42,791 bases of DNA from an uncultured Bacteroidales bacterium (GTDB lineage Bacteria > Bacteroidota > Bacteroidia > Bacteroidales > F082): contig CAMYYB010000018.1 of NCBI GenBank assembly GCA_947303335.1, positions 1 to 42,791 of the forward strand, read 5' to 3'. The notes under the pieces were generated by a model. The model had not been told where the DNA came from. It searched no databases and was given only the letters and a program-made list of their open reading frames with translations. A program made the position numbers and the translations under genes. Below, one piece after another: positions 1 through 42,791 of this stretch. How positions within the stretch are numbered: the first letter of the stretch is position 1; each line of letters opens with the position of its first letter.

Positions 1-2
1 CT

Positions 3-122
3 CTGCGCGACGACGGCCACATCTGGACTACCAGTCTGAACGTCGGTGTCAACTGTGCACAGAAGGAGATGAAGGTTCGTTTCTGGGAAAACGACGACGT
101 AGTCTATCACGTCAAGTTCTAG
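3..122 (+). CDS. 3' end of an unknown gene (left edge)
   Basis: An open frame enters from the left edge and stops with TAG at 120-122, giving the last 39 residues of a protein. The tail alternates polar and hydrophobic residues, as beta strands do, and ends in VYHVKF. A terminal Phe is typical of Bacteroidetes outer-membrane or secreted beta proteins. Too little is visible to name the family. Codon use (GAC, GTC, AAG) matches the neighbouring GC-richer genes. Confidence 0.55.
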   Translation: MRDDGHIWTTSLNVGVNCAQKEMKVRFWENDDVVYHVKF

Positions 123-170
123 ACCTTAGACTTTAAATTCACCTTATTGTTTAACTAAAACTCAGTAAAA

Positions 171-689
171 ATGAAAAAAATATTATTAACTATGGCTTTT
201 GTTTTGGGCGTGATTGCCGCTAACGCTCAAATGTGGATTGGTGGCGGTTTGGGAGCCCAAATCAAAAAGAATTACACTGAATTCTCAATCACCCCTGAAG
301 TTGGGTGTGTTCTCAGCAACCATTGGCATGTGGGTCTTGGAGCCAACTATAGTTTTTCTCAGGAAAAAGGGACTGATTTGTTAGGGAATGATGTTATCAC
401 CAATGTCAACAAACTTTTCCTTCAGCCTTATGTCCGTTACGTGCTTACCATTATCGATGCTAAGTTCGTTCTGTTTTTCGACCTTTGTGGTGATTTCGGA
501 TTGATTGATGCCTCAGGTTGGGCTGCAACGTTGCGTCCAGGTATTTCTTGGATGGCCACAAAACACTGGACCGCTGCTTTCAGCTTCTCAACTGTTCAAT
601 ATGACCATGGTTTGTATGGAAACGATAATGCTTTTAAATTGAACTTCGACCTGGCCGTTCCGCAAATCAGAATTTACTACACTTTCTAA
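171..689 (+). CDS. small outer-membrane beta-barrel protein
   Basis: The 172-residue product starts with a clear signal peptide (MKKILLTMAFVLGVIAANAQ) with a likely cut after AQ. The mature part reads as short amphipathic strands with many Tyr, Trp and Phe and ends in YYTF, the terminal aromatic used for outer-membrane insertion. Size and pattern suit an eight-stranded OmpA/OmpX-like or porin-family barrel. The next gene is a diverged paralogue: both mature proteins begin with W(I/Y)IGGGL. No enzyme motif is visible, so a structural or adhesion role is only a guess. A strong terminator follows. Confidence 0.75.
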   Translation: MKKILLTMAFVLGVIAANAQMWIGGGLGAQIKKNYTEFSITPEVGCVLSNHWHVGLGANYSFSQEKGTDLLGNDVITNVNKLFLQPYVRYVLTIIDAKFVLFFDLCGDFGLIDASGWAATLRPGISWMATKHWTAAFSFSTVQYDHGLYGNDNAFKLNFDLAVPQIRIYYTF

Positions 690-713
690 TACACAGTAAT
701 CAAAACGAGAAAA

Positions 714-739
714 GCCACCTTCGGGTGGCCTTTCTTTTC
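714..739 (+). terminator. intrinsic terminator
   Basis: GCCACC, loop TTCG, GGTGGC, then a T-rich run at 731-739. It lies between the two paralogous barrel genes and should end transcription of the first. The second gene's start at 755 is just downstream. Confidence 0.85.
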
Positions 740-754
740 AAAAAACAAACCAAC

Positions 755-1264
755 ATGAAAAAGATCCTCCTCGTGTTTGCTTTCGCCTTCATAGGCATTT
801 TCACAGCCCAAGCCCAATGGTACATCGGTGGCGGACTCAAGGCCAATTTCGGCAAGGATGTCAAGACCTTCACCCTCGCGCCAGACGCAGGTTATTGTTT
901 CGAAAACGCTCCGCTTTCCTTAGGTTGTGCGGTTGAATACGAAGGAACCATCCAAAGCGGCGAGGCATATTCCCATTTTCTTACGCTCTCACCGTACCTC
1001 CGTTATAACATCTGCGACATCGGCGAACGCTTTTCTTTCTTTACCGACCTCACCAGCGACATTGACGCATTGGAACTCGGTTGGTTTAAAATTGGACTAA
1101 GCCCAGGCGTCTCATTCGACCTTACGGATCATTGGTCAGCCGAGTTCAGTGCAGGATTTTTGGGATACGAATGGGAACGGGTTCCCGACGACAAACCAGT
1201 TCATAAATTCGTATTGAATTTTGAGACCGTCGCACCTTCATTTAAAATCTATTACAATTTCTGA
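755..1264 (+). CDS. small outer-membrane beta-barrel protein, paralogue
   Basis: A longer frame opens with GTG at 725, inside the preceding terminator hairpin. The ATG at 755 is therefore the better start. It gives 169 residues with signal peptide MKKILLVFAFAFIGIFTAQA and a mature start QWYIGGGL. The C-terminus is IYYNF, again an outer-membrane aromatic end. Strand pattern and length match the upstream gene, so this is a tandem duplication that has diverged. No promoter stands out in the 25 bases between the terminator T-run and the ATG, so some read-through is likely. Confidence 0.75.
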   Translation: MKKILLVFAFAFIGIFTAQAQWYIGGGLKANFGKDVKTFTLAPDAGYCFENAPLSLGCAVEYEGTIQSGEAYSHFLTLSPYLRYNICDIGERFSFFTDLTSDIDALELGWFKIGLSPGVSFDLTDHWSAEFSAGFLGYEWERVPDDKPVHKFVLNFETVAPSFKIYYNF

Positions 1265-1432
1265 TACACCGTCGCCACTCGGCTGACGTTGTAGATCTTC
1301 ATCGTGATGCGATCGCCCTTCTGGTCTGAGGGGAATCTCACGTTTGTATCGTTTACGTTTTTGTTACCTCCCGATGTGATGGCTGACGTCCGGTCCAGTA
1401 TTGCATTACGGCCATTGACAATAAGGAATGAA
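1252..1432 (-). pseudogene. possible C-terminal remnant of a secreted protein
   Basis: On the minus strand a frame without stops runs from about 1540 to TAA at 1252-1254. The part below 1432 reads like real protein, with segments such as NDTNVRFPSDQKGDRITMKI and YNVSRVATVYQKL. No usable start codon lies upstream, and an intrinsic terminator at 1431-1464 sits just before it. It is therefore probably the stranded tail of a deleted gene. It overlaps the stop of the barrel gene by a few bases. The family is not recognised. Confidence 0.35.
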
Positions 1433-1464
1433 AAAAAGGCATCTTTCGATGCCTTCGTTTTTTT
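1431..1464. terminator. bidirectional intrinsic terminator
   Basis: GGCATC, loop TTTC, GATGCC (1438-1453) is flanked by seven A at 1431-1437 and seven T at 1458-1464. It can therefore work in both directions. On the plus strand it would end transcripts of the barrel gene. On the minus strand it would end any transcript from the orphan promoter at 1572-1579. Confidence 0.8.
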
Positions 1465-1571
1465 GCCCCAGAATGCGTGCGGGAGGTTTACGCTCGTTGA
1501 GTGTGATGCTATGCGGGCGGGGACTTCGCACTACCCATATACATCGGCCACACACGACTTATTTCCAGCTG

Positions 1572-1579
1572 CAAAAGTA
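1572..1579 (-). promoter_or_regulatory. orphan Bacteroidetes-type promoter box
   Basis: Minus-strand TACTTTTG fits the TAnnTTTG -7 consensus. No gene follows to the left. The next element in that direction is the terminator at 1431-1464, about 110-140 bases away. Confidence 0.4.
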
Positions 1580-1727
1580 CGAACTATTTTTGAAACGTCA
1601 ACTGTTTTTGTCTGTTTTTTTTCAATCATCCCCATTCCCGGTTTCAAGAATAGAATTAGCGGGGCTGCGTTTGGGCGCGGCGGCTTCGGCTCGTTGAGCC
1701 CCCAAAATTTTACCCCCTTGCGATAAA

Positions 1728-1865
1728 ATGAAAAAGCTGACACGGATTGAGAAGTTCATGCAGTATTACAACACTGAACGGCACCATCAGGGCATTGACA
1801 ACGAAATCCCAGAGCGCAAATACGAAAACAACAAATTATTAATCCGTACCCATAAAGCTGCTTGA
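1728..1865 (+). pseudogene. transposase/integrase C-terminal remnant
   Basis: The 45-residue frame contains FMQYYNTERHHQGIDNEIP. This matches the end of DDE integrase-core transposases (rve/IS3-, IS481-like), where a YNxERPHQGL..xTP block closes the catalytic domain. Everything upstream of the block, including the DDE residues, is missing, so this is a relic and not an active element. It ends 55 bases before the first gene of the VirE/DUF3987 cassette and marks past mobile-element activity at this border. The exact IS family cannot be decided from so short a piece. Confidence 0.65.
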
Positions 1866-1883
1866 TGTTTCACATTAATTCAC

Positions 1884-1891
1884 TATATTTG
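1884..1891 (+). promoter_or_regulatory. promoter of the VirE/DUF3987 cassette
   Basis: TATATTTG followed by CAG matches the Bacteroidetes -7 box TAnnTTTG. It lies 30 bases before the ATG at 1921 and after the transposase tail, so the cassette has its own promoter. Confidence 0.65.
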
Positions 1892-1920
1892 CAGTCTCAA
1901 TTAATGGGTACATTATATTT

Positions 1921-2436
1921 ATGAATTACACGGAAATGGCGCGGGAGGCGCGGATTGAGCTCGAACACGAGCGCGAAAAACTGACTGACAAACTGGAACA
2001 GATTGACCTGTTTCTGCAAGTGATGGAACATTCGGATGAGCGGGACGCTGCCTACAAGAAACTGCAAGAAGAAAACGAGATGCTGCAACAACAGCTGAAT
2101 GAGGAGAGGAAGCAGAAGGCTGAACTGGAGATGAAGATGAACGAGATGAGCAAACTGTCAGCCGGCGTGGCCAAGAAGTCGTCGGAAGAGGATTTGCTCA
2201 AAGCCTTGCGCACCTACGTCAACCGCTCGAAGCGCAAGACCATCGACAAACGTGCCTTCGCCAAGACCGCCACGTTGGAAATCGCCAACGCCAACGGGCT
2301 CGACTTACCCGAAGACTTAAAAGCCGCTATTGAAAGCCTCGACGATGAACAGACTGACCCAAAGGTGGTGAACGTGAGCGGCAACTACAACGACATTCAC
2401 GACAACGGAGGCGTCAGCCTTAGCAACAAATTATGA
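1921..2436 (+). CDS. coiled-coil protein with C-terminal GNYxDIHDN motif
   Basis: 171 residues, not a named family. Residues about 8-85 are rich in Glu, Lys, Leu and Gln with heptad spacing, a strong coiled coil. Residues about 88-145 look helical and basic to acidic. The last 25 residues carry VNVSGNYNDIHDN. A very similar GNYVDVHDN block opens the next protein, which overlaps this stop by four bases (ATGA). The pair is therefore probably co-translated and may interact through this motif. It is the first gene of the cassette that ends with the DUF3987 protein and its partner. A DNA-element accessory role is inferred only from position. Confidence 0.7.
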   Translation: MNYTEMAREARIELEHEREKLTDKLEQIDLFLQVMEHSDERDAAYKKLQEENEMLQQQLNEERKQKAELEMKMNEMSKLSAGVAKKSSEEDLLKALRTYVNRSKRKTIDKRAFAKTATLEIANANGLDLPEDLKAAIESLDDEQTDPKVVNVSGNYNDIHDNGGVSLSNKL

Positions 2437-2861
2437 CTACTATGGCAGGAAACACAGTATACGTGCAGGGCAATTATGTTGATGTTCACGACAACGAGGT
2501 AGTGAACCTGAATATTGACAAGGCGACGGTGAAGATGGAGGACTCGGATCTCCCCACCCGCGAGGCGATGATACAGGCGGTGGAAGCCACAGAGAAGGAA
2601 GGCCTTTGGTGGAGCAGCCGCTCGTGGGCGGTGGTCTTTCGCGTGTATCAGATGAAAGGATACAAGGGCAGCATCAGCGAGTTTGTGCGCGAGGTGAAAG
2701 CATGGGGTCTGAAGACTGACCACGAGTGCAACTACGATGCGGTGCAGAAGCCCGTCGCCAGCGGCATCCTATCAGGGACACCTGAGCGGTGGAAGGCCAA
2801 CGGCGCCCAAGGCCAGACCGTGAAGCTCGCCGAAGCGCTATTAAGGGAATTGGAGAAATAA
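2433..2861 (+). CDS. small cassette protein with N-terminal GNYVDVHDN motif
   Basis: 142 residues. The N-terminus has VYVQGNYVDVHDN, matching the C-terminal block of the upstream protein. The remainder (about 40-142) is helical, with WWSSRSWAVVFRVYQMKGY and a basic and acidic C-terminal helix ending LLRELEK. It has no signal peptide or membrane segment, so it should be cytoplasmic. ATG at 2433 overlaps the previous stop; a second ATG at 2442 is also possible. Function unknown. Genes of this type precede BT4734-like VirE_N proteins in Bacteroidales, which is family knowledge and not proof of function. Confidence 0.7.
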   Translation: MTTMAGNTVYVQGNYVDVHDNEVVNLNIDKATVKMEDSDLPTREAMIQAVEATEKEGLWWSSRSWAVVFRVYQMKGYKGSISEFVREVKAWGLKTDHECNYDAVQKPVASGILSGTPERWKANGAQGQTVKLAEALLRELEK

Positions 2862-2971
2862 AGAATTCAGTATCCGCTCTCAACAGCGAAAGCCTTTGAA
2901 GGTTTACCAGAAGAAATAAATACTCTGAAAGTTCTGAAAATAGTTCTGATTGTTCTAAAAAGAATTCTAAG

Positions 2972-2998
2972 CCCCGACAAAAATTGCCGGGGTTTTTT
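2972..2998 (+). terminator. intrinsic terminator
   Basis: CCCCG.CAA pairs with TTG.CGGGG (2972-2992), followed by six T. It closes the two-gene unit 1921-2861. The next gene starts about 110 bases later, so it would need its own promoter or read-through. Confidence 0.8.
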
Positions 2999-3108
2999 GT
3001 TGTCCGTTCCTTTGCAGAAAATTTCAATTCACCCGAGTTGAAGTGAGGAGGATGTTCTCGAGTAAATGGCCAAAGAATCCGACCTTCTTCTCACAAAACT
3101 CAAACAAA

Positions 3109-3504
3109 ATGTCTAAGAACAAGAAAAACGCAAGTGCGCTGAGGAGCGCAACCACATTGGACGGCCAGATGACCCTCTACAAAAACGAAAACGGACTCAA
3201 CCTGATGGACTTCGCCTGCACCGAAAAGGTGCGTATCGAGGCCTTCACCGCCACCTGCAAGGTACAGGCGATGCGCGACGGCTACATCTACATCACCGAG
3301 AAGAAGAAGCGCAAATACAACAAGCCCATCTTCCGCGAAGACCACAGCTCGCTGTCGCTGGGCACCGACGGGAAGTACTACTTCTATTTTGCGATGTCTG
3401 CCGAGCTGGTGGACGAACTGCCCGACCGACTGGCACACGAGGCGCTGGTCATCGCCCAGAAGGTCGTCAACGAGATACTTTACACCAACGCTGAGGAGGT
3501 CTAA
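3109..3504 (+). CDS. conserved cassette protein upstream of the VirE/DUF3987 gene
   Basis: The frame can be extended to 3043, but the ATG at 3109 fits better: it follows an A-rich leader (CAAACAAA) usual for Bacteroidetes starts. The 131-residue product is basic at the N-terminus (MSKNKKN). It then has alternating strands (VRIEAFTATCKVQAMRDGYI, YYFYFAMSAEL) and a C-terminal helix. No signal peptide or catalytic motif is seen. Its stop lies three bases before the start of the VirE_N/DUF3987 gene, so the two are co-transcribed. It may assist that protein, but no function can be read from sequence alone. Confidence 0.7.
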   Translation: MSKNKKNASALRSATTLDGQMTLYKNENGLNLMDFACTEKVRIEAFTATCKVQAMRDGYIYITEKKKRKYNKPIFREDHSSLSLGTDGKYYFYFAMSAELVDELPDRLAHEALVIAQKVVNEILYTNAEEV

Positions 3505-3507
3505 ACG

Positions 3508-6027
3508 ATGTGTAACCACGTGCAAAAGAAGGGCGGCAAGAAGGTTTGCCGCCCCCTCACCAGCCGAGCGGACTATTTGCAGATCTGCAACTCGAACGCG
3601 AACCTCGACAACTGGAACAAGTACCGCGCAACGGGCGAGGAGAAGTACAAACACGCTCTTGAGCAGTTCGCCTACAACTGCCAAGTGCCCGAGGGCGAGC
3701 CGCTGAAAGGCAACACCACCGTGAGCCCCTTCTTCTTCTACGACATCGACTGCGCCGACAAAGAGGAATGCAGCCGCATCATGAGGGAGCTGGTGGAGCG
3801 CAAGGACGAGCTGCAGCTGGTGGAGGTATCCCAGTCGGCCAGCTATGGGGTTCACGCCGTGGGACGAAGGGTTCCGGGGACGACCATCCTTGAAAACCAA
3901 GTGCGCCTGAGTATCGCCACCCAGACGGAGATGGACACCAACAACAAGGAGAACAACCGCGTGGTGTTTCACGGGCCGATTGACCCGCAGACCACACCTT
4001 TATTGGACGATGCCCTCTTCACCGAAAGGCTGACAGACGAGGAAGCCGCCGAGGAATACAAACGTCTGAAGGAGCGCGAGAGGCGGGGAGAAGAGCAAGT
4101 GCCAGCGGGAGCGCATAAGGCCAACAAACACTACCGTCCTTGGGAAGAGGATGGCGCTGCAAGTCTGGATTGCTTCGTTCCTCGCAATGACGCAAAGCGG
4201 CAGCCAGATCCCCAACTGCAAACGGATAGCTCCCAACTGCAAACTGAAGACCCTCAACTGGAAAAGCCCACCAGCCGAACCATGTTCATCGCCAAGGGGG
4301 TGATGAAGGAGAAGAACCTGAAGAAAAGCGACTTTCTGAACGAGGGCGGCAGGCATACGACGGTGAAGATTTTCCTCGGTGGTGCCACGCAGCTGCTGAC
4401 CAAAGCAGAGGTGAACGGCATACTGTCTGAACTGATGCCAGAACATTGGAATGATGAGAACATCCAGCAACTGGTGGAGGACTTCTACAAAAACTACACG
4501 AACCCTTCCCAAAAGCTGTATAAGTATCAGGAGGAACTGTTCACGCAGAGCCAGCGGATATACGGTGATGGACTGGATTGCTTCGTTCCTCGCAATGACG
4601 CGAAGCGTGGCCAGGATGACACTGAAGATGCAGTTGACGACTTAGGTGAGGAGGAACTATCAACTGTCAACTGTCAACTCTCAATTAAAAAACTCCCGCA
4701 GGGCGTAAGGGAGTCCATCGAGGCCGTTGGGCCGAGTCTCTCGATGCCTGTGATAACGGCTATCTGTCCCTGCATCGGGGCTTTGGCAACAGGGGTACAG
4801 CTCGATGTCCACAAGCAGAAGAGAGGCCTGAACCTTATCGCCTATATCGCCGGCGACTTCGCCAGCGGCAAGGGTCAGATTGACCCTGTGGTGGATGCCT
4901 GGATGGGTGAGGTGAAGGCCTTGGACAAGATGTACCTCATGCAGGAAGACGAATGGAGGGCGAAGAAACGCGCCGCCAAGAACAAGAAAGACCAGCCGGA
5001 GGAACCCAAGCTGCCCATCCGCTGCCTCACCTTGAACAATACCGTTGCCAATCTCGCGGAGCGTTTGGCCAACACGGAGGGCAAGCACGCCTTTTCCTTC
5101 ACCCCCGAAGCCGACACGGTGGCGCAGAAATGGAGGTCTTCATTGAGCGACTTCTCCCTGATGCTGCGACAGAGCTACGACGGGACGAACTACGAGAGAG
5201 AGGCCAGAAGTGCGGATGCGGTCAATGTACACATTGAGAAACTGCTGTGGAACGTGACGATGTGCGGCACCCCTGATGCGCTCTACAGAGTCGTGAGCAA
5301 CTACACGGACGGTTTCCAGAGCCGTATCGCCCTGGCCCGTATGCCTGACAACACTTTCGCTCCTTTGGAGGATAATCCCTACGTGCTGACGGATATTCAG
5401 GCCAGCCGCATCCAGCAGATTGCCCACCTGCTGCCCTTGATGCAGGGTGAGGTGGAACTGCCCAAGCTGGAGGCCAAGGGACGCGAGTGGCTGGAGCGCA
5501 TCCGACTGGAGGCGCTGAAGGACGACGACAAGACCAAAGCCCAGCAGCGCAAGCGCATCTGCGTAATCACACAAAGGATGACCTGCTGCCTGATGCTCTG
5601 CAAGGTGTGCGAGACCCTCATCCAGAAACACGGTGCCAACGGAGCCGAAGCCCGACTGAAGCAGAACCCCAACCTGTGGAAGGAGATGCTGCTGAAGACG
5701 CAGACCCCTCAGATGCTGGAGCACTATGACCTCATCGCGGACGCATTGCTGGAGAACGCCCTCTACTTCTTCCGTGAGCGCATAGAGAACGCTTTTGCCA
5801 GCAAGGACTATACGGGTGGCGTGGGCAAGGAACGCATACGATACGGCAAGAACGATTCCATCTTTGAACGCCTCGACTTTCAGTTTACCCTTGAGCAAGC
5901 CATGCAGCAATCGGTGGCCATCAAGGGTGCCAGCGTGACGCGCAACAGCGTGAAGCAGATGCTGAAGAACTGGTGCAAGCAGGGACTGATTGTGCGTGTG
6001 GAAGCGATGAAATACAAAAAGATGTGA
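3508..6027 (+). CDS. VirE_N (BT4734-like) + DUF3987 primase/helicase-like protein
   Basis: 839 residues. The first ~200 residues resemble the VirE/BT4734-like N-terminal domain, a relative of primase-polymerases (FFFYDIDCAD, then VEVSQSASYGVHAVGRR). Residues about 395-839 resemble DUF3987, with a Walker A-like GDFASGKG near 449 and a winged-helix-like end. Proteins of this build sit in Bacteroidetes mobile elements and are thought to act in replication. The linker between the domains (about 205-395) is odd. It holds two nearly identical copies of DCFVPRNDAKR (near residues 222 and 358), a triple heptapeptide PQLQTDS-SQLQTED-PQLEKPT (235-255), and ELSTVNCQLS from a heptamer DNA array. All are in frame. 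They are repeats that were inserted into the gene and now read as protein. Confidence 0.8.
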   Translation: MCNHVQKKGGKKVCRPLTSRADYLQICNSNANLDNWNKYRATGEEKYKHALEQFAYNCQVPEGEPLKGNTTVSPFFFYDIDCADKEECSRIMRELVERKDELQLVEVSQSASYGVHAVGRRVPGTTILENQVRLSIATQTEMDTNNKENNRVVFHGPIDPQTTPLLDDALFTERLTDEEAAEEYKRLKERERRGEEQVPAGAHKANKHYRPWEEDGAASLDCFVPRNDAKRQPDPQLQTDSSQLQTEDPQLEKPTSRTMFIAKGVMKEKNLKKSDFLNEGGRHTTVKIFLGGATQLLTKAEVNGILSELMPEHWNDENIQQLVEDFYKNYTNPSQKLYKYQEELFTQSQRIYGDGLDCFVPRNDAKRGQDDTEDAVDDLGEEELSTVNCQLSIKKLPQGVRESIEAVGPSLSMPVITAICPCIGALATGVQLDVHKQKRGLNLIAYIAGDFASGKGQIDPVVDAWMGEVKALDKMYLMQEDEWRAKKRAAKNKKDQPEEPKLPIRCLTLNNTVANLAERLANTEGKHAFSFTPEADTVAQKWRSSLSDFSLMLRQSYDGTNYEREARSADAVNVHIEKLLWNVTMCGTPDALYRVVSNYTDGFQSRIALARMPDNTFAPLEDNPYVLTDIQASRIQQIAHLLPLMQGEVELPKLEAKGREWLERIRLEALKDDDKTKAQQRKRICVITQRMTCCLMLCKVCETLIQKHGANGAEARLKQNPNLWKEMLLKTQTPQMLEHYDLIADALLENALYFFRERIENAFASKDYTGGVGKERIRYGKNDSIFERLDFQFTLEQAMQQSVAIKGASVTRNSVKQMLKNWCKQGLIVRVEAMKYKKM
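4165..4199 (+). repeat. dispersed repeat copy 1 inside a coding sequence
   Basis: 35 bases matching 4573-4607 at 34 positions. They read as LDCFVPRNDAKR in the frame of the VirE/DUF3987 gene. The unit contains GGATTGCTTCG and CGCAATGACG, a composition known from intergenic dispersed repeats in several bacterial genomes. Confidence 0.8.
4210..4272 (+). repeat. 21-base tandem repeat, three units, in frame
   Basis: Three units of 21 bases (4210-4230, 4231-4251, 4252-4272) encode PQLQTDS, SQLQTED and PQLEKPT. The CAACTG(C/G)AAA core recurs at exact 21-base spacing. It lies in the interdomain linker of the VirE/DUF3987 protein. Confidence 0.75.
4573..4607 (+). repeat. dispersed repeat copy 2 inside a coding sequence
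   Basis: The second copy of the 35-base unit at 4165-4199 differs at one position (A to G). It reads in the same frame as LDCFVPRNDAKR, about 136 residues further on in the same linker. Confidence 0.8.
4660..4687 (+). repeat. TCAACTN heptamer array inside a coding sequence
   Basis: Four consecutive heptamers: TCAACTG, TCAACTG, TCAACTC, TCAATTA. The same heptamer family forms the intergenic arrays at 11622-11670 and 12251-12299. Here it is translated as part of ELSTVNCQLSIKK, just before the DUF3987 domain. Confidence 0.8.
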
Positions 6028-6072
6028 GTGTCGTGAGTGTCATTAAGGTCAAGTGTCAATAACGTTTGGAAT

Positions 6073-6498
6073 ATGCAAATCGAAATCCAAAACACCAAGG
6101 AATGCTTCGTGCAGCTCTGGCGCGAGCTGGAGCGCACGAGGCAGCTCTTCGGGATGCAGTACAAAAGGTTCTGCATCCGCCGCATCCTTAAGTCGTGGAT
6201 GCCTACCGAGGCCACCGACGACTTCATCTGGGAGGTGTGCGAGCTGGCTTCGCTCGCCTTCGACGAGCCCGTCTATGGCTACGACGAGCTGCCGCCGCCT
6301 TCACTTGAACCGCGCAAGAGCCGCGAGTTCCTCCGCGCCCTTGTGGCCTACAAGCTCGGCATCGGCGTGCGCCACGTGCGCCTAAAAGCCCTCGATGCCG
6401 CCTACCACACCGTGTTCCCTGAAAGCGTGCCCATCAATGTCAGGAAAAGAAAGCAAGCCGACGTGAAGAGAGGAAGGAAGAAGCGCAAGCCGCCATAA
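6073..6498 (+). CDS. small basic cassette protein
   Basis: 141 residues from ATG 6073; a GTG at 6037 would add 12 residues but is less likely. It starts 45 bases after the DUF3987 gene. The body is helical (CFVQLWRELERTRQLF, FLRALVAYKLGIGVRHVRLK) and the tail is very basic (VKRGRKKRKPP), suggesting nucleic-acid contact. No known family is recognised. It is the last gene of the cassette. The following 95 bases hold only a GC-rich hairpin before the convergent secreted-protein gene, so this is probably the cassette's right border. Confidence 0.65.
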   Translation: MQIEIQNTKECFVQLWRELERTRQLFGMQYKRFCIRRILKSWMPTEATDDFIWEVCELASLAFDEPVYGYDELPPPSLEPRKSREFLRALVAYKLGIGVRHVRLKALDAAYHTVFPESVPINVRKRKQADVKRGRKKRKPP

Positions 6499-6532
6499 TT
6501 TCGCTGCAAAGTACTATACAATTGAAAATACA

Positions 6533-6563
6533 GGGGCTGGCAGCGGCACAGCCGCCCATCCCC
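6533..6563 (+). other. GC-rich hairpin at the right edge of the cassette
   Basis: GGGG (6533-6536) pairs with CCCC (6560-6563) and inside it GCGGC (6543-6547) pairs with GCCGC (6551-6555). A direct repeat CCCCTGCTG follows (6560-6568 and 6571-6579). There is no T-run, so it is a weak terminator candidate. It could be the structured end of the mobile cassette. Confidence 0.4.
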
Positions 6564-6593
6564 TGCTGTTCCCCTGCTGATTCCTTTCTACTC

Positions 6594-9146
6594 TCAGAAC
6601 GCATTCAGCAAGACGATTTTCTCCGTCACTACGCTGCCGCCCAGCATTTGGAGGGTGTAGACTCCTGCGGGCAGGCGGCTCACGTCGATGGTGCGTTGCC
6701 CCTCGACGGTGAAGAACATCACCAACTGGCCCTGCATGTTGAGCATCATCACGCTGACGGCACCTTTACTATAATCGGTGCGGAGGGTGAACTGTCCCTT
6801 AGCGGGATTGGGATAGACTTCCGCATGGAAGGCAGGTTCGGCATGGGCTTCGTGCACGTTCACCAACAGGTTCTCATCGTTGCTGAAGGTGACCACTTTG
6901 CCCGAGACGCGCAACACCGGGTTGTCGGGGGCGGCACATTCCTCGCAAGTCACGCCATCGATGCAGTCGGGGTGGTTGGGGTGACAGAGGTCGAGATAGG
7001 TCGGGTCGAACTGGTAGAACAGCTCGGCTTCGCCAGCGGTGAGGTACTCCGAAAGGTCAAAGTCCCATACCATTCCGATGCTACCCGGGCACCAGCCGCT
7101 GCGGCTGTAGGTCCAGGTGCCGTTCTGCGGTTGGCAGCCAGCGGGGTTGGGGGTGCAGGCACGCCACAGGTGTTGGTCGTATTGGCTTTCTCCGTTCACG
7201 AAGATATGGTGTGTCGCCTCGTAGAACTCGGCGGCATTGCCCGTGTTGTAGCAGTGGTTGGTGCCGCTGCTCCAGTTGTGTCCGGTGGTGGTCATCTTGA
7301 GTTTGGCGGCCTGAGCCTTGTCGCTGAATTTGTAGTTCACTGCGGGTACGGGCTGCTGGTTGGCATAATCGCCGAAAGCGTAGGTGCCAAACCAAATCTC
7401 GTCTATATCGGTATAGAGGTATTCAGGGGTGCCTTCGGTAAAGCTGAATATCATTGAGGGATTGGAGCCGCTGCCGTTCCAGGTCTCCAAGTAATACTCC
7501 ATTTCCAACAGACCTTGCAGCAAGGAGGTATAGTCAGTCACGTCCACATCATCCTGGCATTCCACGCCGAAGGGGGTGATGTAGCGGAACAACTCAACCC
7601 ACTCGCCGCGATAGTTGCGCACTTTGACGCCGCCCACACGGTCGTAGGTGTCGCAGTCGCCATCCACGCAGTTGTAGTCAAAATGCGCCATGATATTGTT
7701 GAACGTACCCACATGCGTGGGGAATACATACTCGCCCTTGGCGCTGTGATGGGTCGGGTCGCAGACGAGGTCGCCGTTTATGGTCACCACATCCAAACGG
7801 TTTTCAATCTGTTTGGTCACTTCAAAGCGGTTGCTGAAAGTCGTCGTCTTGTCGCCGCTCTGTGTCACCCTGACGGTCATATCGAAGTCGCCATAGTCAT
7901 TGGGTTGCCAGAAGCCGTAGTAATAGCCGTTGTCGGGGTTTTTGGGGTAGTCGGTCTGCAACTCAATCTCTTCCCCGTTGATGCTCGCCGTGATGTTGGT
8001 GAACTTAATCACTTCGGGATGCTCGATATAGGCTGATACGACAATCAAAACCGGATGGATATCATTCATAAAGACCTTGGTGCCTTCGTAGGGGCGGCGA
8101 ATCTTCACCTCAGGTTCGTAGATATACGGGTCGACGACTTCGAAAGTCTTCACCACATCGGGGGCGGGCAGCCAGCTGGCGTTGCCGGCTTGGGTGGCCT
8201 TGAACTTGACGATGCCAGTCTCGCCGGTTAAGGTCAGCACGCTGCCATCAATCGTTGCGGGACCCTCTATTAATTCGAAGGAGACGGGGAGTCCTGAAGA
8301 AGCGGTGGCCTCAAGGGTAATCGGGTCGTTGAAGATGAGTTGGTTCGGAACATCGTCCATTTCGATAAGTTGGGCGTTGCCGTCGGGCTGCTGTCGCACC
8401 AGCAGGTTGTCGAAGCCACCTGTGCCGCCTTGCGAGTGGAAGAAGACACCGTCCCACACGTGATAGTCTTTCTTGTCGCCGCTGCCTGGAGTGAGGTTCA
8501 TGCAGACGTTGGTACAGCCTGCCATCTGAATCCATTCGCCTTCGCAGCCGGGCTTCACAAACACGGTGACGGCTCCTGCGCCGTCGTAGGCGGTGAAGTC
8601 AAACGACATCTTGTAACGGGTCCAGCCGCCTTGCTCGTAGTCGAAGGGGATATTGCTGCCATCGGGCAGGCACACTTTAGCGTGTCCGCTGTCGCCTTGG
8701 CTCTTGATGAAGAGGTAGACACCACCGTCGGTGTCGGTCATTCCGGGCAAGATGTGTCCGTCGCCGTCGGCATCGAGGCCCACACCGAAGAACGAGCCCC
8801 ACCAAGTACGGTTCATGTCGATTTCAAGGTCCATGATGCCGCCTTGCTGGAAACTGAAGTTGAAGTTGTCGGAGGCTTTGCGGGTGGCGGTGCGGCCTAC
8901 TCCTGAGCCGCCATAGGGGTACCAGACGGCCATCGTCTCGTCAGGAGCCATGTGGGAGTCGCAAACGTAGTTGACGTCGAAGTCTTGGGACGAGGCGGCG
9001 GTCTGGTAATGGGTCATCCAGCCATCCTGTCCGTGGAGGTTTTGCGAGCCTTCGTTGAGGCTGTTGAAGTCGTAGAGGTATTCCACCTGAGCGCTGAGCG
9101 AGACAGCCAAGAGGAACAAAGCGGTAAGTAAAGATAGTTTTTTCAT
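6594..9146 (-). CDS. T9SS-secreted PNGase F-like protein
   Basis: 850 residues from the ATG at 9144-9146; the longer frame to 9245 would run past the promoter. Signal peptide MKKLSLLTALFLLAVSLSAQ. Residues ~25-250 look like a jelly-roll (LamG-like) domain (FNSLNEG, NLHGQDGW). Residues ~265-340 look like an Ig-like domain. Residues ~445-735 match both domains of peptide:N-glycosidase F: DCDTYDRVGG (the Asp-Arg site near 501), ELFRYITPFG, LLEMEYYLETWNG, then GHNWSSG, NAAEFYEATHHIFVNG and GTWTYSRSGWCPGS. PNGase F releases N-glycans from glycoproteins. Residues ~775-850 form a T9SS type A sorting domain (VYPNPAKGQFTL ... LPAGVYTLQM), so it should be exported to the cell surface. Whether all catalytic acids are kept needs an alignment. 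Confidence 0.8.
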   Translation of the reverse strand: MKKLSLLTALFLLAVSLSAQVEYLYDFNSLNEGSQNLHGQDGWMTHYQTAASSQDFDVNYVCDSHMAPDETMAVWYPYGGSGVGRTATRKASDNFNFSFQQGGIMDLEIDMNRTWWGSFFGVGLDADGDGHILPGMTDTDGGVYLFIKSQGDSGHAKVCLPDGSNIPFDYEQGGWTRYKMSFDFTAYDGAGAVTVFVKPGCEGEWIQMAGCTNVCMNLTPGSGDKKDYHVWDGVFFHSQGGTGGFDNLLVRQQPDGNAQLIEMDDVPNQLIFNDPITLEATASSGLPVSFELIEGPATIDGSVLTLTGETGIVKFKATQAGNASWLPAPDVVKTFEVVDPYIYEPEVKIRRPYEGTKVFMNDIHPVLIVVSAYIEHPEVIKFTNITASINGEEIELQTDYPKNPDNGYYYGFWQPNDYGDFDMTVRVTQSGDKTTTFSNRFEVTKQIENRLDVVTINGDLVCDPTHHSAKGEYVFPTHVGTFNNIMAHFDYNCVDGDCDTYDRVGGVKVRNYRGEWVELFRYITPFGVECQDDVDVTDYTSLLQGLLEMEYYLETWNGSGSNPSMIFSFTEGTPEYLYTDIDEIWFGTYAFGDYANQQPVPAVNYKFSDKAQAAKLKMTTTGHNWSSGTNHCYNTGNAAEFYEATHHIFVNGESQYDQHLWRACTPNPAGCQPQNGTWTYSRSGWCPGSIGMVWDFDLSEYLTAGEAELFYQFDPTYLDLCHPNHPDCIDGVTCEECAAPDNPVLRVSGKVVTFSNDENLLVNVHEAHAEPAFHAEVYPNPAKGQFTLRTDYSKGAVSVMMLNMQGQLVMFFTVEGQRTIDVSRLPAGVYTLQMLGGSVVTEKIVLLNAF

Positions 9147-9169
9147 GGCTTTAAATGTGAATTTGGGTA

Positions 9170-9177
9170 CAAAAATA
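9170..9177 (-). promoter_or_regulatory. promoter of the PNGase F-like gene
   Basis: Minus-strand TATTTTTG fits TAnnTTTG. A TTTG sits about 20 bases upstream as a -33 element. It lies 24 bases before the start codon. Confidence 0.65.
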
Positions 9178-9218
9178 AGAATTTCAGCAATATCAAAGGC
9201 TGTTTTCGAAAAAAACGC

Positions 9219-9226
9219 TATTTTTG
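9219..9226 (+). promoter_or_regulatory. promoter of the DUF4249-like lipoprotein gene
   Basis: TATTTTTG followed by CAG, a standard Bacteroidetes -7 box, 27 bases before the ATG at 9253. It sits back to back with the minus-strand promoter at 9170-9177. Confidence 0.7.
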
Positions 9227-9252
9227 CAGATTCTAAAAATAGCATTTTTACG

Positions 9253-10287
9253 ATGAAAAAGATTCATTTTATCCTTTCCGTGACTTTGTTGGCTGGCGTT
9301 TTGGCTTCGTGCAGCACCAAGGTCGACCTCTATGCCGATTATAAGGACATCCCTGTCATATACGGCCTTTTGGATGCCACGCAAGACACCAATTTTATCA
9401 AGATTATCCGCGCTTTTTCGGGTAGCAACGAGACCCCGGTCGATGCCACCCAAGTGGCTCTTATCCCTGATTCGAACAACTATCCGGGCAAACTGGATGC
9501 CAAGATTTATCGCTACAAACATGTTTATGGCAACGAGTACCAGATGGATGGAGTTGTTGAGTTAGACACGATGACCATTCACGACAAGGAATCGGATGGT
9601 GCCTTCTACTATCCCAACCAGAAAGTGTATTACGCCACAAATGGCATTCTGCCCAACACTTCCTCAAATACTTATCGTTACCGTCTTGAGGTGGTCAGAG
9701 GCAACGACACCATTAGCGGTGAGACGGGCGTAGTAGGCGGCGATAACTTCAAGATTACTAACTCACAGGTGAGTTTCGTCGCTGAAGAAACCGACAAAAC
9801 AGGCAAGATTACCTTCTTCCCTGCCGACAATGCAGCTGTGTACGATTTGGAATTTAGGTTCACTTATAAGGAGATTCGTCAGGGTGGCGGAGTGACCGAA
9901 AAAACGTTGCACCATTCATTTGGCATGAAGACGTTGGATGACATGGGCAACGAAAACGGCGTTTACTTTGTGACTTACAGCCAAAACCTGCTGTTCAACA
10001 TGCTTCGTAACGCTATTGGGGGCGACACGCTGCACGTCTCCCGTACCTTTGATGCCGAGCAATCGTTTGTCATCAGTCTGGCCGCTGCCGGCGATGATTT
10101 ATACAACTACATCCAAATCAACCAAGGCGCTGGCGGATTGTCGCAAAACGTCCCAGACTATACCAACATCAATGGGGGCTTCGGCGTGTTCTCATCGCGT
10201 ATCAACAAGGAAAAGACCGCCAAGCTTTCGGCCCGCACCCAGACCGACCTTATCGGAATGCCTTGGGGCTTCTCTCCAGAACAGTAA
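9253..10287 (+). CDS. DUF4249-like lipoprotein
   Basis: 344 residues from ATG 9253; upstream extension would cross the promoter box. The lipoprotein signal is LAGVLASC, with the lipid Cys near residue 19. The mature part starts with VDLYADYKDIPVIYGLLDAT, the strand-rich opening of DUF4249-type lipoproteins. It ends with an INGGFGVFSSR block, also typical of them. These proteins are exported, lipidated and of unknown function. It is divergent from the PNGase F-like gene, sharing a 106-base promoter region, and is followed 33 bases later by yicC. Confidence 0.65.
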   Translation: MKKIHFILSVTLLAGVLASCSTKVDLYADYKDIPVIYGLLDATQDTNFIKIIRAFSGSNETPVDATQVALIPDSNNYPGKLDAKIYRYKHVYGNEYQMDGVVELDTMTIHDKESDGAFYYPNQKVYYATNGILPNTSSNTYRYRLEVVRGNDTISGETGVVGGDNFKITNSQVSFVAEETDKTGKITFFPADNAAVYDLEFRFTYKEIRQGGGVTEKTLHHSFGMKTLDDMGNENGVYFVTYSQNLLFNMLRNAIGGDTLHVSRTFDAEQSFVISLAAAGDDLYNYIQINQGAGGLSQNVPDYTNINGGFGVFSSRINKEKTAKLSARTQTDLIGMPWGFSPEQ

Positions 10288-10319
10288 GCCGCGTTCCATT
10301 TATCTAAACAAAAGACGCT

Positions 10320-11192
10320 ATGATTCGTTCTATGACCGGCTACGGGATAGCCGAACAAACTTTCCATACAAAGAAAATTACCGTCGAAATCAAGACCTTG
10401 AACAGCAAGCAGATCGACCTTCAGGTGAAACTGCCTAACGAGTTGCGTGCCGCCGAGCTTGACCTCCGCAACCAAATCGGCGCCAAGTTGCTGCGTGGCA
10501 AAATCGATGCTATGATTACCGTCACCGATACCGACCTGACCCAGACCTATCATATCGATCAGGAAGTCGTGAAGGCTTACAAAGAGCAAATCGAGGCGGT
10601 CTCACGACAGTTGGGTATCGCTCCTGCTGAGGATATGGCTGCGCTTCTCTTCCGTATGCCCGGTATCTTCAATGTACCGGCTGAGAGCTACGACGAGGCT
10701 TTCATCGCCAAAGTCAGCGAGACGGTTGAGCAGGCTCTCACCACCGTCGACAACTTCCGCATTCAGGAAGGACAAACACTGAAGAAAGACCTGCTGCACC
10801 GTGTGGAACTTATCCTGGGTCTGTTGGAACAAGTGGAACCTTACGAGAAGAGCCGCCACGAGGTCATCAAGCAACGCCTCACCAAGAACCTCACAGAGCT
10901 GACTACAGCGGGACAATATGACGAAAACCGCTTCGAGCAGGAACTCATCTACTATTTGGAAAAGCTCGACATTACCGAAGAGAAAGTGCGTCTGCGCCAG
11001 CATTGCAACTATTTCAACGAGAGTTGCGACGAAGACCAGGCAGGAAAGAAGTTGGGTTTCATCGCCCAGGAGATGGGACGCGAAATCAACACCCTGGGCT
11101 CAAAAGCCAACGAGGTGAACATTCAGAAGCTGGTCGTCAAGATGAAAGACGAATTGGAAAAGATTAAGGAACAAGTTTGTAATATTCTTTGA
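10320..11192 (+). CDS. yicC: YicC family endoribonuclease
   Basis: 290 residues, the normal family length. The N-terminus MIRSMTGYG with VEIKTLNSKQIDLQVKLP and the C-terminal block ETLGSKAN-like (REINTLGSKANEVNIQKLVV) are diagnostic of YicC/YloC proteins. The middle is a long helical region. Members have been shown to cleave RNA and affect sRNA turnover. Gene order yicC-gmk-nadD is common in Bacteroidetes. Here a four-helix-bundle gene with heptamer arrays has entered between yicC and gmk. Confidence 0.92.
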   Translation: MIRSMTGYGIAEQTFHTKKITVEIKTLNSKQIDLQVKLPNELRAAELDLRNQIGAKLLRGKIDAMITVTDTDLTQTYHIDQEVVKAYKEQIEAVSRQLGIAPAEDMAALLFRMPGIFNVPAESYDEAFIAKVSETVEQALTTVDNFRIQEGQTLKKDLLHRVELILGLLEQVEPYEKSRHEVIKQRLTKNLTELTTAGQYDENRFEQELIYYLEKLDITEEKVRLRQHCNYFNESCDEDQAGKKLGFIAQEMGREINTLGSKANEVNIQKLVVKMKDELEKIKEQVCNIL

Positions 11193-11262
11193 GTTGATAG
11201 TTGAAAGTTGATAGTTGAAAGTTGATAGTTGAAAGTTGATAGTTAATAGTTTGGAGTTGTGG
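11193..11262 (+). repeat. GTTGAAA/GTTGATA heptamer array (inverted)
   Basis: Ten consecutive heptamers. The first seven alternate GTTGATA and GTTGAAA; the last three are degenerate (GTTAATA, GTTTGGA, GTTGTGG). They lie between the yicC stop and the four-helix-bundle start at 11266. The reverse complement is the TCAACTN type found at 11622-11670, so the arrays flank that gene as imperfect inverted repeats. Confidence 0.9.
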
Positions 11263-11265
11263 ACT

Positions 11266-11619
11266 ATGGAAGACTTTGGAAGGTTTTTGAAGAATAAATG
11301 TTTGGATTTTGCAGTTGATATTGTGAATCTTTACAAGCACCTCTGCGAAGATAAAAAGGAATATGTTTTATCAAAACAAATGCTACGAAGTGGTACTAGT
11401 ATTGGCGCTAATCTTGTGGAGGCTCAAAATGGAATAAGCAGAAAAGACTTTTTGGCAAAGGTTTTCATTTCTTTGAAAGAATGTGCAGAAACCGATTATT
11501 GGATAGAACTTCTCTTTAGGACAAACTATTTGACGCAAAAAGAATATGAAGAAATAGGTAAAAAGTGTGAAGAAATAAATAAAATACTCACAAGCATAGC
11601 AAAAAATACCCGTGATTAA
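11266..11619 (+). CDS. four-helix-bundle (S23-type) protein
   Basis: 117 residues from the ATG at 11266; a TTG at 11236 lies inside the heptamer array and is unlikely. The sequence shows the S23/four-helix-bundle signature: KCLDFAVDIVNLYKHL, then LRSGTSIGANLVEAQNGISRKDF, then LKECAETDYWIELL. These small proteins were first seen in intervening sequences of 23S rRNA and occur often in Bacteroidetes intergenic regions. A related fold is Avd of diversity-generating retroelements. The gene is more AT-rich than yicC and gmk on either side. It is enclosed by inverted heptamer arrays, which suggests that it moved in as a unit. Molecular function is unknown. Confidence 0.85.
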   Translation: MEDFGRFLKNKCLDFAVDIVNLYKHLCEDKKEYVLSKQMLRSGTSIGANLVEAQNGISRKDFLAKVFISLKECAETDYWIELLFRTNYLTQKEYEEIGKKCEEINKILTSIAKNTRD

Positions 11620-11621
11620 CC

Positions 11622-11670
11622 TCAACTCTTAACTCTCAACTCTCAACTCTTAACTCTCAACTCTTAACTA
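11622..11670 (+). repeat. TCAACTC/TTAACTC heptamer array abutting gmk
   Basis: Seven exact-phase heptamers mix TCAACTC and TTAACTC. The last, TTAACTA, supplies the A of the gmk start codon at 11670. It replaces the region where a ribosome binding site would lie. Confidence 0.9.
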
Positions 11671-12242
11671 TGAAACTCGGTAAACTTCTGATATTTAGCG
11701 CCCCGTCGGGTTCGGGCAAGTCCACTTTGCTCAATTACGTGATGAGCCAAATCCCCGAGATGGCTTTCTCTGTCTCAGCTACCACACGTCCCCCACGTGG
11801 AGAGGAGGTGAACGGCAAGGAATACTATTTCCTGACGATGGACGACTTCAAGCACAGGGTCGAAAACGGCGAGTTCCTCGAATGGGAAGAGGTGTATCCG
11901 GGCCGTTGCTACGGAACCTTGCTTTCGGTAGTCGCTCAGATGCAGGAAGAGGGCAAGCACGTAGCTTTCGACGTAGACGTCTGTGGCGGAGTCAACATCA
12001 AGAAGCATTACGGCGACCAGGCCTTGTCCATCTTCATTCAGGCTCCTTCGGTGGAGGTGCTGCGCGAGCGACTCATCAAGCGACAGACCGACCCGATGGA
12101 GGAGATTGAGAAGCGCATCGCCAAAGCCGCTTGGGAAACGGAGTTCGCCCAAGGCAAGTTCGACCGCACCATTATTAATGATGACCTGGAAACCGCCAAG
12201 CGCGAAATCCTCGAAGTCGTGCAAGAGTTTATAGAGCTGTAA
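11670..12242 (+). CDS. gmk: guanylate kinase
   Basis: 190 residues, the usual size. It phosphorylates GMP to GDP with ATP in purine nucleotide synthesis. The P-loop APSGSGKST lies at residues ~10-18. The GMP-binding region SATTRPPRGEEVNGKEYYFL follows, then GEFLEWEEVYPGRCYGT, and the lid segment with RLIKRQTDP. All expected catalytic residues appear present. The start codon is fused to the upstream heptamer array, so there is no Shine-Dalgarno sequence. nadD follows after a second array. Confidence 0.95.
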   Translation: MKLGKLLIFSAPSGSGKSTLLNYVMSQIPEMAFSVSATTRPPRGEEVNGKEYYFLTMDDFKHRVENGEFLEWEEVYPGRCYGTLLSVVAQMQEEGKHVAFDVDVCGGVNIKKHYGDQALSIFIQAPSVEVLRERLIKRQTDPMEEIEKRIAKAAWETEFAQGKFDRTIINDDLETAKREILEVVQEFIEL

Positions 12243-12250
12243 GTCCTCAG

Positions 12251-12299
12251 CTAACTCTCAACTCTCAACTCTTAACTCTCAACTCTCAACTCTTAACTC
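12251..12299 (+). repeat. TCAACTC/TTAACTC heptamer array abutting nadD
   Basis: Seven in-phase heptamers (CTAACTC, then TCAACTC and TTAACTC units) end exactly one base before the nadD ATG. It has the same length, orientation and position relative to its start codon as the array before gmk. Confidence 0.9.
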
Positions 12300-12875
12300 A
12301 TGAAAACCGTCGGCATCTACTCCGGTTCGTTCAATCCCATCCATCACGGCCACGTGATGCTGGCCAACTATCTTGTCGAGTTCTCCGATTTGGATGAGCT
12401 GTGGTTTGTGGTCTCTCCCCAGAACCCTTTGAAGCAAACCGCCGACCTGCTGAACGACAAAGAGCGCCTGAAGATGGTGCAACTGGCTGTAGGCGACGAC
12501 CCGCGATTCCGCGTCAGCGATGTCGAGATGCATTTGCCTACACCTTCTTATACTATTAATACGCTTACAGTTTTATCAGAGCAATACCCCGACTGCCGCT
12601 TTGTCTTCATTTGCGGAATGGACAGCTTGCAAAACCTGCACCATTGGCGCGAGTACCAGAAGATTTTAGACAATTACAGATTGCTGGTCTTCCCCCGCGA
12701 AGGCTACGACGGGGGAGCGCTGGCGCATCATCCTTCCGTCACGATATTGAAAACCCCGATATTGGAAATCTCGTCTACTTTCATCCGTCAATGCGTCAAA
12801 GAAGGTCGCGATGTGCGGCACTTTATGCCAGAGAAGGCGTTTCGCTATATGGACGAGAACCATCTGTATGGATAG
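12300..12875 (+). CDS. nadD: nicotinate-nucleotide adenylyltransferase
   Basis: 191 residues. It joins nicotinate mononucleotide to ATP to give deamido-NAD in NAD synthesis. The nucleotidyl-transferase motif GSFNPIHHGH lies at residues ~9-18, and the ISSTFIRQ motif near residue 160 is the second ATP-binding signature. Length and end (KAFRYMDENHLYG) fit the bacterial family. It is co-directional with gmk. The only spacer is a 49-base heptamer array. Confidence 0.95.
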   Translation: MKTVGIYSGSFNPIHHGHVMLANYLVEFSDLDELWFVVSPQNPLKQTADLLNDKERLKMVQLAVGDDPRFRVSDVEMHLPTPSYTINTLTVLSEQYPDCRFVFICGMDSLQNLHHWREYQKILDNYRLLVFPREGYDGGALAHHPSVTILKTPILEISSTFIRQCVKEGRDVRHFMPEKAFRYMDENHLYG

Positions 12876-12920
12876 TTTAGACTTTTTAGGACACTTTTTT
12901 CAGTGTAAGTCTTGTTTTTG

Positions 12921-12928
12921 TACTTTTG
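12921..12928 (+). promoter_or_regulatory. promoter box upstream of the broken surface-protein gene
   Basis: TACTTTTG followed by CA fits the Bacteroidetes -7 box. It lies 56 bases before the ATG at 12984 and looks intact although the gene is not. Confidence 0.55.
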
Positions 12929-12983
12929 CAACTTCACAAAAAACAAAACCTTATAACAAGGATAGTTCACTAAATCTAAAAAA

Positions 12984-13467
12984 ATGAAAGGCAACAACGG
13001 CGCCAAGGTGGACGTGAACACCACCACGGGCAGCGTCGACTATTCCATCGGCAACCAGATCATCGGGGCCAGCGATGGCAAATACGTCGGCACGCTGGAA
13101 TATGACGGCACCCTCTTCACCGGCTCCATCACCAATGTCGTGGTAGGTCTGCCCCTGCAGTTCTACTTCCTCGGCAACGTGACCCCCGCCGCCACCAACG
13201 TCCCCACCTGCCTCGTGGGCTTTAATAATAAGGTGACGGTGATCTTCGCTGAAAACACCTTCACCAGCAGCAAGGAAGCCATTAACCTGCCCGCCGGCAA
13301 CGGCGAGAAGTGGGCCATCCTGATGCCGCAGGCCGCCCTGACCGGCGGCGAGGCCTATTCTGCCAACGAAAGCCACATCGGCACCTTCGGCAGGCGGAAC
13401 GGAGTATCCCGACGGTGTCAATGCCAACCAAGAAGATGGTGTGACCTTCATCTATCCTGTGCAGTAA
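12984..13467 (+). pseudogene. fragment of a fimbrillin-like surface protein, frameshifted
   Basis: The frame starts at ATG 12984 but gives no signal peptide or lipobox, unlike its relatives. It begins directly in mature-type sequence (VDYSIGNQIIGASDGKYVGT). The reading frame then breaks near 13381-13400. After GEAYSANESHIGTFG the sensible continuation, GGTEYPDGVNANQEDGVTFI, is in another frame and ends at TAA 13465-13467. The original frame runs on into meaningless Arg- and Cys-rich residues. The piece is therefore 5'-truncated and carries one frameshift. GC-rich codons (GCC, GGC, ACC) set it apart from its flanks. Assignment to fimbrillin-type proteins is tentative. Confidence 0.6.
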
Positions 13468-13495
13468 ACAAGCACGATAGCATTTGTTCCATACG

Positions 13496-13529
13496 AAAGG
13501 CGGCCCTCATTTTTTGAGGGGCGCCTTTT
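13496..13529 (+). terminator. intrinsic terminator
   Basis: AAAGGCGGCCCTC pairs with GAGGGGCGCCTTT around a loop ATTTTTT, and a T-rich tail follows. It lies 28 bases after the pseudogene's stop. Confidence 0.8.
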
Positions 13530-13573
13530 GTTGTTTTACCCATCAAAGGGGGCAGGGGGATGGGCGGGGCATT

Positions 13574-13636
13574 ATCCCAAAAATCAATATACTTTTTAGG
13601 TTTATAATCCCAAAAATCAATATACTTTTTAGGTTT
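13574..13636 (+). repeat. two direct repeats of 30 bases upstream of the ATPase
   Basis: Bases 13574-13603 are repeated exactly at 13607-13636 (period 33). The unit begins ATCCCAAAAATC and ends CTTTTTAGGTTT. The second copy ends 15 bases before the -7 box of the ATPase gene, where an operator could lie. Confidence 0.85.
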
Positions 13637-13651
13637 TGTGGATGTTTTTTG

Positions 13652-13659
13652 TATCTTTG
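13652..13659 (+). promoter_or_regulatory. promoter of the AAA/DUF4143 ATPase gene
   Basis: TATCTTTG followed by CAG, a good Bacteroidetes -7 box, 27 bases before the ATG at 13687. A TTTTG about 18 bases upstream overlaps the end of the second direct repeat. Confidence 0.7.
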
Positions 13660-13686
13660 CAGCAAAATTCACAAACAGAACTTTCT

Positions 13687-14835
13687 ATGACACTCATCAA
13701 ACGGCAACTGCAAACAGTGATTCAAGACCGCATGTTTTGCGACAAGGCAATTATCTTGGTTGGTGCGAGGCAAGTCGGCAAGTCCACGCTCTTTGAGCAA
13801 ATACTTGGCGACCCGCGATTAGGCATCAGCAACGACCAAATTCTTACCATCTATTGCGACGATGCCGAAAGTCGCAGGCTGCTTGAGAACGTCAGCCTTA
13901 CCGATTTGCGCCAACAACTTGCAGGCAAGCGTCTGGTGATGGTGGACGAAGCCCAACGCATTCAAGGTGTAGGCTTGACATTGAAACTGATTACCGACCA
14001 TTTCAAGGATGTGCAACTGTTGGTTACGGGATCATCCTCGTTTATGCTACAAGGCAAACCGAACGAGCCTCTTACGGGGAGAAAATTCGAGTATCATCTT
14101 TATCCGCTTTCGACGAAAGAGCTATTTGACGATGGAGGTCTTTTACGCATTCGGCAAACCTTTGAATCGCGCCTGATTTACGGATCCTATCCCGATGTGG
14201 TCACAAGCGTGGGCAATCCGCGTGACCTGTTGATGAATCTTTCGGGCAGTTATATGTATCAAGATTTGCTGTCGTTGGAGGGCGTGCGCAAGCCTGTCTT
14301 GTTAGAGAAACTTTTGGTTGCCTTGGCATTGCAGGTAGGTAGCGAGGTGTCGTACAGCGAATTGGCGCAAACCGTAGGCACGGATAATAAAACCGTTGAA
14401 AAATATGTCGATTTGCTTGAAAAATGCTACATCATCTTCCGCTTGAACGGCTTGAGTCGCAATCTGCGCAATGAGCTGAAAAAAGCCAAGAAGATTTATT
14501 TCTACGACAATGGCATACGCAATGCGGTTATTCAGCAGTTTGCTCCGTTGGATATGCGGAATGATGTTGGCGCTTTATGGGAAAACTTCTTTATCTCCGA
14601 GCGCATCAAACATAATCATTACACGGGTCATTATTGCAACACTTATTTCTGGCGCACCAAAACCCAACAGGAGGTGGACTACATTGAGGAATGTGACGGC
14701 ATGATGACAGCTTTTGAAATGAAATGGAATCCCAAGAAAGGCAACGCCATTTTCCCCAAAGCTTTTCTTGAAGCCTATGATGTGAAGGAAACAGCCGTCG
14801 TCACGCCCGACAATTATCTGGATTGGCTGATATAG
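13687..14835 (+). CDS. AAA ATPase with DUF4143 domain
   Basis: 382 residues from ATG 13687; the longer frame from 13636 would include the promoter. The AAA_14 domain has a Walker A GARQVGKST at residues ~26-34, Walker B LVMVDEAQR near 92 and a sensor LLVTGSSS near 122. The C-terminal half holds DUF4143, with ALWENFFISERIKHN and a nuclease-like TKTQQEVDYIEECDG ... FEMKWN segment. Such proteins are widespread in Bacteroidetes in several copies per genome. Their role is not settled. It stands alone with its own promoter and converges on the large outer-membrane gene. Confidence 0.88.
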   Translation: MTLIKRQLQTVIQDRMFCDKAIILVGARQVGKSTLFEQILGDPRLGISNDQILTIYCDDAESRRLLENVSLTDLRQQLAGKRLVMVDEAQRIQGVGLTLKLITDHFKDVQLLVTGSSSFMLQGKPNEPLTGRKFEYHLYPLSTKELFDDGGLLRIRQTFESRLIYGSYPDVVTSVGNPRDLLMNLSGSYMYQDLLSLEGVRKPVLLEKLLVALALQVGSEVSYSELAQTVGTDNKTVEKYVDLLEKCYIIFRLNGLSRNLRNELKKAKKIYFYDNGIRNAVIQQFAPLDMRNDVGALWENFFISERIKHNHYTGHYCNTYFWRTKTQQEVDYIEECDGMMTAFEMKWNPKKGNAIFPKAFLEAYDVKETAVVTPDNYLDWLI

Positions 14836-14875
14836 TTGCTGTGAAGGGGAGGCTTCAGCTCCGCGAAAACAATCG

Positions 14876-17800
14876 TCAGAAATCCAGATTAAACGAAAAA
14901 TAGAACCTCGGCTTGTCGCTGATGTGTCCTTCCTCGATGCCCCAGGCTACGTCGCCTCGGATGAAATAGCCGAAAATGGTGGTGCGTAGTCCCACGCCGA
15001 TGCCGCCCACAAGGGGTTCTTTCATCTCGGTGACAAGGATGTCGAGGTTACCGTCGGTGATGTAGGTGTTGTAGAGCGAGTTGGTAGGCGCGTAGGGGTT
15101 CCAACCCGTCCAAGCGGTACCCAAGTCTCCGAAAGCTACAATCTGGAAGTCGCGGATGAAGCGGTAGTTGATGGGGTGGTTCATGAAGTAGCTGAACACG
15201 GGGAAGCGCAGCTCGCTGTTGATGACGAAGAAGTTGTTGCCGCTGCGGATGTTCTGCTGGAAGCCGCGCATGTTGGTAGCGAGGGTTTGGTAGGCGTAGT
15301 TCTGTGTGTAATCGACGGGAGTACCCGTGTCGAACGAGGCCCAAATCCAGTTGTCGACGCCGCCCATGTAGTACATCAGTTTCTGCTGCCCGAAGGAGGT
15401 GCTGCCGGCGATGCGGTTGGCCCAGATGAAGTTGCGGCTGATGCGGGTGTAGTGGCGGTAGTCGAAGCCGGCCACAATCATATTGGCGGTGTTCTTTGCG
15501 ATGCGTTGGTAGTATTCGGCGAAGATTTTGCCTCTGGCTCCCACCAAGAGGTTCGTTCCGATGCGTTTCGAGTTGTCGTAGACCAGTTCGGCACGCAGCC
15601 CGCCCCAGTGTTCAAACACGTCGCGGTCGGTGAGGCTATAGTCGTCGATGGCAAGGTTGACCCGCTGGTCGTTGCGGTAGATGGCGGTGCCGCGCAGACT
15701 CAGAATCTCGCTGAAGGGATAGCTCAAGGTATAGAACCCTTCATTGGTATAGGTGCGGTAGTAGTAGCCTGCTACCTGGTCGGTTACGTAGCGGTGCAAG
15801 GTGAGGCTTTTGTCCAAGCGTTTGCTGAGGTCGCTGAGGCGCAGCATATATTCGTTGTTGACGAAGCTGGTGTTGAGCTTCACGCCAAAGTCGATTTTGT
15901 AGTCTTCCATCAGGTCTTTCAACTTGGTGCCGAGGAAGATGTTGAAGCCCGAGTTGAGATAGATGGGAGAGTAGCCGCCCGAGAAAGGCTGGTAGCTGTA
16001 GTTCATGCTGGAGAAGTCGATTTGGGTCATCAACTGGTCGGCGTAGAGTTCCACGTAGTAGTTGTTGGGTCGTTCAAAGGTGTCTCTTTTTGGTGGCTGC
16101 GGTGGGGCAGGAGCATCTTTGACAAGGACGTTGGTGCTGTCGTTCATAGGGCCTCCTACGGGTTTCTTTCGTCTGGAGTAGCGATAACTGGCTCTGAAGC
16201 GATGCTTCGTGACAGGTTCTACGATGGTGTCTTTCTCTTTGGCTATCAACGCTTCATAGAGGCGTTTTTGTGCGTAGGGGTTCAGTTGGCTGAGACTTGT
16301 CTCTAATCCCTTCAGGATGTTCGATCTGTAGAATCGCTCGCCAGTTCGGTCGCTTATCAGCATTGCGGCTTTATGGTCGCGGGGCTGGTAGCTGTAGTCG
16401 ATGATGTTGGAGGAATAGTCGGTCAGCTGTTCGCGTTTGCCGAAGTAGCGGTAATGCACAATGGTGTCGATATGGCTGATGGCGCTGTCGAAACGAATGC
16501 GGTGGAGGTTATAGTAGCCGCTGGTATCGTTCAGGTAGAGCAGGCTGCCGTCTTTCAGGGGTTCTGGTTTTATGCTGTTGCTGAAGCGTTGGCGGGTGAG
16601 GTTCTGAAGAACAGGTTCTTTTTGGGTGTAGTTGTAAGCATAGAGGTCGAACTGCTTGTTCTGGAAGCCGATTTCCATATCGGTCTTCAGGGTGTCGTTG
16701 TCGCGGTTCGAGCTGAACACAATCTGGCGGTCGTCGTAGGTGAACACGGGGTCAAGGTCGGTGTGCCAGTCGTTGGTGATTTGTTCCAAGGTGTTCGAGA
16801 ACAGGTTGTAGACGTAGATGTCGGGCTTGCCCATGCGGGTGGCGGCCAGCACAATCTTGCGGCTCTTATGGGCGTAGGAGAATGAGCTGACTTTCTGGAA
16901 GTCGAAGAGGTAGAGGTTGGCTTTCTTGCCGCTGTTGATGTCGAGGTTGTAGAGTTGTATCTTGCCTTCTTCTTCGAGGATGAAGGAGAGAATCTGTCCG
17001 TTGGGATGCCAGGCGAGTAGGGGGAAAGAAGTGTCGATGTTCTCGTCTGAATGGTAGCCTGCGCTGAACAGTTGTTGCCGCTTGCCTGTCTGAAGGTCTT
17101 CGAGCCACAGTCTGATTTTCCCTTCGTCGTTGCTGACGTAGGCGATGTGACTCCCGTCCGGACTGATGCTGGGTTGGGTGAAGGTGCGGTATTTCTTGTA
17201 TCTCAACTTCATCAGGTCGGTGGGCTGGTGGTTCAACAGGGTCTCGTAGCGGGCTTTGTAGAAAGCGTACCATTCGTCCACCAGGTCCTTGTATTCCTTA
17301 TTAGTTACATAAAGCAGGGCTTTGCGGACATTTTTGGAGCTTTGGGCGAGGGTGAGGATGTCGGTGAATGCCTTGCTGCCATATTTCTCGTCGATGAAGT
17401 TCCAGAACGAGTAGCCTGCAATCAAGGCATCGTCGTCGCGCAGGTGGTTGATTTTTTTGTAACTGCCTGAAGTGATACCCTGTTGCAGCAAGCTCTCCTT
17501 GTGGCTGCCCCAGTTGTCCGCAATGTAGGCCACCAGTCCGTCGCGGAACCATTGTGGAATATCGTAACGGAACGAGCTGCGGATTTGCGAACCTATCGAG
17601 ACGCCGTTCATCACTTGGCTGAACAGCAGCCTCGTGATGCCCTCGCGGATTTGCGCCTCGAAGTGGGTATAGTCGCCGTCGAAGTAAAGGATGACTTTCG
17701 AGCCGATGATACGGGTGATGCCGCCTGTGTTGCCGTTCTCTTCTTCCTCAAGGCCGATGTTGCTTTGCTTGAAGTCGCCCTTGCTGTTGAAGATGATGAA

Positions 17801-18076
17801 CTGAATTTTCTTGCTGAAGCGGCTGTTGAGTCGTATCTCAAGGCGAGGGATTTGGTCTTTGGCGTAGGCTTGTGTGTATTTGGCTAAATCGTTGCCACCT
17901 TGATAGAAATACACGTCGAAGTTGTCGTTCATGTAATACGACCAATGGAAGTCGGTCCACTGCACGCGGTTCTTCCCGAAGGGCATATTCATGCCGTTAT
18001 AGAACTGAGCCCAAGCCACAGGTGACAGTGCCACAAGGAGCATCAACAAAATCGCGTATCGTTTTTTCGACGGCAT
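14876..18076 (-). CDS. large outer-membrane protein with TolB-like propeller and C-terminal barrel
   Basis: 1066 residues with signal peptide ending AQ (MPSKKRYAILLMLLVALSPV...). Residues ~30-300 resemble a degenerate peptidase-MA-like domain (WFRDGLVAYIADNWG); the HExxH zinc motif is not seen. Residues ~305-520 carry TolB/WD40-like propeller repeats (SPDGSHIAYVSNDEGKIRLW; DPVFTYDDRQIVFSSNRDND). A linker follows. Residues ~700-1066 are strand-rich like an Omp85/surface-antigen barrel and end FSFNLDF. Proteins of this type are conserved in Bacteroidetes and often called Tol biopolymer-like; their job is unknown, but outer-membrane placement is well supported. It is transcribed alone toward the ATPase. 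Confidence 0.8.
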   Translation of the reverse strand: MPSKKRYAILLMLLVALSPVAWAQFYNGMNMPFGKNRVQWTDFHWSYYMNDNFDVYFYQGGNDLAKYTQAYAKDQIPRLEIRLNSRFSKKIQFIIFNSKGDFKQSNIGLEEEENGNTGGITRIIGSKVILYFDGDYTHFEAQIREGITRLLFSQVMNGVSIGSQIRSSFRYDIPQWFRDGLVAYIADNWGSHKESLLQQGITSGSYKKINHLRDDDALIAGYSFWNFIDEKYGSKAFTDILTLAQSSKNVRKALLYVTNKEYKDLVDEWYAFYKARYETLLNHQPTDLMKLRYKKYRTFTQPSISPDGSHIAYVSNDEGKIRLWLEDLQTGKRQQLFSAGYHSDENIDTSFPLLAWHPNGQILSFILEEEGKIQLYNLDINSGKKANLYLFDFQKVSSFSYAHKSRKIVLAATRMGKPDIYVYNLFSNTLEQITNDWHTDLDPVFTYDDRQIVFSSNRDNDTLKTDMEIGFQNKQFDLYAYNYTQKEPVLQNLTRQRFSNSIKPEPLKDGSLLYLNDTSGYYNLHRIRFDSAISHIDTIVHYRYFGKREQLTDYSSNIIDYSYQPRDHKAAMLISDRTGERFYRSNILKGLETSLSQLNPYAQKRLYEALIAKEKDTIVEPVTKHRFRASYRYSRRKKPVGGPMNDSTNVLVKDAPAPPQPPKRDTFERPNNYYVELYADQLMTQIDFSSMNYSYQPFSGGYSPIYLNSGFNIFLGTKLKDLMEDYKIDFGVKLNTSFVNNEYMLRLSDLSKRLDKSLTLHRYVTDQVAGYYYRTYTNEGFYTLSYPFSEILSLRGTAIYRNDQRVNLAIDDYSLTDRDVFEHWGGLRAELVYDNSKRIGTNLLVGARGKIFAEYYQRIAKNTANMIVAGFDYRHYTRISRNFIWANRIAGSTSFGQQKLMYYMGGVDNWIWASFDTGTPVDYTQNYAYQTLATNMRGFQQNIRSGNNFFVINSELRFPVFSYFMNHPINYRFIRDFQIVAFGDLGTAWTGWNPYAPTNSLYNTYITDGNLDILVTEMKEPLVGGIGVGLRTTIFGYFIRGDVAWGIEEGHISDKPRFYFSFNLDF

Positions 18077-18097
18077 TGAAGTTGTGTTTTAGGGCGA

Positions 18098-18105
18098 CAA
18101 AAATA
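18098..18105 (-). promoter_or_regulatory. promoter of the large outer-membrane protein gene
   Basis: Minus-strand TATTTTTG fits TAnnTTTG and lies 22 bases before the start codon at 18074-18076. Confidence 0.65.
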
Positions 18106-18146
18106 AGAAAATTTGTGGAAATCGTTTTCACTTATGGAAAAATGTG

Positions 18147-18154
18147 TACTTTTG
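18147..18154 (+). promoter_or_regulatory. promoter of the toxin-antitoxin pair
   Basis: TACTTTTG followed by CA, a Bacteroidetes -7 box, only 12 bases before the antitoxin ATG at 18166. It lies in an inverted context GTGTACTTTTGCACA (18144-18158) whose ends GTG/CAC could form a small operator. Confidence 0.6.
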
Positions 18155-18165
18155 CACATGATAAA

Positions 18166-18318
18166 ATGAACGACATTATGGCGACAATAACACAATCCAA
18201 ATCCCTTCCAGCCAATCCACTAATTGAGCCGACGATTGCTACTGAGAAGTATATTTCTTCTAAGGATTTTTTCTCCATATTGCGCAAAGAAGTCGACAAG
18301 TATTATGAAGGTTTATAA
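18166..18318 (+). CDS. short antitoxin of a RelE/ParE-type pair
   Basis: 50 residues from ATG 18166; a second Met is at 18178. The C-terminal part, EKYISSKDFFSILRKEVDKY, is a short helix of the type antitoxins use to wrap the toxin. No separate DNA-binding domain is visible, and the protein is shorter than most Phd or RHH antitoxins. It overlaps the toxin start by 14 bases, the usual coupling in such pairs. Identification rests mainly on this arrangement. Confidence 0.65.
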   Translation: MNDIMATITQSKSLPANPLIEPTIATEKYISSKDFFSILRKEVDKYYEGL

Positions 18319-18595
18319 AGACGTTCTGTTTTCGAGGAACATTCTTTTGGAACTTGAGGACATTCGGAATTATGTCGCTGAGAACAACAATCACGAAACT
18401 GCAAATCGATATATTGACCAACTTGAAGCCGAAATTAATGCACTTGTGTATCTGGCAGATTGCTTTCCGATAAGTCGATGGCTAGCTGTCAGAAAATATC
18501 ATCCAGAAGCTCGAAGCCTCATCACGCACAACAAGAAATGGAATGTCATATTTCATACCGAAGGCGATTTTGTATTACCCCATCCAAGTTGGTGA
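18305..18595 (+). CDS. RelE/ParE-type toxin with damaged C-terminus
   Basis: 96 residues. MKVYKDVLFSRNILLELEDI, a mid helix pair (ETANRYIDQLEAEINALVYL) and RWLAVRKYHP ... KKWNVIFHTEGD follow the RelE/ParE plan, in which these toxins cut ribosome-bound mRNA or poison gyrase. After EGDF the protein ends abruptly as VLPHPSW. In the +1 frame the bases just before 18603 read ITPSKLVIN followed by TGA, which looks like a normal family end (strand, then PSK). The simplest reading is a small deletion that removed a few residues of the last strand and shifted the frame. The toxin may be inactive. An alternative is a natural variant tail. Confidence 0.7.
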   Translation: MKVYKDVLFSRNILLELEDIRNYVAENNNHETANRYIDQLEAEINALVYLADCFPISRWLAVRKYHPEARSLITHNKKWNVIFHTEGDFVLPHPSW

Positions 18596-18618
18596 TTAAT
18601 TGACAAACAATAATAATC

Positions 18619-19260
18619 ATGCTCAAACTCGATTCTTTTGTCTTCAATCCCTTTTCGGAAAATACCTACGTCGTCTATGATGACGACACCAAGGAATGCG
18701 TCATCATAGATGCTGGCTGTTCCAATATTGGAGAAGAAAACCAGCTCTTCGGTTACATCGACAGCCATCGGCTGAAGCCTTTGATGGTCATCAGTACCCA
18801 CGGTCACATCGACCATATCGTCGGCAATCCCGCCGTCAAACGGCGTTATGGTATCTCTGTGGCGGCGCATCCTGATGTGAAAGACGATTTCATTCGTTCG
18901 CGCCAGCATGCTGTGATGTTCGGAATGCATTTCAATGGTGAGAGCGAACTGCCCGACCGTAACCTAAAGGATGGAGAAATCATCAAAATAGGGGAGAGCA
19001 CCTTGGAGGTCATCTGTACCCCAGGCCACGCTGAAGGCAGCGTCAGCCTTTATGCCCAAATCGAAGGCTGGGTCTTCACCGGCGACGCACTCTTCTGCCG
19101 CAGCATAGGTCGCACCGACTTCGCCGGGGGCAGCTATCCGACCCTCATCAAGAGCATCAAGGAACGTCTGTTCCACTTGCCCGATGACACCACCGTCTAC
19201 TCCGGTCACGGCGAAAGCACCACCATCTTTGATGAGCAGAGGTATAATATGTATTTATGA
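18619..19260 (+). CDS. MBL-fold metallo-hydrolase (glyoxalase II-like)
   Basis: 213 residues. The zinc motif STHGHIDHIVG (HxHxDH, residues ~61-66) is complete. The other metal ligands are visible in PGHAEGS (~135), TGDALF (~154) and SGHGES (~198). This spacing and the short length fit YcbL-like type II glyoxalase relatives, which hydrolyse thioesters such as S-lactoylglutathione; the true substrate here is unknown. Cytoplasmic, no signal peptide. It is followed 27 bases later by an aldo/keto reductase. Both could serve aldehyde detoxification, which is an inference. Confidence 0.88.
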   Translation: MLKLDSFVFNPFSENTYVVYDDDTKECVIIDAGCSNIGEENQLFGYIDSHRLKPLMVISTHGHIDHIVGNPAVKRRYGISVAAHPDVKDDFIRSRQHAVMFGMHFNGESELPDRNLKDGEIIKIGESTLEVICTPGHAEGSVSLYAQIEGWVFTGDALFCRSIGRTDFAGGSYPTLIKSIKERLFHLPDDTTVYSGHGESTTIFDEQRYNMYL

Positions 19261-19287
19261 TTTTAGATTCTCTACACTTTCTATAAT

Positions 19288-20244
19288 ATGAACTATTTAA
19301 GATTGAATAATGGAGTGGAGATGCCTCAGGTTGGATTGGGTACTTATCTAATTCCTGATCGGGAATTGGAAAAGGCAGTTACTACGGCTTATGATTTAGG
19401 GTACAGAAAATTCGATACGGCTTTGCGTTATCATAACGAAGCAGGAATTGTCAAAGCATTAAAAAAGCACGGTATCAACAGAAACGATGTTTTTATAACC
19501 ACAAAAATCAGTATTGATGCCTTTTTCAAGGGAGGCTATCATTTTGATAGAAAAATCAATTTATGGAATTTTAAAACCGTAAAACGTGCAGTCCAAGAAG
19601 CATTCGATAATTTGGAAACTGATTATATTGATTTGTTTTTAATCCATTGGACAATGCCTATTCCTTGGGCTCAAAGGGTGTATAAGGAACTAACCCGACT
19701 CAACAAGGAAGGAAGAATCAGAGCCATTGGTGTTTGCACTAGTTTGCCACCTCAGTTTGATGCATTGGCTGAGGTTTCGGATGTGGTTTCCGCAGTGAAC
19801 CAGTTTGAAATCAGCCCATTAAATACCCAAAAGAATCTCATCCGATGGTGTCAGGACAAAGGTATCGTGGCTGAGGCAATGTCTACATTTAGTCATTACC
19901 GATCAAATGAACCAAGACTGGAAATTATTGAAAATCCTGTTTTGAAACGTATTGCGGAATCTCATCATAAAGCTGTCGTACAGGTTGTTCTCAGGTGGTT
20001 ACTTCAACAAGGAATTTCTATCATTCCCAAAACGTGGAATGAAAAATACTTGGCCGAGAATATTGATTTATTTGAATTTGAGTTATCTACTGATGAAATG
20101 GCCATAATTGACAGTCTCGATCAGGGGCGATTCCTAAACTATAATCCCTACGTTGCTTTTCAAAAGCCATTTTCTTCCATGGGTAGGTTTCCAAAAAAAT
20201 ACAGGAATTGGAATGGCTTTGAAAGTGACAATAAAAAGTCATAG
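19288..20244 (+). CDS. aldo/keto reductase
   Basis: 318 residues, full length. It should reduce aldehydes or ketones with NADPH. The opening NGVEMPQVGLGTYLI and the catalytic tetrad can be read: Asp in KFDTALRY, Tyr five residues on in RYHNE, Lys in ITTKIS and His in FLIHW. The NADPH site is at the C-terminal ISIIPKT segment. The C-terminus is longer than in many relatives (FPKKYRNWNGF...). Codons are clearly more A+T-rich than in the MBL gene before it and rocD after it, which hints at a different origin. Confidence 0.9.
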   Translation: MNYLRLNNGVEMPQVGLGTYLIPDRELEKAVTTAYDLGYRKFDTALRYHNEAGIVKALKKHGINRNDVFITTKISIDAFFKGGYHFDRKINLWNFKTVKRAVQEAFDNLETDYIDLFLIHWTMPIPWAQRVYKELTRLNKEGRIRAIGVCTSLPPQFDALAEVSDVVSAVNQFEISPLNTQKNLIRWCQDKGIVAEAMSTFSHYRSNEPRLEIIENPVLKRIAESHHKAVVQVVLRWLLQQGISIIPKTWNEKYLAENIDLFEFELSTDEMAIIDSLDQGRFLNYNPYVAFQKPFSSMGRFPKKYRNWNGFESDNKKS

Positions 20245-20286
20245 AATAAAAAAATCGAACAAAATTGAAAAGGGTTGAAAAAAAAC

Positions 20287-20294
20287 CTACCTTT
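20287..20294 (+). promoter_or_regulatory. promoter of the ornithine aminotransferase gene
   Basis: TACCTTTG followed by CA fits the Bacteroidetes -7 box. The 65-base leader that follows has AT-rich TCAACAAT-like reiterations up to the ATG at 20360. Confidence 0.7.
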
Positions 20295-20359
20295 GCACCC
20301 TGTTTGAAATCAACAATTAAACGACTAAACACTCAACAATTCAACAATAATCAACAATC

Positions 20360-21592
20360 ATGATCGAAAAAATCACATCATCGCAACAAGCTATGGACCT
20401 GGAAGCCAAGTACGGTGCCCATAACTATCACCCGCTGCCGGTCGTCCTCGCCAAAGGTAAGGGCGCCAAGGTGTGGGACGTCGAAGGCAAAGAGTATTTC
20501 GACTTCCTGTCGGCTTATTCCGCTGTCAACCAAGGCCACTGCCACCCGAAAATCATCAAGGCTATGACCGACCAGGCCGAACGCCTCACCCTCAGCAGCC
20601 GCGCCTTCTATAACGACGCTCTCGGCGTGTGGGAGAAATATGTGACTGAATACTTCGGCTACGACAAGGTGCTGCCCATGAACTCGGGCGCCGAAGCCGA
20701 CGAGACGGGTCTGAAGCTCGCCCGCCGTTGGGGTGTCGTCAAGAAGGGTATCCCGAATGATAAGGTGAAGATTGTGTGCTGCGAAGGCAACTTCCATGGC
20801 CGTACCATCACCATTATTACGATGAGTAACGACCCCGAGAGTTATGCCAACTACGGCCCGATGACTCCCGGTTTCATTCGTATCCCTTACAACGACCCCG
20901 ATGCATTGGAGCAAGTGCTGGCTAAGGAAGGCAAGGAGATTGCCGGTTTCCTGCTGGAGCCCATCCAAGGTGAGGCTGGTGTATATGTGCCCGATGATGG
21001 CTACCTGAAGAAGTGCTACGATATCTGCAAGAAGTACAACGTGCTGTTTATGGCCGACGAGGTGCAGTGCGGTATTGCCCGTACGGGTAAGATGCTGGCC
21101 TGCGACCACGAAGGCGTACGCCCCGACATCCTTATCCTGGGCAAGGCCCTCGGTGGTGGTGTGGTGCCAGTGAGCTGCGTCCTGGCCGACGATGACATTA
21201 TGCTGAACATCAAGCCTGGTGAGCATGGCTCCACTTTCGGCGGCAACCCCATCGCTGCCAGAGTTTCTATCGCCGCCCTTGAAGTCATCAAGGAAGAGCA
21301 CTTGATGGAGAACGCAGAGCGTCTCGGCAAGATTTTCCGCGAGGAAATTGGCAAGATCAAGAGCCCGATGATTGAGAAGGTTCGCGGTAAGGGTTTGCTC
21401 AACGCCGTGATTATCAAACCCAAAGACGGTAAGGAAGCTTGGGACGTGTGCCTCAAGATGCGTGACCTCGGCCTGCTGGCCAAGCCCACCCATCAGCACA
21501 TCATCCGCTTCGCTCCGCCCTTGGTCATCACCGAGGCCGAGCTCCGCGAAGCCATCGAAATCATCAAGAAGGCGATTGCCTCATTTGAATAA
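20360..21592 (+). CDS. rocD: ornithine-oxo-acid aminotransferase
   Basis: 410 residues, the normal length for class III aminotransferases. It moves the delta-amino group of ornithine to 2-oxoglutarate, linking arginine, proline and glutamate metabolism. The pyridoxal phosphate Lys lies in [13 protein letters not shown] (near residue 264). The cofactor Asp is in [20 protein letters not shown] and the phosphate region in [15 protein letters not shown]. The start [13 protein letters not shown] and the substrate-pocket Tyr are characteristic of RocD within the class. It has its own promoter and terminator, so it is monocistronic. Codon use is strongly biased, suggesting high expression. Confidence 0.93.
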
Positions 21593-21612
21593 AACAAATT
21601 GTAATAAAAATA

Positions 21613-21640
21613 GCCCGCCAGTAATCTGGCGGGCTTATTT
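21613..21640 (+). terminator. intrinsic terminator after rocD
   Basis: GCCCGCCAG, loop TAAT, CTGGCGGGC (21613-21634), then TTATTT. The stem is a perfect nine base pairs. Confidence 0.88.
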
Positions 21641-21647
21641 GACCGTT

Positions 21648-23318
21648 ATGTCGAAACGCGTACTCATTGTTGTTTTGGTTGTTGTTGCTTTCACTTGCAC
21701 TTGTTGTCATCGAAAAGCAAAGCAACCGTATACCCCCACGTTGCCATCCTTGTGGATTACCATGGCCCAAAATCAATATAATTCCATATATGGAGACACC
21801 GAAAACAAAGAGGCGGCAGAAGCTTTACTTACGGATGCTCATGGCGATACGTTGTATCAGGGTGCACTAGCTCATATCAAAACCAGAGGCAATACTACAT
21901 TTAAAGAAGCCAAAAAGCCTTTTACCATCAAGTTTCCCAAAAAGCAGTGTTTTTTGGGACTAGAACCAGGCAAATCCTTTGTGCTGTTGGCGAACGCCTT
22001 AGATGAGAGCCATATCCGCAATGCCATTGGTTTGGATTTGGCTCGAATAATGGGGATACCGGCACCGCGCTACGCCTATCTGTCCCTTTATATCAACAAC
22101 AGCTATATAGGACTATATCAAATAACTAACAAAGTGGATGTAGGCAAGCACGCTCTCGACATTACGGACTTGGACAAACTAAACCAACAGGTCAATCCGA
22201 AACCCTTAGATGAATATGAATGGTTTGGCTTCGGGAGAGAAAAAGAGTTGATACATCGTAAAGGGGTTTTGCTCGACAACAATCCTGACGATATCACCGG
22301 CGGTTATTTGTTGGACATTACTGGCCCTGTTCAGCAGTACTTCAAAAGCACCAGTGGATTTGTCTCGACGGCTAAGGACAATGTGCGCATTCGTTCTCCC
22401 AAGTACGCCTCTCCTCAAGAGGTGGACTATATTGTTGAACGTTACAATGAAATGCAAAGTGCAGTGATGGCTGCTGACGGCTTTCATCCCGAAACGGGCA
22501 GACATTATACGGAGTATCTTGATAGGGAATCCTTTGCCCGCTATTATCTGCTTAATGAAATCATGTTTAATCATGATGCCAATTGGGCAAGTTTTATGCT
22601 GTATAAAGATCGAGACGCTAACGATCCCAAATTTCATGCCGGTCCTGCCTGGGATTATGATAGAACGCTTGACAACCCTAGATTTACGGATGTCCTCAAT
22701 ACAAAAGAATATAGCAATGAGATGTTTGCCAGTGTAAAAGCAGACAGAATAGGCATGATCTGTTCGGGAGGTTTGCTTTATTATTTGTGCCAACATGAAG
22801 ATTTCCAACAGGCGGTCAGAGATTGTTACTTGAACTGTATTGGACCCAAGTGTCATGCCTATTTGGAAGCTCATCTTATCGACAGCCTGGCCACCTTGCT
22901 GGCGCAGGAAGCAGATCGAGACTATGAGAAAAACGAGGGCCGTTATAGTAAAACCTATGAGGTTGCGGTGAACAGAGCGACGGCTTATTTACGTGACAGA
23001 ATAGCGTTTCTCGACTGGTATTGTGCCTCAACACAGGAAGAACAAGTCACTATTACGGCTCTATGGAGAGGGATGAGAACTCGTAAGTTTTATTATCCTA
23101 CCGAAGAAGCTATCGAGGTACCCCATTTAGCAAAGTCGTACTACAATCACGATCCTGTCTATGAACTGTATTATGCAGGTACAGATTCCCTTGTTCCCGA
23201 GGGCATCATATTTCATGAGCCCCAGACGCTGGAACTTCGGGGGAGGGAACCCACCAAACGTGAAGTACAAATACGTCGGGTCAAGAAAAAACTGGCAAAG
23301 ATAGGCATTCGTTTCTGA
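21648..23318 (+). CDS. CotH kinase-like lipoprotein
   Basis: 556 residues from ATG 21648; the frame extends back into rocD and its terminator, so that start is rejected. The N-terminus is a hydrophobic segment and lipobox (VVVAFTCTCC). The CotH family pattern is clear: ALAHIKTRGNTTFKEAKKPF, LLANALDESHIRNAIGLDLA, YLSLYINNSYIGLYQITNKV, then the catalytic region LLNEIMFNHDANWASFMLYK and HAGPAWDYDRTLDN. CotH proteins are atypical kinases that phosphorylate secreted proteins; the spore-coat role does not apply here. The last 38 bases overlap the 3' end of the convergent dus gene. Confidence 0.85.
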   Translation: MSKRVLIVVLVVVAFTCTCCHRKAKQPYTPTLPSLWITMAQNQYNSIYGDTENKEAAEALLTDAHGDTLYQGALAHIKTRGNTTFKEAKKPFTIKFPKKQCFLGLEPGKSFVLLANALDESHIRNAIGLDLARIMGIPAPRYAYLSLYINNSYIGLYQITNKVDVGKHALDITDLDKLNQQVNPKPLDEYEWFGFGREKELIHRKGVLLDNNPDDITGGYLLDITGPVQQYFKSTSGFVSTAKDNVRIRSPKYASPQEVDYIVERYNEMQSAVMAADGFHPETGRHYTEYLDRESFARYYLLNEIMFNHDANWASFMLYKDRDANDPKFHAGPAWDYDRTLDNPRFTDVLNTKEYSNEMFASVKADRIGMICSGGLLYYLCQHEDFQQAVRDCYLNCIGPKCHAYLEAHLIDSLATLLAQEADRDYEKNEGRYSKTYEVAVNRATAYLRDRIAFLDWYCASTQEEQVTITALWRGMRTRKFYYPTEEAIEVPHLAKSYYNHDPVYELYYAGTDSLVPEGIIFHEPQTLELRGREPTKREVQIRRVKKKLAKIGIRF

Positions 23319-24291
23319 AAAGCTCCTCTACCGCTTCCTCATATTCCCTCAGTGCATTAATCTTCTTGATTTTTCGCCAAACCACTTGTGGTTCCTCAAA
23401 ACTGTTCATCAGATAAGACCATAATTCTTTCATCCTGCCTAATACTTTTGGACTGCCACCAGCATGGCGAAGACGGTCTTCATACAGGTCAATGACGTAG
23501 GCGTGCAGGCGTTTGGTCCTTTCGGACGCATTCGATGCGTCCCTACGGATGTCCTCCGCCAAAAATGGGTTGGCCAAAATCCCACGTCCCAACATATACT
23601 GGTTTACAGGTTGACGGTTGAAGGTCCCTGAGCCTGTCGAAGGGTTGTTGTTTATTGTTTTCTGGATGCGCCTAAAACTTTTGACGGAAACAATATCCCC
23701 ATTATAAACGAGCGGTGCATTAATATAAGGTATCAATGCCTTGAACCGTTCCACGTCAGCTTCGCCTTTGTACAACTGCTTTCCTATACGTGGATGAATG
23801 ATTAATTCACTCAATGGAAATCGGTTGAAAATCGGAAGAATCGCTTCAATCTCCTCTGGACTGTAATACCCCAAGCGGCATTTCACGCTAAACTTGATGT
23901 CAATCTCCTCAAAGACCCTCTCCAGCATGGCTTCCACCATATCGGGATAGGGCAACAGCCCGCAGCCGCGCTTCTTGTTGGCCACTCGTGGGAAGGGACA
24001 GCCCATATTAAGATTAATCTCTTTATACCCCAGTGCCTTGCACTGTTTGGCAAAACGCAGGATTTCTTCTGCATCGGTACTCAAAATCTGTGGCGTCAGT
24101 GTCTCCACATCGTTACAACGCGGGTCAATCTCTTCCCCTTGCAGGTTCTTGGCGTGTTCCTCTTTATGAATGCCTGTGAAGAAAGGTGTATAGAACTTGT
24201 CGATGCCCCCGAAGTGCCGCTTGAAGACATTGCGGAAAGGCGCATCGGTGATGCCTTGAAAGGGTCCCAACGATAGGAATGGCTCACTCAT
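23281..24291 (-). CDS. dus: tRNA-dihydrouridine synthase with in-frame repeat insertions
   Basis: 336 residues. It reduces uridines in tRNA D-loops with FMN and NADPH. LGPFQGITDAPFRNVFKRH, the catalytic Cys in INLNMGCPFPRVANKKRGCG and the FMN-site YMLGRGILANPFL are all present. Two stretches are foreign to the family. NNNPSTGSGTFNRQPVNQ (23599-23652) is encoded by three TCAAC-type heptamers plus a repeat also found at 41042-41065. RRDASNASERTKR contains the perfect palindrome at 23524-23542. Both flank the FMN-binding GRG strand and look like loop insertions that keep the frame. The gene follows lnt with a four-base overlap. Confidence 0.88.
   Translation of the reverse strand: MSEPFLSLGPFQGITDAPFRNVFKRHFGGIDKFYTPFFTGIHKEEHAKNLQGEEIDPRCNDVETLTPQILSTDAEEILRFAKQCKALGYKEINLNMGCPFPRVANKKRGCGLLPYPDMVEAMLERVFEEIDIKFSVKCRLGYYSPEEIEAILPIFNRFPLSELIIHPRIGKQLYKGEADVERFKALIPYINAPLVYNGDIVSVKSFRRIQKTINNNPSTGSGTFNRQPVNQYMLGRGILANPFLAEDIRRDASNASERTKRLHAYVIDLYEDRLRHAGGSPKVLGRMKELWSYLMNSFEEPQVVWRKIKKINALREYEEAVEELFRNECLSLPVFS
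23524..23542. repeat. palindromic repeat inside dus
   Basis: GGACGCAT, TCG, ATGCGTCC: eight-base perfect arms around a three-base centre. Read within dus as part of RRDASNASERTKR. Confidence 0.8.
23599..23652 (-). repeat. composite repeat insertion inside dus (54 bases)
   Basis: On the minus strand the unit holds CCTTCGACAGGCTCAGG (also at 41042-41065) and then three heptamers TCAACCG, TCAACCT, GTAAACC. It is a multiple of three and adds 18 residues. Confidence 0.75.
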
Positions 24292-25946
24292 TTCTTCTTT
24301 TTCTTAGTGGCTTTTTTGACAGGCTTGTTGTCGGCGCGGTTCCATTTGATGAGACTCACGGCTCCCCAAGTGAGGAGCAATACAAAAGTGAGATACATCG
24401 CAATACGGCTCAGATAGTCTCCGTGTTGGGCATAGAAGGTGACCTTGGTATTGGCCTTCAAGGTGGCTCGTATGGCATCAGGTTCCCAATAATGGGTGCG
24501 TTGCAACACGTCACCCCGTTGATTGATGAATCCCGAGCGTCCTGTGTTGGCTGAGCGGGCTATGCATCGTCGGTTCTCAATGGCTCTCAGCTTCGAGAAC
24601 TCGAAATGCTGGCGGTAGCCTGGCGTGTGTCCCCACCAGCCGTCGTTGGTAATGACGAAAATCAAGTCGGCTCCTTTCTTGCAGAACGAGCTGACATATT
24701 CTCCGAAAGCGCTCTCGTAACAGATGGCTGCGCCTATTTTGTGTTTGCCAAACGACATTACCTTCGCCTCGGGGTCAGTTTTCAGGGTACCCCGAGCGAT
24801 ACCCATGGTGATACTGTAGTTTTTCAGGAAGCCCATCCATTCGGGAATGGCTTCTACACCTGGGGTGAGCTGCGACTTGTTGCGGTGCTGCATCTTGACG
24901 GTGTCAATGAGCAAGGCCGAGTTGTGGCAGTAATAATAACGGTCGCTGTCGCCTATCTGGCGGGCAGGGAAGTCGTTTTCCATGCCACGGGGTACCCATT
25001 CGTAGGTGGTGCCACCAATGACAAAAGCCATCTGAGGATGCTTTTGGATATAGTCATGCAGGGTTTTGAGAGCTTGTACCTTTTCGGTCTCATGCAACCA
25101 AATGCCTTCCTGGATAGCCGACTCGCTGCTGACCACAAAACGAGTGTTCTCCGTCACCAAAGGCAACGAAAGGGCAATGTTGTTTTGGATGACTTGGTCG
25201 TAGAATTGGCTGTCGAACTGCTCGTTCCACGGGTCGCAGTTCTGCTGTACCACGATGACTTCCGTATCTTGGCCTTGGTCTTCGTAATGTGTATAAACGT
25301 TTTTGCTCACCAGAATGGGCAGGAATAGTACGAGCAATCCCACACCTGTATTAATTAATAGGTGTTTCGTCTCTCTCAATTTGAAATGAAGAATGGTATT
25401 AACAATGAGTATGTTGACCAAGAGAACCCAAAGCGTTCCGCCAGCCACTCCCGTGTATTCGTACCATTGTATCCATTCAGGACGTAAGCTGAACACGTTG
25501 CCCAAGTTAAGCCAAGGCCATTTGGCAGCCCAGAGGTAGGTGAGCCATTCGAAGGCCATCCAATAGGGAATAAGGAAGAAGTTGCCCCAAGGTTGGTTGC
25601 ACACCTTTTTCTTGGTAAGGTGGAACACATTGAACACGATGGTCATAAACAATGCGTTCAATATCCAAGCAGCGATGGCGGCAGGGGTGGCATTCCACAC
25701 CCACCAAGTGGTAGCCACGTTCCATACCAAAAAGGTCAGGAACGACAGCCAAAACAGTTTGCCTTTTTCGCCTTGTACGATACAGTCCTCAAGCAGCAGC
25801 AAGGGAACCCATCCGATGAATACCAGTGACGCTATGCCCCATGTAGGCCAAGCCGCTGTCAGCAGTCCAGCGCTCAACAAAGCCAGCAAGATTCTACGGC
25901 CTTTGCCGTCGGGTTGTGTCTTATGTCCTTTTCTCTTTGCTATCAT
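24288..25946 (-). CDS. lnt: apolipoprotein N-acyltransferase
   Basis: 552 residues. The enzyme adds the third acyl chain to lipoproteins at the inner membrane. The N-terminal ~210 residues hold six or so membrane segments (LLALLSAGLLTAAWPTWGIA; LFWLSFLTFLVWNVATTWWV and others). Then comes the nitrilase-fold domain with the catalytic Glu in VVSSESAIQEG, Lys in HRNKSQLTPGVE and Cys in GAAICYESAFGEY; FVITNDGWWG and RAIENRRCIARSANTG are also diagnostic. A last membrane helix is followed by a Lys-rich tail. ATGA overlap with dus shows co-transcription. The abundance of lipoproteins in this window fits a need for Lnt. Confidence 0.93.
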   Translation of the reverse strand: MIAKRKGHKTQPDGKGRRILLALLSAGLLTAAWPTWGIASLVFIGWVPLLLLEDCIVQGEKGKLFWLSFLTFLVWNVATTWWVWNATPAAIAAWILNALFMTIVFNVFHLTKKKVCNQPWGNFFLIPYWMAFEWLTYLWAAKWPWLNLGNVFSLRPEWIQWYEYTGVAGGTLWVLLVNILIVNTILHFKLRETKHLLINTGVGLLVLFLPILVSKNVYTHYEDQGQDTEVIVVQQNCDPWNEQFDSQFYDQVIQNNIALSLPLVTENTRFVVSSESAIQEGIWLHETEKVQALKTLHDYIQKHPQMAFVIGGTTYEWVPRGMENDFPARQIGDSDRYYYCHNSALLIDTVKMQHRNKSQLTPGVEAIPEWMGFLKNYSITMGIARGTLKTDPEAKVMSFGKHKIGAAICYESAFGEYVSSFCKKGADLIFVITNDGWWGHTPGYRQHFEFSKLRAIENRRCIARSANTGRSGFINQRGDVLQRTHYWEPDAIRATLKANTKVTFYAQHGDYLSRIAMYLTFVLLLTWGAVSLIKWNRADNKPVKKATKKKKK

Positions 25947-25963
25947 ATATCCAAAATTTTGTG

Positions 25964-25971
25964 CAAAGGTA
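25964..25971 (-). promoter_or_regulatory. promoter of lnt-dus
   Basis: Minus-strand TACCTTTG fits the Bacteroidetes -7 box and lies 18 bases before the lnt ATG. It is back to back with the promoter at 25993-26000. Confidence 0.65.
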
Positions 25972-25992
25972 CTGCTTTATCAATATAATTCT

Positions 25993-26000
25993 TATCTTTG
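25993..26000 (+). promoter_or_regulatory. promoter of the kinase-peptidase-PqqD-nucleotidyltransferase operon
   Basis: TATCTTTG followed by CA, 17 bases before the ATG at 26017. The two divergent -7 boxes are only 21 bases apart, so their -33 regions overlap and the two operons may compete. Confidence 0.7.
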
Positions 26001-26016
26001 CAAAAAATTTGATGTA

Positions 26017-26883
26017 ATGAAAAAAACTTATCAAGTTGCAGGTCATAAGTTCTCCGTCACGATGCCCGATGGCAATTCGCTTTGGAATGAAATGGGACAG
26101 TATGAGCCTTTTCTCTCCGATGAGTCGGGTCAGCATGTATTTGAGGTAACCTTGGATGACGAAATGCCTGATTTGGAGGGTTGGAATAAAGTAACAGAGG
26201 AGAAAAATCAATTTTTCCCGGTATTTGAGTTTTATGAGTGCAACGAGGGTTGGTTATGGTCATTATCGCAGGAAGATAATCTCGAAGCGAAAGCTTATAT
26301 GGTTTCCGATAAGGCATTTTCGAAAGCACGGTTGTGTTTTGTGGGCAAGTCAAGAGCGTTTTTGCATAATATGCTTTCATTTATGTTTGCGGCCTCAACG
26401 GCGAATAAGAACACACTGTTGCTTCATTCGTCGGTGACGCTTCACGGAGGCAAGGGTTATCTCTTTTTGGGGAAGAGTGGCACAGGGAAAAGCACCCATA
26501 GCCAATTGTGGATTAAGAATATTGAAGGTTGTGAGTTGCTCAATGACGACCATCCTGTCTTGAAAGTGGAAAACAATGGTACAGTATATGTCTATGGATC
26601 ACCTTGGAGCGGCAAGACACCTTGCTACCGTAACCTTAGTGCACCCGTAGGTGCTATCGTTGATTTGCATCAAGCTAAAAAGAACGCCATACGGCGTCAA
26701 ACGATTATCGAGGCATACGGGTCGGTTTACAAGTCATTGACAGGTACTAGGTTTGTTAGGGAGTGCGCAGATGGTTATCATGCTACTAATGAGCGTATTG
26801 TGACCACAGTGCCGTGCTATTCACTGGATTGTCTTCCAGACGCCGAAGCTGCTTGGCTTTGCTATAATACAGTTTCACGATGA
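26017..26883 (+). CDS. HprK/PEP-carboxykinase-like kinase
   Basis: 288 residues from ATG 26017; a longer frame would enter the lnt gene and its promoter. The HprK/PEPCK-like core has the P-loop YLFLGKSGTGKSTHSQLW (Walker A at ~152-159). A preceding His (LLLHSSVTL, ~137) and the Asp pair in LLNDDHPVL (~177-178) are the catalytic arrangement of HPr kinase-type proteins. SPWSGKTPCYRNL follows. The N-terminal ~120 residues are variable. HprK homologues in some lasso-peptide clusters phosphorylate a C-terminal Ser of the precursor (paeninodin type); others have unknown targets. It is the first gene of a four-gene operon with ATGA overlaps, so its partner is probably encoded there. Confidence 0.8.
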   Translation: MKKTYQVAGHKFSVTMPDGNSLWNEMGQYEPFLSDESGQHVFEVTLDDEMPDLEGWNKVTEEKNQFFPVFEFYECNEGWLWSLSQEDNLEAKAYMVSDKAFSKARLCFVGKSRAFLHNMLSFMFAASTANKNTLLLHSSVTLHGGKGYLFLGKSGTGKSTHSQLWIKNIEGCELLNDDHPVLKVENNGTVYVYGSPWSGKTPCYRNLSAPVGAIVDLHQAKKNAIRRQTIIEAYGSVYKSLTGTRFVRECADGYHATNERIVTTVPCYSLDCLPDAEAAWLCYNTVSR

Positions 26884-27326
26884 GTAAAACAGCTGTCCTT
26901 GAGGAGTTGTTACCGGATGAGTTGTCTGATATCCTTGCCCAAAGCGATGAGGGAGTTTTCCTGCACCCCAAGGGTAGGAGTATGTTGCCTTTTATTCGTG
27001 AAGGAGTAGACAAAGTGCGATTGGCTCGTGTTGAGGGACTAAGGAAAGGCGACATCGTATTGGCGTATTTCGATGGTAGGTATCTCTTACACCGTATTTA
27101 TGCCCTTGACGGAGAACGAATCACCTTGATGGGAGATGGCAACCTACAAGGAAAAGAGTATTGTACGAAAGCAGATGTGAAAGCCGTTGTGGAGGAAATC
27201 GTCACTCGAGAAGGCCGTGTCCGCCAACCTGGGAGAGCCTGGCTTTGGCGTAATACCTTGGGGTGTCGCAAATATCTACTGAAAGTGTATAGAAAATGGA
27301 ATAAATTAAAACACACAACAATATGA
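26880..27326 (+). CDS. soluble S26B/S24-like peptidase
   Basis: 148 residues. The motif HPKGRSMLPFIREG holds the nucleophile Ser (~34), LLHRIYALDG the general-base His (~71) and LMGDGN the conserved Asp (~86). This is the Ser-His layout of SipW/Sec11-type S26B peptidases, whereas bacterial LepB uses Ser-Lys. No membrane helix precedes the Ser, so the protein should stay in the cytoplasm. The C-terminal ~35 residues are basic. It overlaps both neighbours by four bases (ATGA). In this setting it may trim a peptide leader, or it may be a regulator of the S24 fold. The substrate is unknown. Confidence 0.75.
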   Translation: MSKTAVLEELLPDELSDILAQSDEGVFLHPKGRSMLPFIREGVDKVRLARVEGLRKGDIVLAYFDGRYLLHRIYALDGERITLMGDGNLQGKEYCTKADVKAVVEEIVTREGRVRQPGRAWLWRNTLGCRKYLLKVYRKWNKLKHTTI

Positions 27327-27592
27327 AAACTAAAAAAGGTTACATTCTTCGTTCTTTGGGTGATGAGTTTGTCCTTGTTTCCGAAGGTGCCGATGTGTTC
27401 TATACGGGGCGCATGGTATCCATGAACGAAAGTGCCGCTTTACTGTGGCGGGAAGTGGAAGGTAAGGATTTTGATTTGAAAGATATGGCTGATCTGTTGG
27501 TTGACCATTACGATATTAGCCGTGAGGTTGCCGAAAAAGATGCAGAGGCTTTGCTCCAAATCTGGAAAAACGCTGACATTATTGAAGAATAA
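27323..27592 (+). CDS. PqqD-like protein (possible RiPP recognition element)
   Basis: 89 residues of the PqqD family: an N-terminal three-strand part (YILRSLGDEFVLVSEGA), then MVSMNESAALLWREVEGKDF, then three helices (DMADLLVDHYDISREVAEKD; AEALLQIWKNADII). PqqD-fold domains bind the leader of ribosomally made peptides and hand it to modifying enzymes. The MNESAALLW block with small residue then Trp is typical. It is translationally coupled to the peptidase gene and lies four bases before the nucleotidyltransferase gene. In a cluster with no radical SAM partner, its likely client is the peptide at 28814. Confidence 0.85.
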   Translation: MKTKKGYILRSLGDEFVLVSEGADVFYTGRMVSMNESAALLWREVEGKDFDLKDMADLLVDHYDISREVAEKDAEALLQIWKNADIIEE

Positions 27593-27595
27593 GAT

Positions 27596-28702
27596 ATGAC
27601 CCTTGTTGAGTCACACTATTTTGCTCTTATGCGTGCTGCCTTATGGCAGCAACCTGTAGCCCTTGAGGGAAAGCCGGATTGGGAAGGCATTATGCGCGTT
27701 GCTCGGCATCACGCCACCGAAGTTCTTGTGGCTGATGTGGCTTCGCGTTTGACGGGCGACGCCAGACCTTCCGAGGAGATGCTCCGTCAGATGAAAAAAG
27801 CCATGTATGGCAATCTTATCAGTCAACAGGAGCTGAAACGGATACTCCTGAAGGCCATGAAGGCTTTAGAAACTCAGGGCATTGAGTTCGTGCTGCTCAA
27901 AGGTTTTGGCCTTGCGCGGCTCTATCCTAATCCCAGCTTGCGTCAATTTGGCGATATTGACCTTTTTGTGGGCTTGCAGCAGTACCATCAGGCTTGCATG
28001 GTGTTGCGTGGCCTTTCCGGGGGATACAACTGGGGTGGTGAGATTGAAGTTGGACGGCATTATAACATTGAGTTTGGACGGTTTCCCATGGAGGTTCACC
28101 GTATGAGTGCCGAGGTGAACGATGCCAAGGAACAGGCTGTGTATGCCGTCATCGAGCAAGATGGTTTGGTTGAACATCGACAAAACGTTGATTTCGGGGA
28201 TTGCAGTTTGCCTTTGCCCTCCAATGAGTTCATGGTGTTTTTTACTTTCTTTCATTTCTGGGATCATTTCATGACTTCAGGTGTGGGATGGCGTCAACTC
28301 TCAGATGTGGCTATGACTTTGCATTCCTATCATGGACAGCTTGATGTGGATAAGTTGCACGACTGGTTGGTCTCGATGCATCTTATGGGGCCTTGGCAGG
28401 CTTTTGGTGGACTCATGGAGACCTGTCTTGGGCTTCCTGTGGCTGAGATACCATTTTACAAGTCGATTTCCCGTTACCGTACCAAGCAAATCTATGACCG
28501 AATAATGGTGGACGGTAATTTTAGGCGGTTCAAACGCTACCGACAATTCCAACCTAAAGGCATCCTGATAAGAAAAATCTATGCTATTATTAGCGTTTTT
28601 CTTGATTTTTTTGGTTTGGTTGGTTTGTTTCCCAAGCATGCATTCCGGATGATGTCCACCACCCTGACAGAAAGCATCTCGAAAAATTTTCAAAAAAAGT
28701 GA
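27596..28702 (+). CDS. nucleotidyltransferase family protein (NTP_transf_5-like)
   Basis: 368 residues. A two-helix start is followed by GIEFVLLKGFGLARLYPNPS and LRQFGDIDLFV. The D-x-D pair in GDIDLF (near residue 120) with the upstream KG(x)ALA-like KGFGLA is the active site of Pol-beta-type nucleotidyltransferases of the NTP_transf_5 group. The C-terminal half is helical and ends in a hydrophobic segment near 330-350 (IYAIISVFLDFFGLVGLF) that may sit on or in the membrane. Relatives occur beside PqqD, HprK-like kinase and lasso-peptide genes and in capsule clusters. The substrate is unknown. It is the last gene of the operon. Confidence 0.8.
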   Translation: MTLVESHYFALMRAALWQQPVALEGKPDWEGIMRVARHHATEVLVADVASRLTGDARPSEEMLRQMKKAMYGNLISQQELKRILLKAMKALETQGIEFVLLKGFGLARLYPNPSLRQFGDIDLFVGLQQYHQACMVLRGLSGGYNWGGEIEVGRHYNIEFGRFPMEVHRMSAEVNDAKEQAVYAVIEQDGLVEHRQNVDFGDCSLPLPSNEFMVFFTFFHFWDHFMTSGVGWRQLSDVAMTLHSYHGQLDVDKLHDWLVSMHLMGPWQAFGGLMETCLGLPVAEIPFYKSISRYRTKQIYDRIMVDGNFRRFKRYRQFQPKGILIRKIYAIISVFLDFFGLVGLFPKHAFRMMSTTLTESISKNFQKK

Positions 28703-28732
28703 TTTTTTTTCGCGTCGTATGAATTAATTGCC

Positions 28733-28740
28733 TATTTTTG
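28733..28740 (+). promoter_or_regulatory. promoter of the short peptide gene
   Basis: TATTTTTG followed by CACC fits the Bacteroidetes -7 box. It gives the peptide (ATG at 28814) and the downstream lipoprotein a promoter of their own, with a leader of about 70 bases. Confidence 0.7.
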
Positions 28741-28813
28741 CACCGTGAAAAGTGTGTGAAAGAGACACAAAGTTCAAATAAACAAATAATTAATCATTAA
28801 AAACACAAACAAA

Positions 28814-28936
28814 ATGAAGAAATTAAACAATGTTTACGTTGCTCCCAAAGCAGAATTGGTCGAGCTTCTTGCTGAAAACGAAATCATGTCAAATCCTACT
28901 TCGTGGACAGGTACTCCCTCAACTCCTATTTCGTAA
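28814..28936 (+). CDS. 40-residue peptide, candidate modified precursor
   Basis: This short gene starts MKKLNNVYVAPKAELVEL and continues LAENEIMSNPT to the end SWTGTPSTPIS. The first ~25 residues look like a leader: a basic start, then amphipathic with an acidic face. The last ~15 are rich in Ser, Thr, Pro and Gly and end in Ser. The start has an A-rich context (AACAAAATG) typical of the group, and a strong promoter lies 73 bases upstream. It directly follows the kinase-peptidase-PqqD-nucleotidyltransferase operon. Similar short peptides of the YVAPKAEL type are common in Bacteroidales. A role as substrate of the cluster is inferred from position and composition, not shown. Confidence 0.65.
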   Translation: MKKLNNVYVAPKAELVELLAENEIMSNPTSWTGTPSTPIS

Positions 28937-29005
28937 TTTTTCGAAGAAGAAGTAGCGTCTTTAAACAAATGACAATTTAAACTAGAAAAATTAAAACGGA
29001 GAAAA

Positions 29006-30091
29006 ATGAATAGAATCGCAAAATTAATGTGCCTCATTGCTTTAGTGGCTTTGGTAGGTACGTCTTGTAAAAAACAAGAGGCAAAGCTTACGTTTACCGC
29101 TACCATGGGTGATGGTGAGTGGAAGACTGAAGACAAGCTTTACCTCGCCGATAATAAAAAGATGTGGTTTGAAATTGGTGATCAAGTAATGCTTTGCTAC
29201 GTTGATTATGATGATCCTACACAATCCACATCTGGTCGTTTCGAGGCTTTGGAAGAAGGTATGTCAACTACGTTTGGTGCTGTTGGTGGTACCCCTACTT
29301 TGGTTAACCCTACTTTGGTTAACGGTAAATCAGATGCTTTCTTTGCTTACTATCCTGGTGAAGAAGGTATGTGTTCTTTCGATTTTGAAGGGACTTCTGG
29401 TGAAATTTACCATCCAGAGACCTATTATAATTATGGTTGCTTTAAATTGGCTCCGGTGCAGGAATATCGTACTGTTGCTAATGGTACAGCCGTTCCTAAA
29501 AAAGCTTTATTTGCTGCTGCCAAAGACGAAACTGCTTCTACTTGGCAAGGTGCCCATTTCAGCTTTACTCCTATTAGTGGTCTGTTGAGACTGAAGTTCT
29601 ATGGTTCTGGGGTTACTGTGAAAAGCGTTACGGTTGAAGATCCCAGTCTTAATCTGGTTGGTGATGTGTATTTGTGCATCGACAAAGTGGATCCTTTCGA
29701 GATGGAACAGATGCTGCTTAATTATAACCCCGACAGTCAAATCTATCTTAATACGTTGGCTGCGTATTGCAAAAAAATCGGTTACCGTGTTCCGGGTCAC
29801 AATGAGGGCGAAAATCATGATGTTGATTTGAATCCTGACCTGGGCCATAAATTGACCCTTAACTGCGTCAATGCTGACTATCCAAGTGGTGTTGCAATCG
29901 GTACGTCATCAAGTACAGCTACTGAATTTGTACTGGGTGTGCGCCCCGCTGCCTTCTATAAAGGTATGATTCTCGATGTTGTTTACGAGAAAGGTGGTTC
30001 GGAACACACCTTACACATTGACGCATCTGGTCAGAACCTTATGATTAAGCCTGGTACCATTAAGAAGATTTCTGCTATTCAGCTTAACTAA
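29006..30091 (+). CDS. fimbrillin-like surface lipoprotein
   Basis: 361 residues with a lipoprotein signal (MNRIAKLMCLIALVALVGTSC, lipid Cys ~21). The mature part is strand-rich. The segment GLLRLKFYGSGVTVKSVTVE followed by LVGDVYL is typical of fimbrillin/Mfa-like proteins of Bacteroidetes, which are cell-surface or pilus subunits. A 15-base tandem duplication at 29294-29323 gives PTLVNPTLVN. It follows the 40-residue peptide by 69 bases with no terminator between, so the two probably share a transcript. Confidence 0.7.
   Translation: MNRIAKLMCLIALVALVGTSCKKQEAKLTFTATMGDGEWKTEDKLYLADNKKMWFEIGDQVMLCYVDYDDPTQSTSGRFEALEEGMSTTFGAVGGTPTLVNPTLVNGKSDAFFAYYPGEEGMCSFDFEGTSGEIYHPETYYNYGCFKLAPVQEYRTVANGTAVPKKALFAAAKDETASTWQGAHFSFTPISGLLRLKFYGSGVTVKSVTVEDPSLNLVGDVYLCIDKVDPFEMEQMLLNYNPDSQIYLNTLAAYCKKIGYRVPGHNEGENHDVDLNPDLGHKLTLNCVNADYPSGVAIGTSSSTATEFVLGVRPAAFYKGMILDVVYEKGGSEHTLHIDASGQNLMIKPGTIKKISAIQLN
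29294..29323 (+). repeat. 15-base tandem duplication in the lipoprotein gene
   Basis: CCTACTTTGGTTAAC occurs twice in a row and encodes PTLVN twice. The copies are identical, so the event is recent. Confidence 0.9.
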
Positions 30092-30137
30092 TGACAATAA
30101 TTAAGCATTGATAGAGCACATCTCTCTTAAAACAATC

Positions 30138-30171
30138 AAAAAAGCGCTTCCCTATTCGGAGGCGCTTTTTT
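30138..30171 (+). terminator. intrinsic terminator after the lipoprotein gene
   Basis: AAAAAAGCGC (30138-30147) pairs with GCGCTTTTTT (30162-30171) around TTCC...GGAG. It ends the transcript of the peptide and lipoprotein genes. Confidence 0.85.
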
Positions 30172-30228
30172 GTGTCATGTGGTGGGGATGGGCAATGATT
30201 CTCCAAGTACGTCCAATCACTAAGGCAA

Positions 30229-30264
30229 CAAAAAAAAGCCAAACTTGCAAGTTTGGCCTTTTTT
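30229..30264. terminator. terminator downstream of tRNA-Phe
   Basis: GGCCAAACTT pairs with AAGTTTGGCC-like bases (core GCCAAACTTGCAAGTTTGGC, 30238-30257) with A-run and T-run on the two sides. On the minus strand it lies just past the tRNA 3' end. Confidence 0.8.
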
Positions 30265-30267
30265 GGA

Positions 30268-30343
<76 letters not shown>

Positions 30344-30538
30344 TCCGTTTGAGGCCGCAAAGATAAGACATTTTTCTTTACGGACAAGAAATTTTCTTCA
30401 AAAAAATCATTCTTTTTTATTTTTAGAAATATTTTGTTTTGAAAATCAGTGAGATATAATTTTATGCCAGCGAGCTGTGCAATAAAAATTTGCGCAACGA
30501 GTTAAAAAATCGGATATTTGCAGGCTCAAATGGGAATA

Positions 30539-31825
30539 ATGAAAAGAACACCTTTGAAAAACATACTTTTGACGCTCCTCGTGGCCTTTACGGCAACTGG
30601 AGTATGGGCGCAGGCCGATGTGGAGTCTCCCTATTCCATGTTTGGTGTGGGACAATTAACGAGCGGCTCCATGAATGTTAGGCTGAAAGGCATGGGCGGC
30701 GTGGGCAATGCCTTTCACGCCTCAGGTCTGATTAATATAGGTAACCCCGCTACTTTGGCAAAGATGGACTCCCTCGCTTTCCTTTTCGATGCGGGAGTGT
30801 ACTTCAAAACTTCCTCCTTCAGCACTTCCAATAGAGCTGAGCAAGGAGCCAATGCCTCCTTCGACTATGTGGCTTTGGCTTTCGGCTTTGCCGACTGGTG
30901 GAAGACAGCGTTGGGTGTGCAACCCTTTAGCACCTCTGGCTATAAGATGGTCGTTGAGGGTTACGATACAGGGATGGGCGACTATCATACTGTTTTCAAA
31001 GGCTCAGGTGGCCTCAACCAAGTCTTTTGGACTAACGCCTTTCGCATCGGCAAGCATTTCAGCCTTGGTGTCAACGCCTATTACGTCTTTGGTGACACAA
31101 GAAATATCACTACTATCTATCCTGACTCGACCTATATTTTAGGAACGAGACGTGGTGTCGACATGATGGTGAGTTCCTTCATGTTCGACTACGGCTTGAT
31201 GTACGACACCAAGGTGGGATCGGATATGCACCTCAGCGTTGGTCTCACCTACGACCAAGGTATCAAGCTTAACGGCAAGCAGACGCTCTTCATCCGTAGC
31301 ATCATGGAGACCATGGATACAGAAATTGAGTATCTCATCGATACGGTTTACTATTCCATTAACGATCACGCTAAGCTGACCATGCCCCAAGGTTTCGGTT
31401 TTGGTTTTGCCTTGCAGAAAAATTCCAAATGGACTCTGGGTGCCGATTTCAACTGGACGCAGTGGTCGCGTTTCTCGCGTGAGGGATACACCGAGGCTTT
31501 GAAAGACTCGTGGCGCGTGGCAGCTGGATTTGAGTATATACCGACTTACTCTTCGGTCTCGAATTATTTCCGCAGAGTGCATTACCGCGTGGGAGGCTAC
31601 TATGAAAACGGTTGCCTCTACCTTAACGAACATCATATTAATAAGGTAGGCATCACGGCAGGTGTTTCGTTGCCCTTGCCCAGGTCACTTTCGAAGGTTA
31701 ACTTGGCTGTCGAAGTGGGGCAATACGGCACCAAGCAGGACGGACTCATTCAGGAACGTTACCTGAAGTTCGATGTGGGCGTATCGGTGTTCGAACGCTG
31801 GTTTATGAAGCGAAGATACAAATGA
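30539..31825 (+). CDS. outer-membrane beta-barrel protein
   Basis: 428 residues from ATG 30539; ATG 30530 would add three residues. Signal peptide MKRTPLKNILLTLLVAFTAT ending AQ. The start YSMFGVGQLTSG with RLKGMGGVGNAFHASGLINI and IGNPATLAKMDSLAF resembles the FadL/PorV-like N-terminal plug of Bacteroidetes barrels. Many amphipathic strands follow. Genes of this type precede the TPR and lptC genes in many Bacteroidales, so it belongs to an envelope biogenesis run. The cargo or partner is unknown. The only upstream box is a weak GATATTTG at ~30512-30519. Confidence 0.75.
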   Translation: MKRTPLKNILLTLLVAFTATGVWAQADVESPYSMFGVGQLTSGSMNVRLKGMGGVGNAFHASGLINIGNPATLAKMDSLAFLFDAGVYFKTSSFSTSNRAEQGANASFDYVALAFGFADWWKTALGVQPFSTSGYKMVVEGYDTGMGDYHTVFKGSGGLNQVFWTNAFRIGKHFSLGVNAYYVFGDTRNITTIYPDSTYILGTRRGVDMMVSSFMFDYGLMYDTKVGSDMHLSVGLTYDQGIKLNGKQTLFIRSIMETMDTEIEYLIDTVYYSINDHAKLTMPQGFGFGFALQKNSKWTLGADFNWTQWSRFSREGYTEALKDSWRVAAGFEYIPTYSSVSNYFRRVHYRVGGYYENGCLYLNEHHINKVGITAGVSLPLPRSLSKVNLAVEVGQYGTKQDGLIQERYLKFDVGVSVFERWFMKRRYK

Positions 31826-31887
31826 TTTCGTTTTGGAACGATATTTGAATAGATAAAGACAAGTCAAACCATTAAAATAGTTCAGAG

Positions 31888-33453
31888 ATGAAAACCAACA
31901 GATTAATGATGATTGCCGTTTTGATTGGAATGGCAATGAGTGTAAGCGCACAAAGCGAGTCGAAGTACGGAGCAGACAGCGTGGCCTGCGTCACCAACAT
32001 GTCGATGTATCGCGAGTACTTCAAGCAGTGGGAGGCTGCCAAGTATGCCCCCGAGTCGTTCAGCCCCGAGATGGTCACCGCGTGGCGTGAGGTGTTTCTC
32101 AACTGCCCGCGTGCCAGTCAGCTGACCTACACCAACGGCGAAAAGATTATGGACTACTACATCCGCACCAACCCGAGCAAGAGGGATGCCTACATCGACA
32201 CGCTGAATATGTTGATGGACAAGCGCATCGAGTCGTTCCCGAACGACCCTAAGACGGGTGCCTCACAGGTCGCCAACATTATGGGGCGTAAAGGTCTGCT
32301 TATTTACACCTATAACAAGAATCGTTATGAAGAAGCCTATAACGTGCTGAGAGAGGCTGTCGCCCTCGACCCCACGCAGCTTCAGGGTGCCTATATTGAT
32401 GCTTACTTCAAGGCTACTATTGATATGGTGAACAACGGGAAAGCCGAAAAGATGGCGGTCATCAACGTCTATCAGGAACTTTCCGAAGTGGTCGATAACA
32501 ATATTGAGGCATTAGCCGAGGCCGCTTCACAAGAGGTTTCGGATCCCATAGGCCTGACTGAAGAAGAACTGGTTGAAGCCTGGGGCAAACCTGACAACGT
32601 GGAGGAGAATGAAACCGATGGAATTAACACCAAGAGTCTGTCATACGGAACCATAGTTGTCAGCATTGTGAACGGTCGTGTGGAAACTTTCCTCGATGCC
32701 AACAATGAGATTGGAAAGCGTTTTGCCAAGAGTACCAAGTCCATCACCATCAATAAGGGTGTGAAGAGCAACCTCGACAACCTGTTCCAACCCTTCGCCT
32801 CTTGCGAAGACCTGATCAAGGTGTTCAGCGCCAAGATGGAAGAGACTCCCGACGATGTTGCCTTGCTGAAGCGCATCACCACCATCCTCGATAAGAAGGA
32901 CTGCACTGAGAACAAGCTCTTCCTCGATGCCGCCGTCCGTCTCAACGAGTTGGAGCCCAGCCCAGAGGCTTCCTACAGCTTGGGTATCAAGTTCTTCAAG
33001 GACAAGAAATATAGCGACGCTGCCACCTTCTTTGAGCAAGCGACCAATACGGAAAACAACGACCGTAAGTATCGTGCCTATCGTAACTTGGGTATGTGCT
33101 ATCAGAACGTGGGCAATATGTCGCGTGCTCGCGAAACCTTCAGAAGAGCCGCCCAGGTTGACCCGACCAATGGTGAGCCTTACCTCCTCATCGGTATGCT
33201 CTACGCTGAAAGTGCCAAGCAGTTCACCGACGAAATCGAAAGAGGAGCTGTCTATGCAGCCGCTGTTGACAAGTGCAATAGGGCCAAAACCATCGACCCC
33301 TCGTGCGCTGAAAAAGCCAACAGTCTGATTCGTGCATACGCTGCCGCCTATCCTTCAATGGAGACCATCTTCTTCAACGACTACAGCGAGGGACAGAGCT
33401 TCAACGTAGGCGGATGGATTGGCGAGACCACTACCATCAGAGCAAGGAAGTAA
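31888..33453 (+). CDS. periplasmic TPR protein
   Basis: 521 residues. A signal peptide ends at SVSAQ (~22). TPR units are visible in the last third: SYSLGIKFFKDKKYSDAATF (~360), RAYRNLGMCYQNVGNMSRAR (~400) and GEPYLLIGMLYAESAKQFTD (~435). A middle segment (TEEELVEAWGKPDNVEENET) resembles a SmpA/OmlA-like strand-helix piece. TPRs mediate protein contacts, so a periplasmic scaffold role is likely. It lies 62 bases after the barrel gene and touches lptC. Confidence 0.8.
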   Translation: MKTNRLMMIAVLIGMAMSVSAQSESKYGADSVACVTNMSMYREYFKQWEAAKYAPESFSPEMVTAWREVFLNCPRASQLTYTNGEKIMDYYIRTNPSKRDAYIDTLNMLMDKRIESFPNDPKTGASQVANIMGRKGLLIYTYNKNRYEEAYNVLREAVALDPTQLQGAYIDAYFKATIDMVNNGKAEKMAVINVYQELSEVVDNNIEALAEAASQEVSDPIGLTEEELVEAWGKPDNVEENETDGINTKSLSYGTIVVSIVNGRVETFLDANNEIGKRFAKSTKSITINKGVKSNLDNLFQPFASCEDLIKVFSAKMEETPDDVALLKRITTILDKKDCTENKLFLDAAVRLNELEPSPEASYSLGIKFFKDKKYSDAATFFEQATNTENNDRKYRAYRNLGMCYQNVGNMSRARETFRRAAQVDPTNGEPYLLIGMLYAESAKQFTDEIERGAVYAAAVDKCNRAKTIDPSCAEKANSLIRAYAAAYPSMETIFFNDYSEGQSFNVGGWIGETTTIRARK

Positions 33454-34014
33454 TTGAAACCTGTTCTGAAAATAGGAATACTAAGCAACATCACGGCCCT
33501 TGTGGCTGTGATGTTGTTTTCGTGTGCCAACCCCGATGCCGTCATCAGCGAGATGGCGAGCGACGATACATTATCGGGCATCATCGCCGATAGCATTACT
33601 TTTTTTCATAGTGACTCGGGTGTGGTCAATCTGGAGATGCGTGCTCCGAGGCTTGTACGCATGGACGACCAGAAGGACATGATGGAGTTCCCACTCGGCT
33701 TTGAAGTTATCATGTTCGACAAACTCCATCAGCCCGTCACCCAACTGACTGCTGGCTATGGAAAGACCATTAATGGGAAACTGATAGAAGCCCGCGATAG
33801 TGTAGTGGTGCGACGCAACGAAGATGGGCAGGTGATGTATTCCGACAAACTGTTCTGGTATCAGGATCAGAAAATGATTTACACCCGTTCCCATGTCCGT
33901 ATTGTCAGCCCCGACAAGGAAGTGGAAGGCGATAGCTTGGTAGCCACGGAGGACTTTTCTGAGTATACTATCTATTCGGGTAGCGCTTTGTTGAGTATTG
34001 ATGAGGAGGATTGA
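33454..34014 (+). CDS. lptC: LPS export protein LptC (lipoprotein form)
   Basis: 186 residues starting at TTG 33454, directly after the TAA of the TPR gene. No ATG lies near, and TTG gives a proper lipoprotein signal (ITALVAVMLFSC), so it is the right start. The body has the LptC strand pattern: SITFFHSDSGVVNLEMRAPR, FPLGFEVIMFDK, LTAGYGKTINGKLIEARDSV, VSPDKEVEGDSLVATEDFSE. LptC helps carry LPS from LptB2FG to LptA. E. coli LptC has a membrane helix; Bacteroidetes forms are often lipidated. The position next to the CBS protein and PPIase is the usual order in Bacteroidales. Confidence 0.82.
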   Translation: MKPVLKIGILSNITALVAVMLFSCANPDAVISEMASDDTLSGIIADSITFFHSDSGVVNLEMRAPRLVRMDDQKDMMEFPLGFEVIMFDKLHQPVTQLTAGYGKTINGKLIEARDSVVVRRNEDGQVMYSDKLFWYQDQKMIYTRSHVRIVSPDKEVEGDSLVATEDFSEYTIYSGSALLSIDEED

Positions 34015-34017
34015 GTC

Positions 34018-35304
34018 ATGAACGTTTGGATTGTCGTTGCCGTCACCTTGTTTTTCTCCTCGCTTTGTTCAGGTTTGGAGATTGCTTTCAACAGCATCAA
34101 CCGCCTCCAGCTTGAGGTGGAACTGACCAAGAATACCTTCTCCGCTCAATTAATCCGCATCTTCCTCAAGGATCAGTCGCGATTCATCACCTCCTTGCTT
34201 TTGGGAAACAACATTGCTTTAATCATATATGGTATGAGTATGGCACGACTGCTTGAAATGCCGGTCACCCATTGGCTTCAGGCCGTTTCGCTGTGCAACG
34301 ATTTCACCATTCTGTTGGTGCAGACCATACTTTCCACCTTACTCATTCTGTTTGTAGGTGAGTTCATACCGAAAACGCTGTTCCGCATTAATCCCAATGC
34401 CATTCTATCTTTCTTTGCCTTCCCGACCTTTGTGGTCTATTGTCTTTTTTATCCTCTGATAATCATCTACACAGGCATTTCGGAATTCATCATCCGTTAC
34501 ATTTTGCGTCTACGTGTTGACAAGGAAGAATACAAGTTCAGCACAGTCGACCTGAGCGATTATATCGCTGAATATGCCGACACCAAAGAAGCCGATGAAG
34601 ATATGCAACAGGAGATACAACTGTTTCAGAACGTGATGGAGTTCCGCTCGGTAAAGCTTCGCGAATGTATGGGGCCGCGCAACGAAATCGAAAGCGTGCG
34701 GCTCACTGACAGCATCGCAGAGGTTAAGCAACGATTTGAGGAAACCAAACATTCAAAACTGATTGTATGTGGCGAGAGCATTGATGATATTGTGGGCTAT
34801 GTCCATCTGAACGATGTGGTGCGCGTTATCGCTGACAAGAGGCAAGTGGGACTGAAGGAAATAGTGCGTAGAATCGATTTTTTCCCTGAAACCTATACCG
34901 CTGACCGACTGCTGAAGCATTTTATTGCCACACATCAAGGCGTTGCTGCAGTGGTTGACGAGTTTGGCGGAACGGCGGGCATTGTCACAATGGAAGACGT
35001 GGTGGAGGAGATATTCGGCGAGATTGATGACGAGTACGATGTGGAAGACGAGGTGGAGAAAGTGGTCGATGACAACACCTACATTTTTTCAGCACGTCTC
35101 GAAATAGACTACTTGAATAAAATCTATCATCTTGATTTGCCAGTCAGCGATGACTATGAGACGCTCGCAGGCATGATTCTGCACTATTGTGAGAATATCC
35201 CTGAACAAGGAGAAGTACTTGAAATAGGTCGCTATAGTATAAGAATCCTCAAAGCTTCAGACATGAAACTGGATGAAGTGGAATTGAGAATCAAAGGCAA
35301 TTAG
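34018..35304 (+). CDS. CNNM/CorC family CBS transporter-like protein
   Basis: 428 residues. The DUF21 (CNNM) membrane domain covers ~1-180 with LFFSSLCSGLEIAFNSINRL and FVGEFIPKTLFRINPNAI. A CBS pair is at ~200-325 (RECMGPRNEIESV; VVDEFGGTAGIVTMEDVVEE). The CorC_HlyC domain ends the protein (~340-428). The family is linked to Mg/Co transport; in gliding Bacteroidetes the similar GldE sits in this place. The start overlaps nothing but is only three bases after the lptC stop, so the two are co-transcribed. Confidence 0.88.
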   Translation: MNVWIVVAVTLFFSSLCSGLEIAFNSINRLQLEVELTKNTFSAQLIRIFLKDQSRFITSLLLGNNIALIIYGMSMARLLEMPVTHWLQAVSLCNDFTILLVQTILSTLLILFVGEFIPKTLFRINPNAILSFFAFPTFVVYCLFYPLIIIYTGISEFIIRYILRLRVDKEEYKFSTVDLSDYIAEYADTKEADEDMQQEIQLFQNVMEFRSVKLRECMGPRNEIESVRLTDSIAEVKQRFEETKHSKLIVCGESIDDIVGYVHLNDVVRVIADKRQVGLKEIVRRIDFFPETYTADRLLKHFIATHQGVAAVVDEFGGTAGIVTMEDVVEEIFGEIDDEYDVEDEVEKVVDDNTYIFSARLEIDYLNKIYHLDLPVSDDYETLAGMILHYCENIPEQGEVLEIGRYSIRILKASDMKLDEVELRIKGN

Positions 35305-35381
35305 TTGATTGATAACAATTTGAAAAACTATCCTGAGAGGTGCTCCTGTGAGGGAAAAATAAAAATAAGGTGATTGCGCCT

Positions 35382-35408
35382 TTTGCGTCAAAAAGTTTCC
35401 TAAATTTG
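35382..35408 (+). promoter_or_regulatory. promoter of the PpiD/SurA-like gene
   Basis: TTTG at 35382-35385 and TAAATTTG at 35401-35408 are 19 bases apart (start to start), the standard -33/-7 spacing in Bacteroidetes. The TTTGCAGGCTCAAAT after the box also occurs at ~30517-30531. Confidence 0.75.
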
Positions 35409-35452
35409 CAGGCTCAAATTTGAAGTTAAATAAGAAAATAGTTAATAGAATT

Positions 35453-37576
35453 ATGGCAGCAATTGAAAAAATCAGAAGGCATTCCGGATTGTTGATAGCA
35501 ATCATCGGTATCGCATTGTTAGCATTTGTGTTACAGGACCTTTTCCAAAGTCAGGGTCGCAACCGTGAGTACAACATCGCTGTAGTTGACGGTGAGAAAA
35601 TCCCCTATCAGGATTTCGAAACCCAAAAGGAGAAAAACCTTGAAAACAGGAGAAGCTCAAGCAACAACGGCAACCTTACCTCAGCCGAGACCTATAGCAT
35701 CTACAACAGCACCCTTGACGAGATGATTAAGAAAAACATCATGACCAAGGAATATAATGCAGTGGGTATGAATGTCAGCAGCGATGAGCTTTATGACCAG
35801 TTTATGGGCGAGAATCCCCACCAGTGGGTTGTGCAGAGCTTCAGCAATCAGGATGGCTCGTTCAACAAGGAAATGGTGGAATACTACCTTCAGAACCTGA
35901 ATGACTTCCCCGCTGATGCCCAAGTGCGTTGGATGGACTTTGAGAGAGCCGTTAAGGAAAACCGTTTGGAAAATAAGTTCAACAACCTTGTGAAGGCCTC
36001 CTATATGGTTCCCGCCGCTCTTGCCGAGAAGTACTACCAAAATAAGAACACCAAAGCCTCTGCCGATGTCATAGCCCTGCGTTACTCGACCATAGCTGAC
36101 TCTACCGTCGTGGTCACCGACAAGGACAACAAGGCTTTCTATGAGGACAACAAATACCGCTATGAAACTGACGAACGCCGCGACATTGAGTATGTGGTGT
36201 TCGATGTCAAACCGTCGGCTGAAGACCGTCAGGATGCCTTGAAGTATGTGCAGGATATGAAAGCTGACTTTGCCGCTACCGACAACGTGATTAATTTTGT
36301 GAACGCCAATTCCGACAAGCGCTACGACAGTACGTGGATGGGTCGTACCAATGTGCCGCAGGTCGTTGAAGTCGCTGTGTTTGACAAGGGTAATGAAGCT
36401 GGTTATGTGTATGGTCCCTACGAAGACGAAGGCACCTTTAACCTCGTCCGCATCGTTGACCTCCAAAATCGTCCCGACTCACTTCGCGCCAGCCACATTT
36501 TGATTGCCTATAAGGGTGCTTACAACAGCCAAGATACCATCACCAAGGAAGAAGCCGAAGCCAAAGCTAACGAGCTTCTTGCCCAACTGCAGGCTGCCAA
36601 GAACAACGACGAGTTGTTTGCCGAGTTAGCCACTGCCAACAGCAGCGACCCCGGTTCGAAAGAAAAGGGCGGAGACCTCGACTGGTTTACCGACGGCAGA
36701 ATGGTACCTCAGTTCAACGAGTTTGTGGTGAACAACCCCGTAGGTACTCTGGGTATTGTGGAAACTCCTTTCGGCTATCATATCATCAAGGTTACCGACA
36801 AGACGGAAGCCAAACCCAAAGCCCGCCTGGCTTACTTGACGCATGAAATCACCGCAAGCACCAAGACCTATCAGAACACCTTTGCCGAAGCTAATAAGTT
36901 CGTCACCGAGAATAAAACCTACGATGCATTTAACGCCGCCATTGAAGCCCAAGGTCTCACCAAGCGCACTATGCCTCGCATGAATGCCGCTACCTACCAA
37001 ATCACGGGCATCGAAAACCCGCGCCAAATCGTGCGTTGGGCTTTCGACGACAAGACTAAGGTGGGTGACGTGTCCACTATCTTCGACCTTGACAATATGT
37101 TTGTGGTGGCTGCTCTGACCAACATTGTCCCTGAAGGCTACGCCCCGTTGAGCGTTGTGGCTGAGCAAGCCAAATACCAAATCCTGAACAAGAAAAAAGG
37201 TGAGGTGGCTGTCGACAAGATGAAAGCCTGTGGTACCGATACCAACCGTATGGTGACTGAACTGGGTGCCGAATCGACTACGGTTTCCGATATCGCCATC
37301 GAGTCGCGTGTGTTGGGCAACTTCGGTGTTGAAGCTGACATCGTGGGTACGCTCCTGGGTATGAAGGAAGGCGAAGAAGTTGGCCCCAAGGCTGGTAATA
37401 GCAGCGCTTTCATCATCAAGAACGTGAAGTTCAATAATCCTGAACCTATCACCGACTACAGCGACATCAGGCGTGAAAAGACCAGCCAGTTCAACAACAG
37501 AGTGTTGGGTGGCTCCATCTACAACGCCTTGAAGAATAACGCCAAGATTGAGGACAACCGTCTGATATTCTATTGA
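35453..37576 (+). CDS. PpiD/SurA-like peptidyl-prolyl isomerase
   Basis: 707 residues from ATG 35453, after the promoter. One N-terminal membrane anchor (HSGLLIAIIGIALLAFVLQD) places the rest in the periplasm. A SurA_N-like helical chaperone part follows. The parvulin domain is at ~350-460 (LRASHILIAYKGAY; SSDPGSKEKGGDLDWFTDGR; FGYHIIKVTD). A second, degenerate parvulin-like region follows to the end. This is the PpiD build: folding help for outer-membrane and secreted proteins. It completes the envelope gene run and has its own promoter and terminator. Confidence 0.88.
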   Translation: MAAIEKIRRHSGLLIAIIGIALLAFVLQDLFQSQGRNREYNIAVVDGEKIPYQDFETQKEKNLENRRSSSNNGNLTSAETYSIYNSTLDEMIKKNIMTKEYNAVGMNVSSDELYDQFMGENPHQWVVQSFSNQDGSFNKEMVEYYLQNLNDFPADAQVRWMDFERAVKENRLENKFNNLVKASYMVPAALAEKYYQNKNTKASADVIALRYSTIADSTVVVTDKDNKAFYEDNKYRYETDERRDIEYVVFDVKPSAEDRQDALKYVQDMKADFAATDNVINFVNANSDKRYDSTWMGRTNVPQVVEVAVFDKGNEAGYVYGPYEDEGTFNLVRIVDLQNRPDSLRASHILIAYKGAYNSQDTITKEEAEAKANELLAQLQAAKNNDELFAELATANSSDPGSKEKGGDLDWFTDGRMVPQFNEFVVNNPVGTLGIVETPFGYHIIKVTDKTEAKPKARLAYLTHEITASTKTYQNTFAEANKFVTENKTYDAFNAAIEAQGLTKRTMPRMNAATYQITGIENPRQIVRWAFDDKTKVGDVSTIFDLDNMFVVAALTNIVPEGYAPLSVVAEQAKYQILNKKKGEVAVDKMKACGTDTNRMVTELGAESTTVSDIAIESRVLGNFGVEADIVGTLLGMKEGEEVGPKAGNSSAFIIKNVKFNNPEPITDYSDIRREKTSQFNNRVLGGSIYNALKNNAKIEDNRLIFY

Positions 37577-37615
37577 TTTGGAGATTTGTAAAGGTTTTTT
37601 CATAAACATTGTTTG

Positions 37616-37648
37616 AGTGTGCTGTTCATGTAACAGCACACTTTTTTT
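37616..37648 (+). terminator. intrinsic terminator after the PPIase gene
   Basis: AGTGTGCTGTT, loop CATGT, AACAGCACACT (37616-37642), then a run of T to 37648. The stem is perfect. Confidence 0.9.
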
Positions 37649-37704
37649 AGGCAATAAAACATGGATTTGTCCGTTATCTTTTTTGAACACTTAATTGTAA
37701 AGTT

Positions 37705-39372
37705 ATGATGAAAATAAATCACCTGTTGAATGCCATCATCGTCCTTTTCGTGATGGTGGGATGTGGAAAGAAAGTGGATGTCGCATTTACTGAATCTAAT
37801 GTTTCCTTTGGTTCCGAAGGGGGCTCTGTGGAAACAGCCTTAACCTCCAATGGAGAATGGAGTGTTGATGCTTATCCGGAATGGCTCTCAGTCAATCCAA
37901 CCTCAGGCAAGGGCAATGCCACTTTGACCCTTACGGCTGTTGCCAACGAAAGCGAATCGGAGCGTTCCGGCGAAGTTCGTGTGACCACAAAAGACAATGC
38001 AGCAACCCTTGCGGTGACGCAAGAACCTCGTACTGTCAGTTTCATTACTGTGAGTCCCACAGACATCGAGAGTGATGAAAACGGTGGTACTTATGAACTG
38101 GAGGTGACGGCCAACTGCGAGTGGGCATTGAGCACTACTGCCGAATGGATTCATTGCGAACCTGCAAGTGGCGAAGGAAACGGAACTGTTTTGGTGAGCA
38201 TCGCCCCCATCTCAGGAGATGTCAGTAATCGTGAAACCGATATCGTTTTCTCTGGGGTTGATAATACCTTGATTCCTGTTCATGTGCTGCAGCATGCTCC
38301 TATATCGGTCTACATTAATGTAGCCCCTAATATTATCGCGTTTGAGTATAATGGAGGCACACAAACGGCAAATGTCTACAGTAATGGGGACTGGACAGTC
38401 ACTTTCGATGCTGACTGGATTACGCTGAGTGAAATTTCGGGCAGCGGCGATGCCAGTGTTTTGGTTACTGCGATGGAAAACCCCTCTGCATTTGAAGCGC
38501 GGATAGCTGAAATCCAATTTCTCACAGAGACGGGGGAAATGGCTTTGCTCGAGGTTAAACAGGAGGGGGCTCCCGACCCACATTTTCTGGAAGTTAGCCC
38601 GACTGAGTTTTTCTTCAGCAAAGAGGGGGGTAGTGCGGAGATAGCCATTAGCTGCGATACAGAATGGGAAACGCAATTACAGTCTGACTGGGCATCTTTG
38701 TCGGTTCAAGGAGGCACGGGCAATGGCACAATTATACTTACCGTGTCGGCCAATACCTTGTCTTCGACTCGCACCATAGACTTCAGAATCAATTCAGGAT
38801 ACCTTTCCAGTGTCCTTTCTGTTAGTCAGGAGGCTGGTGATGACCCCGTGGTGGCTTATTTCGAAGTGGATACGGTTTATCCTTCCTATAATGGCGGCTT
38901 CCAGCATGTCGACTTGATTGCGAACATTTCGTGGCAGCTTGAATCTACTGTTGATTGGATTTCCTTGTTGAATACTTCTGGGGAAGGGAATGCTTCGTTA
39001 GACATCATTGTCGACTTGAATAGCAGCCCTGACTCGCGTATCGGTTATTTGAATGTCAAGCATGATGAGCAACTGATGTGCAGACTTGTGGTTGTGCAAG
39101 AAGGCAAACCCAATATCTTTGAAACAGATCTCACCGAATTAGAGGTATCCAGCGATGGTGGCGACTATACCATTCATTTGTCGGCCAACCAGTCGTGGAC
39201 ATTGAACAGCGATGTGGATTGGATAAGATGCACGCCCGAGAGTGGCCTCAGTGATTGTGCTATCGTTGTCACTGTTAGCTCTTTGCCCAGCCCTAGACCT
39301 AGAACAGGGCATATCAAAATAGTCGGCTCAACGGGAGCGATGATAGTTGTGACCGTGAGCCAACATGATTAA
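37705..39372 (+). CDS. lipoprotein with six BACON repeats
   Basis: 555 residues. The lipobox is FVMVGC (Cys ~20), and a second ATG at 37708 is possible. Six BACON domains of ~85-90 residues fill the protein. Each opens with strand, NGG or EGG, then a W-x-x-x...DWI/EWL core such as ANCEWALSTTAEWIHCEPAS and NGDWTVTFDADWITLSEISG, and closes with G(E/S)G(N/D)...VTVxxxP/N. BACON domains are carbohydrate- or mucin-binding candidates; no catalytic domain is attached here, which is unusual since they often accompany glycoside hydrolases. It is probably a surface-exposed binding or spacer protein. Confidence 0.85.
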   Translation: MMKINHLLNAIIVLFVMVGCGKKVDVAFTESNVSFGSEGGSVETALTSNGEWSVDAYPEWLSVNPTSGKGNATLTLTAVANESESERSGEVRVTTKDNAATLAVTQEPRTVSFITVSPTDIESDENGGTYELEVTANCEWALSTTAEWIHCEPASGEGNGTVLVSIAPISGDVSNRETDIVFSGVDNTLIPVHVLQHAPISVYINVAPNIIAFEYNGGTQTANVYSNGDWTVTFDADWITLSEISGSGDASVLVTAMENPSAFEARIAEIQFLTETGEMALLEVKQEGAPDPHFLEVSPTEFFFSKEGGSAEIAISCDTEWETQLQSDWASLSVQGGTGNGTIILTVSANTLSSTRTIDFRINSGYLSSVLSVSQEAGDDPVVAYFEVDTVYPSYNGGFQHVDLIANISWQLESTVDWISLLNTSGEGNASLDIIVDLNSSPDSRIGYLNVKHDEQLMCRLVVVQEGKPNIFETDLTELEVSSDGGDYTIHLSANQSWTLNSDVDWIRCTPESGLSDCAIVVTVSSLPSPRPRTGHIKIVGSTGAMIVVTVSQHD

Positions 39373-39401
39373 AAAAAGGCTGCAATCGCAGCCTTTTTTT
39401 T
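39371..39401. terminator. bidirectional terminator between convergent genes
   Basis: AAAAAAAGGCTGC, loop AATC, GCAGCCTTTTTTT. It serves the BACON gene on the plus strand and the C69 peptidase gene, which ends at 39405, on the minus strand. Confidence 0.9.
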
Positions 39402-39404
39402 AGG

Positions 39405-41009
39405 TTAGAACCCCATACTGAACCAATACCAGAATTGCCCTTCCATTTCCTTCCAGGTTTGGCGGGCAACAGCGGCAAAGTCCTTGGTGTATTGGTTGAC
39501 CACCTTGGTGACTTCGTCTTTCTTGCCTTCGTTGAGGAGCTTTTGGGCTTTCTGTTCCATTACAGGAATCTCTTCAAAGGCTTTCTCTTCGAGGCGGTCG
39601 GCGTTGGCCATCAAGACGGGTTTGGTACGTCCCCACATCACGGTAGCCAGCTTGTTAGCCTTACGGTAATGCCAAATCCAAGCCTCTTCACGATAACGCA
39701 GCTGACCACATTTGTCGAAGCCTTCGGGCAGGGTGGTTGAGCCAGAGAAGATGGGGATGCGTGGGCTTTGTCCCGGGTTGTCGCAGGACATCCAGCAGAT
39801 AGCTCCGATTTCATCGGGCACCCAGCTGCGGCATTGGATGATGTGGTGATAACTGCTCCAAGCTACTGCCACTGTGCGCTGGAACTTCACCGTTTCGGGA
39901 GCGATGAAGTTCAAGGTATTTTGCATGGTGCCGTTCATCCAAGGATTGGCGATGGGGCTGATAATCGTATCGTCGATTACAGAGCCGTCTTCCTGGCGTT
40001 TTTTGCTCACCATCTTGATGTTGCGCGTCATATCCATATCGGTGCCTTCGTAGGTGCTGCGGAAGAGCTCCATCACTTTGCGGACATCTACATTCTCGTC
40101 GGGCTTCACCGAGAAAGGCAGTTCAGGCATGTCGCGGTTGAGATTCAACGAGGGAGCCAGTTGGCTGAGGATGAAGAACTCACGATCGCTGTAGTTCTTG
40201 CCCCCACCATATTCAGCGCGGAAGGCTTTCCAAAAGACAAATTCGCCCTCACCGTCCCAGAGGCCGTATTTCTTGGCTACCTTCTCGCAGTTGTCGGAGC
40301 AGTAGAAGTCCTTGCTCTTGCGTTCCAGCTTGCCGATGCGGGCAATGTTGGCGCTGACGCCCACTTCATCGTCAGGAATGCGCTTGGCAGCCCATACGCC
40401 ACCGATTTGGTCGGGACCCTCACCGAGGATTTCCATCTGCCACACCTCGTTCTTGTCGGCAATGGTGATGCATTCGCCTCCGTCACCGTAGCCATATTCC
40501 TTGACCAACTTACCGATGAGTTGGATAGCATCACGGGCGTTATCGCAGCGCATCAAGGCTACACGCTCCAGTTCCTCAATCAGGAACATTCCGTTCTTAT
40601 TGACTAAGGTATCGGGGCCTGAGAAAGTCGTCTCGCCAATGGCCAATTGTTTTTCATTAAGGCAAGGATAAGCCGTGTTGAGGTAAGCGTAGGTGTGCTC
40701 CACCTGCGGAATCTCGCCGGCAAGTTCCACCTTGCGGTTGTCAAAGGGGTCTTCGGTGTGCATCGTGCCTTTGTAGACTTTGTGCATTTCGCCTTTTTCA
40801 TAGTCGGCAGCAGGTTCCCAGCGCATCCAGGTGCGGTAGCGACCGTCGCAGGTGTGAGAGGTGATGACAGAACCATCGGTAGAGGCTTTCTTGCCTACCA
40901 AGATGCTGGTGCAATTAGCACCCACAAGTTGTTCTTGGTCTTCCTGAGCTATGGCATTATAGCCGATGAGCAGCAGGGCTGATAAGAGTAATGATTTGAA
41001 TTTTAGCAT
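39405..41009 (-). CDS. C69 family dipeptidase
   Basis: 534 residues. Signal peptide to ~21 (LLSALLLIGYNAIAQ). The Ntn-hydrolase nucleophile is probably the Cys in GANCTSILVGKKASTDGS (~33), followed by TWMRWEP and EHTYAYLNTAYPCLNEKQLA, all typical of PepD/C69 dipeptidases. In PepD the Cys becomes N-terminal after propeptide removal; here the segment between signal peptide and Cys (QEDQEQLVGAN) would be the short propeptide. It is secreted to the periplasm or outside. The long C-terminal half is usual for the family. Monocistronic by its promoter and terminator. Confidence 0.9.
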   Translation of the reverse strand: MLKFKSLLLSALLLIGYNAIAQEDQEQLVGANCTSILVGKKASTDGSVITSHTCDGRYRTWMRWEPAADYEKGEMHKVYKGTMHTEDPFDNRKVELAGEIPQVEHTYAYLNTAYPCLNEKQLAIGETTFSGPDTLVNKNGMFLIEELERVALMRCDNARDAIQLIGKLVKEYGYGDGGECITIADKNEVWQMEILGEGPDQIGGVWAAKRIPDDEVGVSANIARIGKLERKSKDFYCSDNCEKVAKKYGLWDGEGEFVFWKAFRAEYGGGKNYSDREFFILSQLAPSLNLNRDMPELPFSVKPDENVDVRKVMELFRSTYEGTDMDMTRNIKMVSKKRQEDGSVIDDTIISPIANPWMNGTMQNTLNFIAPETVKFQRTVAVAWSSYHHIIQCRSWVPDEIGAICWMSCDNPGQSPRIPIFSGSTTLPEGFDKCGQLRYREEAWIWHYRKANKLATVMWGRTKPVLMANADRLEEKAFEEIPVMEQKAQKLLNEGKKDEVTKVVNQYTKDFAAVARQTWKEMEGQFWYWFSMGF

Positions 41010-41041
41010 ATTAATGATTTTTAGATTTGATGCAATGGTTC

Positions 41042-41065
41042 GGTCCTTCGACAGGCTCAGGAACC
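41042..41065. repeat. dispersed repeat copy between genes
   Basis: GGTCCTTCGACAGGCTCAGG followed by AACC. The core CCTTCGACAGGCTCAGG also occurs, on the minus strand, inside dus at 23599-23652. Here it is non-coding. Confidence 0.8.
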
Positions 41066-41091
41066 TTGAGTTGTAATCATATTTGGAAGTC

Positions 41092-41099
41092 CAAAAATA
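41092..41099 (-). promoter_or_regulatory. promoter of the C69 peptidase gene
   Basis: Minus-strand TATTTTTG fits the -7 box. It lies about 83 bases upstream of the ATG, so the repeat at 41042-41065 sits in the leader. Confidence 0.6.
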
Positions 41100-41165
41100 G
41101 GAAAGAAAACAATTCGTTTGGAAAAATCGTGGATTATTTTTGTGGAAACATAGGACAATCAGACC

Positions 41166-42347
41166 TTATTCCCAAAACAATGCCTCTGCCACACCGTCGG
41201 CGAAGAGCATTTGCTCATCGGTAAGGTAGAGGAATTCCCTTGTTTGTGAAAGGCGGTCTTGGGCAATAAGGGCCTGGGCATGCTGCTCGCAATAGGTGGA
41301 AAAGTGCTCGCCCATTTCGCGTTTCATGTATTTCAGGTCAATGCCCCAATAGGTGCGAAGTCGTAGCATCACGTATTCATCGTATTGCTGTTCGGGAGAG
41401 AGCTGTTCTTTTTCTTGAACAGCAGACAAAGTGTCGCAATACTTCTCAATACTATAGACATTCCATTGCCGAGAAGCACCATCAAACGAATGTGCCGAAG
41501 GTCCGAAACCGATGTAAGGTGTCCCAAACCAATACGAGGCATTATGCTTGGAGTGCATTCCTCGACGACAGAAATTGGAGATTTCGTAATGCAGATAGCC
41601 GTTATCCTTGGCGCGATGGCATAAGGTGTTGTAATCCCGCAAGGCATCCTCCTCGTTGATAGGCAAGGCTCTACCCAGTTCGATTTGCTTGGTCAGGATG
41701 GAATTGGGCTCCAAAGTAAGGGCATAGGCCGAGAGGTGAGGTAGGTCGTAAGCAAAAAAGAGGTCCAAATTACGGTTCCATTGTTCGGCATTGGAGGTGG
41801 GTAAACCATAAATCAGGTCGATGCTGATGTTGCTGAACCCCGCTTGCATGGCCCAATCGAGACACAGGCGGGCGTGTTGGGCATCATGCTTGCGACCCAA
41901 GTATTGCAAGTCGTTGTCGAAGAAGCTCTGTATGCCGATGCTTAGGCGGTTGATGCCAATATTGAGTAAACCTTCAAGGTATTTTTGAGTAAGCGTGTCG
42001 GGGTTGGCTTCAAGCGTGATTTCGGCTTCGGGATTGACAGGGTAAGTGTCGTGAATTAATTGCAGTAGGTCTTCTATTTCTGCTATGCTGAGCAGGGAAG
42101 GTGTGCCGCCTCCGAAGTAAATGGTGTCAATACAATTAGATGGTCCTTCATATCGACTATTATACGGAGGCCTCATTGCAGGTTTGACCCGCAATCCTTC
42201 GTGATTGAGGTGGTTTTTCCGCAAGACGATTTCCTTCTTCAACGCTTCCAAAAAACGGTCTTTCAGCTTCAAGGAAGGCAATGAATAAAACCCACAGTAG
42301 CCGCACTTCGACTTGCAGAAAGGGATATGGATATAGACACCTGCCAT
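41166..42347 (-). CDS. hemW: HemW-type radical SAM protein with in-frame repeat insertion
   Basis: 393 residues from the ATG at 42345-42347; the longer frame to 42377 would cross the promoter. The radical SAM cluster motif CKSKCGYC is at residues 11-18 (C-x3-C-x2-C). IDTIYFGGGTPSLL, EANPDTLT, GINRLSIGIQSF and the C-terminal HemW domain follow. HemW is a heme chaperone, formerly taken for an oxygen-independent coproporphyrinogen oxidase. Between RKNHL and CIDTIYFGGG there are 24 extra residues (NHEGLRVKPAMRPPYNSRYE and GPSN) encoded by 42135-42206, which includes the palindrome TTGCGGGTCAAACCTGCAA. Confidence 0.88.
   Translation of the reverse strand: MAGVYIHIPFCKSKCGYCGFYSLPSLKLKDRFLEALKKEIVLRKNHLNHEGLRVKPAMRPPYNSRYEGPSNCIDTIYFGGGTPSLLSIAEIEDLLQLIHDTYPVNPEAEITLEANPDTLTQKYLEGLLNIGINRLSIGIQSFFDNDLQYLGRKHDAQHARLCLDWAMQAGFSNISIDLIYGLPTSNAEQWNRNLDLFFAYDLPHLSAYALTLEPNSILTKQIELGRALPINEEDALRDYNTLCHRAKDNGYLHYEISNFCRRGMHSKHNASYWFGTPYIGFGPSAHSFDGASRQWNVYSIEKYCDTLSAVQEKEQLSPEQQYDEYVMLRLRTYWGIDLKYMKREMGEHFSTYCEQHAQALIAQDRLSQTREFLYLTDEQMLFADGVAEALFWE
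42135..42206 (-). repeat. palindromic repeat insertion inside hemW (72 bases)
   Basis: The minus strand has TTGCGGGT, CAA, ACCTGCAA with one mismatched arm pair. The unit length is a multiple of three. It splits a conserved block of HemW by 24 residues without breaking the frame. Confidence 0.75.
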
Positions 42348-42351
42348 GCTG

Positions 42352-42359
42352 CAAAAATA
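42352..42359 (-). promoter_or_regulatory. promoter of hemW with almost no leader
   Basis: Minus-strand TATTTTTG ends five bases before the hemW ATG (GCAGC between ATG side and box). The expected start of transcription falls at or beside the start codon, so the mRNA may be leaderless. Confidence 0.6.
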
Positions 42360-42390
42360 AGAAAAGTCCCGCGTCAACGACGCAGGACTT
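42359..42390 (-). terminator. terminator of the aquaporin gene
   Basis: AAGTCC.GCGTC, loop AAC, GACGC.GGACTT, followed on the minus strand by TTTCTTATTTTTG. The T-rich tail is at the same time the hemW promoter box. Confidence 0.75.
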
Positions 42391-42411
42391 CCCGTGTTTT
42401 TTGACTACGGA

Positions 42412-42791
42412 TTAGTTCTTTTTGCACTTTTCGCAGCCAGCGAGGCACTTGTAGGCCAGTCCAGCGAGGCAGGCACCTACCAGCGGGGCCACGATGAAGA
42501 GCCACACCTGACCCATAGCGCTCCAGTTATCGCACTTGGAGAACAGGGCAACACCCAGTGAACGGGCAGGGTTGACCGAAGTGTTGGTCAACGGGATGCT
42601 GATGAGGTGGATGAGCACCAGAGTGAGACCGATGGCCAGACCACCGAACTTACCGTTGGCGTGACTGCTGTCGGTAACACCAAGAATGACCATCAGGAAC
42701 ACGAAGGTCAGCAGGGCCTCAACAAGGAAGGCGCCGCCGCATGAAATGGCTTGATAGTCGCTGTTGCCAGTAGCCTTCATGAAGTCTGTAC
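42412..42791 (-). CDS. aqpZ: aquaporin (MIP family), C-terminal part
   Basis: The gene runs off the right edge; 125 residues are visible. Membrane segments ([60 protein letters not shown]) and the second NPA box, [12 protein letters not shown], with its Arg selectivity residue, identify the MIP family. The block NPARSLG-x-A suits the water-specific AqpZ group. The C-terminus [11 protein letters not shown] has three Cys in seven residues, which is unusual for AqpZ and is on the cytoplasmic side. An intrinsic terminator follows. Confidence 0.85.

Follow-up and report, generated by a model that had tools for sequence, protein, structure and literature searches.

Two described families stand closest to the locus analysed here. 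Linear polyphosphorylated peptides (LPP) were published in May 2026 by Popov et al. (PMC13381572); in that system an RRE presents the YxxP leader of a precursor, a kinase polyphosphorylates serine and a protease removes the leader, roles established through deletion, mass spectrometry and in vitro cleavage. RRE residues N33 and D70 bind P-13 and Y-16, the triad of the protease LppS comprises S29/H68/D93, S3 is polyphosphorylated after leader cleavage, and deletion of lppN led to no change in the heterologous system. The precursors span 35-200 aa, with a conserved N-terminus that carries YxxP and a variable C-terminus, and an MsbA-like exporter belongs to the core set. The authors describe the system as restricted to Bacillota and its role as unknown; given that they call the peptidase cluster only 'predominantly' Bacillota, non-Bacillota members may already lie within the LPP data (PMC13381572). 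The second family comprises the paeninodin and pseudomycoidin lasso-peptide clusters, with which (PMC9266682) our locus has in common a PqqD-type B1 protein, an HprK-like kinase bearing His-Lys-Asp-Asp and the nucleotidyltransferase-like PsmN, the last linked in pseudomycoidin to hexose addition.

The window, that is, the whole 42,791-nucleotide stretch of DNA under analysis, derives from an uncultured Bacteroidales bacterium. The kinase, soluble protease, PqqD, NTP_transf_5 protein and 40-aa peptide of the preliminary description are all borne out as plus-strand open reading frames (Table 1). Of the ATGA overlaps reported there, those at the HprK/S26 and S26/PqqD junctions hold, whereas PqqD and NTP are separated by a 3-bp gap. 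Absent from that description were a lipoprotein gene 69 bp 3' of the peptide and a second precursor in the window's own genome, at G000:C7:4184-4321.

Table 1. Positions of genes and promoter-like elements in the window.
Feature	Position	Strand	Residues, motifs and matches
HprK-like kinase gene, LppK/PadeK-like (PEPCK/HprK-type)	26017..26883	+	H137, K158, D177, D178
Soluble S24/S26-type (SipW/LppS-like) serine protease, presumed leader peptidase	26880..27326	+	S34, H71, GDGN D86
Stand-alone PqqD-type RRE	27323..27592	+	PF05402 E 5e-16; N35, D73; PDB match TfuB1 E 9.5e-5
NTP_transf_5 protein (LppN/PsmN-like)	27596..28702	+	PF14907 E 2e-40; GDIDL D120, D122; E166
40-aa precursor peptide	28814..28936	+	YVAP (YxxP) leader motif; variable tail
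Surface-type lipoprotein gene	29006..30091	+	VGTSCKK lipobox by eye; no Pfam match
TATCTTTG, promoter-like element 5' of kinase gene	25993..26000	+	TAT[CT]TTTG pattern
TATTTTTG, promoter-like element 5' of peptide gene	28733..28740	+	motif position in 10/10 loci

The order lnt / HprK-S26-PqqD-NTP recurs in 10 of the 13 loci fetched, the remaining three being without NTP, and a peptide followed by a lipoprotein-type gene lies downstream in all nine loci whose contig reaches that far. This recurrence is more than chance. In the window and L005-L013 (10/10 loci), TAT[CT]TTTG stands 24-26 bp upstream of the kinase ATG and TATTTTTG 74-93 bp upstream of the peptide ATG; we take TAnnTTTG to be the Bacteroidetes -7 element. 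The earlier view that the peptide is separately promoted gains support at the level of the motif only. An RNA element in the peptide 5' region was considered and rejected: in an Rfam scan of 25900-30400, a tRNA at 30271-30343 was the sole match above the gathering score.

The locus shares with LPP a SipW-like protease, a stand-alone RRE, an HprK-like kinase, an NTP transferase and a short YxxP precursor with a variable core. This enzyme set is complete in the window and L004-L013 and also in L156 and L157, where it occurs with an ABC transporter (PF00664 + PF00005) and adjoins polysaccharide-export genes. Family models recognize its members unevenly. The protease scores 24.6 bits against PF00717, barely above the cut-off of 23.3, and the kinase passes no curated family cut-off, its weak similarity to NCBIfam HprK_rel_A (TIGR04352; E 2.4e-4, 20.3 bits) lying far below the 200-bit threshold. 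HprK is related to the PEPCK fold. The predicted kinase model adopts a PEPCK fold, and all 50 fold matches listed for it are PEPCKs, HprK itself being absent among them; for the kinase, PDB sequence searches returned Walker-motif matches and one PEPCK (E 0.05), whereas the NTP protein had no match.

Catalytic-type and leader-binding residues are conserved. Kinase H137/K158/D177/D178, protease S34 and H71, and PqqD N35 and D73 are invariant in 12 of 12 sequences, as are D120, D122 and E166 of the NTP protein in 9 of 9, presumably, from its fold family, the catalytic acids. Protease D86 (GDGN) is likewise invariant and lies at H+15, compared with H+25 for the LppS counterpart; a certain equivalent of LppS D93 was not seen in the protease alignment. 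N33/D70 of the LPP RRE appear by alignment to be kept as N35/D73; we base this reading on residue spacing and on comparison with 9x90_B, in which Gly and Gln occupy the corresponding positions, LppB itself lying outside the alignment.

The window peptide is one of 105 peptide hits in its genus, 31 operon-linked and 74 unlinked, and has 923 relatives at E <= 10. Counted from the tyrosine of its YVAP leader, M25 stands at Y+17, S26 at Y+18 and the terminal Ser40 at Y+32, with no Ser at Y+19. YxxP is present in 71/71 unique unlinked precursors and in 120/120 operon-type peptides listed, and Ser at Y+19 in 67 of the former and only 65 of the latter. Leader columns are conserved, with the Bacteroidota signature YxxPx[AV]E..I..QG[VI]L[CM]xS, which differs beyond YxxPx[V/A] from the LPP leader YxxPxVLxHQxIxFETxxS (PMC13381572) and has YxxP where paeninodins have WxxP (PMC9266682). 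The tails are variable, with a few recurring motif types: the 120 peptides listed have 120 different tails, and neither Lys nor Arg occurs among the 1889 residues of these tails. None of nine peptides tested matched an NCBIfam model. Plasmid carriage of precursors was considered and rejected, a search of a plasmid collection with one unlinked precursor as the single query having given no match.

Across the 99 genomes of the genus set, many of them incomplete and with kinship uncontrolled in the counts, YxxP peptides are encoded in 34/34 genomes with a matching PqqD and in 1/65 without; the contig of the lone exception, G098, stops within an NTP gene. Of the 34 genomes that bear the enzymes, 26 have between one and seven further precursors scattered about the genome. 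Because unlinked peptides are confined, G098 apart, to genomes with a matching PqqD, we read them as precursors that act in trans. The preliminary description had counted peptides far away in relatives, or the four genes without a short peptide, against its proposal. The former arrangement is common (74/105 hits), yet tied to a matching PqqD with the same exception; the latter was seen only in remote relatives, namely L014-L016, which have no NTP and no neighbouring peptide, and G093, G117 and G121, whose PqqD/HprK/S26 are divergent and in which no peptide was detected. A broad peptide profile gave no more than weak matches in the genomes of L014-L016 (best E 0.078; at E <= 1, one match in G149, none in G150 and five in G151) and none in eight genus genomes without the matching enzyme set. 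The G151 peptides in L163 carry YxxP.

Most precursor hits are unlinked, and most of those adjoin lipoprotein-type genes, a difference from LPP. Among genes of at least 100 aa that come next after an unlinked peptide, 55 of 62 match a lipobox pattern; among background genes the figure is 12 of 138. The test is a regular expression that misses some lipoproteins seen by eye, the window's own included, and G098, where the gene that comes next is doubtful, contributes to the 55. The gap from peptide to lipoprotein gene is -25 to 70 bp in 53/55, and 52/55 lipoproteins have at least 270 aa in the available sequence. Adhesin-like domains (fn3, Lcl_C or weak Mfa_like_1) were found in three of eight scanned, the rest giving no or weak matches. 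Tails and lipoproteins vary together over and above what leaders account for (partial r 0.48, Mantel p 0.001), a correlation that is lower among distant lipoproteins (partial r 0.33, p 0.001) and may partly reflect pairs duplicated as a unit. In nine loci the window lipoprotein is 23-36% identical to its relatives, compared with 54-59% for HprK; judged from sequence, its gene is a fast-evolving partner of the peptide.

Self-immunity lipoproteins are known for lantibiotics. Variable tails, a lipoprotein-type gene directly 3' and tail-lipoprotein covariation would accordingly suit an antibacterial RiPP encoded with its immunity lipoprotein. We consider this unlikely, since the lipoproteins are large and some adhesin-like, the tails are devoid of Lys and Arg, and a close relative of the L112 exporter occurs in only 4/34 enzyme-bearing genomes. 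That search used the L112 exporter as query at E <= 1e-40 and finds close relatives of that type (here 51-100% identical) rather than exporters generally; ABC exporters are present in L112, L126, L127, L156 and L157, and no MsbA-like exporter was found among the window operon genes. The scarcity of the L112 type also sets the genus apart from LPP, whose core set includes an exporter.

Exopolysaccharide or another non-peptide substrate for the enzymes, with the peptides as unrelated small genes, is suggested by the position of the set beside polysaccharide-export genes (PF02563, GNVR/AAA_31) in other Bacteroidota, L156-L158, and by a glycosyltransferase in L156. We judge it very improbable: no glycosyltransferase was found among the window neighbours scanned, dispersed YxxP peptides co-occur with PqqD in every one of the 34 genomes, and Bacillota LPP loci also lie within capsule loci and yet act on peptides (PMC13381572). 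The short gap to the lipoprotein gene could also mark the short frames as regulatory upstream ORFs (attenuators), an explanation with hardly any likelihood in view of the conserved amino-acid leader with its RRE-type motif, the occurrence with PqqD enzymes and the 120 distinct tails. A lasso-peptide cluster with cyclase and B2 protease elsewhere is scarcely credible, despite the enzymes shared with paeninodin and pseudomycoidin, for the operon holds a protease of another fold than lasso B2 (PMC9266682), PqqD has N35/D73 rather than the Gly of paeninodin RREs, and B2 (PF13471) was found in 0/24 partly incomplete genomes, with a positive control in Bacteroides ihuae. Those 24 comprise the genomes of L014-L016 together with 21 of the 34 that bear the enzymes. 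Among the window neighbours scanned, no cyclase (PF00733, Asn-synthetase-type) was found.

The window thus holds, quite probably, an LPP-type locus for RiPP maturation, with precursors partly in trans and paired with lipoproteins, and the Bacteroidota system is most likely a variant of published LPP, in a phylum other than the Bacillota named there. The proposal of a cyclase-free paeninodin relative that makes a phosphorylated linear peptide is supported by the same enzyme set in LPP (PMC13381572), co-occurrence, the leader motif and the catalytic residues. PqqD would bind the YxxP leader, and the HprK-like kinase would phosphorylate Ser just past it (Y+19 in most unlinked precursors), S26 and C-terminal S40 being the candidates in the window peptide. 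The phosphate may in turn receive a nucleotide or a sugar from the NTP_transf_5 protein, and cleavage by the S26 protease close to the [VI]L[CMT]x[S] junction would release a short, linear core in which Gly, Ser, Thr and acidic residues abound. A single enzyme set could serve both the linked precursor and those scattered in the genome, and the co-encoded surface-type lipoprotein probably serves to bind, display or sense the product.

More tentatively, it is possible that Bacteroidota carry a phylum-wide class of YxxP peptides (the window genus, L158-type Prevotella peptides, L159 and L163) for which one kinase/protease/RRE set provides maturation in trans, each phosphorylated core serving the adjoining surface lipoprotein as its own ligand, tip or sensor element; if so, peptides and lipoproteins would form a modular code that has diversified genome-wide. 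The analysis offers a reading for short Bacteroidales proteins such as the nine that matched no NCBIfam model, and hundreds of candidate natural substrates among the peptide matches. It places an LPP-like set in rumen- and gut-type Bacteroidota, where the many precursors read as acting in trans and the recurring lipoprotein neighbour would provide a first handle on function.

The five open reading frames named in the preliminary description lie on the forward strand at the positions claimed for them. The ATGA-type overlaps it reported are present for HprK/S26 and S26/PqqD, but PqqD and the nucleotidyltransferase gene are separated by a 3-bp gap. Pfam matches uphold the identities of PqqD (E 5e-16) and of the nucleotidyltransferase (NTP_transf_5, E 2e-40) and barely support an S24/S26 protease, and the kinase scored above no family cut-off in the family-model scan. 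A lipoprotein gene outside the originally described set starts 69 bp 3' of the peptide. TATTTTTG, 74-93 bp 5' of the peptide ATG, and TAT[CT]TTTG, 24-26 bp 5' of the kinase gene, are each present in 10/10 loci; both are promoter-like in sequence.

Features of the window and of one related locus
Feature	Position	Strand	Remarks
Peptide-N-glycosidase F C-terminal domain, secretion-system sorting tail	6594-9245	-	PF09113, PF18962
CotH-kinase-family protein	21654-23318		PF08757, E 3e-36; a few kb upstream of locus
HprK-like kinase	26017-26883	+
S26-type protease	26880-27326	+
PqqD	27323-27592	+
NTP_transf_5	27596-28702	+
40-aa peptide	28814-28936	+
Lipoprotein	29006-30091
tRNA	30271-30343	-	RF00005 (Rfam), 67 bits; downstream of lipoprotein gene
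Three YxxP peptides, two identical, alternating with very large surface-type ORFs	L163:2704-13553		G151, genome of L016

In the 149-genome family sample, HprK was found in 24 genomes and NTP in 28; a narrow peptide profile matched 20, each of which also carries HprK. Across 99 genomes of the genus, using PqqD profile A5 as the marker of the enzyme set, PqqD was found in 37 (34 at E <= 3e-29), and the broader peptide profile A6 returned 105 hits in 35 genomes. Peptides are present in 34/34 genomes with PqqD at E <= 3e-29 versus 1/65 others (Fisher's test, table 34/3/1/61, p 7e-22, a statistic that ignores kinship). That one genome, G098, carries its peptide on a contig that also bears an NTP gene and ends inside it; G093, G117 and G121, with divergent PqqD, gave no peptide by A6. 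The 31 linked hits lie 1228-1352 bp 3' of PqqD, and 74 unlinked hits are spread over 27 genomes including G098, at one to seven per genome. A linked copy is absent from 3/34 genomes: in G557, PqqD lies on a 4337-bp contig whose end comes after NTP, and G090 and G134 have the order NTP-HprK-S26-PqqD-ABC exporter, with the detected peptides in trans.

A profile built from ten peptides drew 923 proteins at E <= 10; the following statistics are biased to the query because they come from the best 120 of these. Among them, 115/120 start with MKKMNK, residues 1-25 are strongly conserved (..YEAP.AE..........[LFV]M), and the 120 tails (11-26 aa) are all different, with no Lys, Arg or Cys in 1889 tail residues. 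All 74 unlinked precursors were read. In the 71 unique ones, G098 excluded, YxxP is invariant (71/71), Cys stands at Y+17 (17 residues after the motif Tyr) in 61 and 67 have Ser at Y+19, while Trp or Phe occurs among the final four residues in 62.

A next gene (same strand, <=600 bp away, >=80 aa) follows 71/74 unlinked precursors. The lipobox pattern matches 55/71 of these, or 55/62 of those >=100 aa (G098 counted), versus 12/138 background genes of loci L102-L125. Among 17 linked loci tried, 13 yielded a next ORF, 10 with a lipobox. In several cases of the GNSTE[GS]V... tail type, an 86-101-aa membrane-type protein comes first after the precursor; at L114, L211, L215-L217 and L238 it precedes or replaces the lipoprotein. 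Tail and lipoprotein distances correlate beyond leader distance (partial r 0.48, Mantel p 0.001, 54 pairs; partial r 0.33 for distant lipoproteins alone), and pair duplication may be a partial source of this correlation.

As described in PMC13381572, the linear polyphosphorylated peptide (LPP) set of the Bacillota comprises LppS (SipW-like), LppB (the PqqD-type recognition protein, RRE), LppK, LppN, LppD (MsbA-like) and a YxxP precursor; S3 receives several phosphates from LppK, LppS together with LppB removes the leader, and LppN loss had no effect in a heterologous host. There, LPP is termed ‘restricted to the Bacillota’, yet its peptidase cluster ‘predominantly’ Bacillota. Judged by spacing and alignment, N35 and D73 of the PqqD here are the counterparts of N33 and D70 in LppB, the residues that grip Pro and Tyr of the leader; the lasso RRE 9x90_B (PDB) has Gly and Gln at the equivalent positions, as does PbaB1 according to the same paper. 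The lasso B2 protease (PF13471), already noted as missing from view, was found in 0/24 genomes, 21 being enzyme-bearing members of the window genus. Searches of open-licence literature, together with passages of PMC10352776 (a Bacteroidales RiPP survey), PMC13289728 and PMC7533575, yielded no report of the enzyme set in Bacteroidota.

Phylum-wide, the kinase profile matched 13 of 395 genomes (own genome counted), in 7/171 genera. Loci L156 and L157, from another Bacteroidota order, encode S26-PqqD-NTP-ABC transporter-HprK and then polysaccharide-export genes (PF02563, GNVR/AAA_31); judged by sequence, they are an LPP set beyond Bacillota. L158 carries PqqD-NTP-HprK with no S26 seen adjoining, a YxxP peptide 3.6 kb further and then a protein of 728 aa that shows a lipobox by eye and matches no Pfam family. 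For this type of peptide, 213 relatives were found at E <= 0.1, among them one assigned to Prevotella sp. CAG:1185, and YxxP lies close to the start in 116 of the best 120 of the 213. At L159, peptide, lipoprotein-type ORF (582 aa from a later start; Mfa_like_1 23.5 bits, below cut-off), PqqD and HprK share one strand. L014-L016 and L155, in Prevotella-type genomes and G545, have an HprK-S26-PqqD set that lacks NTP; it is preceded by what were identified by eye as a gene for an rpoD-type sigma factor and one for a secreted-looking protein of 149-204 aa. L128, L131 and L132 combine a 503-aa protein with PqqD-HprK-S26, and no window-type peptide was detected in those genomes; their enzymes perhaps act on another substrate.

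Taken together, the analysis points to RRE-guided Ser phosphorylation followed by S26 cleavage as the most likely mechanism. Counting against it, position Y+19 is not Ser in the peptide encoded in the window, where Ser stands at Y+18 and, as the C-terminal residue, at Y+32; LppS D93 is without a certain counterpart in the S26 protease here; and only 4/34 enzyme-bearing genomes gave a close match to the L112-type exporter. Under the proposed mechanism, the RRE would guide the phosphorylation, which would fall on a Ser where leader and core meet, and the S26 protease would cleave thereafter, with an NTP step uncertain; the product would work with the lipoprotein at the cell surface.
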